This document shows, piece after piece, positions 1-35,001 of a DNA stretch of 35,001 nt. The notes under the pieces are model-generated. The model saw nothing but the letters and a program-made list of their open reading frames with translations, was not told the origin of the DNA and did no database searches. The DNA comes from a virus. The DNA lies in the IMG/VR virus record IMGVR_UViG_3300033153_007799, positions 1 to 35,001 of that record; one strand, given 5' to 3'. Each line of letters opens with the position of its first letter. Positions within the stretch are counted from its first letter, which is position 1. The position numbers were made by a program, and so were the translations under genes.

Positions 1-81
1 AGATAAAGATAGTGTTTGTGTAACGAAAATAATAAACTCCCTGAATGAAAAAGCGGGGACATACTACAGTCCCACAACACC
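1..81. repeat. Terminal redundancy, left copy
   Basis: Bases 1-81 recur at 34921-35001. The only difference is base 25 (g here, a at 34945). The repeat is cut by both window edges, so its true length is at least 81 bp. The period is 34,920 bp. The mismatch is in the third position of a Thr codon (ACG/ACA) of the initiator gene and is silent. This fits a circularly permuted or circular genome. The mismatch argues against a purely computational overlap of identical k-mers. Confidence 0.9.
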
Positions 82-274
82 AAAAACCAGGAGGCTGATA
101 AAGGCGCGTATGAATGAGGGTTTTACGATAGATGATTTTGAGAAGGTGATAAAAAAAATGTGCGGCCAATGGATTGGCGGTAAAATGGAGAGATATTTAA
201 GGCCGGAAACATTATTTGGCACCAAATTCGAAAGCTATCTAAACTCTAATTTCAAAGAGGAAGATCCGTTTTGA
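1..274 (+). CDS. Replication initiator, C-terminal part (continues from 34574-34920)
   Basis: The frame is open from base 2 and stops at TGA 272-274. It encodes the C-terminal half of the initiator whose N-terminal half starts at 34574. Joined across the circular junction the protein is 206 residues. This half matches the conserved phage C-terminal domain TIGR02220/Phg_2220_C: an 'INSLNEKAG-YY' opening, then 'RRLIKARMNEGFTIDDF', a 'W' block, and 'YLRPETLFG-KFESYLN'. The domain is found in phage DnaD-like replisome organisers, where a DNA-binding N-terminal half recruits the host helicase to the origin. The stop overlaps the TTG start of the next gene by 4 bases (TTGA), as is usual for an initiator/loader pair. 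The phage has no helicase of its own, so it would use the host's. Confidence 0.85.
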   Translation, partial: DKDSVCVTKIINSLNEKAGTYYSPTTPKTRRLIKARMNEGFTIDDFEKVIKKMCGQWIGGKMERYLRPETLFGTKFESYLNSNFKEEDPF

Positions 275-738
275 CAAAAAAAGAATTTATGGATACGTTC
301 TCGCCGATGGGAATGATACAGTTTAAATCCTACAATGGATTACGGGCCGTAATCGCGGGATATTATGAGGAAGTAAAACAATATCCCATCTCAATCCTGC
401 ATCGTGTCATGTTGGACATTGAGAGAGATTATGATAATTATCATTTCCCGTCACCGAGCACGCTTGCAGAAAAGTGCAGGATAAAATCTGCTAATTTTCA
501 GAACAGGGGACAGGGCGATGTTGGTTTAATCTCACAGGAAGAGGCAGATACGCCGCGAAACAGAAAGGCCCGATTGGAATTTTTTAAAAAGGTGGCGGCC
601 CAGCATGATAAGCATTTGATAAACGGTGGAGATGAAACAACTCATATAGCAGTCTGTATGGGTTTGGCTATAATTTCCGACCCTTATGAACAGGCAAAAG
701 CAGATGAAAAAAAGAGGCTTGAAAACTGGGGAAAATAA
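271..738 (+). CDS. Putative helicase-loader-like protein
   Basis: 155 residues. The start is TTG 271, with GAGGAAG at 256-262 at good spacing. It overlaps the stop of the initiator gene. The N-terminal 75 residues look like small helicase-loader proteins of the G39P kind: a short helical region, 'Y-EEVKQYPISILHRVMLDI', then 'FPSPSTLAEKC', resembling the 'FPPTIADI' helical pattern of that family. The C-terminal half is charged, helical and ends in KADEKKRLENWGK. Position straight after an initiator supports a loader or loader-inhibitor role. The assignment rests on pattern and context, not on a catalytic motif, and no ATP-binding site is present, so it is not DnaC-like. It could be another early protein. 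Confidence 0.45.
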   Translation: MTKKEFMDTFSPMGMIQFKSYNGLRAVIAGYYEEVKQYPISILHRVMLDIERDYDNYHFPSPSTLAEKCRIKSANFQNRGQGDVGLISQEEADTPRNRKARLEFFKKVAAQHDKHLINGGDETTHIAVCMGLAIISDPYEQAKADEKKRLENWGK

Positions 739-750
739 ATATCCAATGAG

Positions 751-1116
751 ATGATGATGGATATTGTAGATATTGCTAATCAAATAAATCGTAAAATAAA
801 ATAGCTGGAGCTGGGCCGTCAGGAACTTGCCAGGCGCGGAGAACGCAAGGCGGAGGCCATAGGAGAATACCGGCGGGTTCGGGCCGGAGTTTTGATCCAG
901 CTAAGAAATGGGATTGAATTTGAGCTTGACGGTGAATTGGTAAAAGACCCGCCAGCGACGCTTTGTGAGAGTATATCACGCGGGATTTGCTACAAAGAAA
1001 AGATCGCAGAAGAGACAGCGATTACTGAATATAAAAATGCAATAACAGGGATGATGGCTTTAGAGGCTGAATTAAACGGATTGCAGTCTATTTATCGGCA
1101 CCTGGATAATACATAA
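751..1116 (+). pseudogene. Coiled-coil phage protein interrupted by an in-frame amber codon (TAG 802-804)
   Basis: ATG codons at 751, 754 and 757 open a frame that reads MDIVDIANQINRKIK, meets TAG at 802-804, and continues open to TAA 1114-1116. The continuation (LELGRQELARRGERKAEAIGEYRR...) has no convincing start of its own. The TTG at 892 has GGAG only 2 bases away and would discard a clearly protein-like stretch. Read through, the ~120-residue product has the pattern of a common small phage protein family: a short helix, 'RG--KAEA-GEYR---A-----LR-G', 'L--------KI-EE-A---Y--A', then a helical tail. A single C-to-T change (CAG to TAG) would explain the stop. TAG ends several intact genes here (connector, fibre, holin), so amber is not globally recoded. 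Nonsense mutation, suppression in a particular host, or two separate short genes all remain possible. Confidence 0.6.
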
Positions 1117-1127
1117 GGGGATTTGTG

Positions 1128-1340
1128 ATGATTATCATGTATCTCGTAATGTTGGGAATCGGTATTTTTGTCGGAGGAACAGGCATGGCTATACTTGCGT
1201 CCGGCGGCAAGGCGGACGAGATCGAACGAAGTTGCCAATACCGCACCATGCTTTTTAAGGTGATTTCATGGCACCGGAGCGGGAGGCAAAAACCATTTCC
1301 AGAAAAAGAAATTGTTGAACTATTACAGGAATGGAGATAA
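1128..1340 (+). CDS. Small single-pass membrane protein
   Basis: 70 residues from ATG 1128, with AAGGGG at 1115-1120 giving 7-base spacing. The GTG at 1125 is possible but less well placed. Residues 1-25 (IIMYLVMLGIGIFVGGTGMA) form one membrane segment. 'LASGGKADEIERSCQYR' follows, and a basic then acidic cytoplasmic tail. The pattern is like short phage DUF3789-type membrane proteins (a glycine-rich helix followed by a basic 'GK-AD'). It lies in the early operon between the amber-interrupted gene and a hypothetical. Function unknown. Confidence 0.6.
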   Translation: MIIMYLVMLGIGIFVGGTGMAILASGGKADEIERSCQYRTMLFKVISWHRSGRQKPFPEKEIVELLQEWR

Positions 1341-1344
1341 AATC

Positions 1345-1845
1345 ATGAATCACGTCCAGCTTATGGTAAACGGGAAAACAATCCTTGATAGATCCTTTTC
1401 GGGGATTGTTGAAACGGAAAATCGGCTGAAGGATATTCTTGATCAGTTTGAATGGGATGACCATATTTTGATTAGCGCAGAAAAGGATATGAAGAGGATA
1501 AATCCAGAGTTTGATACAGCTCAATATATCCGAGAGTGTGAAAACCGACTAAAGAAAAAATATGTTGTTGAAGGCGGGCTTTACAGAGAAATCGAACCAC
1601 CTTACTTAGCGTTCCAGTGGTTTGGCTCAACAGATGAATATGTACATCAAGCAATGCACGAGATAGAACAATTTTGCAAACAAGTTTTAATATTAAAATT
1701 AAATAATAAGAAAGACCTTGTCATCATAAATAAATATGGTTATTTACAGACCGTCTCAAGGGGGAATTGGGTTGTCATTGATGAGTATGGCGATATTGAT
1801 ATAATGAACGATAGTATTTTTAATCTAAAATTCGAGGCGATATAA
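1345..1845 (+). CDS. Hypothetical protein, 166 aa
   Basis: ATG 1345 is preceded by GGAG at 1333-1336. The in-frame TTG at 1312 lies inside the previous gene and has no reason to be used. The product is soluble and mixed alpha/beta. An N-terminal 'HVQLMVNGKTILDRSFSGIV' beta segment is followed by a charged helix (residues 20-70), and a C-terminal third rich in beta strands with Asn/Asp/Tyr. I do not recognise the family. The coding part becomes more AT-rich in its last third. Its stop lies in 'TATAACGTTGGTTAACC', which resembles the left end of the attC-like sites downstream, but no matching right half was found. Confidence 0.65.
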   Translation: MNHVQLMVNGKTILDRSFSGIVETENRLKDILDQFEWDDHILISAEKDMKRINPEFDTAQYIRECENRLKKKYVVEGGLYREIEPPYLAFQWFGSTDEYVHQAMHEIEQFCKQVLILKLNNKKDLVIINKYGYLQTVSRGNWVVIDEYGDIDIMNDSIFNLKFEAI

Positions 1846-1874
1846 CGTTGGTTAACCGGAAGGGGTGGTAAATT

Positions 1875-2057
1875 ATGAGACTGTTATTTTTTTTGGCTTT
1901 TGTTATAATACTATCTCATTTAAAAGTTGAGATACCGCAAACATATGAATGGATTAATTTAGGTAAATTGAGTTTAATTGCGATGTTAGTTTGGGCTGTT
2001 ATTGGAGATGTTTTGAGTGGTATAAAAAAAATACAAAATATTGACTGGAAAAAATGA
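1875..2057 (+). CDS. Small two-pass membrane protein
   Basis: 60 residues from ATG 1875, preceded by a GGAAGGGGTGG tract. Two hydrophobic segments are visible: residues 2-17 (RLLFFLAFVIILSHLK) and 31-48 (GKLSLIAMLVWAVIGDVL). They are separated by a short loop 'VEIPQTYEWINL', with a basic tail. The stop overlaps the ATG of the next small membrane gene (ATGA, 2054-2057), so the two are probably translationally coupled. The function is not evident. AT-rich composition and position next to the cassette region suggest an accessory gene. Confidence 0.6.
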   Translation: MRLLFFLAFVIILSHLKVEIPQTYEWINLGKLSLIAMLVWAVIGDVLSGIKKIQNIDWKK

Positions 2058-2203
2058 AAAGCGATAAAGCAAGCATAGAGTTATTGAAATCAAAATTATT
2101 TATAGGATGTTTATTGATTATGGGCATATACTTGTTGACGAATACTATAGAATTAGTTGTGTTAATTTTATGGCTATTAATGATTAAGATTAAAAAATTG
2201 TAA
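2054..2203 (+). CDS. Very small membrane protein, 49 aa
   Basis: ATG 2054 overlaps the TGA of the preceding gene by 4 bases. It runs MKSDKASIELLKSK then two closely spaced hydrophobic stretches (LFIGCLLIMGIYLL and IELVVLILWLLMI) and ends KIKKL with TAA at 2201-2203. It is coupled to the 60-residue membrane protein upstream, and together they look like a two-component membrane pair. No known family recognised. Its stop codon is followed after 2 bases by the first attC-like element. Confidence 0.5.
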   Translation: MKSDKASIELLKSKLFIGCLLIMGIYLLTNTIELVVLILWLLMIKIKKL

Positions 2204-2205
2204 CT

Positions 2206-2330
2206 TGCTAACGTTTTGCATAATAGGCGGCATAAATTTAAAAGAAAGGAACCAAGTTAAATGACACAACAAAACAAAAATCTGAAAATTGAGGACGGCG
2301 GTAGCCGTCCGGTTGATGCGGTTGTTATAC
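2206..2330 (+). repeat. attC-like recombination site 1 (125 bp)
   Basis: Left end box TGCTAAC (2206-2212), 5-base spacer GTTTT, left arm GCAT-AATAGG-CGGC (2218-2231). The right arm is GCCG-T-CCGGTT-G-ATGC (2304-2319), then a 4-base spacer and the right box GTTATAC (2324-2330). T2308 and G2315 have no partner on the left arm and would be extrahelical, 6 paired bases apart. The middle of the stem has one mismatch. Site 4 (4325-4450) is close to a copy of it. The terminal loop holds the Shine-Dalgarno (AAAGGA) and ATG of the next gene, and the right arm is coding. Confidence 0.65.
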
Positions 2331-2584
2331 CGCCATTTGAAGACTTGAAATTGTGTGAAAAATTTGGGGGATGGGCAAGAGTGCAGGTGGCTTTTTATGA
2401 TTATTTGTTTGTACAAGCCCAAGAAATGTGTATGAGTTGTTGGCGAGAAATAGCGATGAAAGACATAATGGGCGGTTTTAAAGATGGGGAGAATTTTTAT
2501 GAAAAATCAATTAAGGCCATTGAGGGGAAGTGGAAGTCATTTTCCGATGCATGGAATGATTTTGTGAAAGATATGGCGGTATAA
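2261..2584 (+). CDS. Cassette protein A; N-terminus encoded by attC-like site 1
   Basis: 107 residues from ATG 2261, with AAAGGA upstream. Residues 1-23 (MTQQNKNLKIEDGGSRPVDA and on to VVI) are almost identical to the start of the gene at 4381, but the remainders are unrelated. The shared DNA is exactly the attC-like site, so this gene is a fusion of a site-encoded leader with a cassette-encoded body (from about residue 23: PPFEDLKLCEKFGGWARVQV...). The body is helical with three Cys, several Trp and many acidic residues. I do not recognise it. It ends in TATAAC, which forms the left box of attC-like site 2. Internal starts downstream of the site are poor, so translation probably does begin inside the site. 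Confidence 0.6.
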   Translation: MTQQNKNLKIEDGGSRPVDAVVIPPFEDLKLCEKFGGWARVQVAFYDYLFVQAQEMCMSCWREIAMKDIMGGFKDGENFYEKSIKAIEGKWKSFSDAWNDFVKDMAV

Positions 2585-2676
2585 CGGCGAGTTATCAGTG
2601 GACAAAAACGCCACTGATGTGGAAGAAGAACAAACAACCGTCCGCGTTTTTGTTCCACTGCATAACATTGTTGGGC
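2579..2676 (+). repeat. attC-like recombination site 2 (98 bp)
   Basis: Left box GTATAAC (2579-2585, containing the TAA of cassette gene A), spacer GGCGA, left arm 2591-2611 (GTTAT, CAGTGG, ACAAAAACGC). The right arm is 2644-2666 (GCGTTTTTGT, T, CCACTG, C, ATAAC), then a 3-base spacer and right box GTTGGGC (2670-2676, matching the core GTTRRRY). The arms pair over 21 bases with only two unpaired bases, both on the right arm and 6 bases apart. This is the clearest of the four sites. The apical loop (about 32 bases) has no ORF. Confidence 0.75.
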
Positions 2677-2691
2677 GGCGTGGAGGATATG

Positions 2692-2862
2692 ATGGAATAT
2701 TTGATTATTGAATATGCCAAAAATACTGTTAACCAACGTCCCATAATTGAAAACAAAATGATAATGAATGAAAAACAATTATGGGAATATCTGCAACATC
2801 AACGCGAATCTGATAAAAAATTTACTGTTAATAAAATTGAGTGTGTCTTGGACTGGAGTTAA
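2692..2862 (+). CDS. Cassette ORF, 56 aa hypothetical
   Basis: ATG 2692 with GGAGG at 2682-2686 (5-base spacing). ATG 2689 is also in frame but too close. The product begins MEYLIIEYAKNTVNQRPI, has a helical acidic/basic middle (NEKQLWEYLQHQRESDKK) and ends VNKIECVLDWS. Not recognised. It sits alone between attC-like sites 2 and 3. The right box of site 2 is GTTGGGC and the left box of site 3, just after the stop, is GCCCAAC. This is the normal arrangement of a single-gene integron cassette: a short 5' leader, one ORF, then attC. Predicted cassette limits are 2671-2976. Confidence 0.6.
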   Translation: MEYLIIEYAKNTVNQRPIIENKMIMNEKQLWEYLQHQRESDKKFTVNKIECVLDWS

Positions 2863-2865
2863 GCC

Positions 2866-2982
2866 GCCCAACGATTGTTTCAACGGCGAAACCGTGCAGG
2901 AGAATCCGCGTGAAGATTGAGAGATACATAACCGTTGTACGGGAGTATCATGGTTTCGTCCAGTTGCTAACAGTGGTTAATC
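2866..2982 (+). repeat. attC-like recombination site 3 (117 bp)
   Basis: Left box GCCCAAC (2866-2872), 5-base spacer GATTG, left arm TTT-CAAC-GG-CGAAACC (2878-2893). The right arm is GGTTTCG-T-CC-A-GTTG-C-TAA (2952-2970), then a 5-base spacer CAGTG and right box GTTAATC (2976-2982). T2959 and C2967 are extrahelical with six paired bases between them, plus one extra bulged A (2962). The right box departs from GTTRRRY at one position. The loop of about 58 bases shows no convincing ORF. Confidence 0.65.
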
Positions 2983-3364
2983 GCCCGGTGCGCCCCATTT
3001 TTGGTGGTGTGGTGCGGATACGGGGACACCCTGCATACGCCTAAGACCTGTTGTTTTGCTTGCGCTACTGATACATTCGATTTAACTGATTTAATCATAA
3101 GTGGGGTGGGTCCTTTGACCTACATTAAGTTGTTTTTAATTATAGTGCCGACAGGAACAATCCTGACTACTTTCAGATCCAAATTGGTAGTTTTGAGTCA
3201 GATCACCGGATGTGATAGCATCCGAGTCGGGGACGGACAGTCAAAAGTTTCTTCAATATTTGACTTCTCCTCTTTTAAAGCGGGCAGCATCGCCCGCACT
3301 TTTGGGGTCGAAGGGTTCACCCTGCAAAATTATATTTAATTCAAAGAACGAGAGGATATAAATC
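2983..3364 (+). ncRNA. No convincing gene; candidate structured RNA in 3150-3304
   Basis: A weak frame (3001-3339, TTG start, no Shine-Dalgarno, no recognisable domain) is the only ORF on the + strand here. Between 3150 and 3304 there are four successive short hairpins: CAGG/CCTG (3152-3165), ACTAC/GTAGT (3166-3191), CGGATG/CATCCG (3207-3224) and GCGGGC/GCCCGC (3280-3297). The last is followed by ACTTTT, like a terminator. This would fit an ORF-less cassette encoding a small RNA. No clear promoter was found. The next gene's GAGAGGA site lies at 3350-3356. Confidence 0.3.
3280..3303 (+). terminator. Possible intrinsic terminator
   Basis: A perfect 6-bp GC stem GCGGGC/GCCCGC (3280-3285 with 3292-3297) has a 6-base loop, followed by AC and four T. 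The U-tract is short and offset, so termination may be partial. Confidence 0.45.
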
Positions 3365-3529
3365 ATGAGTATTGATCATAGAGTTATCGCATTGGAACAG
3401 GCAATAAGAAGCTACCCTTCCAACGTGGCAGATACGGAAGCAATCGTAATAAGAGCTAAAGAATTCACTCGGTTTTTGATGGATCTTTCGGAACGCGAGT
3501 TGCCCAAAGACACTCACGATAAAGAGTAA
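3365..3529 (+). CDS. Small hypothetical protein, 54 aa
   Basis: ATG 3365 is preceded by GAGAGGA at 3350-3356. The product MSIDHRVIALEQAIRSYPSN continues as a helix-rich, charged protein (IVIRAKEFTRFLMDLSERELPKD) and ends HDKE with TAA at 3527-3529. It has the look of a short phage helical protein, but I do not recognise the family. Its 3' end overlaps the 3' end of a gene on the opposite strand (3465-3641) by 65 bases, so the two are convergent. Confidence 0.5.
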   Translation: MSIDHRVIALEQAIRSYPSNVADTEAIVIRAKEFTRFLMDLSERELPKDTHDKE

Positions 3530-3641
3530 GAATGTAATTTCTGTTTCTCTTGGTAGTCTTTTCAGGGCCATCGGCAATTGCTTTCATTAGATCGAATGCG
3601 ACACGTTCTTTGCAGTCAAATTGCAGTTCTGTTTTTTCCAT
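3465..3641 (-). CDS. Minus-strand small protein, 58 aa
   Basis: This is the only minus-strand frame in the window that I think may be real. On the reverse strand the ATG at 3641-3639 follows AAAGGGAGTTGAA, a good Shine-Dalgarno at 5-base spacing. The product starts MEKTELQFDCKERVAFDLM and continues with a helix, a basic stretch (EKTTKRNRNYILTLY) and 'RECLWATR'. The 'KERVAFDLM...RNYILTLYRECLWAT' pattern resembles small phage and plasmid helical proteins, but I cannot name the family. A longer start at 3698 lacks a ribosome site. Reverse-oriented genes also occur in integron cassette arrays. Overlaps 3365-3529 tail to tail. Confidence 0.45.
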   Translation of the reverse strand: MEKTELQFDCKERVAFDLMKAIADGPEKTTKRNRNYILTLYRECLWATRVPKDPSKTE

Positions 3642-3680
3642 TTCAACTCCCTTTACCCCAGTGTGGAGGTGGGGCCGCTT

Positions 3681-3749
3681 ATGATTAAAGACATTCATAT
3701 TTACCCCTGCTTCAAAGCAAGGGCGATTAACGATTGGTTTAACAGGTAA
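3681..3749 (+). CDS. Possible 22-aa peptide
   Basis: ATG 3681 follows GGAGGTGGGG at 3665-3674. It encodes MIKDIHIYPCFKARAINDWF followed by NR, with TAA at 3747-3749. The same GGAGGTGG ribosome site precedes the next small gene at 3765. It may be a leader peptide or the remnant of a larger gene. Support is only the ribosome site. Confidence 0.25.
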   Translation: MIKDIHIYPCFKARAINDWFNR

Positions 3750-3764
3750 AATGGAGGTGGTACA

Positions 3765-3908
3765 ATGGTACTAATGTATTTGATAATATTGTTATTGGCA
3801 ATTGTTACGGTATTGTTACAACACAAACTTGACAAAGTGTGGTATTTTCTGAAACACGATCAAACAGATTTGGGGAAATCGTTCAGGAAATATATAGGTT
3901 TGAAATAG
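3765..3908 (+). CDS. Small single-pass membrane protein, 47 aa
   Basis: ATG 3765 with GGAGGTGG at 3753-3760. Residues 2-19 (VLMYLIILLLAIVTVLLQ) form one membrane segment, and the rest is a short basic tail (HKLDKVWYFLKHDQTDLGKS...). It ends TAG 3906-3908. The stop lies in the left arm of a hairpin (3897-3942). Too short for a family call. Plausibly a membrane accessory peptide like those at 1875-2203. Confidence 0.5.
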   Translation: MVLMYLIILLLAIVTVLLQHKLDKVWYFLKHDQTDLGKSFRKYIGLK

Positions 3909-3942
3909 TAGGGTGTAGATGGGATTTTATCCTGTTCAAACC
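3897..3942 (+). other. Hairpin at the 3' end of the 47-aa gene
   Basis: GGTTTGAA (3897-3904) pairs perfectly with TTCAAACC (3935-3942), and a smaller GGAT/ATCC pair lies in the loop. It is followed within 4 bases by GTTATGC (3946-3952). That heptamer is the exact reverse complement of the left box of attC-like site 4 (GCATAAC, 4325-4331) and could be the remnant right end of a decayed attC-like site. No matching left box was found. Confidence 0.4.
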
Positions 3943-3960
3943 GTGGTTATGCTTAGTGAG

Positions 3961-3979
3961 CACTGGCCACAAGCCAGTG
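3961..3979 (+). terminator. Hairpin, weak terminator candidate
   Basis: CACTGGC (3961-3967) and GCCAGTG (3973-3979) form a perfect 7-bp stem with a 5-base loop CACAA, followed by only three T. It lies between the 47-aa membrane gene and the gene at 4027. Termination would be inefficient; an mRNA-processing or RNA-stability role is equally possible. Confidence 0.35.
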
Positions 3980-4026
3980 TTTGCGAACGGCCAGCCCTTT
4001 AACCTTTAACCAAAAGGGGAGTTAAA

Positions 4027-4305
4027 ATGGATTGTACAATCTGGAAATTTGGTTTTGACATCGCAGATGAGTTTGCAATTGAAATGCCTGGTGGTGCGGA
4101 AATATTAGATGTACAGGAGCAGCATGGGCTTGCATGCATTTGGGCATTAATCGACCCTGAAGCAAGTAAAAAATGTAGATACTTTAGACTTGTTGGCACG
4201 GGACATCCGTTTGATTATGATGCAAGGATTTATAAATACATGGGAACCTTTCAAATGCATGGTGGCAACTTAGTATTTCATCTATTCGAAAATATAATGA
4301 AATGA
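4027..4305 (+). CDS. DUF7352-like phage protein
   Basis: 92 residues from ATG 4027, with AAAGGGGAG at 4012-4020. The sequence pattern is a familiar small phage/plasmid family (I recall it as DUF7352): an N-terminal 'IWKF-F-I-DEFAIEMPGGAEIL', 'VQEQ-GL-CIWALIDPEA', a basic stretch then 'RLVGTGHPFD', and the C-terminal 'YMGTFQMHGGNLVFHLFE'. It is full length for that family. It is a compact beta-rich protein of unknown function. It lies in the cassette region just before attC-like site 4, with GTTATGC (3946-3952) upstream, so it may be a cassette gene. The family match is from memory of the consensus. Confidence 0.65.
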   Translation: MDCTIWKFGFDIADEFAIEMPGGAEILDVQEQHGLACIWALIDPEASKKCRYFRLVGTGHPFDYDARIYKYMGTFQMHGGNLVFHLFENIMK

Positions 4306-4324
4306 CCTATACCCTTGCTGGCAA

Positions 4325-4450
4325 GCATAACGTTTTGCATAACCGGCGGCGTGTAATTTGAGAACAGGAGAAAATTTAAAATGACACAGCACAACAAAAA
4401 TCTGAAAACTGAGGACGGCGGTAGCCGTCCGGTTGATGCGTTGGTTATAC
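4325..4450 (+). repeat. attC-like recombination site 4 (126 bp)
   Basis: Left box GCATAAC (4325-4331), 5-base spacer GTTTT, left arm GCAT-AACCGG-CGGC (4337-4350). The right arm is GCCG-T-CCGGTT-G-ATGC (4424-4439), then spacer GTTG and right box GTTATAC (4444-4450). All 14 stem bases pair, and only T4428 and G4435 are extrahelical, 6 pairs apart. A nested hairpin GGACGGC-GGTA-GCCGTCC (4413-4430) competes with it. It is about 85% like site 1 by eye. The Shine-Dalgarno (AGGAG) and ATG 4381 of the next gene lie in its loop. Confidence 0.72.
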
Positions 4451-4653
4451 AGCAAGAGGGGCGGGGATATTTAGTGAAAGTAAAAACTACAAGTTGTTTA
4501 AGATCAACATTTCGAGTAGAAGACGATGATCATTATTACGATTGTGAAGATGCTATGATTTATGTAGTTACAGATGACCCTAAAAAAATATATGATATTT
4601 GGAGAGAATCTGTTATTGAAATTAAAGATATTGGGGTTGGGTTTGCTGTATAA
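4381..4653 (+). CDS. Cassette protein B; N-terminus encoded by attC-like site 4
   Basis: 90 residues from ATG 4381, with AGGAG at 4366-4370. Residues 1-23 (MTQHNKNLKTEDGGSRPVDA and on to LVI) match cassette protein A apart from a few changes. The rest is unrelated: a beta-rich, acidic body (VKVKTTSCLRSTF, DDDHYYDCEDAMIYVVTDD) ending IKDIGVGFAV. Not recognised. An in-frame GTG at about 4474 with GGCGGGG upstream could start a shorter 60-residue form containing only the cassette body. The stop again sits in GTATAAC, the same heptamer as the left box of site 2. Here no right half follows; only a short GGTTTA/TAAACC hairpin (4656-4681) is present. Confidence 0.55.
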   Translation: MTQHNKNLKTEDGGSRPVDALVIQQEGRGYLVKVKTTSCLRSTFRVEDDDHYYDCEDAMIYVVTDDPKKIYDIWRESVIEIKDIGVGFAV

Positions 4654-4715
4654 CATGGTTTATCCGAAATTGGGCCTAAACCAAATAAAAATAAGATGTA
4701 AAAAATAGGAAGGTA

Positions 4716-4732
4716 CGTACAATGTCTGTACG
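4716..4732 (+). promoter_or_regulatory. Inverted repeat over the RHH gene start
   Basis: CGTAC (4716-4720) and GTACG (4728-4732) flank the ATG at 4722. The repeat lies just downstream of the AGGAAGG ribosome site at 4707-4713. It could be an operator for autorepression by the RHH protein, whose family binds short palindromes, or an mRNA hairpin hiding the start. The 5-bp stem is short. Confidence 0.3.
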
Positions 4733-4963
4733 AAAAATACGAAAGAATTTTAGACTTCGTTTTGATTTGGTACAAAAGCTGGAATTGCAATCAAGGCAAA
4801 CCGGTTTTAAAAAACACGAATCGTTGAGGATGCATTGATTGAGTATTTCCAAAAATATAAAGTCCGAATTGAAACGCCTAAGATGCAATTTAATGGTGAT
4901 ATATCTGAGATGGAACTCGTCCCAGATTACAACAGTAAAGAGTGGATGGAGATAGCTCGATGA
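4722..4963 (+). pseudogene. Ribbon-helix-helix (CopG/Arc-like) protein, frameshifted in an A run
   Basis: ATG 4722 follows AGGAAGG. Frame 1 reads MSVRKIRKNFRLRFDLVQKL and on to GFKKHESLRMH, stopping at 4836-4838. The -1 frame from 4814 reads on to TGA 4961-4963 as (T)RIVEDALIEYFQKYKVRIE and onward. Joined, they give the classical RHH fold: a basic beta strand (NFRLRF), helix 1, a turn 'TGFKKTR', then helix 2 'IVEDALIEYF'. One A added to the six-A run at 4809-4814 restores it. The cause may be a real 1-base deletion, a homopolymer read error, or slippage on the A run (programmed or transcriptional). The intact product would be about 80 residues. Its end overlaps the RusA start (ATGA). Confidence 0.65.
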
Positions 4964-5364
4964 GATCGGTTGTTATATTGGGACGACCTGTCTCAGTTAA
5001 TCATATGTACAGGGGCGGCCGCAGGTATCTGACAGAAGCGGGGAAACAATACAAACGCACAGTAGCTCTTTTATGCAAGGATCAAAACCCCGAACTGGAA
5101 AAATTAAAGGGCGGTTTTATTGCCCTTGTTGTTTATAGATGGAAAGACAGACGGCGCAGGGACATTACAAATTACGAAAAAATAATAATGGATGCGCTTT
5201 CTGGAATTTTGTACAACGATGATAGCCAGGGCGTCATCTTTACTGCCGTAAAAATACTTGGTGAACCGGTTGAAAGCACGACGGTACAGATTTATACGAT
5301 GGAGGAATATCATGAATTTCTGGAAGATCTATCTCATTATCATAGCCTTTACGATCAGGATTGA
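4960..5364 (+). CDS. rusA: RusA-family Holliday junction resolvase
   Basis: 134 residues from ATG 4960, which overlaps the upstream TGA and has GGAG at 4948-4951 (8-base spacing); the upstream in-frame start at 4942 is less likely. RusA endonucleases cut four-way junctions as dimers, using acidic residues. Visible family marks are the N-terminal 'GRPVSVNHMYRGGRRYLTEAGKQYK' block and the metal-binding core 'RRRDITNYEKIIMDALSGIL' followed by YNDDSQ. Within these lie the conserved Asp of 'D--N--K---DAL' and the 'NDDSQ' Asp pair. The length is normal for the family. It fits with the ERF annealase at 32920: recombination intermediates and branched DNA are resolved before packaging. The last 53 bases overlap the next gene. 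Confidence 0.88.
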   Translation: MRSVVILGRPVSVNHMYRGGRRYLTEAGKQYKRTVALLCKDQNPELEKLKGGFIALVVYRWKDRRRRDITNYEKIIMDALSGILYNDDSQGVIFTAVKILGEPVESTTVQIYTMEEYHEFLEDLSHYHSLYDQD

Positions 5365-6046
5365 CGCACAGCAGGTCTACACATTTCCCGATTCCGTAGA
5401 AACCCTGCGGGTAAGCTGGTCTCATGACAACCCTATAGGTGAGCCTGTATATTTTACTGTATATCGCAATGGCGGATACATGGCTGGCGTGCAGGATGAG
5501 TTATTTATTAATGTGCAGAGATCCTGGTTTCTGGCAGACACAACAAGATTATGGGTGACGGCGACTGATTCCGCTGGAAATGAGAGTGGGTATAGAGATT
5601 ATGCTGTTGTCGTTTTTCTGGAAGAACCGCCGGAGCCCACGGTCTATGAGGCGGATGCGGATAAACTCTGGATGTGGACGAAAACAGGCGCAATGTCAAA
5701 AACACTGGATGCTATAAAATTATATGGGTATGATGTAGGCGATAATTGTGGTAAATTAAGCAAGATATTGTTATTTGGATCAGGCCAATATCAGGTTGCT
5801 ATTTGGGGTCATGGGCCTCGAGCGCAGGTCAGTATCGACGATGACATCAGGGAAATTGTATTGACGGGAGAATCACCGCACTTTATTTATTTTGATGTCA
5901 TGGCTGGTGACAAATTAACAGCTATCCAGACAGTTCGGGGGAATGATATTGAATTGCAGAAAATTAAAATCACATCTGTTGGAGAAGAAGCAGACCGGAT
6001 ACCGCCTAATGATCCATATAGCCTTGATGTGAGGATCGGAAAATGA
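5312..6046 (+). CDS. Secreted protein with FnIII-like and beta-sandwich domains
   Basis: 244 residues from ATG 5312, with GGAGG at 5301-5305. An upstream start (5258) would put 18 basic residues before the signal peptide. Residues 1-20 (MNFWKIYLIIIAFTIRIDAQ) look like a Sec signal peptide. Residues about 25-100 resemble a fibronectin type III repeat ('VSWSHDNPIGEPVYFTVYRN' to 'WVTATDSAGNESGYRDYAVVV'). Residues about 125-235 form a beta-rich domain with 'FIYFDVMAGDKLTAI', like a carbohydrate-binding sandwich. It overlaps rusA by 53 bases and ends just before the late promoter. A secreted adhesin in the early arm is unusual. Surface modification, superinfection exclusion or virion decoration are all possible. 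Confidence 0.65.
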   Translation: MNFWKIYLIIIAFTIRIDAQQVYTFPDSVETLRVSWSHDNPIGEPVYFTVYRNGGYMAGVQDELFINVQRSWFLADTTRLWVTATDSAGNESGYRDYAVVVFLEEPPEPTVYEADADKLWMWTKTGAMSKTLDAIKLYGYDVGDNCGKLSKILLFGSGQYQVAIWGHGPRAQVSIDDDIREIVLTGESPHFIYFDVMAGDKLTAIQTVRGNDIELQKIKITSVGEEADRIPPNDPYSLDVRIGK

Positions 6047-6190
6047 AAAATAAACTGAATTTAATTTATCATAAAAGGATAAAATATAGACAGCTAATAA
6101 AAAAAGCCTTGACATTAGTTTAATATATATTATATTCCCGAAAAGGTCGTTTTATGAATTGACAAGACCTATTTAAGTAGGGGATAAATT
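6047..6190 (+). promoter_or_regulatory. Late promoter (TTGACA 6109, TATATT 6131)
   Basis: TTGACA at 6109-6114 is separated by 16 bases from TATATT at 6131-6136, in an AT-rich gap upstream of the small terminase gene. Transcription would start near 6143, about 45 bases before the TerS ATG, with AGGGGA at 6178-6183 as ribosome site. It is the best sigma70-like promoter in front of the late genes. No operator or dedicated activator site is evident. Confidence 0.65.
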
Positions 6191-6709
6191 ATGGCACGTT
6201 CGAAATGGGAAGATGATTTTCCAGAGCGTGCCTTTTCTTTTTTACAAAAAGGTCATATTGAGCTTGAATTGGCTAAACATCTTGGAATATCCGAGGCAAC
6301 TCTCAATGATTATAAAAATAAATATCCTGAATTTTTAAAGGCCATAAAAGAAGGGAAAAGAAAAACAGATGATGAGGTCGAAAATGCACTGCTGAAGAGG
6401 GCACTTGGTTATACTTATATCGAGGAGACAAGAGAACCCGTACTGATAAAAAAGAAAATTGGGGGGAGACATAAAAAAATATCATTATCCGAGGAGATGA
6501 TATTAACCAAGACGGTGACGAAAAATATAGCTCCTGACGTTACGGCTTGTATTTTCTGGCTGAAAAACAGAAGGCCGGATCAGTGGAGAGACAGGAAACA
6601 GATTGATCTTGACCTTGATCTTGAAGATGGAGTTTTGATCATTGAAAGACCGGCAAGAGAAAAAAATAAACGAACCGGAAATAAGAAAAAAACTCGTACT
6701 GCATCCTGA
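6191..6709 (+). CDS. terS: Terminase small subunit
   Basis: 172 residues from ATG 6191. TerS binds the packaging site and guides TerL. Residues about 20-50 form a helix-turn-helix ('HIELELAKHLGISEATLNDY'), followed by 'YPEFLKAIKEGKRKTDDEVE', 'ALLKRALGY-Y-EE', and the conserved end 'IAPDVTACIFWLKNRRPDQW' then RDRK. These are the hallmarks of this TerS family. The basic C-terminal tail (REKNKRTGNKKKTRT) overlaps the TerL start region. First gene of the late operon. The circularly permuted map with no evident cos end suggests headful packaging, but this cannot be proved from one sequence. Confidence 0.85.
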   Translation: MARSKWEDDFPERAFSFLQKGHIELELAKHLGISEATLNDYKNKYPEFLKAIKEGKRKTDDEVENALLKRALGYTYIEETREPVLIKKKIGGRHKKISLSEEMILTKTVTKNIAPDVTACIFWLKNRRPDQWRDRKQIDLDLDLEDGVLIIERPAREKNKRTGNKKKTRTAS

Positions 6710-7979
6710 CCAGGATCGGTTTATATTTGATAATTGGAAATACGGTTGTTTCTTTGGAGAGTTGGGGAACGGCAAAACAACTTCCGCTATTCTGAGGGCA
6801 AGACGTTTGTCTGTCCAATATCCCAGAAATACGGGGATGGTGCTACGTAAAACATGGGCCGATAATCGGGACACGACATTAAAACAGTTCCATGAGATGT
6901 TTCCCGAATGGGAAAAATACTACACGGAAAAAACACACAGGCTCCCGAACGGATCAGTCATTTTCTGGCGCGGCATGGATCGGGTTGGACGTGTCAAACA
7001 ATTACTCAATTATAATCTTGGATGGTTCTGGCTTGAGCAAATGGAAGAGTTATTTGAGGAAGTGTGGAATGTGCTTGAGGGGCGGTTGAAACTTAATCAT
7101 GTCAAACTGTCCGGTTTTGGAACTGCAAATCCGGCGGGTCATAACTGGTGCTATAATAAATTCATCGCTCCTGACAAGATTAAAGAATATCACTATTTCC
7201 AGCCGCCGCCGAGATGGAACAAGCTGAACCTGCCTGATAAATACTATGAGGAGAAAGAAAAAAGCTGGCCCGCTGAGATGGTGGATCGGTATCTCAACGG
7301 CAATCATGAGGGATATGAGGGATTAATATATTCGAATTTTAACAGGTTGAATCATATTGCAAGGCCCGCTTTAACGCCGCAGGATGTGGCAATGATCCAG
7401 AGGGATGCAAAAAACTTCGGTCAGTTTTATGAGTTCCAGGATTACGGTATCAGTTCTACGAGTCCCATGACATGGTATCTGGTGTGGCGAAGGCCGGATG
7501 GCAAGATGATCATACTGGACGAGTTTTATAAATATAAGTGCATGCCGAAAGAAGCGGCTGATTGGGTTAAAACGACACGCATCAAATGGGATGTCAGGGA
7601 CAGATTGATCGCAACGTATGGATGTCCGAGAACGTTTCAAAAAGAGAAGGATGGGACAACACCTGCACAGTTTTTTTATACTAATCATGGGATCAATTTA
7701 TTGCCAGCCCCATGCCTGTTTGAAACCCGTTATCCTATCGTATATGGAGCGTTCGAAAATAATCAAATAATAATAAATGAAACATGCACTCACATGATAG
7801 CCGAGTTGGAAGCGTTGACATGGGAGAACAGGGGAACGGCGAGTGATCATGCTATTGAGCCTCTTGAACGCGGTTTGCTGAAAGTGCTGGCGATGCCGGT
7901 TGAGCAGATAGATGTGCAGAGGGCAAACAGGGGGGCTGCAAAAGCGATAACCGCTAATCTGATGGAGACAGATTTCTGA
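6642..7979 (+). CDS. terL: Terminase large subunit
   Basis: 445 residues. The start is TTG 6642, inside the end of terS, with GGAG at 6629-6632 (9-base spacing). It is the packaging motor: an N-terminal ATPase with Walker A 'FGELGNGKTTSA' (residues about 33-44) and a Walker B-like 'LGWFWLEQMEEL'. A coupling 'GTANPAGHNW' follows. The C-terminal RNase H-like nuclease begins at 'FQDYGISSTSPMTWYLV' (first Asp), then 'MIILDEFYKY', and ends with 'TASDHAIEPLERGLLK', the usual late acidic motif. The length is typical. It overlaps the portal gene by one base (TGATG). Confidence 0.92.
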   Translation: MKDRQEKKINEPEIRKKLVLHPDQDRFIFDNWKYGCFFGELGNGKTTSAILRARRLSVQYPRNTGMVLRKTWADNRDTTLKQFHEMFPEWEKYYTEKTHRLPNGSVIFWRGMDRVGRVKQLLNYNLGWFWLEQMEELFEEVWNVLEGRLKLNHVKLSGFGTANPAGHNWCYNKFIAPDKIKEYHYFQPPPRWNKLNLPDKYYEEKEKSWPAEMVDRYLNGNHEGYEGLIYSNFNRLNHIARPALTPQDVAMIQRDAKNFGQFYEFQDYGISSTSPMTWYLVWRRPDGKMIILDEFYKYKCMPKEAADWVKTTRIKWDVRDRLIATYGCPRTFQKEKDGTTPAQFFYTNHGINLLPAPCLFETRYPIVYGAFENNQIIINETCTHMIAELEALTWENRGTASDHAIEPLERGLLKVLAMPVEQIDVQRANRGAAKAITANLMETDF

Positions 7980-10057
7980 TGGCTGATGATAAAAAAGCAA
8001 GACCGGATACAAAGCAGAAGGGATATGTCGGAACCGTCATTACTGGCGGTCGGATTTACAAAGAAGAATACAATCTCACTTTAGCCAACGAAAGGGCTTT
8101 GCCTGTTTATGACAAGATGTACAGGACAGATGCACAGGTGAAAGCAACGGCTTTAGCGATCATGTTGCCGATACTGGCTGCAGAGTGGGATATTCAACCG
8201 GCGTCCCAGGACGAGGCAGATAAGAAAATATCAGATTTTGTCAGGGAAAACTTTTTTGAGAATCCAAATTTTACATGGAACTCCCTGTTGAGACAGATCC
8301 TTAAATATCCGATTTACGGGTTTTACTGTTTCGAAAAAATACCAATGATCAAAAACGGTAAAGTTTACTACAGGAAGATCGAAGCGCGCTTGCCAAAGAC
8401 GATACAAAAGTGGAACGCAGATAAGGAGACGGGGAATCTTGCGTCTGTCCAGCAGTGGGTATACAATGGAACGAATTATGTTGATCCTGTAATACCAGCT
8501 GAATATCTATTACTTTTTGTAAATGATCAGGAAGGGCAGAACTGGAGAGGGACATCATTTTTAAGATCCGCTTACCGCAACTTCTTTATCAAGGAAAAAT
8601 TACTAAAAATAGATGCAATCAAGCATGAGCGTTTCGGTGTTGGCCTTCCTGTGATTGAATTGCCGGAAGCTCCCCAGCAGGACGATGAGGAGCGAGCTAA
8701 GACCATTGGAGAAACCTTTCGGGCGCATGAAAATGCTTACATGGTTGTACCGCATGGTTTTAAGGTGTCCTCTTTTGAAGTGTCTGGAAAGTCAAATATA
8801 GATGTAACAAGGTCAATCCAGATGCATAATGAGGAAATATCCTCAAACATCCTCAGTCAGTTTATGGATTTGGGAAAAACAAGTTCAGGATCGAGGGCTT
8901 TGGGCGGGACGCTTCGGGATATGTTTTTGCTTTCATTGCAATCATTTGCCCAGAATATCGAGGATGAGATAAATGAGGGATCAGAGGGGCGGCAGTGTAT
9001 CAAACAGCTGGTGGATTGGAATTTTTCCGGCGTTAAAAAATATCCCAAACTCAGAGCGTCCAAGATTGCGAATATAGATTTTGGTCAGGTCAGCGCGTCA
9101 TTGTCCGCTTTGGCTGGCGCGCAGTTAATATCACCGGATGATGAACTTGAAAGATGGATCAGGAAAACATTTGATCTGCCTGAAGTTTCTGAGGAAGATG
9201 CCAAGGAGAAGCGCAAGGCAAAAGATTTTCATGATTCGAGCATTCATATACATGAGTTTTCCGGTGACTGGAGTGAGGGGGAACCGTTTTCCAGAGAGCT
9301 GACTCCCTTGGAAAAGAGCATAAACATGAAAGAAATAGAGTCTAAAATCAGGACAGCCAACAATGATATTATAAAAATGGCCGATGATTTCAGGGGAGAA
9401 ATTATCACAAAACTCGTCAATAAGAACATGGGCCTTTTGACGAAAAAGATGTCTTTCGAGAATTTCTCTGCGTCTTTGGATAAGGTGAAACTGCCCCTGT
9501 CCGGCGCACTTGAGAACAAGCTCAGAAAGAGTTTGGTTGAGGTGTTTGACTATTCAAAAAACAAGGTCAGGGATGAATTAACAAATAAAAAGAAATATAT
9601 TGATAGTGTAATAGAGGATCAGGATGAAACTAAAAAGGCGGTCAGGACACTGGCGACAATTGCTGTGGGAACTCTGGCTGTTAAACTCCTGACAGAGTGG
9701 AAAAGGGAAATGCTCAGACAACGAATGGCAGGTACGGTTGACAGCGAGGGGTTGGTTGCCAGCCTTGCGACCCTGACTTCGGGAGATTGGAAAAGAGAGG
9801 TCAGGGGCCGTGTCATGGAATCGTTCGGTTTGGCGCGAAACAGCGAAGCTAAGAAATACGCTGATCAAATAGATTATGTGATCCGATCCGAGGTGATGGA
9901 TTCGAACACATGCAATCCATGCGCTAAGGTAGATGGGAAAAAATTTACATTGAACAGCCCTGAAGCAAGAGATTTCTTGAGAGGGCCATACGTACATTGC
10001 AAAGGCCGCGAGAATTGCCGTGGTATAAATATCTATGTACGAAAGGATGAGGAGTGA
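7979..10057 (+). CDS. Portal protein fused to a MuF-type head morphogenesis domain
   Basis: 692 residues. The first ~430 resemble DUF935/Mu gp29-like portals ('LPVYDKMYRTDAQVKATALA', 'AAEWDIQPAS', 'KHERFGVGLPVIELP', 'FMDLGKTSSGSRALGGTLRD'). These form the dodecameric DNA gate. Residues about 560-692 are a MuF/SPP1 gp7-like domain: 'VIRSEVMDSNTCNPCAKVDG' followed by KKF, then 'GPYVHCKGRENCRGI'. Four Cys in this part could bind a metal. Portal and MuF are usually separate neighbouring genes, so this is a fusion. A helical linker (residues about 430-560) joins them. The stop is followed after 3 bases by the protease gene, with GAGGAG at 10049-10054. Confidence 0.88.
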   Translation: MADDKKARPDTKQKGYVGTVITGGRIYKEEYNLTLANERALPVYDKMYRTDAQVKATALAIMLPILAAEWDIQPASQDEADKKISDFVRENFFENPNFTWNSLLRQILKYPIYGFYCFEKIPMIKNGKVYYRKIEARLPKTIQKWNADKETGNLASVQQWVYNGTNYVDPVIPAEYLLLFVNDQEGQNWRGTSFLRSAYRNFFIKEKLLKIDAIKHERFGVGLPVIELPEAPQQDDEERAKTIGETFRAHENAYMVVPHGFKVSSFEVSGKSNIDVTRSIQMHNEEISSNILSQFMDLGKTSSGSRALGGTLRDMFLLSLQSFAQNIEDEINEGSEGRQCIKQLVDWNFSGVKKYPKLRASKIANIDFGQVSASLSALAGAQLISPDDELERWIRKTFDLPEVSEEDAKEKRKAKDFHDSSIHIHEFSGDWSEGEPFSRELTPLEKSINMKEIESKIRTANNDIIKMADDFRGEIITKLVNKNMGLLTKKMSFENFSASLDKVKLPLSGALENKLRKSLVEVFDYSKNKVRDELTNKKKYIDSVIEDQDETKKAVRTLATIAVGTLAVKLLTEWKREMLRQRMAGTVDSEGLVASLATLTSGDWKREVRGRVMESFGLARNSEAKKYADQIDYVIRSEVMDSNTCNPCAKVDGKKFTLNSPEARDFLRGPYVHCKGRENCRGINIYVRKDEE

Positions 10058-10060
10058 GCT

Positions 10061-11458
10061 ATGCCATGGAAAAAGGAAGATGTGGACGAACATAAAAAGG
10101 GTTTGTCACCTGACGAAAAAGATAAATGGGTAAAAATTGCCAACAGCGCATTGGAAGAATGTTTGAAGGAAGGCAAGCTCGATGCTTCTGAATGCGAGGC
10201 TAAAGCCATTCGGATTGCCAATGGGCAGGTTGGCATGACAGAGAGATATTTCATTCATCTTGATGCGGATAAATTTTTCACAGAAACACGGGAGGTTGAA
10301 GGTAAAATACTCCGCAAGACATTGTTTCTATATACAGGACATTTCAAACATCCGGTGAGCGGTGAAATTAAAATAACAAAGGAGGGTCTTAGACACGGAT
10401 TGAACAACTGGAAAAACGGGATCGGAGTGAAATATATTGATGACAGTGTGCCGGTCTTGCATTGTAATTATGATCATCCGAATAGTTATTCCACTAATCC
10501 TGAAGAGAATAAAAATTCAGGCTTGATCTATGATTTTACGCTGGAAGGAAACAAGCTTTTCGCATGGGTACTCTGGACGCCCAAGGCAGAGGAATACATC
10601 CGCAATAAAGAGTATTTGTGGATCAGTCCCGAATTCGCAAAGGACTGGAAAGATGAGGAAGGAGAGAGCCATGGTTTTACTTGTCTCGGCATGGCCCTGA
10701 CAAATTATCCCTTCCTCAAGAAAGAACAATTTGCAGTAAAATTATCAGATGGTAAATTTGCTCAAATGTCAGAGCAGGAACTTTATTTGGAGGTAAACCA
10801 AATGACTGAGAAAGAATATCGCAAGCTTCTTGGAATTGATGACAAGGCGGACATCCAGGAGAGCATAATCGCGCTGACTGAATCCGCGAAACTTGTCACC
10901 GATGCAAGAAAACTCTTTGAGATGAAAGATGATGATGATTTCATCAAAACATTATCGAAGCATAAAGAAGAGGAAGAAAAGGCAGTAACCAGTTTCGCAG
11001 AGTTGCAGGCAACTGTCGGTGATATTGAGAAATCCGCAGAGGGCAAGATGTTTGTGGATAAAGCCGAATACACAACTCTCGTAGAGGATGCCGCGAAAGG
11101 TGTTAGGGCGTTGGAGCGTATCCAGTTCATGGAAGCCGAAAAAAAGGTAGACACGGAAATTGGATCAGGCAAAACACGCATAGCACCGAAGCAGAGAGAA
11201 TGGGCGATAAATTATTGCCTGTCCGATCCCGAAGGATTTGAAAAATATCTGGAGAATGCACCGGTTGTAGTCAACACAGAAGTTAAGGGAAGCGGTGGCG
11301 ACAATCCGGTATTTTCAGATGATCCCAGAATTGTTTTCCACAATGCCGTTCTGGCGAAGGTTGAAGAATCTGGGAACAAGCTGGACTATTCCGAGGCATC
11401 AGAGTTGGTCAAGGCTGAAAAGCCTGAATTATTCAAAGCCTGGCGGGAACTGAAATAA
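10061..11458 (+). CDS. Prohead protease (Mu I-like) with C-terminal scaffold
   Basis: 465 residues. Residues 1-55 ('KKEDVDEHKKGLSPDEKDKW' to 'ASECEAKAIRIANG') are a small domain often seen at the front of phage head proteases. Residues about 60-245 match the Mu I-like protease family: 'GLIYDFTLEGNKLFAWVLWT', 'AEEYIRNKEYLWISPEF', 'GMALTNYPFL'. The protease removes scaffold during head maturation. From about residue 248 the chain is a charged, helical scaffold region, ending in a short 'VFHNAVLAKVEESGNK' tail. The order portal-MuF, protease/scaffold, decoration, capsid is the Mu/lambda plan. A nested start at 10802 would produce the scaffold part alone. Confidence 0.8.
   Translation: MPWKKEDVDEHKKGLSPDEKDKWVKIANSALEECLKEGKLDASECEAKAIRIANGQVGMTERYFIHLDADKFFTETREVEGKILRKTLFLYTGHFKHPVSGEIKITKEGLRHGLNNWKNGIGVKYIDDSVPVLHCNYDHPNSYSTNPEENKNSGLIYDFTLEGNKLFAWVLWTPKAEEYIRNKEYLWISPEFAKDWKDEEGESHGFTCLGMALTNYPFLKKEQFAVKLSDGKFAQMSEQELYLEVNQMTEKEYRKLLGIDDKADIQESIIALTESAKLVTDARKLFEMKDDDDFIKTLSKHKEEEEKAVTSFAELQATVGDIEKSAEGKMFVDKAEYTTLVEDAAKGVRALERIQFMEAEKKVDTEIGSGKTRIAPKQREWAINYCLSDPEGFEKYLENAPVVVNTEVKGSGGDNPVFSDDPRIVFHNAVLAKVEESGNKLDYSEASELVKAEKPELFKAWRELK
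10802..11458 (+). CDS. Nested in-frame scaffold protein
   Basis: Inside the protease gene, ATG 10802 is in frame (codon 248) and preceded by a perfect GGAGG at 10789-10793 with 8-base spacing, much better than expected inside a gene. The product is 218 residues: MTEKEYRKLLGIDDKADIQE and then long helices rich in Lys, Glu and Ala, ending at the shared stop. Lambda C/Nu3 and Mu I/Z use the same plan: a protease with its scaffold encoded as an internal translation product of the same gene. The scaffold lines the procapsid, is cleaved and leaves before packaging. Confidence 0.7.
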   Translation: MTEKEYRKLLGIDDKADIQESIIALTESAKLVTDARKLFEMKDDDDFIKTLSKHKEEEEKAVTSFAELQATVGDIEKSAEGKMFVDKAEYTTLVEDAAKGVRALERIQFMEAEKKVDTEIGSGKTRIAPKQREWAINYCLSDPEGFEKYLENAPVVVNTEVKGSGGDNPVFSDDPRIVFHNAVLAKVEESGNKLDYSEASELVKAEKPELFKAWRELK

Positions 11459-11487
11459 CCTGAAAGATTAACAATAGGAGAATAATA

Positions 11488-11874
11488 ATGTTATTTCAAT
11501 CGAAAGGTACTCTTGTGCCTATCAAGGTAAACTCGGATCTCAGCGAAAAACAATTCCACGCTGTTGCCTTATCATCCGGCGTTGCCACCTGCTCGCATAC
11601 CAAGGCCGATCCGGTTTTGGGTATATTGCAGGATGCCGTGAAGGGAACGTCAACCGACGTGAAAACCGCCTCTGTGCAGATTGATGGGATAACGCGCGCG
11701 GAGATTGGCGGCACAGTTGCTGAGAATGCGTATCTGATTGCAGACACAGATGGTCAACTGATTTCTGATGACGCCGCCGATCAATTTGTTGTGGGCATGG
11801 CGTTAGAGTCCGGTGTGGCCGGAGACATCATCGCTGTGGATTTAACCTGTAAAGGCCCGACCACAACGGCATAA
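11488..11874 (+). CDS. Capsid decoration protein
   Basis: 128 residues from ATG 11488, with AGGAG at 11477-11481. It is a small beta-rich protein of the DUF2190/lambda D-like head-stabilising type: 'LVPIKVNSDLSEKQFHAVAL', 'KADPVLGILQDAVKGT', 'VQIDGITRAEIGGTVAENAY', 'VVGMALESGVAGDIIAVDL'. Such proteins trimerise on the expanded capsid. Position directly between scaffold and major capsid genes is the standard place for it. Its own ribosome site is strong, as needed for high copy number. Confidence 0.75.
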   Translation: MLFQSKGTLVPIKVNSDLSEKQFHAVALSSGVATCSHTKADPVLGILQDAVKGTSTDVKTASVQIDGITRAEIGGTVAENAYLIADTDGQLISDDAADQFVVGMALESGVAGDIIAVDLTCKGPTTTA

Positions 11875-11889
11875 ATAGGAGACAAATAA

Positions 11890-12849
11890 ATGATTTCCAG
11901 ACATGAGATCCAGAGCGTTGATCCATACCTGACGAATCTTTCCATCGCATATGGAAACCGTCCTGATGGATTTATCGCTTCGAAGTTATTTCCCATTCTG
12001 AACACTGAGGGGAAACGAACAGGCCGTTACCGGAAATGGGGCAAGGGCTTGTTTCGGGAATACGAAGACGAAATGCCGCGCCTTGATCACGCGAACCGAA
12101 TCCAGATAAACCTTGATGATGACGGCACATTTGCCTGCGTCGTGCGAGCCATGGAAGACGGCATCGCAGATCGGGACAGGGGAGAATTTATCAGTCAGAG
12201 CATTGATCTTGCCGAGGTAATCAATCGCTATCTGACTGACGCTGTTCTGGTCGGCCGTGAACGCCGCGTTGCGACGATCGCAGCCTCGTCTTCTTATATG
12301 ACAAATTATTCAGCTTTGTCTGTTGCGGACAGATGGGATAATTACACGTCCGCCGACTCCGATCCTTTTGATGATGTGGATACCATGCGGGCCTCTATCC
12401 ACTCAAAGACCGGTCTGCCGATGAATACGATCGTGCTCGGTCGTCAGGTTTATGACAAGGTAAAACATCATCCCTTGATTTTGGACAGGATCAAATACAC
12501 GATGGCGGCCACAGGGAGAAATATCACGCCTGAATTACTTGCCGCCGCATTCGATGTTGAGACGGTGATCGTCGGAGACGCCCTTTATATCACGTCGAAG
12601 GAAGGACAAACGGAGACTCTCGGCTACATCTGGGGCAAGAATGTAATCGGAGCGTATGTCGATCCTGCTCCCTCCAATATGTCACAGACTCTTGGCCTGA
12701 TACCGTCGGTATACGGGAACGCCGGTCTTGTCACGACACGATGGTATGATGAGGGGGCGGAGGGTGAATTTATCCGCGTAAAGGCCGATGAGGACGAAAT
12801 CCTTGTCGAAGCTGATTGCGGTTATTTACTCCAAACAGTTGTATCATAA
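11890..12849 (+). CDS. Major capsid protein
   Basis: 319 residues from ATG 11890, preceded by AGGAG. Position after protease and decoration genes, the length and the sequence pattern support an HK97-fold capsid subunit: an N-terminal 'IQSVDPYLTNLSIAYGN' arm, 'ASKLFPILNTEGKRTGRYRK', a long central helix region, 'HSKTGLPMNTIVLGRQVYDK', 'TPELLAAAFDVETVIVGDA', and a C-terminal beta sheet ending 'ILVEADCGYLLQTVVS'. There is no long N-terminal delta domain, in keeping with the separate scaffold. Host-type codon use and strong translation signals fit a high-copy product. A perfect hairpin follows the gene. Confidence 0.8.
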   Translation: MISRHEIQSVDPYLTNLSIAYGNRPDGFIASKLFPILNTEGKRTGRYRKWGKGLFREYEDEMPRLDHANRIQINLDDDGTFACVVRAMEDGIADRDRGEFISQSIDLAEVINRYLTDAVLVGRERRVATIAASSSYMTNYSALSVADRWDNYTSADSDPFDDVDTMRASIHSKTGLPMNTIVLGRQVYDKVKHHPLILDRIKYTMAATGRNITPELLAAAFDVETVIVGDALYITSKEGQTETLGYIWGKNVIGAYVDPAPSNMSQTLGLIPSVYGNAGLVTTRWYDEGAEGEFIRVKADEDEILVEADCGYLLQTVVS

Positions 12850-12861
12850 CATTCACCAGCT

Positions 12862-12888
12862 GGCGGTCATTCATTGAGGGTGACCGCC
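12862..12888 (+). terminator. Hairpin after the major capsid gene
   Basis: GGCGGTCA (12862-12869) pairs perfectly with TGACCGCC (12881-12888) across an 11-base loop. There is no T-run, so it is more likely an attenuator, RNase-processing site or 3' mRNA stabiliser that sets the capsid transcript level apart from the downstream genes. Confidence 0.5.
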
Positions 12889-12911
12889 TAAAACAAAGAG
12901 AGGGGCACCGG

Positions 12912-13088
12912 ATGATTGTAGATTATCTTGTAAAGGCTCCCCTGAAGGTGAGCCGGAAAATGCACGCCGCCGGAGACCGGATCAGTCTTGATCGGGATAA
13001 GGAGCTTGAGCGGCTTGGCTATCTTGAATTGATTGGTAAACAGTCAACTCAAGAAAAGCCGAAAAAGAAAAAAGGAGAAAAACCATAA
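12912..13088 (+). CDS. Small head/connector-region protein, 58 aa
   Basis: ATG 12912 with GAGAGGGG at 12898-12905; the longer frame upstream runs through the hairpin and is not used. The product MIVDYLVKAPLKVSRKMHAA continues 'GDRISLDRDKELERLGYLEL' and ends in a Lys-rich tail (KPKKKKGEKP). It has the shape of small phage proteins found between capsid and connector genes, with a 'G--I-L------L---G-I' SH3-like pattern. Its stop overlaps the next ATG by one base. Role unknown. Confidence 0.6.
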   Translation: MIVDYLVKAPLKVSRKMHAAGDRISLDRDKELERLGYLELIGKQSTQEKPKKKKGEKP

Positions 13089-13597
13089 TGAAGAAAATTA
13101 AGCTTGTCATTCTTGCGGCGTTGCTGCTGATGTCTGCTCAGATGGCAAACGCCCAATTTTGGCTCCCTCATTTTCTGGGAGATGTTAGCGGTGTGAGAGG
13201 ACAACTCTTTATCCCTGTCGATACTGATTTGACTGCAGATATGTGGCTTTGGGGTGATACTCTCGGAGCAACAAGCGCATACTATCCTGACCAGCCAATG
13301 CAGATTGATGACATAAAAGTGTATCACAATTCCGACGCTGGTGATACTTTTTTTGTCAGGATCTACTCTTACGAGGCCGGAGCGGGAGCGCAACTTGTTG
13401 CCCTGACAGACACCTGCATCGGCACCGCGCCTGTTTTGCATAGTGATATATCAACCTACGGCACTTTGTCAGATACCTATGCGGTCATTACGCCGACCGA
13501 AGGGATGGGCATACAGTTTGATTTCCTTGCCGGTACGCCGAACGATGTATTCATCATGATTGATTATACATGGCGGAAAAAGGAGACACTTGAGTAA
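13088..13597 (+). CDS. Virion-module protein with signal peptide, 169 aa
   Basis: ATG 13088. Residues 1-23 (KKIKLVILAALLLMSAQMAN then AQ) are a clear Sec signal peptide, with cleavage likely near 'ANA-Q'. The rest is beta-rich and acidic: 'GVRGQLFIPVDTDLTADMWL', 'DDIKVYHNSDAGDTFFVRIY', 'GIQFDFLAGTPNDVFIMIDY'. It lies between the major capsid and connector genes, overlapping both neighbours by one base, so it belongs to the late operon. A secreted protein in that place is unexpected. It may be a virion surface (decoration) protein whose leader is incidental or processed, or a periplasmic/outer-surface protein. The protein at 25965 has a similar layout. Confidence 0.6.
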   Translation: MKKIKLVILAALLLMSAQMANAQFWLPHFLGDVSGVRGQLFIPVDTDLTADMWLWGDTLGATSAYYPDQPMQIDDIKVYHNSDAGDTFFVRIYSYEAGAGAQLVALTDTCIGTAPVLHSDISTYGTLSDTYAVITPTEGMGIQFDFLAGTPNDVFIMIDYTWRKKETLE

Positions 13598-14313
13598 TGT
13601 CACTAATATATCCTTTTTGCACTGTTGAGGATGTGGAGCGGCTCTCCGTACATGGAGAGGCTTTCAGTGTGTCCACACAACCGACGCTTGCGCAGGTCGG
13701 GGATTTCATCAGGGATATTGAAGGTCACATCCGGTCTGTTTTGACGCAGGCCGGATATGACCAGGAAAACTTGCATGAAATCTCTGGCACGGTGGCCCTT
13801 GCGATAACAGCCGGAGATGATGTCGATGTCGATGTGGCAACAGGACAGGGCGCGTCTTTTGAAGCACAGCAGACTGTGAAGATTGAGGGACTCACATCCG
13901 GCGTCCAGACTTGGGAATATGTGACCGTCAAAAGCGTGTCAGGTGATACTATCACGCTGACAACTGTAGAGAATAATTATGATATTGGGACGGTGACTCT
14001 TTATGTTGTCAATACAGCCCTTCGCATTCTCAGGGATCTGAACGCTCTCGGAGCGACAGCTAAAACAGAGGATTCCTATCTGACCGGAATGACTCGGTCA
14101 GATACAGAACATCAGTCAAAATACTGGAGCCAATATAATGGGAGTGAAAAAACACAATACGGGCTCTGGGCTATTTTAAATGTGAATGGTTTTCTTGACG
14201 GCGCGTCAATCACAACCGAATCTGTAGTGCGCGGTGATCTGGAATCGTATGGCAGGGAACATGAATCTGATGCGGATGTGGAGCCGTGGTTTACAAGAGA
14301 CATGGAATTTTAG
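13597..14313 (+). CDS. Head-tail connector (gp6-like) with inserted beta domain
   Basis: 238 residues from ATG 13597. The N-terminal helices ('YPFCTVEDVERLSVHGEAFS', 'TLAQVGDFIRDIEGHIRSVL') and the C-terminal helices ('ALRILRDLNALGATAKTEDS') are the usual gp6-like adaptor fold that docks under the portal. Residues about 60-130 are an inserted beta-rich segment ('VALAITAGDDVDVDVATGQG', 'YVTVKSVSGDTITLTTVENN'), like a small OB or Ig-like module. It ends with TAG directly before the next ATG, and follows the virion gene order. Confidence 0.6.
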   Translation: MSLIYPFCTVEDVERLSVHGEAFSVSTQPTLAQVGDFIRDIEGHIRSVLTQAGYDQENLHEISGTVALAITAGDDVDVDVATGQGASFEAQQTVKIEGLTSGVQTWEYVTVKSVSGDTITLTTVENNYDIGTVTLYVVNTALRILRDLNALGATAKTEDSYLTGMTRSDTEHQSKYWSQYNGSEKTQYGLWAILNVNGFLDGASITTESVVRGDLESYGREHESDADVEPWFTRDMEF

Positions 14314-14868
14314 ATGATTGGCGTTCTGGAATTAAAAGGCGTGAATGTCGATAAATGGGAGGCTGATTTCAGCCGGTTTCAATCTGAATTGAGCTACAAG
14401 GCAATCAAGAGGGCGGCGAAGGAGATCAGATATATATTCGAAAAAGCTGAAAAAGAACTATTCGAAACCGAAGGGAGATCAGGCAGACATTCGAAATGGC
14501 CGCCGCTTTCTGAAAAGTACAAACTCTGGAAAGACAAGAATTATCCTGGCAGGCCCATACTTGTGTTGAAAGGCCGGTTAAAAAAATCATTGGCTCAGAT
14601 AACGCCGGACACAATTAACACCACATCTAAGTTTGGTGACAAGTGGATTATCAATATGGGTACAACGGTTGAATACGCTGAATATCATCAAAAAGGGATT
14701 AGATCGGGAACCGGCCGAAAGGTGCGCAGACCGATAGACCCATCCGATGAAGTAGCTCGTCTGATGATCAGGGCCGTGCAGAGGGAAGTTACAAAGGCGG
14801 CGAAAATATCGGGTGTATTTGATAATATCTATGAGGACGCACTTGCCAGAATGGACAGATTAAACTGA
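14314..14868 (+). CDS. Phage virion morphogenesis protein (Mu G-like tail completion)
   Basis: 184 residues from ATG 14314, immediately after the preceding TAG. The family (Phage_tail_S, Mu gpG-like) shows as 'FETEGRSGRHSKWPPLSEKY', then 'YPGRPILVLKGRLKKSLAQI', 'VEYAEYHQKGIRSG', and 'RRPIDPSDEVARLMIRAVQR'. These proteins act in head-tail joining or tail completion. The order connector, G-like protein, terminator, tube fits. The stop overlaps the next ATG (TGATG, 14866-14870). Confidence 0.82.
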   Translation: MIGVLELKGVNVDKWEADFSRFQSELSYKAIKRAAKEIRYIFEKAEKELFETEGRSGRHSKWPPLSEKYKLWKDKNYPGRPILVLKGRLKKSLAQITPDTINTTSKFGDKWIINMGTTVEYAEYHQKGIRSGTGRKVRRPIDPSDEVARLMIRAVQREVTKAAKISGVFDNIYEDALARMDRLN

Positions 14869-16799
14869 TGACAGGCTGGAAGTATTATAAACCGCTTGTA
14901 TTGAGCGGATCAGGTGGAGAGGAAACTGATATTAATTACAGGGTTTCAGTCACCTTCAATTCCAACATGCAGGCCGATTTCGCCGACATACGGTTTACAG
15001 ATTCGGACAATGTGACCCTGCTCGAACAGTATCGAGAGAGCTATATAGAGAGTGACAGTGCGGTGTTCTGGATCAAGGTTCCCTCCGTGTCCGCGGGCGG
15101 TAAAACAATCCGCATGTGGTATGGGAATGCGGAAGTCTCACTGAAATCTGACGGAGAGGCAACCTTTCCGTTATTCGATGATTTCTCCGGTGATAACGGA
15201 GACCCGCCTGATGCAACAAAGTGGACAAATGTAGGATCTAATATAATTCAAGACAATACATTAAAGATGCATTGTGAAGGTGGAAGTGATAATAAAGTTA
15301 ATTCTTTAACTGAATCTTATGGTGTATGCTATGGTATAATTGCGTCTATCAAAAATACTTCTACAATGAAGGAGCCATTTCGGTCAATAGGATTCACGAA
15401 ATATCCTGAAAACAATATAGATATTTGTTATATTTTTAGAGGTGACGGAAGTGTGTCCAGATTTCAATCTACTGGTGCACAAGAAAATATCCCGTTAATA
15501 TCTTTGAATGATTGGCATAAAGTGGAATTGCGGCGGGTATCAGATACGCAAACATTGTGTTATATGGATGGAACAAAGTATACGCTCAATGGTGATTCAA
15601 ATACGTATGAGCGTGGATGTGGAATGACCTTGTATACGGTATATATGCCAACAAATGATTCATTATGGATTAACTGGATTCTCGTTTATAAAATCCACTC
15701 CACTATTTCGGATACTTTCCCGTCTCTGGGTGATGAAGTTTCTGTAGGCTTGACGGGCCGTGATTGGCTCTTTGCTTATCAAAATGATGTCACAGACTGG
15801 GGAACTCCGGTTAAAGCTTTGTCCGGTGATCAGATATTGCCTTCTACGTTCGGGCCTCTCGTGTCGAGCGCGGCGATCAATCCTGACAAGTGTTGCGGAT
15901 TTTCGTGGAATAAGTATGTTTACAAAGGGCGAATATTATCAGAACAAACTATAAAAATGCCATTAAGGTATTCGGGCCGTCACTTTTCTTTTATCGCTCA
16001 GGTCATGGGTAAGGATACAGTAACGGGATCGGGTGTTTATACTCATCTTTTTGAGTTGCTTGATTCGGTAGATGGAAGCGGCTTATTTGGTACTCTGTAT
16101 GCTTATCTCGGCAGGAGCGGGAGCAAGCAGATAGTGGAATATCCATCATCCAAACCGTTTTATTTTTCGATCGACGGCCCTGAATATGGGGGATATTTGT
16201 CACTGACAGTCAGGTTAATATCAGATACAACTAATTATAATACTGACGCTCTGATGACTACATCTGATTTTGACAGTGTGGATCATATACTTTTCGATAG
16301 TGATCTCCCGAAAATCATTCCGTTTGGCTCCCTGAGAGTCAGAGTAAATGATTTCGGAGATGGCGCGCTTGACACTGTGGATCAGGTGAAACCGGTCGGG
16401 ATCAAGTACGAGGTTGAGAGACCGCAGGTGCGTGACTGGGTGGCAAGAGGCTCATTGGATGATGCTTGGAAAACGGATGAACCTAAAGAGACTCAAATCT
16501 CTGTCGAGCGGTTGACATTGGTTTTCCCTGACCTCAACACTTTGACTCATTTGGAAAAATACAAAGATCAGGAAATACGGAAGGCGGATCTATACATGCA
16601 ATATAATTCGGATCTGAATTTATTGATCGAGTTTCCAGCCCTGTTTCCTGTGGTGCCTGATGCCAACTGCCTTGGGCAGTCTCGTATATCGCATCCGGTT
16701 GGTTTTGTCCCTTTGGAAGTTTTATCCGCGCCGACAGGCATGACATTAACAAAATGGAATATAAAGATAAAAGATGGGAATGCAAACGCCTATCAATGA
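14868..16799 (+). CDS. DUF2341/LamG-like module fused to a second tail-tube protein
   Basis: 643 residues. Residues 1-105 are DUF2341 ('WKYYKPLVLSGSGG', 'NYRVSVTFNSNMQADFADIR', 'VFWIKVPSVSAGGKTIRMWY', 'FDDFSGDNGDPPDATKW'). Residues about 118-285 are a concanavalin-like jelly-roll in markedly AT-rich DNA (about 15225-15715). Residues about 295-643 are homologous along their whole length to the 354-residue tail-tube protein at 17561: shared 'W-K---Y--RILSE--IKMP', 'MRYSGR/LRYSGR', 'VAQ-MG-DT-TGS', 'FSIDGP--GGYLSLTV', 'PFGSL--R', 'LNDLTHLE', 'VPDAN--G-SRI', 'NPTGM'. It thus encodes an adhesin-decorated tail-tube subunit, possibly a minor tube subunit or a specialised ring. No signal peptide. Confidence 0.75.
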   Translation: MTGWKYYKPLVLSGSGGEETDINYRVSVTFNSNMQADFADIRFTDSDNVTLLEQYRESYIESDSAVFWIKVPSVSAGGKTIRMWYGNAEVSLKSDGEATFPLFDDFSGDNGDPPDATKWTNVGSNIIQDNTLKMHCEGGSDNKVNSLTESYGVCYGIIASIKNTSTMKEPFRSIGFTKYPENNIDICYIFRGDGSVSRFQSTGAQENIPLISLNDWHKVELRRVSDTQTLCYMDGTKYTLNGDSNTYERGCGMTLYTVYMPTNDSLWINWILVYKIHSTISDTFPSLGDEVSVGLTGRDWLFAYQNDVTDWGTPVKALSGDQILPSTFGPLVSSAAINPDKCCGFSWNKYVYKGRILSEQTIKMPLRYSGRHFSFIAQVMGKDTVTGSGVYTHLFELLDSVDGSGLFGTLYAYLGRSGSKQIVEYPSSKPFYFSIDGPEYGGYLSLTVRLISDTTNYNTDALMTTSDFDSVDHILFDSDLPKIIPFGSLRVRVNDFGDGALDTVDQVKPVGIKYEVERPQVRDWVARGSLDDAWKTDEPKETQISVERLTLVFPDLNTLTHLEKYKDQEIRKADLYMQYNSDLNLLIEFPALFPVVPDANCLGQSRISHPVGFVPLEVLSAPTGMTLTKWNIKIKDGNANAYQ

Positions 16800-16810
16800 C
16801 AGGTGAATAA

Positions 16811-17302
16811 ATGGCAGAATTTACCGAGGGAATTGTACGATACATGGCGGCGGCTCTTGCCGATGGGACTACGGGAGTCAATGCTCAAATAACAGCGATC
16901 AATACGGCATACAATGATGGTATCACGGTGCCTCAAAATCTTGTTGTTTATGAGGGAAGGCGATTTTCCATTGGTCACAAACTGCCGTGTTGTGTGATCT
17001 GGCCCGAATCAATGTCAGCAGTCGAGCCAACCAACGGCCTAACAATAGACGCAACGCATACCATGATGGTTTGGAGCGTTGTCTCATCGAAATTGACTGA
17101 AAAGAATTTGTCTAAAATCCTATGGCGGCACATGCTGGCAGTTTACCGAGCTATCAGGGCAACGCATAATCTTGACGGTGAAATTGATATATGTAAATTC
17201 GCTGGGTGGACTTTTGACAGCCCCTGGGCATCTGTCGATGAAAAAATATATCTGGAAATAGGTGGCGGCATCTATACAATACAAGATGAGGAGGAAGTAT
17301 AA
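16811..17302 (+). CDS. Tail terminator-like protein
   Basis: 163 residues from ATG 16811, with AGGTGAA at 16800-16806. The N-terminal helix ('FTEGIVRYMAAALADGTTGV'), 'VPQNLVVYEGRRFSIGHKLP' and 'CCVIWPESMSAVEP', then 'NLSKILWRHMLAVYRAIRAT' and a C-terminal strand 'EKIYLEIGGGIYTIQDEEEV', match the alpha/beta tail-terminator pattern (gp37/gpU-like) that caps the tail tube. The assignment rests on the pattern and on its position between G-like protein and tail tube. Overlaps the next ATG by one base. Confidence 0.55.
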   Translation: MAEFTEGIVRYMAAALADGTTGVNAQITAINTAYNDGITVPQNLVVYEGRRFSIGHKLPCCVIWPESMSAVEPTNGLTIDATHTMMVWSVVSSKLTEKNLSKILWRHMLAVYRAIRATHNLDGEIDICKFAGWTFDSPWASVDEKIYLEIGGGIYTIQDEEEV

Positions 17303-17559
17303 TGACAACATCTAACAGGCAACCGCCGAAGGGATATAAATTGGCGGTGGCAAAAATGAACGCCGGTATCTTCGGGCGTTCACCCGCGCCGATCCCGCTT
17401 GACCCAAAGGACGGCAGCAGCATTCTTGAAGGGCATTTGTATTTCATTCCGCAAAAGTATGATTACGATCATGAAATACTGAAATGGGATGGGAAGAAAA
17501 GCAGGCTGGTGAATGAATGCATCTTTGCGCCAGTAAAAACAAAGTCAGGAGGAAAATGA
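17302..17559 (+). CDS. Small tail-region protein, 85 aa
   Basis: ATG 17302 overlaps the preceding stop, with GAGGAGG at 17288-17294. The product is soluble and basic at the start (TTSNRQPPKGYKLAVAKMNA). 'SSILEGHLYFIPQKYDYDHE' follows, then 'WDGKKSRLVNECIFAP', and it ends in KSGGK. No family recognised. It ends one base before the tail-tube gene, so is probably part of the tail operon. Confidence 0.55.
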   Translation: MTTSNRQPPKGYKLAVAKMNAGIFGRSPAPIPLDPKDGSSILEGHLYFIPQKYDYDHEILKWDGKKSRLVNECIFAPVKTKSGGK

Positions 17560-17560
17560 A

Positions 17561-18625
17561 ATGGCCGCTTCTGTCACTTCAAAATCACTCATAGTTGGGA
17601 TCGAACAGACAGCCTCGACATGGGGAACGCCTGTTGCCGTAGGCGCGAATGATCTCGTGCTTGTCAATGGGTTGGGGCCGTTGCTCCCGCCGGCTGAAAT
17701 TGTCCCTGATCCTTCGGCTGGTTATGCTTGGCACAAATACATTGAGAAATGCAGGGAAAATGTCACGCCGGAAATCACAATGCCTATGCGTTACTCCGGC
17801 CGTTTGTGGTCTCCTGTCGCTCAGTGCATGGGACTTGATACAAAAACGGGATCGGAAGATCCTTATACGCACGTATTTTCTCTCCTTGAGGCGATCAATG
17901 GATCGGATCTGTTCAGTACAATTGTCGCGCAACTTGGGCCGTCAGGGAGCGAGATGCTCTTTGAATGGCCGTCAGCTACGCCTACAGGATTCACCATTGA
18001 CGGGCCTGACGGCGATGGTTATATGAGCTTGTCTGTCGGGTTTATAGCAGATACCGTAAATCTGGGAGCGGATTGTACAAATACGACCAGCGACATTGAT
18101 AACCTGACACACATGGAAATCTCATCCGCACTGCCTGGTGTCATCCCGTTTGGCTCTCTGAGTTTCCGGTTGAACTCACATGCTGGCGGGGCGTTGGCTG
18201 GCGGTGACGCTTTAAAGATCCGGCATTTTACCTTTTCCTTTAAACGGGGATTTGGCCCTGAATGGACAGCGAGGGGTGCGCTGGCTCAGGCATGGCAGTC
18301 TGATGAACCGGTTGAAGAGGGTATACCGGAAATGTCCCTGATGATTGAGCTTGGCGATCTGAATGATCTGACGCATCTGGAATATTACGACGATGAGACG
18401 GCTCTCAAATGTGATGCGACATGGACACTGAGCGGTGATCATTATGTCAAGTTGGAGATCCCTAAAATGTTTCCAGCTGTTCCTGACGCAAATGCCGAGG
18501 GAGCCTCTCGAATCCCGCAGACATTAAACTACATGGTGATGGAAGCTCTATCAAATCCGACAGGGATGTCGTTTAACCTGCCTCAGTTGACAGTGAGCGA
18601 TCCAAACGATACAGCTTATGAATAA
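17561..18625 (+). CDS. Major tail tube protein
   Basis: 354 residues from ATG 17561, with AGGAGG at 17548-17553. It is beta-rich with the tail-tube features seen in Mu- and siphophage-type tubes: 'SKSLIVGIEQTASTWGTPVA', 'MPMRYSGRLWSPVAQCMG', 'FTIDGPDGDGYMSLSVGF', 'ALPGVIPFGSLSFRLNSH', 'VPDANAEGASRIPQTLNY', and a C-terminal 'NPTGMSFNLPQLTVSD'. It has a paralogue fused to DUF2341 at 14868. Followed by a chaperone pair and tape measure, which fixes its identity. It is longer than typical tubes (about 150-250), with an extra half that may be a repeated domain. Confidence 0.72.
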   Translation: MAASVTSKSLIVGIEQTASTWGTPVAVGANDLVLVNGLGPLLPPAEIVPDPSAGYAWHKYIEKCRENVTPEITMPMRYSGRLWSPVAQCMGLDTKTGSEDPYTHVFSLLEAINGSDLFSTIVAQLGPSGSEMLFEWPSATPTGFTIDGPDGDGYMSLSVGFIADTVNLGADCTNTTSDIDNLTHMEISSALPGVIPFGSLSFRLNSHAGGALAGGDALKIRHFTFSFKRGFGPEWTARGALAQAWQSDEPVEEGIPEMSLMIELGDLNDLTHLEYYDDETALKCDATWTLSGDHYVKLEIPKMFPAVPDANAEGASRIPQTLNYMVMEALSNPTGMSFNLPQLTVSDPNDTAYE

Positions 18626-18649
18626 ATAATAAACGAGAGAGGGTGAAAA

Positions 18650-19090
18650 ATGTTAGACTTGACGAAAATAGGAAAATCTGTTGTGGTTAAGTACGGTAAA
18701 GATGAGACGTACACAATCAATTTTGTCACGGACGAAAGAATCAGGCAGCTGGCAGACCGGAAAAATATCGGCATGGAATCAATCCTCGATCCAAACAGGG
18801 ACAGTGACGATAACAAGGATGAGAAGGATGAGAAAGTCGATCCCAAAGACACGATTGTGATCAGTGTCATGAATGCCGTTTTCAACACGGACTTTGTCAC
18901 GTCTGTTGTCTGTGAGGCATGCACTGACTGGACAGGCATCTATGAGGGCAAGAAACCTTTCCCTTGTACGGACAAAAACAAAAAAATGTTATTCGAGACT
19001 TTTGGAAACAGGGCATTGTTTGTTTACAGAAAATGCAGGGATGAAAAGCTTTTTATGGGCGGCAGGCTTGAGGATGATTTAAAAAATTGA
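18650..19090 (+). CDS. Tail assembly chaperone, short form (G-like)
   Basis: 146 residues from ATG 18650, with GAGAGGG at 18634-18641. Tail assembly chaperones coat the tape measure before tube polymerisation. The protein has a beta-rich start (VVVKYGKDETYTINFVTDER), an acidic Asp/Glu/Lys linker at residues 50-64 (NRDSDDNKDEKDEKVDPKD), and a helical C-terminal part ending RLEDDLKN. It lies between the tube and tape-measure genes. Codons at the end contain a T-TTA-AAA heptamer (19078-19084) that permits a -1 shift into the next frame. Confidence 0.7.
   Translation: MLDLTKIGKSVVVKYGKDETYTINFVTDERIRQLADRKNIGMESILDPNRDSDDNKDEKDEKVDPKDTIVISVMNAVFNTDFVTSVVCEACTDWTGIYEGKKPFPCTDKNKKMLFETFGNRALFVYRKCRDEKLFMGGRLEDDLKN
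19078..19084 (+). promoter_or_regulatory. -1 frameshift slippery heptamer TTTAAAA
   Basis: In frame of the G-like gene the bases read T TTA AAA (the last T of GAT, then TTA, AAA), the classical X XXY YYZ slippery form. The 0-frame stop follows two codons later (TGA 19088-19090). The -1 frame is the open frame of the next gene. Lambda G/GT, and most siphophages, make a chaperone fusion by this means. No obvious strong stimulatory structure was checked. Confidence 0.7.
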
Positions 19091-19446
19091 CCACCTTCCT
19101 GAATCATCGTTTGCGGTATCCTTACGAAACTGAGGAATATTATCAAAAGCTGATTCGGGAAGGTCATACAGAATTGGTCGTGCCAGATCTGCCAAAATTA
19201 AATAACAGGAACAGGCTTGCGGTCGAAGTGTGGAATTTAATATCAAGTTTCCCGTCCATGACAATAATGGAGGCCGCAGACATACTGGGAATCGAAGTGA
19301 CAAAAGCTGACCTGTATTCGATTGGCTGGAAGGTGGTGCATATTAACAGATTGACGGAAAAATTCAAGCAGGAAGAAATTGAAAAAGAGAGACAACGGAT
19401 TGAGTCGGCATCAATGGCAGCCCAGACAAGAGCAAGGATGAGATAG
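19087..19446 (+). CDS. Tail assembly chaperone T part (in -1 frame; fusion 18650-19446)
   Basis: Open frame of 119 residues following the slippery site. It has only a TTG start with GAGG 13 bases away, so independent initiation is doubtful, and translation by the -1 shift is the better model. That makes a ~265-residue GT fusion with the G part (145 residues). The sequence has short helical segments ('YPYETEEYYQKLIREGHTEL', 'AVEVWNLISSFPSMTIMEAA', 'KFKQEEIEKERQRIESAS'), and a charged end before TAG 19444-19446. The tape-measure gene starts one base later. Confidence 0.65.
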   Translation: MTTFLNHRLRYPYETEEYYQKLIREGHTELVVPDLPKLNNRNRLAVEVWNLISSFPSMTIMEAADILGIEVTKADLYSIGWKVVHINRLTEKFKQEEIEKERQRIESASMAAQTRARMR

Positions 19447-19447
19447 A

Positions 19448-21694
19448 ATGGCCCTTGAGTTTAAATTAATCATTGATGATAAAGGGACAGCCACGATCAA
19501 GAAGTTCAGGGATACTTCCAATAAGGCTATCTCTGACATAGAAAAGAAGTCCGCTCAATCAGTTAAGAATCAAGAGAAACGATACAAGAGGCTTGGCGAA
19601 TCTCTGAGAAAGTACCGGTCTGTCGCTTTTGGTGCCTTGGCGGCGGCTGGCGTTGGAGGGATGCTTGCCAATCTTGCGTCTGAGGCAGAAGAAACGCAGA
19701 GCAAATTTAATGTCGTCTTTGGAAATCTGGCAAGAGAAACAAACGCATGGGCCGAAAGTTTTGGCCAGTCAGTTGGCAGGGCAAGAACGGACATCAAGGG
19801 TTGGATGGCCGAACTCCAGGATACTTTTGTCCCTCTTGGAAACACAAGAAAGGCGGCTTCTGAATTCAGTAAATCTATTGTTACTCTTGCAGTCGATGTC
19901 GCATCGTTTAATAATAAAGCCGATGCTGATGTAATTCGCGATTTTACATCTGCCATAGTTGGCAACCATGAGACTGTCAGGAAATACGGAGTCATTATAT
20001 CTGAGGCCACCTTGCAACAGGAGGCCCTTGCAAGCGGCTTGATCAAGACAAAAAGACAATTAACGGCGCAGGAAAAGGTACAAGCAAGGGTAAATCTGCT
20101 ATTTAAGTACACGAAAGATGCTCAGGGCGATGTAATAAGGACGGCAGATTCTTACGCGAATAGGGTCAAAAGATTAAGATCAGAGGCCAGGGATCTGGGG
20201 GAAGACCTCGGAAAGTTTTTAATCCCTGCCTTCTCCCAGCTTGTGGAGTGGGCCGGAAAGGGCATCGAAGCAGTTGAGAAATTTCTAAAAACGATTGATG
20301 TGACAACAGAAGAAGCGCAGATAAAAAGGACTCTTGATGCAGCTATTAAAGCGAATGCTCGAATAGAGGAATTGATAAATAGCAGAAAAGAAGTTGCTAT
20401 TTCAGCTGATAAAGAAGAAGAGGCTTCGGCAGTTCAGAAATTTTTAAACATTGGAAGGGGATTACATCTTGCTTATATAGATGCATACCAGTCTATAAGG
20501 GGAGAAGTTGAACCGATATATAATTATCTATTTGATGAACAGCAAGCTATCAATATCGAAATGTCCAAGATGGGCCCAATTGCAGGGATGGCAAGGGCCG
20601 AGTTTGAATCATTGGTTAATACAGATAAGGAGTTCGCAAAATCTATTGCTTCTGGCAATATCCCCCTTGAGATGCAAAAAGAGTCTTTGACAGCACTGAT
20701 TGAAAGGCTGGAGAAACGGCTATCATTGGTAAAAGAAACAAATGCCGAAGAGGGGAAGGCTGGGGCTGGCATTGGCGGCATTGATCCAGAAGCGGTAAAA
20801 GCTTATGCCGATCAAATAGTACGGTCAGCTAACGCTGCATTGGATATGAAAGGGGGGTTAATAGAATCATCCGAATATATTGATACCTTGGCAGAAACGG
20901 ATATTTCACCAGAAGATAATATCTGGGATAATTATAAAGATGGAATTCAACAGGCGTTATCAGATCAGCAAATAATGGTTGATCTCGTCGGTTCTCTGGC
21001 GCAGGGTATCACCGGCCCCATTACAGCAGGCTTGACCGATATGATCAAAGGAACAAAAACGATCAGTGAAGGATTTAAAGCGATTGGCACTTCGATTTTG
21101 CAAAATGTTGTTAGTGCTTTGACCGAGGCTATTATAAAGGCCACTATATTCAAGGCTGTATTTGGATTTTTCGGCGTTCCATTTTTTGGGTCAGGCGGGA
21201 CTGTTGGATTTGGTCAACTGGTTCCGGCTGGCGTTCCTATGGCTAAAAAGGGCGGCGTTCTTGTTAGTGGCTTACCGGCTCCGGCTGGTATTCCCAAATT
21301 TGGTTCAGGCGGAATTGTTGAGTTTGGTCAACTGGCTCCAACAGGCTTTCCCAAATTTGGAATAGGTGAGACTGTTGGATTTAATCAGTTGGCTCCGGTT
21401 GACGTTCCCAAATTTGGCATTGGTGGGTATGGGATCGGAGGGCGAACAATTCCAGGGAGTGACGAGGTCTTAGTAGGGATACAGCCGGGCGAAGGCGTTT
21501 TGACACGCCGGACGGTTCAACGACTCGGCGGCCCTGAAGGCGTTGACGCATTGAACAGAGGAGCCACAACGAGTGGCGGGAATACGATAAACATTACGAT
21601 CAATACGAAAACAGTAGATGAAAATTTTGTCCGGCGGAGGCTCGTGCCAATGCTGAAAGATCTTGATTTAAATCAGAGAGTTTCGATTGCTTAA
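19448..21694 (+). CDS. Tail tape measure protein
   Basis: 748 residues from ATG 19448. It sets the tail length. About 1.5 angstrom per residue would give a tail of roughly 110 nm. The N-terminal ~100 residues are helical with a hydrophobic stretch 'FGALAAAGVGGMLANLA'. 'EAEETQSKFNVVFGNLARET' and the helical region after it are the usual tape-measure start of phages with Mu-like heads. A second hydrophobic segment (about 560-580, 'VVSALTEAIIKATIFKAVFG') precedes a Gly/Pro-rich repeat (21185-21430) and the conserved 'PGSDEVLVGIQPGEGVLTRR' C-terminal signature. It overlaps the next start by 8 bases. Confidence 0.85.
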   Translation: MALEFKLIIDDKGTATIKKFRDTSNKAISDIEKKSAQSVKNQEKRYKRLGESLRKYRSVAFGALAAAGVGGMLANLASEAEETQSKFNVVFGNLARETNAWAESFGQSVGRARTDIKGWMAELQDTFVPLGNTRKAASEFSKSIVTLAVDVASFNNKADADVIRDFTSAIVGNHETVRKYGVIISEATLQQEALASGLIKTKRQLTAQEKVQARVNLLFKYTKDAQGDVIRTADSYANRVKRLRSEARDLGEDLGKFLIPAFSQLVEWAGKGIEAVEKFLKTIDVTTEEAQIKRTLDAAIKANARIEELINSRKEVAISADKEEEASAVQKFLNIGRGLHLAYIDAYQSIRGEVEPIYNYLFDEQQAINIEMSKMGPIAGMARAEFESLVNTDKEFAKSIASGNIPLEMQKESLTALIERLEKRLSLVKETNAEEGKAGAGIGGIDPEAVKAYADQIVRSANAALDMKGGLIESSEYIDTLAETDISPEDNIWDNYKDGIQQALSDQQIMVDLVGSLAQGITGPITAGLTDMIKGTKTISEGFKAIGTSILQNVVSALTEAIIKATIFKAVFGFFGVPFFGSGGTVGFGQLVPAGVPMAKKGGVLVSGLPAPAGIPKFGSGGIVEFGQLAPTGFPKFGIGETVGFNQLAPVDVPKFGIGGYGIGGRTIPGSDEVLVGIQPGEGVLTRRTVQRLGGPEGVDALNRGATTSGGNTINITINTKTVDENFVRRRLVPMLKDLDLNQRVSIA
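21185..21430 (+). repeat. 57-bp repeats in the tape measure gene
   Basis: Degenerate copies of a ~19-residue unit, consensus FGSGGTVGFGQLAPAGVPK, start at 21185, 21299 and 21356 with a partial fourth at 21413. The first copy is extended by an inserted 'MAKKGGVLVSGLPAPAG'. The units lie after the second hydrophobic segment, just before the conserved C-terminal block. They suggest recent in-frame amplification and may form an elongated Gly/Pro-rich linker. Confidence 0.7.
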
Positions 21695-24113
21695 CGCCAG
21701 TTCAAATTTTGAAACTTTGAACAATCTGACTGAAAAGGAGCCTATCTTTACGATTCAGTTTGACGGTGTGGCAACTGTATTTTCATCTGGGCCATACGCC
21801 GATGCGGGAGCGTCAACAAAACAGCTTTTGATAGATCTCCAGCGAATTGATACGGATACGGATCAACAGGCATTCAAGACCCATCTGGGTGGTTTTACAT
21901 TTTCTATCCTTGACAAAGACGGGGAAATCCGTTCCCTGCTTGCCAATCCTCTGGCAGATAAAATGGTGACTGCTAAAACCGGCTATCAGGGATTGAACCA
22001 TGCGGACTTTGTATCTTTGCCGGTGGCTTATGTTCAGAGTTATGGTATAGAGCCGGATCTATTGACATATACTTTCAAGTGCCGTTACAAGCTTTCCCAT
22101 TATCGTACTATCTTTGGAAACATGGGTAAAACGGTATTGACTAAAGCGATTGAGGCGGAAGATGAAATGATAACCGGCGGCGATGTGGAAACAGCCGTAC
22201 CGGTGATGAATGGAGTTGAACTTACAGATGTCGGTTGCGCTACATTGAAGGATGCGGGTCAGGCGCATGGCGGCTCGTCGTCGGCGAAAATGACCGGCAC
22301 GAATTTCGGGGGGCAAACCGAATTTTCAACTTATTTTGAAAATAGCTATTTTTGCGGTTTGGATTCTGGGGCCGATTATGATGTGTCTATCTGGGTATAC
22401 AATCCAGCCGGACAGGATCTTGACAGGGTGCGGCTCTATTATACAAATAGCAGCAGCGTCGATGTGTTGTTAGATACAACTCTCGTGACAGGATCTTGGG
22501 TAAAATTGACCGGAAGCATCACAGGCTATATGGAGAAATGTTTATATATTGTGGCCGATGATCAGGATGCTGGTGGCAACATCTTCACCGAATTTATTTA
22601 CGTCGATGACTGGTCAATCATACGCAAAGATACAGAAGTATATGGTGATGATATTTCTGGGTTCTCGGCGGCTGGTGCGGCTCCGTGGGATGCGGATACT
22701 TATATCAAAATAGATAATGAGGTTATAAAATATACGGCTAAAACAACATATTTTACCTGTGTGCGCGGACAGCTCGGTACCGAAATTGCCCACCATGACA
22801 TAGGGGCGGAGATCCGCGAAGTCATTGTGGTCGAGCAATCCGATCATGGTATGGAATTTCTTTTGAATCTTCTTACGACCACAGCCGCGGGAACTAATGG
22901 AGATTATGATCTCGGCCTTGAAAATTGGGGCCTTGGCATTGATATTGACTTTATTGACATATTGAATTTTAAAAACGAGATGGGTGATAAGGGGAAATGG
23001 GGCGATGACGGGGCTGGAAACAATGATTTTAAAATGGCCTACACACCGAAAGCAGAAGTCGAAAAAGGTCTTGAATGGATTGAGAAAAACATCCTGTCGT
23101 TAATCCCTGCCTTTTTTGTCTTGACCGAAACAGGCAAACTCGGAATAAAGTTCTGGGATATTTCGGCTAATAAAATCGGAGGCGAAACTTTAACAGAAGA
23201 TGATATTTTGGAAAGTCCGGTAGCTGAAATCCTTACGAGTAATATTATATCTCATGTCGAGTTGAAGGGGGCTTACAACGCCGCGTCCGGCACGTGGCTT
23301 GATTATGTTGTTTACACTTGTGATGAATGCGTTGCTATCTGGGGAGAAAAGAAGTGGCTGAAACTGAAAAGCCTCTGGCATGACTCACCTTTGTTTGGTG
23401 ACAGTTTCCGGCTTGACAGAATGATCGAGCGGATCTTCGGACGGTTCGGAAACAGCACTCTTCGGGTGCATGTGTCCTCATATTTGAAAAGACAGCTCCT
23501 ACAAGTGGGTGATATGCTGAATGTGTCTCATGCCAAGTTGCCGGTGTTTCGGGATGGATCGATCGGATGGACAAAAGAGTCTGGTGAAATTACATCCATT
23601 AATATGGCTTATCTGGCTGGCCGGATCGCAACTGAAATGTCGATTGATAATTACTACGGCGTGAATGAGGCGGATATACAGGATATACACGTTTTTGAAC
23701 AGGCCGATCTTGACAGGGCAACCTTGACAGAGGATGCAAACCATGCACAGGGCACTCTGCAAGCGGCTGATGCATACATTGATCAGGCAACATACAAAGC
23801 CACTAATGTAATGGTGGAAATCGAAATAACGCAACCAGGGGAAGCCGGAGGCGATACAGAGGAATATATCACACTATACATCAAAGTGCAGAATCCGGTT
23901 AATACAGATATAAAAGAAATCGAGAAGCGATTTTATTATAACGAAACGTCTGATGAAAAAGTGACGCGGCAATTTTACGCTCTGGGGATGACCAGCACGA
24001 CCTTTGCGCGGATTCGTGTGGATTGGACGGCGCATTCTGATACATTCCCACCGACTGATGTGACAGTGAAAAAAGTTGTCTTATGGGATTTTAAGGGGAC
24101 AATATCATCATGA
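21687..24113 (+). CDS. Tail hub/baseplate protein with inserted carbohydrate-binding-like domain
   Basis: 808 residues, TTG start 21687 overlapping the tape-measure stop. The first ~150 residues and the segment from about 390 on read like a tail-tip hub ('EQSDHGMEFLLNLLTTTAAG', 'WIEKNILSLIPAFFVLTETG', 'SYLKRQLLQVGDMLNVSHAK'). Between them, residues about 165-310 form a beta sandwich resembling CBM4/9-type lectin modules ('GGSSSAKMTGTNFGG', 'SGADYDVSIWVYNPAG', 'GSWVKLTGSITGYM', 'IYVDDWSIIRKD'). The module looks inserted into a hub loop, as in many siphophage tips. It would contact host glycans. There are more beta domains at the C-terminus. Position after the tape measure is the hub position. 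Confidence 0.65.
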   Translation: MLNASSNFETLNNLTEKEPIFTIQFDGVATVFSSGPYADAGASTKQLLIDLQRIDTDTDQQAFKTHLGGFTFSILDKDGEIRSLLANPLADKMVTAKTGYQGLNHADFVSLPVAYVQSYGIEPDLLTYTFKCRYKLSHYRTIFGNMGKTVLTKAIEAEDEMITGGDVETAVPVMNGVELTDVGCATLKDAGQAHGGSSSAKMTGTNFGGQTEFSTYFENSYFCGLDSGADYDVSIWVYNPAGQDLDRVRLYYTNSSSVDVLLDTTLVTGSWVKLTGSITGYMEKCLYIVADDQDAGGNIFTEFIYVDDWSIIRKDTEVYGDDISGFSAAGAAPWDADTYIKIDNEVIKYTAKTTYFTCVRGQLGTEIAHHDIGAEIREVIVVEQSDHGMEFLLNLLTTTAAGTNGDYDLGLENWGLGIDIDFIDILNFKNEMGDKGKWGDDGAGNNDFKMAYTPKAEVEKGLEWIEKNILSLIPAFFVLTETGKLGIKFWDISANKIGGETLTEDDILESPVAEILTSNIISHVELKGAYNAASGTWLDYVVYTCDECVAIWGEKKWLKLKSLWHDSPLFGDSFRLDRMIERIFGRFGNSTLRVHVSSYLKRQLLQVGDMLNVSHAKLPVFRDGSIGWTKESGEITSINMAYLAGRIATEMSIDNYYGVNEADIQDIHVFEQADLDRATLTEDANHAQGTLQAADAYIDQATYKATNVMVEIEITQPGEAGGDTEEYITLYIKVQNPVNTDIKEIEKRFYYNETSDEKVTRQFYALGMTSTTFARIRVDWTAHSDTFPPTDVTVKKVVLWDFKGTISS

Positions 24114-24382
24114 TTGAAATTTTGATTATCGTTATTGCCACAATTGCAAATGCTCTTTGTGATGTCTGGATCAGGCGGAAAAATGGTGTCGGATGGTGGC
24201 AGTGGCACATCCCGAAGTGGATACATTTTTACCCTCCGTTAATATATATATTAAATAATAGATACCCATTGACAAAAGAATGGCCTGTATGGATTGTGTT
24301 GTCTATTGTCTGCTGGTTGCTCTGGCGGTCGATTTATCGAAATTGGTTTAATTTGGGAATCAGGAAATGGGATACCCGCTAA
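24110..24382 (+). CDS. Two-pass membrane protein in the tail cluster
   Basis: 90 residues from ATG 24110 (overlaps the preceding TGA by 4 bases). Hydrophobic segments lie at residues 2-18 (IEILIIVIATIANALCDV) and about 59-76 (PVWIVLSIVCWLLWRSIY). A Trp-rich amphipathic loop (GVGWWQWHIPKWIHFYPPLI) lies between them. Its stop overlaps the start of the next gene (24367) by 16 bases. Membrane proteins are not usual between hub and fibre genes. It might be a holin-like, channel-forming or receptor-interaction accessory protein. Family not recognised. Confidence 0.6.
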   Translation: MIEILIIVIATIANALCDVWIRRKNGVGWWQWHIPKWIHFYPPLIYILNNRYPLTKEWPVWIVLSIVCWLLWRSIYRNWFNLGIRKWDTR

Positions 24383-25965
24383 TAACATGCGGTACAATCA
24401 GGGTGGATTTTGACCGGCATTTCAATGTCTGGAAACCGGCGCGGATCGAATCAAAGGCCGTGAATGAGGCCGCATCGGGAAAAACCGAAACGCTGACATT
24501 CTATGAGAGGTGGAAAGTTGAGGCGGCGATACGCCGGTTGAAAGGTGAAACGATCCTGCAATTGGAAGCTTTTTACAGGGCGGCGAAAGACGGCACATCA
24601 TTTTCGATGTGGTGGGATCGGTCGCTTGGATTGTGTGCTTTTTTTGAGGACGGGCTTTACACCATTGATGGGGATACCGGTACATTCAGCCGTTCGGTTG
24701 CCGCTCATTATGTTGGACGCGATGGTTTATTAAAAGAAACGGCGAGTGGAACGCCGCGATACCCGTCTGGCAAATTTGGCGGCGGCTTGTTGCTTGAGGG
24801 AAGCAGCGCGAACGCATTGTTGTATTCTGAGCAGTTTGACCATGCAACATGGGTAAAAACTAATGTAACTGTATCGGCAAATACAACAGACATAGATGAT
24901 CCAAAGGGCGAAAATAACGCTGATAAATGCACGGCAACGGCAAATAATGGGACAATTGTACAAACGCTGTCCGGCGCAGTTGGCACCAATGATGCTTGTC
25001 TGTCTGTTTGGATGCGTGCTGCTGTTGGATGCGATGTAACATTAACGATAACCGATGATGCAGGATCGTTTACCGAATCGAATGAATACAATATAACATC
25101 TGAGTGGGTACGATATGAATTGGCCTATGAGAATACAGGCGCGTCAAATCCCAATAACTGGAAAGTGCAAATTACACTGGATAATAATGGAGATATTGTT
25201 TACTTATATGGGGTGCAACTTGAAGGCGGGGCGCACAAAAGATATGCAACGGGGTATATGAAAACTGAGGCTACGATAGCAACAAGATTAGAAGAACAAC
25301 TGGTTTACACTATAATCGAGGGACGACATTTTAACAGATTAAAAGGATTGATATCATTTTGGGAGTACCACAATTGGGAATATGACGAAGGAGGAGGGGG
25401 GGGAGATGATCCTGTTCGTGTTATGCTGCAAATTACAGACTTGTCCGACAATCCGGTGTTGACTATTTACCGCAATGATAGTAGTAAACTGATTGTAAAA
25501 ATAGAGGATTTGGCCGGAAATGATTACACGGCGGAATCAGTAACAAATTTACCGCATAGACAATGGAACCATATTGCGTTTGCATGGGACATAACAGATA
25601 GAATATATACTCCGCCGACATGGCATGCTGGATATTTATATCTAAACGGATCAGGTGAAAATTGGATGATAATGAATGATGAGATATTGCCGCCAACTCC
25701 GACAAAATTATATCTCGGCAATTCTGCGGCTGGCAGTCAGGAAGCCGATTTTATCATAGATGATTTGATGATTTATCTGGAGGCCGACGGAGGCATTGGA
25801 TCAACAAATACTACAGTAAGCCGCATTTACAATGCCGGAAGGTCTCTCGGATTAAGAAGAAATTATTTTTCAGATTTACAGCTCGCAGATAATAAATTTT
25901 CACCAACTCTTTTAGCTGGTGGTAAAGTGTACGATTTTGAACTAATCGCAGAGGAGGTTTTATAA
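24367..25965 (+). CDS. Tail adhesin with CBM-like and LamG-like domains
   Basis: 532 residues from ATG 24367, overlapping the membrane gene. Residues 1-90 ('YERWKVEAAIRRLKGETILQ', 'FYRAAKDGTSFSMWWDRSLG') are tail-attachment like. About 150-300 is a CBM4/9-like beta sandwich ('ANALLYSEQFDHATWVKTNV', 'GAVGTNDACLSVWMRAA', 'YLYGVQLEGGAHKRYATGYM'). About 320-510 is a LamG/concanavalin-like jelly roll ('GLISFWEYHNWEYD', 'LPHRQWNHIAFAWDITDRIY', 'KLYLGNSAAGSQEADFIIDD'), joined by an EGGGGGDDP linker. It is most likely a receptor-binding tail protein. Confidence 0.65.
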   Translation: MGYPLITCGTIRVDFDRHFNVWKPARIESKAVNEAASGKTETLTFYERWKVEAAIRRLKGETILQLEAFYRAAKDGTSFSMWWDRSLGLCAFFEDGLYTIDGDTGTFSRSVAAHYVGRDGLLKETASGTPRYPSGKFGGGLLLEGSSANALLYSEQFDHATWVKTNVTVSANTTDIDDPKGENNADKCTATANNGTIVQTLSGAVGTNDACLSVWMRAAVGCDVTLTITDDAGSFTESNEYNITSEWVRYELAYENTGASNPNNWKVQITLDNNGDIVYLYGVQLEGGAHKRYATGYMKTEATIATRLEEQLVYTIIEGRHFNRLKGLISFWEYHNWEYDEGGGGGDDPVRVMLQITDLSDNPVLTIYRNDSSKLIVKIEDLAGNDYTAESVTNLPHRQWNHIAFAWDITDRIYTPPTWHAGYLYLNGSGENWMIMNDEILPPTPTKLYLGNSAAGSQEADFIIDDLMIYLEADGGIGSTNTTVSRIYNAGRSLGLRRNYFSDLQLADNKFSPTLLAGGKVYDFELIAEEVL

Positions 25966-26465
25966 TGACAAGCAGAGGAAGAAAATGGCTGGGCTTAGCA
26001 ATTGCAGCCCTCGTGATTTTTGTTTTTTTGGTTTTTGTAACAGCTTCAAATGCGCAGGGAGTTAAAAAAGTATGGCCCCTGAGCGCGGACGGAGAAACAG
26101 CGGGTTTTATCTACATCCCGAATCAGGACACGGTATACTCAGAGGTCTTTGAATCATATCCGGTTATGTCATGCCAGTATGCCGTAAAAGATACAAACAG
26201 CCGCGACAGTTGCGATATTGCCCTGTACGTACAGGCTTGCCCTGATACATCATTGATCAGCACAGAACAGGCGGCTTGGGAAACGGTGCAAACAATATCA
26301 GCGGCCCTGACTGACACGACCGCAAATCCGTTTTACAACATCACATATACGCCGGTGCCGCCCGCTTTTTTCTATCGTTATATGGGAGTTGGCGGCTCTG
26401 ATAACGGAATAGGCACTCGGCTGTTGATAACTCAGGCGAATTACGAAGCGACACGGAGGCGATAA
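25965..26465 (+). CDS. Signal-peptide protein in the tail module, 166 aa
   Basis: ATG 25965 overlaps the preceding stop, with GAGGAGG at 25951-25957. Residues 5-29 (GRKWLGLAIAALVIFVFLVF, then VTASNAQG) form a strong signal peptide or anchor with a likely 'ASNAQ' cleavage site. The mature part is beta-rich: 'KKVWPLSADGETAGFIYIPN', 'CDIALYVQACPDTSLISTEQ', 'NPFYNITYTPVPPAFFYRYM'. Its layout resembles that of the 169-residue protein at 13088, and both lie in the virion operon. It is followed after 1 base by the fibre gene. Role unknown. Confidence 0.55.
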   Translation: MTSRGRKWLGLAIAALVIFVFLVFVTASNAQGVKKVWPLSADGETAGFIYIPNQDTVYSEVFESYPVMSCQYAVKDTNSRDSCDIALYVQACPDTSLISTEQAAWETVQTISAALTDTTANPFYNITYTPVPPAFFYRYMGVGGSDNGIGTRLLITQANYEATRRR

Positions 26466-26466
26466 A

Positions 26467-29067
26467 ATGAAAAAATTAACGATCATTTTATTGATGATGG
26501 CAGCCTTTGTTCCATCTCTCTATGGACAGTATTACGGTCATATAGGATCTATCTCATTTTTCCCGACAACCGACACAACCTATGTCAATAAATCTACGGG
26601 GATGTGTTATGTATACAATGGCAAATATTATGTCGGCGACGGAACCTATCTGATTGAACTGGCCTATGGCGGCGGCGTAGCCGGTGACTATCTCAAGAAG
26701 GATGGAAGCGTCGCTCTGACTGCTCCGTGGGACGCGGGTGCATTTCGAATTACGGCAGACACCTTGACCGGTGATACATATGGAAGCGATGGCTCCGTAT
26801 CAGATGCCGAATTGCTATTTATCAATTCTCTGACAGGGAACGTGCAAGACACCTTGGTTGCCATACGGTCAGATGTTGGGACGGTGGAAACAACTGTTTC
26901 TGATCACGGTGATACATTAACCGCACATCTTACTCGTTTCAACACGGTAGACGATACTACGGCAGCTATAAGGGCGGACATTCAGACCAACACGGCCGAT
27001 ATTTCGACCAATGCAGATTCTTTATCTGCTCACCTTTCACGGTTTAACACGGTCGATGACACAACAGCCGCTTTGAGAACTGATATTCAAACTAACGCGG
27101 CTGGGATTGCAGAAAACGCAGATAGCCTGGCAGTTCATCTCACCCGTTTTAACACGGTGGATGATACGACTGGAGCGTTACGCACAGACATTAACCAGAG
27201 GGCATTGGACGCTGACGTGCTCAAAAAAGACGGGTCGGTTGCGCTGACGGCAGATTGGAACGCCGGATCGCATCGAATAACAGCGCAATCTTTGGCAGTG
27301 GATACGGCATTTGTCAGCGCAGAAATACAAATCACCGATGGCACGGATGCTATCGGAATCAATAGCAGTGCAATTACTATCTTGACTGACAACGCTGGCG
27401 CGGCCCACAATCTTGCGTCTTTTGCGGATGCGACTCAGGCTAAACCTGTATACATCAAATCAAACGGAGAGATAGAGACAGCTGGTAATATCAAGGGAGC
27501 GACTTATGCTTCGGATGGATCTGTCTCTGACGCGGAGCTGAAATATATCAACACTCTGTCATCCAATGCACAGAATCAGATTGATGGCAAACAGGCAACC
27601 CATACCAATTTGACTGGCCTTTCATCTCTCTCCTCTACCGGCCTTGTGGCAAAGACAGGCGCGGGGACTTTTACAGAGCGAACCTTGACCGGAACCGCCG
27701 ATCAAATTACAGTAACAAATGGGAATGGTGTTAGCGGCAACCCAACCATTGCTTTTGTCACTAATCCGATACTTGCAGGAAATCTCACCGTCCCTAACGG
27801 CGGGACAGTAGGAGCCGCCACAAACAAGTGGACGTTTGATGACAGCAACAATGATATATCCACAACTGCTAAGGTTGGCATTGGGGAAGCTTCGAATCCT
27901 CAATCAATACTATATATAGAACAAGCTAATGATGGTGGAGATACTAAAGTTATAATTCGTAATTCAGATAGTCCCTCTACCGACGAAACTTCTACTATAA
28001 GATTACAACCTGGAGCTGTTCATAGTTATGATGTTGCTCCTGGTATTCAAGCGTATAAATTGGGAACTGGTGCAGGAACAGCTTTACGAGATTACGGTTT
28101 AAAATTACAAGTTACAAATAATGATGAAGTTGTTAATGGTATAACAATATTAAATACTGGCTACGTCGGCGTCAATATAACAAATCCCACTGACGCCAAG
28201 CTCGTCGTAGCCGGAGATCAGGGCGCATCAGGCTATATTGGCCTGTATGCCGATTCTTCTGATGACAACGCAGACAGATGGAGATTTGAAGCCGAAAACG
28301 GCGCGGACTTCAACCTGCAATCCTACGCAAGCGGCTCGTGGGTGGACAAATTTAGTGTAACGAATACAGGTGACGCGATTGTTGCAAATGACCTCACAGT
28401 GCTTGGAAACATTATAGGTACTACCTGCTATGGCGAAATGGGAAATGAGTATGGATCAAGCGCGACAGAAGTCTTGGGCGATGCCAACTGGCATGCTATG
28501 TGTCATGCAAATATATCCGGCTCTGCCCCTCACATGAATAGCGGTTTTACTTTTGTAGCCGGTAAATCGGGAACAATTGCATCATCCTCAACCGACCCTG
28601 GCTCGACAGTCACTTTTACCGATGTTGATCATGGCTTGTTAGCTGGTGATTATATTACGCTCAACACAATGAGTGACGCATCGTATAATGGAGTTTATGA
28701 GGTGCAGTCAGTAACAGACGATACATTTACGATCAATGAAACAAACACAGAGGCGAGCGAGACCGGTACGTGGCAGATGGGAGCGTATTTACTCGTCGGC
28801 ACATCGGGTGTATACAAAGGCACGTGGAGTGCCAGCTTTACGCAATCCCTGAATAACACACAAACAACGATTGTATCACCTTTTGTTAATACAACACAGG
28901 CAACGAAAGCTACATCTGTCCATATGCTAAACAACAATTCGGATACAGGCGGTTTCAGCGGTAACGGCAATATGTCATTTACCGCAGGAGATCGTATCTG
29001 GTTCGCCGTGCAGACATCCGCCGCTCAGACCATAACATTCCTCGTGCGTAATCTTTCAGTAAGGTAG
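26467..29067 (+). CDS. Tail fibre with signal peptide and C-terminal head domain
   Basis: 866 residues from ATG 26467. Residues 1-20 (MKKLTIILLMMAAFVPSLYG) form a signal peptide, rare for a tail fibre. A beta segment follows, then three tandem 35-residue coiled-coil repeats (26926 onward, unit 'HLTRFNTVDDTTAAIRADIQ' and more). Two kinds of longer fibre repeat are present: 'YLKKDGSVALTA-W-AG---I' (about residues 76 and 250) and 'YGSDGSVSDAELLFINSL' (about 104 and 345). The C-terminal ~190 residues ('TNTEASETGTWQMGAYLLVG', 'TATKATSVHMLNNNSD', 'FSGNGNMSFTAGDRIWFAVQ') look like a trimeric head domain of C1q/TNF-like shape. Residues about 475-565 are encoded in AT-rich DNA and may be an exchanged segment. 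Confidence 0.75.
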   Translation: MKKLTIILLMMAAFVPSLYGQYYGHIGSISFFPTTDTTYVNKSTGMCYVYNGKYYVGDGTYLIELAYGGGVAGDYLKKDGSVALTAPWDAGAFRITADTLTGDTYGSDGSVSDAELLFINSLTGNVQDTLVAIRSDVGTVETTVSDHGDTLTAHLTRFNTVDDTTAAIRADIQTNTADISTNADSLSAHLSRFNTVDDTTAALRTDIQTNAAGIAENADSLAVHLTRFNTVDDTTGALRTDINQRALDADVLKKDGSVALTADWNAGSHRITAQSLAVDTAFVSAEIQITDGTDAIGINSSAITILTDNAGAAHNLASFADATQAKPVYIKSNGEIETAGNIKGATYASDGSVSDAELKYINTLSSNAQNQIDGKQATHTNLTGLSSLSSTGLVAKTGAGTFTERTLTGTADQITVTNGNGVSGNPTIAFVTNPILAGNLTVPNGGTVGAATNKWTFDDSNNDISTTAKVGIGEASNPQSILYIEQANDGGDTKVIIRNSDSPSTDETSTIRLQPGAVHSYDVAPGIQAYKLGTGAGTALRDYGLKLQVTNNDEVVNGITILNTGYVGVNITNPTDAKLVVAGDQGASGYIGLYADSSDDNADRWRFEAENGADFNLQSYASGSWVDKFSVTNTGDAIVANDLTVLGNIIGTTCYGEMGNEYGSSATEVLGDANWHAMCHANISGSAPHMNSGFTFVAGKSGTIASSSTDPGSTVTFTDVDHGLLAGDYITLNTMSDASYNGVYEVQSVTDDTFTINETNTEASETGTWQMGAYLLVGTSGVYKGTWSASFTQSLNNTQTTIVSPFVNTTQATKATSVHMLNNNSDTGGFSGNGNMSFTAGDRIWFAVQTSAAQTITFLVRNLSVR
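26926..27190 (+). repeat. 105-bp tandem repeats in the fibre gene
   Basis: Units start at 26926, 27031 and 27136, exactly 105 bp (35 codons) apart, and the third is partial (ends about 27190). Protein units begin HL(T/S)RFNTVDDTTAA(I/L)R(A/T)DIQ. They encode a heptad-like trimeric coiled coil that would allow the fibre length to change by unequal recombination. Confidence 0.85.
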
Positions 29068-29079
29068 GAGGCAGGACCG

Positions 29080-29487
29080 ATGAAAAAGCACACATTATTT
29101 TTAACCCTCATTTTCTCAGTTGTTTTGTTCGGCGGTTGCATGGCGCAAACGCATGAGGTTGCAGACACGACATTGCAAAAGCACTGGGAGACGTTTCCCA
29201 ATGCAAGGCCGCTGCTGAAGCAACTATTCCCCGACCTGTTCAAGCTGGCGGTTCTGGATACAACACTTTTCGGCGGCTGGAAGATTTACAGGGCGAACGG
29301 CGAAGATTATTACGCAGTGCAGAAGAATGGGGCCAACTGGATTTCATTGATTGAGCTTGGGAATGAACAGGGATCTGGATATGCAAAGGCATTCATTAAC
29401 GGTGATTCTCTTTTGGTATTCGGACGGTCAGTTTCCGGTTCTGTGCCGGATCATATACAGGAATTGATTGACAAACTTAATAAATAA
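29080..29487 (+). CDS. Phage-encoded lipoprotein, 135 aa
   Basis: ATG 29080 follows TAGGAGGCAGG at 29067-29077. Residues 1-20 (MKKHTLFLTLIFSVVLFGGC) are a lipoprotein signal, with the lipobox L-F-G-G-C and Cys 20. The mature part is mostly beta ('VLDTTLFGGWKIYRANGEDY', 'YAVQKNGANWISLIELG') and ends in a helix (HIQELIDKLNK). It is at the boundary of fibre and lysis genes. It could act as a superinfection-exclusion or outer-membrane lysis lipoprotein (o-spanin is possible, but a typical o-spanin is Pro-rich and shorter). Function not proved by sequence. Confidence 0.6.
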   Translation: MKKHTLFLTLIFSVVLFGGCMAQTHEVADTTLQKHWETFPNARPLLKQLFPDLFKLAVLDTTLFGGWKIYRANGEDYYAVQKNGANWISLIELGNEQGSGYAKAFINGDSLLVFGRSVSGSVPDHIQELIDKLNK

Positions 29488-29505
29488 TAAAAACAGGAAT
29501 AACTT

Positions 29506-29943
29506 ATGCAAGGGGTTAAAATGCCTTTGAAAGTTTACGGAGAAAATGTGCACTGGCGTATCCAGAAACCGAAAACTGTTGTGGGTGTTATTGCGTGGAT
29601 TACTTTAGCAGGTTTGATATTGGGAGCTATAACAGGTGTTTTCGCTTTTTACCAAACCACGCAAACCACCACATCAAAAGTTGACCAACTGGAACTTGAG
29701 CAGGCACTTTTGAAAATCAAGGTCGATTCGCTGGAGGCGATGACCAACACGAAGCTGACCACCAACCGCCTTATTTTGCATCAGATACTACGCAACACAT
29801 CCATGAATGGAGACGATGCAGATAAATATATTGAGCAGGTGGAAAAAGCCGAAAAGGAAAGCATTCTTTTAGCAGACAAACAGCGGAAAGAAAGAGAAGC
29901 TGAGATTTTCCGAAAGGAAAGCAAGAAGATCGAAGATGGATAA
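29506..29943 (+). CDS. Membrane protein with coiled coil (spanin-like)
   Basis: 145 residues from ATG 29506, with CAGGA at 29494-29498; a start at ATG 29521 with AGGGG is equally good. A short N-terminal tail is followed by one membrane segment (about residues 26-50: 'VVGVIAWITLAGLILGAITG' and on) and then a long charged coiled coil ('QLELEQALLKIKVDSLEA', 'YIEQVEKAEKESILLADKQR', 'KEREAEIFRKESKKIEDG'). The layout (short N-tail, one segment, periplasmic coiled coil) is that of i-spanin-like lysis proteins. It overlaps the next gene by 8 bases. Confidence 0.55.
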   Translation: MQGVKMPLKVYGENVHWRIQKPKTVVGVIAWITLAGLILGAITGVFAFYQTTQTTTSKVDQLELEQALLKIKVDSLEAMTNTKLTTNRLILHQILRNTSMNGDDADKYIEQVEKAEKESILLADKQRKEREAEIFRKESKKIEDG

Positions 29944-30202
29944 TTTTAAAGGCGTACATCATGGATATTTGGGGCTTCTTATGATGGCCCTGTCGTTCTT
30001 TTTAATTTGGTCTCATGTGTCTACGCTGGTCGTGTCTCTGGTTTTCGTTTTGGGATTGATAATTTTTACGGACGATTTTTATCAGCACCTGAGACAGAGG
30101 AAAAAACCGGAATACCATTCTCCATTGCATCGACTTTTTCGGTTTGCTTATGGCTGGCCGATATTGAAATGGCTGGATAAATTGTTTGGGAAAGGGAAAT
30201 AA
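29936..30202 (+). CDS. Two-pass membrane protein (holin candidate)
   Basis: 88 residues from ATG 29936. Hydrophobic segments lie at residues 11-25 (YLGLLMMALSFFLIW) and 29-45 (STLVVSLVFVLGLIIFT). The C-terminal half is basic (RQRKKPEYHSPLHRLFRF), with amphipathic Trp-rich features (YGWPILKWLDKLFGKGK). It lies between the spanin-like gene and the DUF5675 gene, in a lysis-type context. The small size and two segments fit a class II holin or its regulator. No specific family recognised. A second holin candidate follows at 30929. Confidence 0.5.
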   Translation: MDNFKGVHHGYLGLLMMALSFFLIWSHVSTLVVSLVFVLGLIIFTDDFYQHLRQRKKPEYHSPLHRLFRFAYGWPILKWLDKLFGKGK

Positions 30203-30207
30203 ATCGA

Positions 30208-30915
30208 ATGACTAAAATTGATTTATGTTTGTACCGGATAATGTACGGTGATCATGGAGCGATCGGATTTTTGGCAATCCCTTTTGGAAATGTCCGGCTT
30301 GGACAAGCAACTCCCATCTGCCTTACTTTGGAGCCTGACTGGAAAAATAATGAGCCTTTTATGTCATGTATTCCGTCTGGCACATACATGATAAAACGAG
30401 TTGAATCTCCCAAACATGGAATCACCTTTGAAGTGACTGGAGTCAATGGGCGGACGCACATACTATTCCATAAAGGGAATAAATCAAGTGATACACAAGG
30501 CTGTATCCTGACAGGCGAAAAATTTAATTTTGCAGACGGCCAGCCCATCATGCAGGAGAGCAAACATGCTTTTGACGAGCTGATGAATTACTTAAAAGGA
30601 AAGAATGTTGCAACGCTTGAGGTGATCGGAAACAAGGCCGTTGAATCTGACATATTGATTGACAAAATCATTAAAAGAAGGGATGTTTCAAAATTAAATA
30701 ATATAACTTATAAGGAATTGTCACTTGAGGAAAAACTAAAATGGAAAACGGTCGGGATCATTGAGGCTTTGAAGTCTGGTTATGCAATGCAGAAATCAAT
30801 GGAGAAAGGCCCGCCCAAACCATTGTGGAAAAGGATTGTATTTGGTATTGTTAATCCAATATATATAGCTGGGCGAATCATTATCGCTAAGTATGGCATC
30901 AAACTAACGTTTTAA
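30208..30915 (+). CDS. DUF5675-family protein, probable lysis or cell-wall enzyme
   Basis: 235 residues from ATG 30208. The first ~130 residues have the DUF5675 pattern: 'FMSCIPSGTYMIKRVESPKH', 'GITFEVTGVNGRTHILFHKG', 'NKSSDTQGCILTGEKF'. His, Asp and Cys of 'H-GN--DT-GCI' form an L,D-transpeptidase-like active site layout. Family proteins are common in phages, often in lysis loci. A longer C-terminal part includes 'LKWKTVGIIEALKSGY' and a hydrophobic 'IVFGIVNPIYIAGRIIIAKY', which may anchor it to a membrane. There is no classical endolysin elsewhere in the window, so this is the best candidate for the wall-acting enzyme. Confidence 0.6.
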   Translation: MTKIDLCLYRIMYGDHGAIGFLAIPFGNVRLGQATPICLTLEPDWKNNEPFMSCIPSGTYMIKRVESPKHGITFEVTGVNGRTHILFHKGNKSSDTQGCILTGEKFNFADGQPIMQESKHAFDELMNYLKGKNVATLEVIGNKAVESDILIDKIIKRRDVSKLNNITYKELSLEEKLKWKTVGIIEALKSGYAMQKSMEKGPPKPLWKRIVFGIVNPIYIAGRIIIAKYGIKLTF

Positions 30916-30928
30916 AAGGAGGCAAAAA

Positions 30929-31276
30929 ATGAACTGGATCAAAGGCAAGCGAACGTATATTATCGGATTCGGAATTATCCTGATCTCGGTAATATTATTG
31001 GTAACAAAACTATCTATTAACCAAATACCCGATTTCGTTTGGGTGTTGCTGAATGGAGCCGGACTTGCCGCTCTGCGCGCCGGTATCACATTCATGTCGA
31101 AAAATGATAACAAGGGATGGAAATCCTACGGGGCGGCTATCGGGCTGACTGTCTGCGGACTCCTGAAAATGTTTACCGGTATTGAAGCACCGCCAGAAGT
31201 CATGCTGGCGTTTGACGGTTTGGGTATTGTGGGATTGAGGCAAGCGATCGAAAAAATAAATACAGTGAAAAAATAG
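30929..31276 (+). CDS. Holin-like membrane protein
   Basis: 115 residues from ATG 30929, with AAAGGAGG at 30914-30921. Three hydrophobic segments are visible: residues about 9-27 (YIIGFGIILISVILLVT), 35-50 (FVWVLLNGAGLAALRAG) and 70-83 (YGAAIGLTVCGLLKMF). It begins with basic residues (NWIKGKRTY) and ends in KINTVKK. 'GLAALRAG' and 'GLGIVGLRQAI' are like those of phage holins that follow a lysis enzyme. Last gene before the terminator at 31300-31331. Stop codon TAG. Confidence 0.65.
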   Translation: MNWIKGKRTYIIGFGIILISVILLVTKLSINQIPDFVWVLLNGAGLAALRAGITFMSKNDNKGWKSYGAAIGLTVCGLLKMFTGIEAPPEVMLAFDGLGIVGLRQAIEKINTVKK

Positions 31277-31299
31277 CCCTCTCTCGCCCAGTTCCACGG

Positions 31300-31331
31300 C
31301 CCCTCTGATAACATCCAGAGGGGTTTTTTTT
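31300..31331 (+). terminator. Strong intrinsic terminator of the late operon
   Basis: CCCCTCTG (31300-31307) pairs perfectly with CAGAGGGG (31316-31323) across an 8-base loop, followed at once by eight T (31324-31331). It ends the late/lysis transcript and insulates the early promoter at 31368. Confidence 0.9.
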
Positions 31332-31441
31332 GTGACAAAATCTTCATATTTGAGATGTCGATTTTCCTTGACAATCATATAATAATGTCTTATCTTGTTA
31401 GTGACAATAAACAACACAACCAAAAAGAGAGGGGTGCAAAA
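31332..31441 (+). promoter_or_regulatory. Early promoter (TTGACA 31368, TATCTT 31391)
   Basis: TTGACA at 31368-31373 and TATCTT at 31391-31396 are separated by 17 bases. Start would be near 31403, with GAGAGGGG at 31428-31435 before ATG 31442. It follows directly after the terminator and faces the early genes. No operator pairs are obvious beyond the AT-rich spacer. Confidence 0.6.
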
Positions 31442-31696
31442 ATGAAAGCCAAATACCATGTACAAGTAGGCAAAACCCAGAGTGATGATAGGATGACGTG
31501 GATTATCAGGGGTTTGCACAGCGAAACAAGACACATCGTTGTAGAAGCCGAAGACATAACAGAAGCCTGTAAAGAGGCGGAACGAGTAATGATGGGTTGG
31601 CCAGGTAAAAAAAATAAAAACGGCTACAATCTAAGCTGGGCAATCGACGGCCATCCCAAAAAGCGAGGATCTCATATTGGGCCGATGATCGGATAA
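31442..31696 (+). CDS. Early hypothetical protein, 84 aa
   Basis: ATG 31442 with GAGAGGGG upstream; the longer in-frame start at 31355 would lie in the promoter. The product MKAKYHVQVGKTQSDDRMTW continues 'IIRGLHSETRHIVVEAED', an acidic helix 'ITEACKEAERVMMGWPGKKN', and 'YNLSWAIDGHPKKRGSHIGP'. It is a small alpha/beta protein, not recognised. First gene of the early transcript, in the position where host-takeover proteins are usual. Confidence 0.6.
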   Translation: MKAKYHVQVGKTQSDDRMTWIIRGLHSETRHIVVEAEDITEACKEAERVMMGWPGKKNKNGYNLSWAIDGHPKKRGSHIGPMIG

Positions 31697-31722
31697 ATCA
31701 ATATAAAGAGAGGGAATGCAAT

Positions 31723-32190
31723 ATGAGTAATTTTGATCATGTGAAAATAGGTGCGCGGGTGGGTGTGTCTTATGGCGACGGCTCTGTCCTGAATGATGCA
31801 GACTGGGTTGTGATAAAAAAGATTGAAGATACTGTTGGTCAGCATTTAATATTAAAAAATAAAAAGTCTGGCAAGGTGAATGAAATCCACTCGCTCGTAA
31901 CATCCGGCAAGGGCTGGTATCTGCTGGATAAACCCAAACCAAAACAATCAAAATTTGTGAGAGTTTCCAAAAGTGTGACTTATGAGGAGGCGCGAAAAAT
32001 ACTGATGCGCATATATCTTGCAGACGGGCAATCATATTACTCTATGCCTACATTTGTAAGCGGCGGCATAATCAGCGCGCAGTATGATGATGATACCGGC
32101 ATGCTTGATGTATGGTCAGATTGTGTTGGTGAAACCATGATCGAGTATTTCTTAAATCTAAAAGGAGATGGTAAAAATGAAACCGATTGA
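31723..32190 (+). CDS. Early hypothetical protein, 155 aa
   Basis: ATG 31723 with GAGAGGGA at 31708-31715. The first 60 residues look like a small beta-barrel ('KIGARVGVSYGDGSVLNDAD', 'WVVIKKIEDTVGQHLILKNK', 'KVNEIHSLVTSGKGWYLLD'), then a basic linker KPKPKQSKFVRVSK and an alpha/beta part ('YEEARKILMRIYLADGQSYY', 'TGMLDVWSDCVGETMIEYFL'). No catalytic motif is apparent. Not recognised. Ends over the start of a tiny ORF (32177). Confidence 0.6.
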   Translation: MSNFDHVKIGARVGVSYGDGSVLNDADWVVIKKIEDTVGQHLILKNKKSGKVNEIHSLVTSGKGWYLLDKPKPKQSKFVRVSKSVTYEEARKILMRIYLADGQSYYSMPTFVSGGIISAQYDDDTGMLDVWSDCVGETMIEYFLNLKGDGKNETD

Positions 32191-32224
32191 ATACAGAATC
32201 AAAATGAATATAACGTCAAAATAA
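32177..32224 (+). CDS. Possible 15-aa peptide
   Basis: ATG 32177 has AAAGGAG at 32161-32167. The peptide is MKPIEYRIKMNITSK with TAA 32222-32224. It overlaps the end of the previous gene. Too short to be sure; it could couple translation to the gene at 32240. Confidence 0.2.
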   Translation: MKPIEYRIKMNITSK

Positions 32225-32239
32225 CTTGTGGAGGTTAAA

Positions 32240-32413
32240 ATGAAAATCTTAAAACGTTACAAAGAACCTAATGCTGAATGGTTTGAGACTTCTTTGGATG
32301 AATGTTTAGAACGTACTGAAAAATCAGGTTACTGGAAACCAGGAACAGTAAAATCAATATTGGATGAAGGTAATATTGTTTTTACTCCTTTTGCTGAATA
32401 TAAAAAAGTATAA
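32240..32413 (+). CDS. Small hypothetical protein, 57 aa
   Basis: ATG 32240 with GGAGG at 32230-32234. It reads MKILKRYKEPNAEWFETSLD then 'ECLERTEKSGYWKPGTVKSI' and ends FTPFAEYKKV. A compact, charged alpha/beta protein, not recognised. It is the last gene before a 300-base gap. Confidence 0.55.
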   Translation: MKILKRYKEPNAEWFETSLDECLERTEKSGYWKPGTVKSILDEGNIVFTPFAEYKKV

Positions 32414-32607
32414 CACAAGATCAGGCCGCAAGATCCTTCCAGGTCTGCCTGTCTACGTGGCGGAATTGGGAGAGGGCAGGAGAATTTCCACGAAACATAA
32501 ATGAACTGGCAGAATACAAATTGAGTGACACGAGATATGACAAAAACTTAACTTGATTTTTAAAACTAAAATCATTATCATTATACAGACATTGAAACGG
32601 GGATGTA

Positions 32608-32715
32608 ATGAACTCAACAGACATTAAATTAAACCAAATTAAAAAGCCGGTAACTCCGTCTCATTGCATCCCCCATTGCCTTAGGAGTTATCGGCTTTTG
32701 CTATGGGGGCGCTAA
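32608..32715 (+). CDS. Possible 35-aa leader peptide
   Basis: ATG 32608 with GGGG at 32599-32602. It encodes MNSTDIKLNQIKKPVTPSHC and on to LRSYRLLLWGR, stop TAA 32713-32715, one base before the next ATG. The hairpin lies inside it. It could be a leader peptide that couples translation to hairpin folding, or a chance frame. Confidence 0.25.
   Translation: MNSTDIKLNQIKKPVTPSHCIPHCLRSYRLLLWGR
32642..32699. terminator. 16-bp hairpin, bidirectional terminator or attenuator
   Basis: AAAAGCCGGTAACTCC (32642-32657) pairs with GGAGTTATCGGCTTTT (32684-32699) over 16 bases with one G-U. The loop is 26 bases. T-tracts exist on both strands (TTTT on +, TTTTT on -). It sits between the promoter at 32553 and the zinc-ribbon gene, so it could attenuate or be relieved by a phage factor. 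Confidence 0.6.
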
Positions 32716-32716
32716 A

Positions 32717-32905
32717 ATGGACAGCATAATTGAGTTGTCATGCCCGAAGTGCGGTGATATAACCGATTTTGAAATTGACCTCGACATGGCTCATTGCCTT
32801 GAATGCGGTTACTCAATGACAGGGTTGGAATTGGATATAGCCATGTCAACACAGGAAACCGAAAAAATGGAGGGGCGGATAAATTATTTTAATAATCTGG
32901 ATTAA
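32717..32905 (+). CDS. Zinc-ribbon protein, 62 aa
   Basis: ATG 32717. Residues 1-35 contain a clear zinc ribbon: 'ELSCPKCGDITDFEIDLDMA' then 'HCLECGYSMTGLEL', two CxxC pairs (Cys 9 and 12, Cys 28 and 31). The rest is a short acidic helix. It lies right after the hairpin leader and before the ERF gene, so is probably an early DNA- or RNA-binding or partner protein. Family not named. Confidence 0.7.
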   Translation: MDSIIELSCPKCGDITDFEIDLDMAHCLECGYSMTGLELDIAMSTQETEKMEGRINYFNNLD

Positions 32906-32919
32906 AGAGAGAGGGCGAC

Positions 32920-33810
32920 ATGCAAGAAGAGAAAACAAAAGAAAAGCAGAAGAAACTACCGGCTAAACAGAAGCCGAAAAGCATCACTCCATCAACACCT
33001 CAAGACCTGTTGGCTCTGGCTGTTCAGAAAGATTTGGACATGGAAAAGCTTGAAAAGCTGATGGAGTTGCAAGAGCGATGGGAAGCCGGAGAAGCGAGAA
33101 AAGCATTTTATCGGGCCTTGTCCGAATTTCAATCTACTGTGCCGAACCTTGTGAAAGACGGGGAGGTGGATTTTACCGGTCAGTCGGGAAAGCGAACCCA
33201 TTACAAGTACACGCCTCTTAGCTCTATCGTGACTCAAATACGCGACCTTATGTTTGCGGTTGGACTGTCATACCGCTATGAGATCCAGAGTGAGGAATCG
33301 AGTTTGACAGTCCGGTGTATCGTATCCCATGTCATGGGCCACAGCGAAACAACAGAAATGAGGGCTCCGACAGATACATCTGGGATGAAAAACATAATTC
33401 AGGGGTTTGGGTCAACAGTGACTTATCTTGAGAGATACACACTGATTGCCGCGCTTGGGCTGGTGACTGCGGATGAGGATAATGATGGCCGAGTGGATGA
33501 GAGGGCGCATCGCACAGAAACCAGAGCCGCGAAGAAAAATCAAAGTCAGGAAAAACCAAAGCCTGAAAAATCTGAAAATGATGTGAATGAAATCTTCCCT
33601 GACAGGAAGGAGATGACAGAGCGGCTGTATGCCTGGCTTTTGGCAGAGGCGAATAATGAGCCAAAGGGTATGGGTGTGATTATTAAACGACTCACAAAGG
33701 GATTGCATACAACCCTTGAAGAAATGTCAGAAAAAAGATTTGACCGGTTTTGGGATTTGTGTTTTCATGATCTCAAGAAATTTGAAGCCGCATCCAAAAA
33801 TCGCATTTAA
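32920..33810 (+). CDS. erf: ERF-family single-strand annealing recombinase
   Basis: 296 residues from ATG 32920, with GAGAGAGGG at 32907-32915. The ERF domain spans residues about 45-200: 'ALSEFQSTVPNLVKDGEVDF', 'GKRTHYKYTPLSSIVTQIRD', 'GLSYRYEIQSEESSLTVRCI', 'HVMGHSETTEMRAP', 'GFGSTVTYLERYTLIAALGL', 'VTADEDNDG'. ERF binds single strands and promotes annealing in rings. An N-terminal Lys-rich region (residues 1-25) and a C-terminal helical region follow. Pairs with RusA at 4960 in recombination-dependent replication or concatemer formation. Confidence 0.88.
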   Translation: MQEEKTKEKQKKLPAKQKPKSITPSTPQDLLALAVQKDLDMEKLEKLMELQERWEAGEARKAFYRALSEFQSTVPNLVKDGEVDFTGQSGKRTHYKYTPLSSIVTQIRDLMFAVGLSYRYEIQSEESSLTVRCIVSHVMGHSETTEMRAPTDTSGMKNIIQGFGSTVTYLERYTLIAALGLVTADEDNDGRVDERAHRTETRAAKKNQSQEKPKPEKSENDVNEIFPDRKEMTERLYAWLLAEANNEPKGMGVIIKRLTKGLHTTLEEMSEKRFDRFWDLCFHDLKKFEAASKNRI

Positions 33811-33861
33811 GGGGCCTGAGAGGCCATATGCCGAAATAGGCTGGGTGGAATATGGGTTGAC

Positions 33862-34329
33862 ATGAAAAAGTTTAACACTGGTGAAGAAAATCACCTTCTC
33901 GTTGAAATATGCCGCTATCGAAACTGTAACAAGCCAATATCGGAACTCCGGCTGAAAAAAGGGGCCTTATATTGTTGTAGAAATCACGGCCTCACTGAAA
34001 ACAAACTCCAGAGAAAAGAAAAACAGGAAAGGGAAAAAGCAAAACTGAACCAGATTAGAAAAATGAAGAGGGAGATCAAGGCTAAGAGGCATAATGAAAA
34101 ATATCCTGAATTTTTTACAACACTCTTACAGAAGGCGAAACAAAATTATGAATCATACGGATCTGTACCGTTCCGATCTGTCTGGGAAGAGACGCGTCAT
34201 CATAACTGTATACCTGTAGATGATCATTGTATGCTGTGGTACAAAAAGAAATTGGAAAGGGCTTTGAAAAAACAAGGGTATCTGGTTGAATTTAAATATA
34301 AGAAGAAGGTGGTAAATGACAAGAATTAG
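33862..34329 (+). CDS. Basic zinc-finger-like protein, 155 aa
   Basis: ATG 33862 with GGTGGA at 33843-33848. The N-terminal 45 residues contain a Cys/His cluster 'CRYRNCNKPISELRLKKG', 'ALYCCRNHG', like a small zinc finger (C-x4-C, CC-x2-H). Then a long, strongly basic helix (KLQRKEKQEREKAKLNQIRK and on) and a C-terminal part with 'HCMLWYKKKLERALKKQGYL'. The basic helix suggests nucleic-acid binding. It lies between ERF and RHH/initiator. No family name. Confidence 0.55.
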   Translation: MKKFNTGEENHLLVEICRYRNCNKPISELRLKKGALYCCRNHGLTENKLQRKEKQEREKAKLNQIRKMKREIKAKRHNEKYPEFFTTLLQKAKQNYESYGSVPFRSVWEETRHHNCIPVDDHCMLWYKKKLERALKKQGYLVEFKYKKKVVNDKN

Positions 34330-34330
34330 C

Positions 34331-34359
34331 TTGATTTTAATTTTATAGTATTATATATA
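34331..34359 (+). promoter_or_regulatory. Possible promoter before RHH and initiator
   Basis: TTGATT at 34331-34336, spacer 17, then TATATA at 34354-34359 in an AT-rich stretch. Matches 4 of 6 in each box. The next ribosome site is GGAGG at 34377-34381. It could give separate control of RHH and initiator. Confidence 0.35.
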
Positions 34360-34387
34360 GTATCAGTTAAAAAATGGAGGTATTACA

Positions 34388-34549
34388 ATGTCGTTACGAA
34401 TCAAAAAGAAAGAGCCGATGCACACCGTAACTTTTCACATCGACAAAATCACTGATGAGAAAATTACAAAGGATGCAATAAAGCAGGATGTGTCAAGGGC
34501 GAGAATATTTCGGACTATTTTACGGAAGTATTACAGTGAAGTGGTTTAA
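34388..34549 (+). CDS. Ribbon-helix-helix DNA-binding protein, 53 aa
   Basis: ATG 34388 with GGAGG at 34377-34381. Sequence MSLRIKKKEPMHTVTFHIDK, 'ITDEKITKDAIKQDVSRARI', then FRTILRKYYSEVV. It has the basic 'HTVTFHID' strand, a helix, a turn with 'VSRARI', then the second helix 'FRTILRKYY' of Arc/CopG-type dimers. It is a second RHH gene in addition to the broken one at 4722. It lies directly before the initiator and could repress the nearby promoter. Confidence 0.65.
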   Translation: MSLRIKKKEPMHTVTFHIDKITDEKITKDAIKQDVSRARIFRTILRKYYSEVV

Positions 34550-34573
34550 ATAATCAACCGAAGGAAAAATTAC

Positions 34574-35001
34574 ATGCAATACATACATGTCCGCTCTTTA
34601 GAAAAGTATCATCCAGGTTATAAAGACCGAACATTACAATGGGCTAAAATACATTTTAATATGGTTCAGGGAGATCCTGATTGCGAATTAATCGAAAACG
34701 AAATTGATTGGTCTCGGCTAATAAAATTCATCTTGTTGGAATTACAAGCGAAAAAACCATTACCACTATCTGAAACTTATTTAAGAAAAAAAGGGTTTGA
34801 TTTAAAAAAACGGCCTATATTATTAACTTTAAAGGTGTTACACAACTTCGTGGACATTGTATCACAAAATACAAAACAATGTGTCTTATATAAAGAAGAT
34901 AAAGAGGAAGATAAAGAAGAAGATAAAGATAGTGTTTGTGTAACAAAAATAATAAACTCCCTGAATGAAAAAGCGGGGACATACTACAGTCCCACAACAC
35001 C
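34574..35001 (+). CDS. Replication initiator, N-terminal part (continues at 1-274)
   Basis: ATG 34574 with GAAGGA at 34560-34565. It runs out of the window at 35001 and rejoins in frame at base 2 of the left end (34922 equals 2). The N-terminal ~105 residues ('KYHPGYKDRTLQWAKIHFNM', 'IDWSRLIKFILLELQAKKPL', 'TYLRKKGFDLKKRPILLTLK') look like the winged-helix start of DnaD-type phage initiators. A linker of repeated Glu-Asp-Lys (residues about 107-119) follows, then the C-terminal domain described at 1-274. Total 206 residues. The bases 34921-35001 are duplicated at 1-81. Confidence 0.85.
   Translation, partial: MQYIHVRSLEKYHPGYKDRTLQWAKIHFNMVQGDPDCELIENEIDWSRLIKFILLELQAKKPLPLSETYLRKKGFDLKKRPILLTLKVLHNFVDIVSQNTKQCVLYKEDKEEDKEEDKDSVCVTKIINSLNEKAGTYYSPTT
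34895..34930 (+). repeat. Three 12-bp repeats in the initiator linker (candidate origin element)
   Basis: GAAGATAAAGAG, GAAGATAAAGAA and GAAGATAAAGAT follow each other directly (34895-34906, 34907-34918, 34919-34930), all-purine but for the T of each unit. They encode an EDKE-like linker between the two domains. In many phages the origin lies inside the initiator gene as direct repeats, so this tract may be the iterons or the unwinding element. Confidence 0.4.
34921..35001. repeat. Terminal redundancy, right copy
   Basis: Repeats bases 1-81 with one silent change (a at 34945, g at 25). Its end is the window edge. Confidence 0.9.

Follow-up and report, generated by a model that had tools for sequence, protein, structure and literature searches.

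The 35,001-base linear virus record analysed here in its entirety, referred to below as the window, raises the question of whether a phage genome can hold integron cassettes and, if so, how they were joined there. A preliminary description, made from the letters alone, had placed four attC-like sites between positions 2206 and 4450. The record carries tailed-phage genes (TerL, Mu-type portal, protease, major head protein, tape measure, RusA and Erf), and the sites lie amid small phage genes, upstream of the RusA-family gene and the terminase. We conclude that the region from 2206 to about 4690 is very probably a CALIN in a tailed-phage genome, with six attC sites, one of them truncated, and five cassettes, which an integron integrase, most likely that of a host, would have joined in trans.

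attC Sites in the Window

Five sites on the plus strand, A, B, C, X and D, have an R'' box ending in AAC and an R' box starting with GTT around an imperfect L''/L' palindrome. All four sites described previously are present with their boxes where they had been placed; that list overlooked a complete attC at 3725–3952 (X) and the left half of another at 4648 (E).

The arm geometry described earlier is exact in attC B (2579–2676; R'' GTATAAC, R' GTTGGGC at 2670–2676; extra bases T2654 and C2661) and in attC D (4325–4450; R'' GCATAAC, R' GTTATAC at 4444–4450), where the arm TGCAT-AACCGG-CGGC faces GCCG-T4428-CCGGTT-G4435-ATGCG. The added site X is 228 nt long (R'' GATTAAC at 3725–3731, R' GTTATGC at 3946–3952), with L'' GGTTT-AACAGG-TAAAAT and L' ATTTTA-T3930-CCTGTT-C3937-AAACC, and its loop encloses a 47-aa ORF (3765–3908). 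In all three, 5 bp (in X, the arms as listed) are followed by an extra base, 6 bp and a second extra base, both extrahelical on the L' arm of the top strand. The B/D geometry, with 25 matches, is also the most frequent one among the high-scoring matches of the loci scanned, nearly all of them intI-adjacent, and the core arms of D are those of an intI-adjacent attC (L006, 4162–4221).

The same geometry was claimed too broadly for the other two sites. attC A (2206–2330; R'' TGCTAAC at 2206–2212, R' GTTATAC at 2324–2330) has the two extra bases of B and D, with one mismatch within the six-bp arm segment, while attC C (2866–2982; R'' GCCCAAC, R' GTTAATC at 2976–2982) leaves three bases of the right arm unpaired, the third being A2962, and has outer mismatches and an irregular stem. 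Of attC E the left part was found (4648–4690; R'' GTATAAC at 4648–4654), with no convincing right half or R' box within the 900 nt searched. A repeat of 75 nt, 92% identical between sites A and D, runs from R'' TAAC to R' GTTATAC.

Folding of the bottom strands, proposed as a check, gave z = −3.7 for B; the minimum free energy folds of D and A are not attC-shaped (z = −1.5 and −0.8, respectively) because of a competing hairpin. This is the perfect hairpin GGACGGC-GGTA-GCCGTCC, present in A (2290–2315) and D (4410–4435), which overlaps the L' arm; it could be a folding switch or could merely weaken the site.

Upstream of the array, the gene at 1312–1845 ends with GATATAAC, followed by GTTGGTTAACCGG. 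The stretch at 1839–1865 looks like one more left attC half, followed directly by a Shine–Dalgarno (SD) sequence and ATG. No right half was found for it, and cmsearch gave 9.5–11.5 bits, matching outer boxes only.

Covariance Models and Shuffled Sequence

The structural scan, which looks on both strands for R'' and R' boxes, spacers, arms and lone additional bases in the right arm, ranked B first (27.8) and D second (21.85) over the whole window. B scores above anything in 200 dinucleotide-shuffled versions of the window (maximum 23.3), and D, with a trained score of 49.9, above all of 300 shuffles (maximum 30.2), which bears out the expectation that comparable bulged stems would be rare in shuffled sequence. 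The stem of X scored 16.15, and none of 600 shuffles reached 15.9. For C, the support consists of its structure (18.45) and the matching ends of both flanking cassettes; it is structurally weaker than the other sites.

For training, 299 genomes of one phylum were searched for integron integrases (TIGR02249); 58 carried them, and the DNA around these intI genes was taken. The structural scan yielded 126 sites scoring at least 20 in the collected stretches versus 3 in shuffled DNA, with three viral stretches within the set accounting for 2 of the 126. A first model, R1, was built from 51 attCs of 20 bacterial loci in an ungapped alignment with strong covariation and with the loops cut out. It proved inadequate for long sites: in the window it detected B at 17.4 bits and no other site under default filters, and nothing once the filters were off. 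The second model, R2, comprises 138 attCs from 30 bacterial stretches around intI, collected via R1, and retains the natural loops, which mended the failure on long sites.

On the 35-kb window, the sole R2 matches up to E = 10 were D (41.8 bits, E = 5e-9), B (33.2 bits, E = 1e-6) and A (28.7 bits, E = 1.5e-5), the E-values being rough, with a shortened calibration, and R2 being a model made here and distinct from that of IntegronFinder. The covariance search suggested earlier thus gave matches at three of the four positions and none, up to E = 10, at attC C. The boundaries of X were reproduced by a covariance search at 7.5 bits only. Applied to the CALIN of Tetrasphaera phage TJE1, R2 found two sites at 35.8 and 33.0 bits, so the sites in the window score in the same range; the known CALIN of Polaribacter phage P12002L was missed, which indicates that the sensitivity of R2 is limited. 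A scan of the window with Rfam at the gathering threshold returned nothing.

Complementary Ends of Consecutive Cassettes

In a circular cassette, R'' and R' are partners, and integration at G|TT puts them at opposite ends of the cassette. Cassette 1 (2325–2670, from G|TT to G|TT, ending with attC B) has a left end, GTTATACCGCCAT, that complements its right end, ATGGCGGTATAAC, over 13 bp. The next three are cassette 2 (2671–2976, ending with attC C; 10-bp end match), with an ORF at 2689–2862 (57 aa) preceded by GGAGG before its ATG; cassette 3 (2977–3946, ending with attC X; 11 bp), with a 54-aa ORF at 3365–3529; and cassette 4 (3947–4444, ending with attC D; 9 bp), with a DUF7352 ORF at 4027–4305. 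Cassette 5 starts after attC D and matches the R'' region of attC E over 12 bp. All five are oriented as the phage genes, on the plus strand.

Complementary ends with the junction at G|TT, which define an integron gene cassette, were therefore found in five of five, with exact reverse-complement matches of 13, 10, 11, 9 and 12 bp for consecutive cassettes as opposed to 4, 3, 3, 4 and 5 bp within sites. The same relation holds in 46 cassettes of intI-linked arrays, where a cassette's own ends average 8.5 bp versus 4.8 bp within one site, and in TJE1 (8 and 8 bp versus 4 and 5). Random GTT/AAC pairs in the window reach 10 bp at a frequency of 1.4e-4 and 13 bp at 7.5e-6. Of all GTT...AAC matches spanning no more than 3 kb in the window, the four longest are end matches of these cassettes, the one of 10 bp being tied with an unrelated pair; two of the end pairs (A to B and B to C) had been set beforehand by the earlier coordinates.

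The end matches also located sites. The unlisted attC X was reached by following the match from 2976; its arms proved to carry the two extra bases with six pairs between them, and the end of the following cassette, at D, matches its R'. The left part of the sixth attC, at 4648, emerged from the match that begins at 4444. A cassette-start partner (GTTAGCAA) for R'' of attC A, which would mark a cassette 0, was not found upstream. Decay of the array at both edges is suggested by the truncation of E and by the lack of a partner for the left end of A.

End complementarity is the strongest evidence for the array. The results suggest that this inexpensive test can verify cassettes that attC models capture poorly and can find attCs longer than usual.

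Translation Starts inside attC Sites

The loops of A and D hold an SD sequence and a start codon (AAAGGA and ATG 2261 in A; AGGAGA and ATG 4381 in D), the ATG lying within the shared 75 nt. From these starts run a 107-aa ORF (2261–2584), without a family at E = 0.001, and a 90-aa ORF (4381–4653), both on the plus strand and in frame through R', whose GTT is read as a codon; the stop is the TAA of the next R'', that of B in the first case. The first 23 residues (MTQxNKNLKxEDGGSRPVDAxVI) are common to both, with leaders that are near-identical but not fully so, and the cassette bodies behind the leaders are unrelated.

Readthrough past R' from an SD and ATG occurs in two of the five attCs here, in 4 of 36 in six other phage contigs and in 0 of 138 intI-linked attCs. 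The difference between phage and intI-linked sites gives a Fisher p = 1e-4, or 0.0016 without the window, for events that are not fully independent, as some of the phages are related. The four sites in other phages belong to contigs G009, G010 and G014; three keep the same frame, and the fourth, in G014, uses another.

With a start codon in the loop and the frame open through R', cassettes landing at such a site would receive an attC-encoded N-terminus. On this reading of the frames, which we put forward tentatively and with more doubt than conviction, some phage attCs may double as translation-start modules supplying a ribosome-binding site, a start and about 8–23 codons, with in-frame cassette ORFs gaining a constant leader. 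If true, such sites would affect what protein a captured gene yields, in addition to moving the gene. The closest known cases are ORF-11 of attI1 and the short ORFs within attC, where the downstream cassette likewise takes its translation signals from a recombination site (reviewed in PMC8876359); those act by termination–reinitiation, whereas here the frame is open through R' and a fusion of leader peptide and cassette protein is predicted.

Cassette Arrays in Other Phages

Close relatives of the phage were not found: a BLASTN search of phages with the array gave none, and searches of IMG/VR yielded none by terminase, portal or DUF7352, only one of 33% identity by RusA, and no copy of the exact A/D sequence. 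A DUF7352 relative on a Shewanella plasmid has no significant attC around it. The core-arm pattern of D was found in bacterial contigs, one of them that beside intI (L006), and in six IMG/VR contigs without IntI.

Contigs G009, G012 and G014 have backbones that are mostly more than 90% identical, and at two loci they hold wholly different attC arrays between conserved flanks; this comparison shows that cassette arrays turn over in other phages.

Three related phages (L100–L113; IMG/VR 3300031841_003411, 3300046449_000213 and 3300045789_000414) carry entirely unlike arrays between identical flanks at two conserved loci, with the left flank kept through R'' (...AATACATGAAATAAC) and the right flank from the last attC core, so that the arrays differ in their first attC but retain the last one. 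A cassette block of about 0.4 kb, both ends of which lie at R'' TAAC, sets the related phages G010 and G011 apart (L101, 9000–9320; L105, 9420–10160). Since breakpoints in other phages fall at R'' as well as at R', the canonical reaction at R' only is not established for them. We make no claim that phage cassette units recombine at R'' instead of R', a further relative (L119) having an R' boundary.

A Salinisphaera contig (NZ_JAGHQW010000055.1; L003/L015) that is also an IMG/VR viral record has several attC-like sites, and the genome to which it belongs holds intI on another contig.

Class and Origin of the Array

Neither IntI (TIGR02249) anywhere nor a tyrosine recombinase (PF00589), even at E up to 10, was found in the 35,001-base linear record, whereas control genomes gave matches. 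The earlier statement that the genome has no tyrosine recombinase is accordingly kept for this record, which may be incomplete. A complete integron has intI and attI, and the record holds no IntI; within these 35 kb there are at least two clustered attCs without an integron integrase, and the array is therefore classed as a CALIN in a tailed phage. The three covariance matches, the rarity of such stems in shuffles and the cassette ends matching across the G/TT points uphold the CALIN-type array proposed at the outset, with the source of the integrase inferred.

CALINs have been described in the virulent phages Tetrasphaera phage TJE1, Polaribacter P12002L and Pseudoalteromonas PH101 (Qi et al. 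2023, PMC9892861), and the attC sites of TJE1 recombine with attI1 through IntI1 experimentally (PMC9892861). The present array shares with them attCs without IntI in a phage genome and the same stem geometry, as well as the orientation seen in TJE1. It differs from them (PMC9892861) in its five complete attCs and one truncated attC, in two attCs with in-frame starts and one 228-nt attC with an ORF in the loop, and in its cassette ORFs, among which, in those searched here, no methyltransferase was recognised and one is DUF7352. The CALINs of bacterial chromosomes and plasmids (IntegronFinder 2.0, PMC9024848) likewise have at least two clustered attCs, no intI and matching cassette ends, whereas the array here sits in a phage genome. 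The phage CALIN is real and of a kind known since 2023; its uncommon details are the in-frame starts inside attC and the long attC with its loop ORF.

According to the model that we favour, each cassette would once have been circular, with R'' paired with R', until an integron integrase supplied in trans, most likely by the host during infection, joined it to the G|TT of an attC. The location of the array amid small phage genes, upstream of the RusA-family gene and terminase, suggests that phage and cassette genes probably share transcripts, and cassettes landing at A or D would presumably be translated with the attC-encoded N-terminus.

A variant of this model, with the same identity of the array and another present activity, is a fossil: a fragment of a bacterial integron gained by illegitimate or homologous recombination, immobile now, with matching ends that date back to its stay in the bacterial integron. 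We consider it quite possible, at somewhat below an even chance. It accords with the truncated look of both edges, where R'' of A has no cassette-start partner and E no R', with the stem mismatch in A, and with the illegitimate recombination proposed for some phage CALINs (Qi et al. 2023, PMC9892861), but the arms of B, D and X are perfect with both extra bases, the ends are intact in five cassettes, and related phages elsewhere carry unlike arrays between conserved flanks. It is very unlikely that A and D are instead a duplicated gene start, from small paralogous phage genes whose N-terminus is conserved, and not recombination sites: their 75-nt repeat does include the ATG and encodes the near-identical 23 residues, but it is bounded by R'' TAAC and R' GTTATAC, both copies are covariance matches, and the same core arms occur in the attC beside intI (L006). 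Chance or generic hairpins such as terminators can practically be dismissed, for although shuffles contain about five moderate bulged stems per window at a structural score of at least 16, their maxima lie below the observed scores, Infernal E-values go down to 5e-9, and ends match in five adjacent cassettes.

The CALIN in this tailed phage is a well-supported addition to the few reported phage cassette arrays, and phages bearing attCs can ferry cassettes between bacterial integrons. As to the host, 641 genomes from two phyla searched with the major head protein gave only matches of 31–32%. Directly 3' of the array, a small ORF at 4722–4963 (MSVRKIRKNFRLRFDLVQKLELQSRQTGFKKHES...) seems to be frameshifted, with an apparent continuation in another frame; the frameshift could be a sequencing error.

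Follow-up and report, generated by a model that had tools for sequence, protein, structure and literature searches.

Tail-tube proteins with additional domains

To our knowledge, the tail-tube proteins of phages that are decorated with an extra domain carry it C-terminally, and in many cases only some of the subunits have it. Such tube proteins with additional surface domains are well known from SPP1, lambda, T5 and the 936 phages (PMC6669499, PMC10038345, PMC8718954), and the TpeX module of the 936 phages binds host cells (PMC6669499). A second tube-fold protein may also occur beside the bulk tube, as illustrated by T5 p140 and T4 gp54, of which p140 has been ascribed to duplication of the tube gene (PMC10038345). 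Lectins at the neck are found in the neck structures of TP901-1 and the 936 phages (PMC6669499).

The stretch of viral DNA analysed here (35,001 bases, hereafter the window) encodes a plain tail-tube protein and a second, fused protein in which a tube paralogue is preceded by a lectin-like module. The likeness to SPP1 gp17.1/gp17.1* and to 936 MTP/TpeX lies in two tube forms, one with an extra surface domain, which in the present case too would be parts of one virion. The long form of those phages, however, results from a frameshift in a single gene and has its addition at the C-terminus, whereas here it is encoded by a paralogous gene that has diverged, and the added part is N-terminal and differs in fold. 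The tube half of the fused protein is predicted to share the fold of the P74-26, T5 (pb6) and SH-Ab15497 tubes; pb6 has an Ig-like domain at its C-terminus instead. With T5 p140 and T4 gp54 it shares the property of being a second tube-fold protein next to the bulk tube; p140 is undecorated, sits at the tip and has its gene among those of the baseplate, whereas the paralogue described here is decorated and its gene lies between Neck1 and the terminator. The NPS of TP901-1 and the 936 phages would have the same function, i.e. display of carbohydrate-binding modules at the neck, only if the leading explanation discussed below is right. It is built from a BppU-like anchor, a trimeric coiled coil and a C-terminal CBM, whereas here the DUF2341 part is N-terminal and a tube ring would serve as the anchor. 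The fused paralogue combines parts of decorated tubes, paralogue rings and lectin-bearing necks, and fits the specific definition of none of these. Decorated tubes and tube paralogues were already known; a separate tube paralogue, N-terminally fused to a lectin-like module and encoded beside the terminator, seems to be new.

Organization of the locus

The structural genes of the window follow the usual order of terminase, portal, protease, capsid, head completion, Neck1, fused gene, probable terminator, small gene, plain tube, probable chaperone, tape measure and tip proteins; those from Neck1 to the tape measure are on the plus strand. Neck1, a tail-completion protein (14314-14868; phrog_26, E 1.2e-11), has a stop codon that overlaps by one base with the start of the fused gene (14868-16799, 643 aa), an open reading frame that recurs in relatives. 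Within it, the DUF2341 domain (PF10102) with its N-terminal strands covers aa 3-121 (14874-15230), a predicted concanavalin-A/GH16-like jelly roll aa 100-278 (15165-15701), and the tube half, recognized by homology to the plain tube and by its predicted fold, aa 291-643 (15738-16796). The gene of the plain tube protein (17561-18625, 354 aa) is followed by a probable tail assembly chaperone (18650-19090; phrog_313, E 0.0042) and the tape measure protein (19448-21694; phrog_1535, E 8.7e-20). Both tube reading frames are present exactly where the preliminary description had placed them. Further downstream, the tip protein encoded at 24367-25965 has a Laminin_G_3 match (E 6e-9), and the one at 21687-24113 a CBM_4_9 match (E 1.2e-4) that is below the family cut-off.

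Two genes separate the copies, as was noted before, when the first was called the tail terminator. This 163-aa gene (16811-17302) is conserved in all relatives and probably does encode the terminator, an assignment based on its position and on weak matches to phrog_4204 (tail terminator) that were obtained with the homologues of two loci only, L012 and L013 (E 0.012 and 0.015, respectively). In the related locus L011 the probable terminator has a C-terminal Laminin_G_3 domain (E 1.6e-22), which implies lectins on more than one neck-side component within the group. The second, small gene (17302-17559, 85 aa) has homologues in L009, L011, L016, L032 and L012, and its ribosome-binding site is strong (SD -12.3 kcal/mol).

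Tube identity of the C-terminal half

A BLASTP comparison aligns residues 291-643 of the fused protein with residues 1-354 of the plain protein, i.e. its entire length, with 148 of 354 positions identical (42%), a single gap and an E-value of 2e-90. The match throughout that had been read from the translations is borne out, and the duplication, which is well past chance, is seen again in four other lineages. A search for an internal duplication inside the tube half gave no sequence signal.

That these proteins form the tail tube had been a guess, which is now supported by the predicted fold, by a profile match of a homologue and by the position of the plain copy. The fused protein was modelled from an alignment of 17 sequences; the mean pLDDT is 62.5, with values of 54-88 for most of aa 430-640. 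The beta core, the lack of which would have counted against the first reading, is present in this model, and the best matches of residues 323-638 are solved tail tubes: that of P74-26 (Z 15.1 over 245 residues, rmsd 4.2), the major tail protein of SH-Ab15497 (Z 14.7) and pb6 of T5 (Z 13.3). These scores are well above the background of Z 7-8 that VIA-align states for models without a clear match; the structure matches listed are mostly to the jelly roll, and further tube families may be absent from them. Sequence identity to the solved two-domain tubes is very low (9-12%). Tube-family profiles gave no match with either protein of the window; the fused homologue of L016 passes the cut-off of Phage_tube_2 (PF18906; E 5.5e-7, 29.9 bits against 27), and two plain-tube homologues match phrog_290, a minor tail protein, one of them at E 1.9e-5. 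The plain copy lies between the terminator and the chaperone and tape measure genes, the usual place of a tube gene, and the fused copy upstream of the terminator. The homology and the predicted fold together agree with the earlier proposal of two paralogous tube proteins, one of which has a large N-terminal module. Each chain of the P74-26 and T5 tubes contains two tube domains, and the rings are trimeric (PMC10034513, PMC10038345); by analogy the tube family of the window is probably two-domain and trimeric as well.

The N-terminal module

Residues 1-290 of the fused protein consist of a DUF2341 domain and a predicted concanavalin-A/GH16-like jelly roll. The former is detected at residues 37-121 (PF10102, E 2.7e-21, 76.2 bits against a cut-off of 23.4), and the pLDDT of the model is mostly 75-92 up to about residue 110. 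Model residues 99-278 match GH16-type and ConA-like domains with VIA-align Z-scores up to 14.9; the pLDDT of the jelly roll is 39-77 per block, with several blocks around 40-60, and its fine structure is not to be trusted. Of the original designation "DUF2341/LamG-like", the DUF2341 part and, at the level of the model, the ConA-type fold hold, but Pfam LamG has no significant match in the fused protein of the window; the L032 homologue gives a sub-threshold Laminin_G_3 match (E 0.031). The catalytic motif ExDxxE of GH16 is absent from all five fused proteins, and a GH16-type enzyme was set aside on this ground. Since the motif is missing, the jelly roll is more likely a lectin than an enzyme, and glycan binding by the N-terminal module is plausible.

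DUF2341 modules also occur in cellular genomes, with matches in two archaeal control genomes, and in proteins of other viruses (vir524, Sulfolobales Beppu rod-shaped virus 1 and the IMG/VR loci L019-L029), where a jelly roll usually comes next. When annotated phage records were searched by tblastn, such modules turned up in just two viruses, the methanogen virus vir524 and a rod-shaped virus of archaea. These proteins share the DUF2341 module with the fused protein, but no tube domain fused to it is detected there by BLAST. The fused protein, for its part, suggests that DUF2341 may serve surface attachment on some virions.

Recurrence and evolution

Relatives were obtained by scanning IMG/VR with the capsid protein, which yielded six related loci, and by further scans, which added L016 and L032; all are uncultured viral contigs. 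Single- and two-sequence searches of IMG/VR and GTDB genomes gave no tube relatives, and none were found in GTDB genomes or in plasmids. Five diverged lineages of uncultured tailed viruses carry the fused gene (the window, L009, L011, L016 and L032); L010 is a near-identical partial copy of L011 that contains only the start of this gene. In all five lineages its immediate upstream neighbour is Neck1, the terminator homologue comes next, and further downstream lie the small gene and the plain tube. The more distant loci L012 and L013 have a plain tube only, and their Neck1 gene adjoins that of the terminator. The search for the same fusion in other phages, which the first reading had proposed, thus led to four other uncultured lineages, and by tblastn the DUF2341-tube fusion was not found among 50,697 annotated phage records.

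Mean pairwise identity is 52% for the plain tubes and 39% for the fused tube halves; as judged from these sequences, the fused genes evolve faster than the plain tube. Lower identity would be expected if the fused halves were freed from the constraint of stacking on themselves. A special relaxation of the stacking elements in the fused copies is no more than hinted at by a joint p of 0.04, with regions that were picked after inspection. Across all ten plain and fused copies, 31 sites are invariant. A separate duplication in each genome was rejected by tree topology (AU p 9e-51). One origin of all fused copies is not rejected by the topology test, with poor bootstrap support and a branching order that is left unsettled.

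Copy number and position of the fused protein

Ribosome-binding sites and gene position may give an indication of where the fused protein is used. The median energy of the site is -4.6 kcal/mol for the fused gene, similar to Neck1 (-4.1), the terminator (-4.0) and the tape measure protein (-4.4), whereas the sites of the plain tube (-10.3) and the capsid (-8.7) are strong. Neck1, terminator and tape measure proteins are low-copy proteins in the phages that have been studied. The difference between fused and plain-tube sites has a one-sided p of 0.011, from few data and related sequences, and four of the five lineages have a weak site before the fused gene. Taken together, the strength of the sites, the place of the gene and its faster evolution speak for a low-copy position at an end of the tube rather than for decoration all along it. 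In P74-26, the N-terminus of the tube protein is involved in assembling the ring and can obstruct Socket1, into which a loop of the following ring fits (PMC10034513); a bulky addition at the N-terminus could therefore hinder stacking on one face, and by this analogy would fit an end position better than free stacking. The tip location of T5 p140 matches the place of its gene among the baseplate genes (PMC10038345), which suggests that a paralogue encoded between Neck1 and the terminator may sit at the neck. The Laminin_G_3 domain on the adjacent probable terminator of L011 also speaks for the neck.

The explanation that we tentatively prefer, with somewhat less than an even chance of being right as a whole, is as follows. 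An ancestral two-domain tail-tube gene was duplicated, after which one duplicate would have remained the bulk tube protein and the other acquired an N-terminal DUF2341 and ConA-like lectin module and turned into a low-copy structural protein. The tube would be continued by a ring of the fused protein, or by a few such rings, most probably at the end towards the head, beside the terminator, rather than near the tip. Lectin arms would project from the neck, three per ring if the rings are trimeric like those of P74-26 and T5, and would bind glycans of the host surface weakly and reversibly. The duplication, the added module, the predicted tube fold, the conservation in five lineages and the gene position are observed; we infer from them that the fused protein is present in virions, is low-copy, forms a head-proximal ring and binds sugars. 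Three observations count against a neck ring: the fused gene of L011 is exceptional in having a strong ribosome-binding site (-10.2), the known neck adhesins use a BppU-type anchor and no tube domain (PMC6669499), and the tube-paralogue rings described from other phages, T5 p140 and T4 gp54, lie at the tip.

A less likely alternative, which still deserves serious attention, is that rings over the full length of the tube contain the fused protein as a minority subunit, giving scattered lectin decorations. The tube fold and the invariant sites have been retained in all ten copies, SPP1 mixes two tube forms in a 3:1 ratio (PMC8718954), and the extended tail proteins of the 936 phages expose a binding module (PMC6669499). 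The SPP1 and 936 forms, however, come from one gene by frameshifting and are extended at the C-terminus, whereas a separate gene is involved here and the addition lies by the N-terminus, an end known from P74-26 to govern ring assembly; moreover, the position and ribosome-binding sites of the fused gene resemble those of neck proteins.

We regard as improbable a tip-proximal ring comparable to T5 p140 or T4 gp54, which would help to build an adhesion device at the level of the baseplate. It is at the tip that the tube paralogues of T5 and T4 are located, and the tip proteins of the window do carry carbohydrate-binding-like modules (Laminin_G_3, and CBM_4_9 under its cut-off), but in five lineages the gene lies between Neck1 and the terminator and not with the baseplate genes past the tape measure, and the p140 ring is undecorated. 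Very improbable is a role outside the virion, as an assembly factor or as a decoy, secreted or on the cell surface, that is produced in the course of infection: presence in virions is deduced from genes and DUF2341 occurs in cellular genomes too (the two archaeal controls), but the gene is inside the head-tail morphogenesis run, the full tube domain is retained in all five lineages, and the protein sequence opens straight with the DUF2341 module and shows no evident signal peptide.

Implications

A dedicated head-proximal ring with N-terminal lectins would be a tube-built neck adhesion collar that arose separately from the BppU-based NPS and was kept in five lineages, a possibility that we put forward with reserve, as one that falls short of an even probability. 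If the fused protein marks one ring, a tube subunit has been recruited as the anchor of an adhesin, and this would open the question of how a phage confines a minor subunit to one end of its tube. The recurring pair suggests that a duplicated tube subunit became a low-copy part of the virion that grips the host.

The small gene between the probable tail terminator and the plain tube gene of the window (17302-17559, plus strand) encodes a conserved protein (MKIGIAK...), homologues of which, like the window copy about 55-85 amino acids long, occur in four uncultured relatives with a fused lectin-like/tube gene (L009, L011, L016 and L032) and in a more distant one with the plain tube only (L012). 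A family search with the window copy gave no match. The ribosome-binding site of this gene, in the window and the relatives (-9.4 to -12.3 kcal/mol), is among the strongest of the tail genes, and its product may therefore be abundant. Signal-peptide-like or membrane-spanning N-termini, for example MKKIKLVILAALLLMSAQMANAQ, are present in window proteins encoded within or adjoining the structural run (5258-6046, 13088-13597, 25965-26465 and 26467-29067, plus strand); such N-termini are uncommon in virion proteins of tailed viruses.

A DUF2341-like/jelly-roll module is also found in proteins of four unrelated viral contigs (L020, 7521-9185; L026, 7515-9227; L027, 7509-9218; L029, 7530-9254; all plus strand), where it follows an N-terminal part of about 160 amino acids and precedes a shorter C-terminal part. 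Both flanks appear similar across these proteins, as if the module had been inserted into one host protein.

In the relative L011, the 387-residue product of 14860-16023 (plus strand) carries Laminin_G_3 at its C-terminus (E 1.6e-22) and is probably a lectin-decorated tail terminator. In the window, a tip-region protein (24367-25965, plus strand) contains Laminin_G_3 (E 6e-9) and a probable hub protein (21687-24113, plus strand) gives a sub-threshold match to CBM_4_9 (E 1.2e-4). With these two proteins, the particle of the window virus may bear modules for glycan binding in several places.
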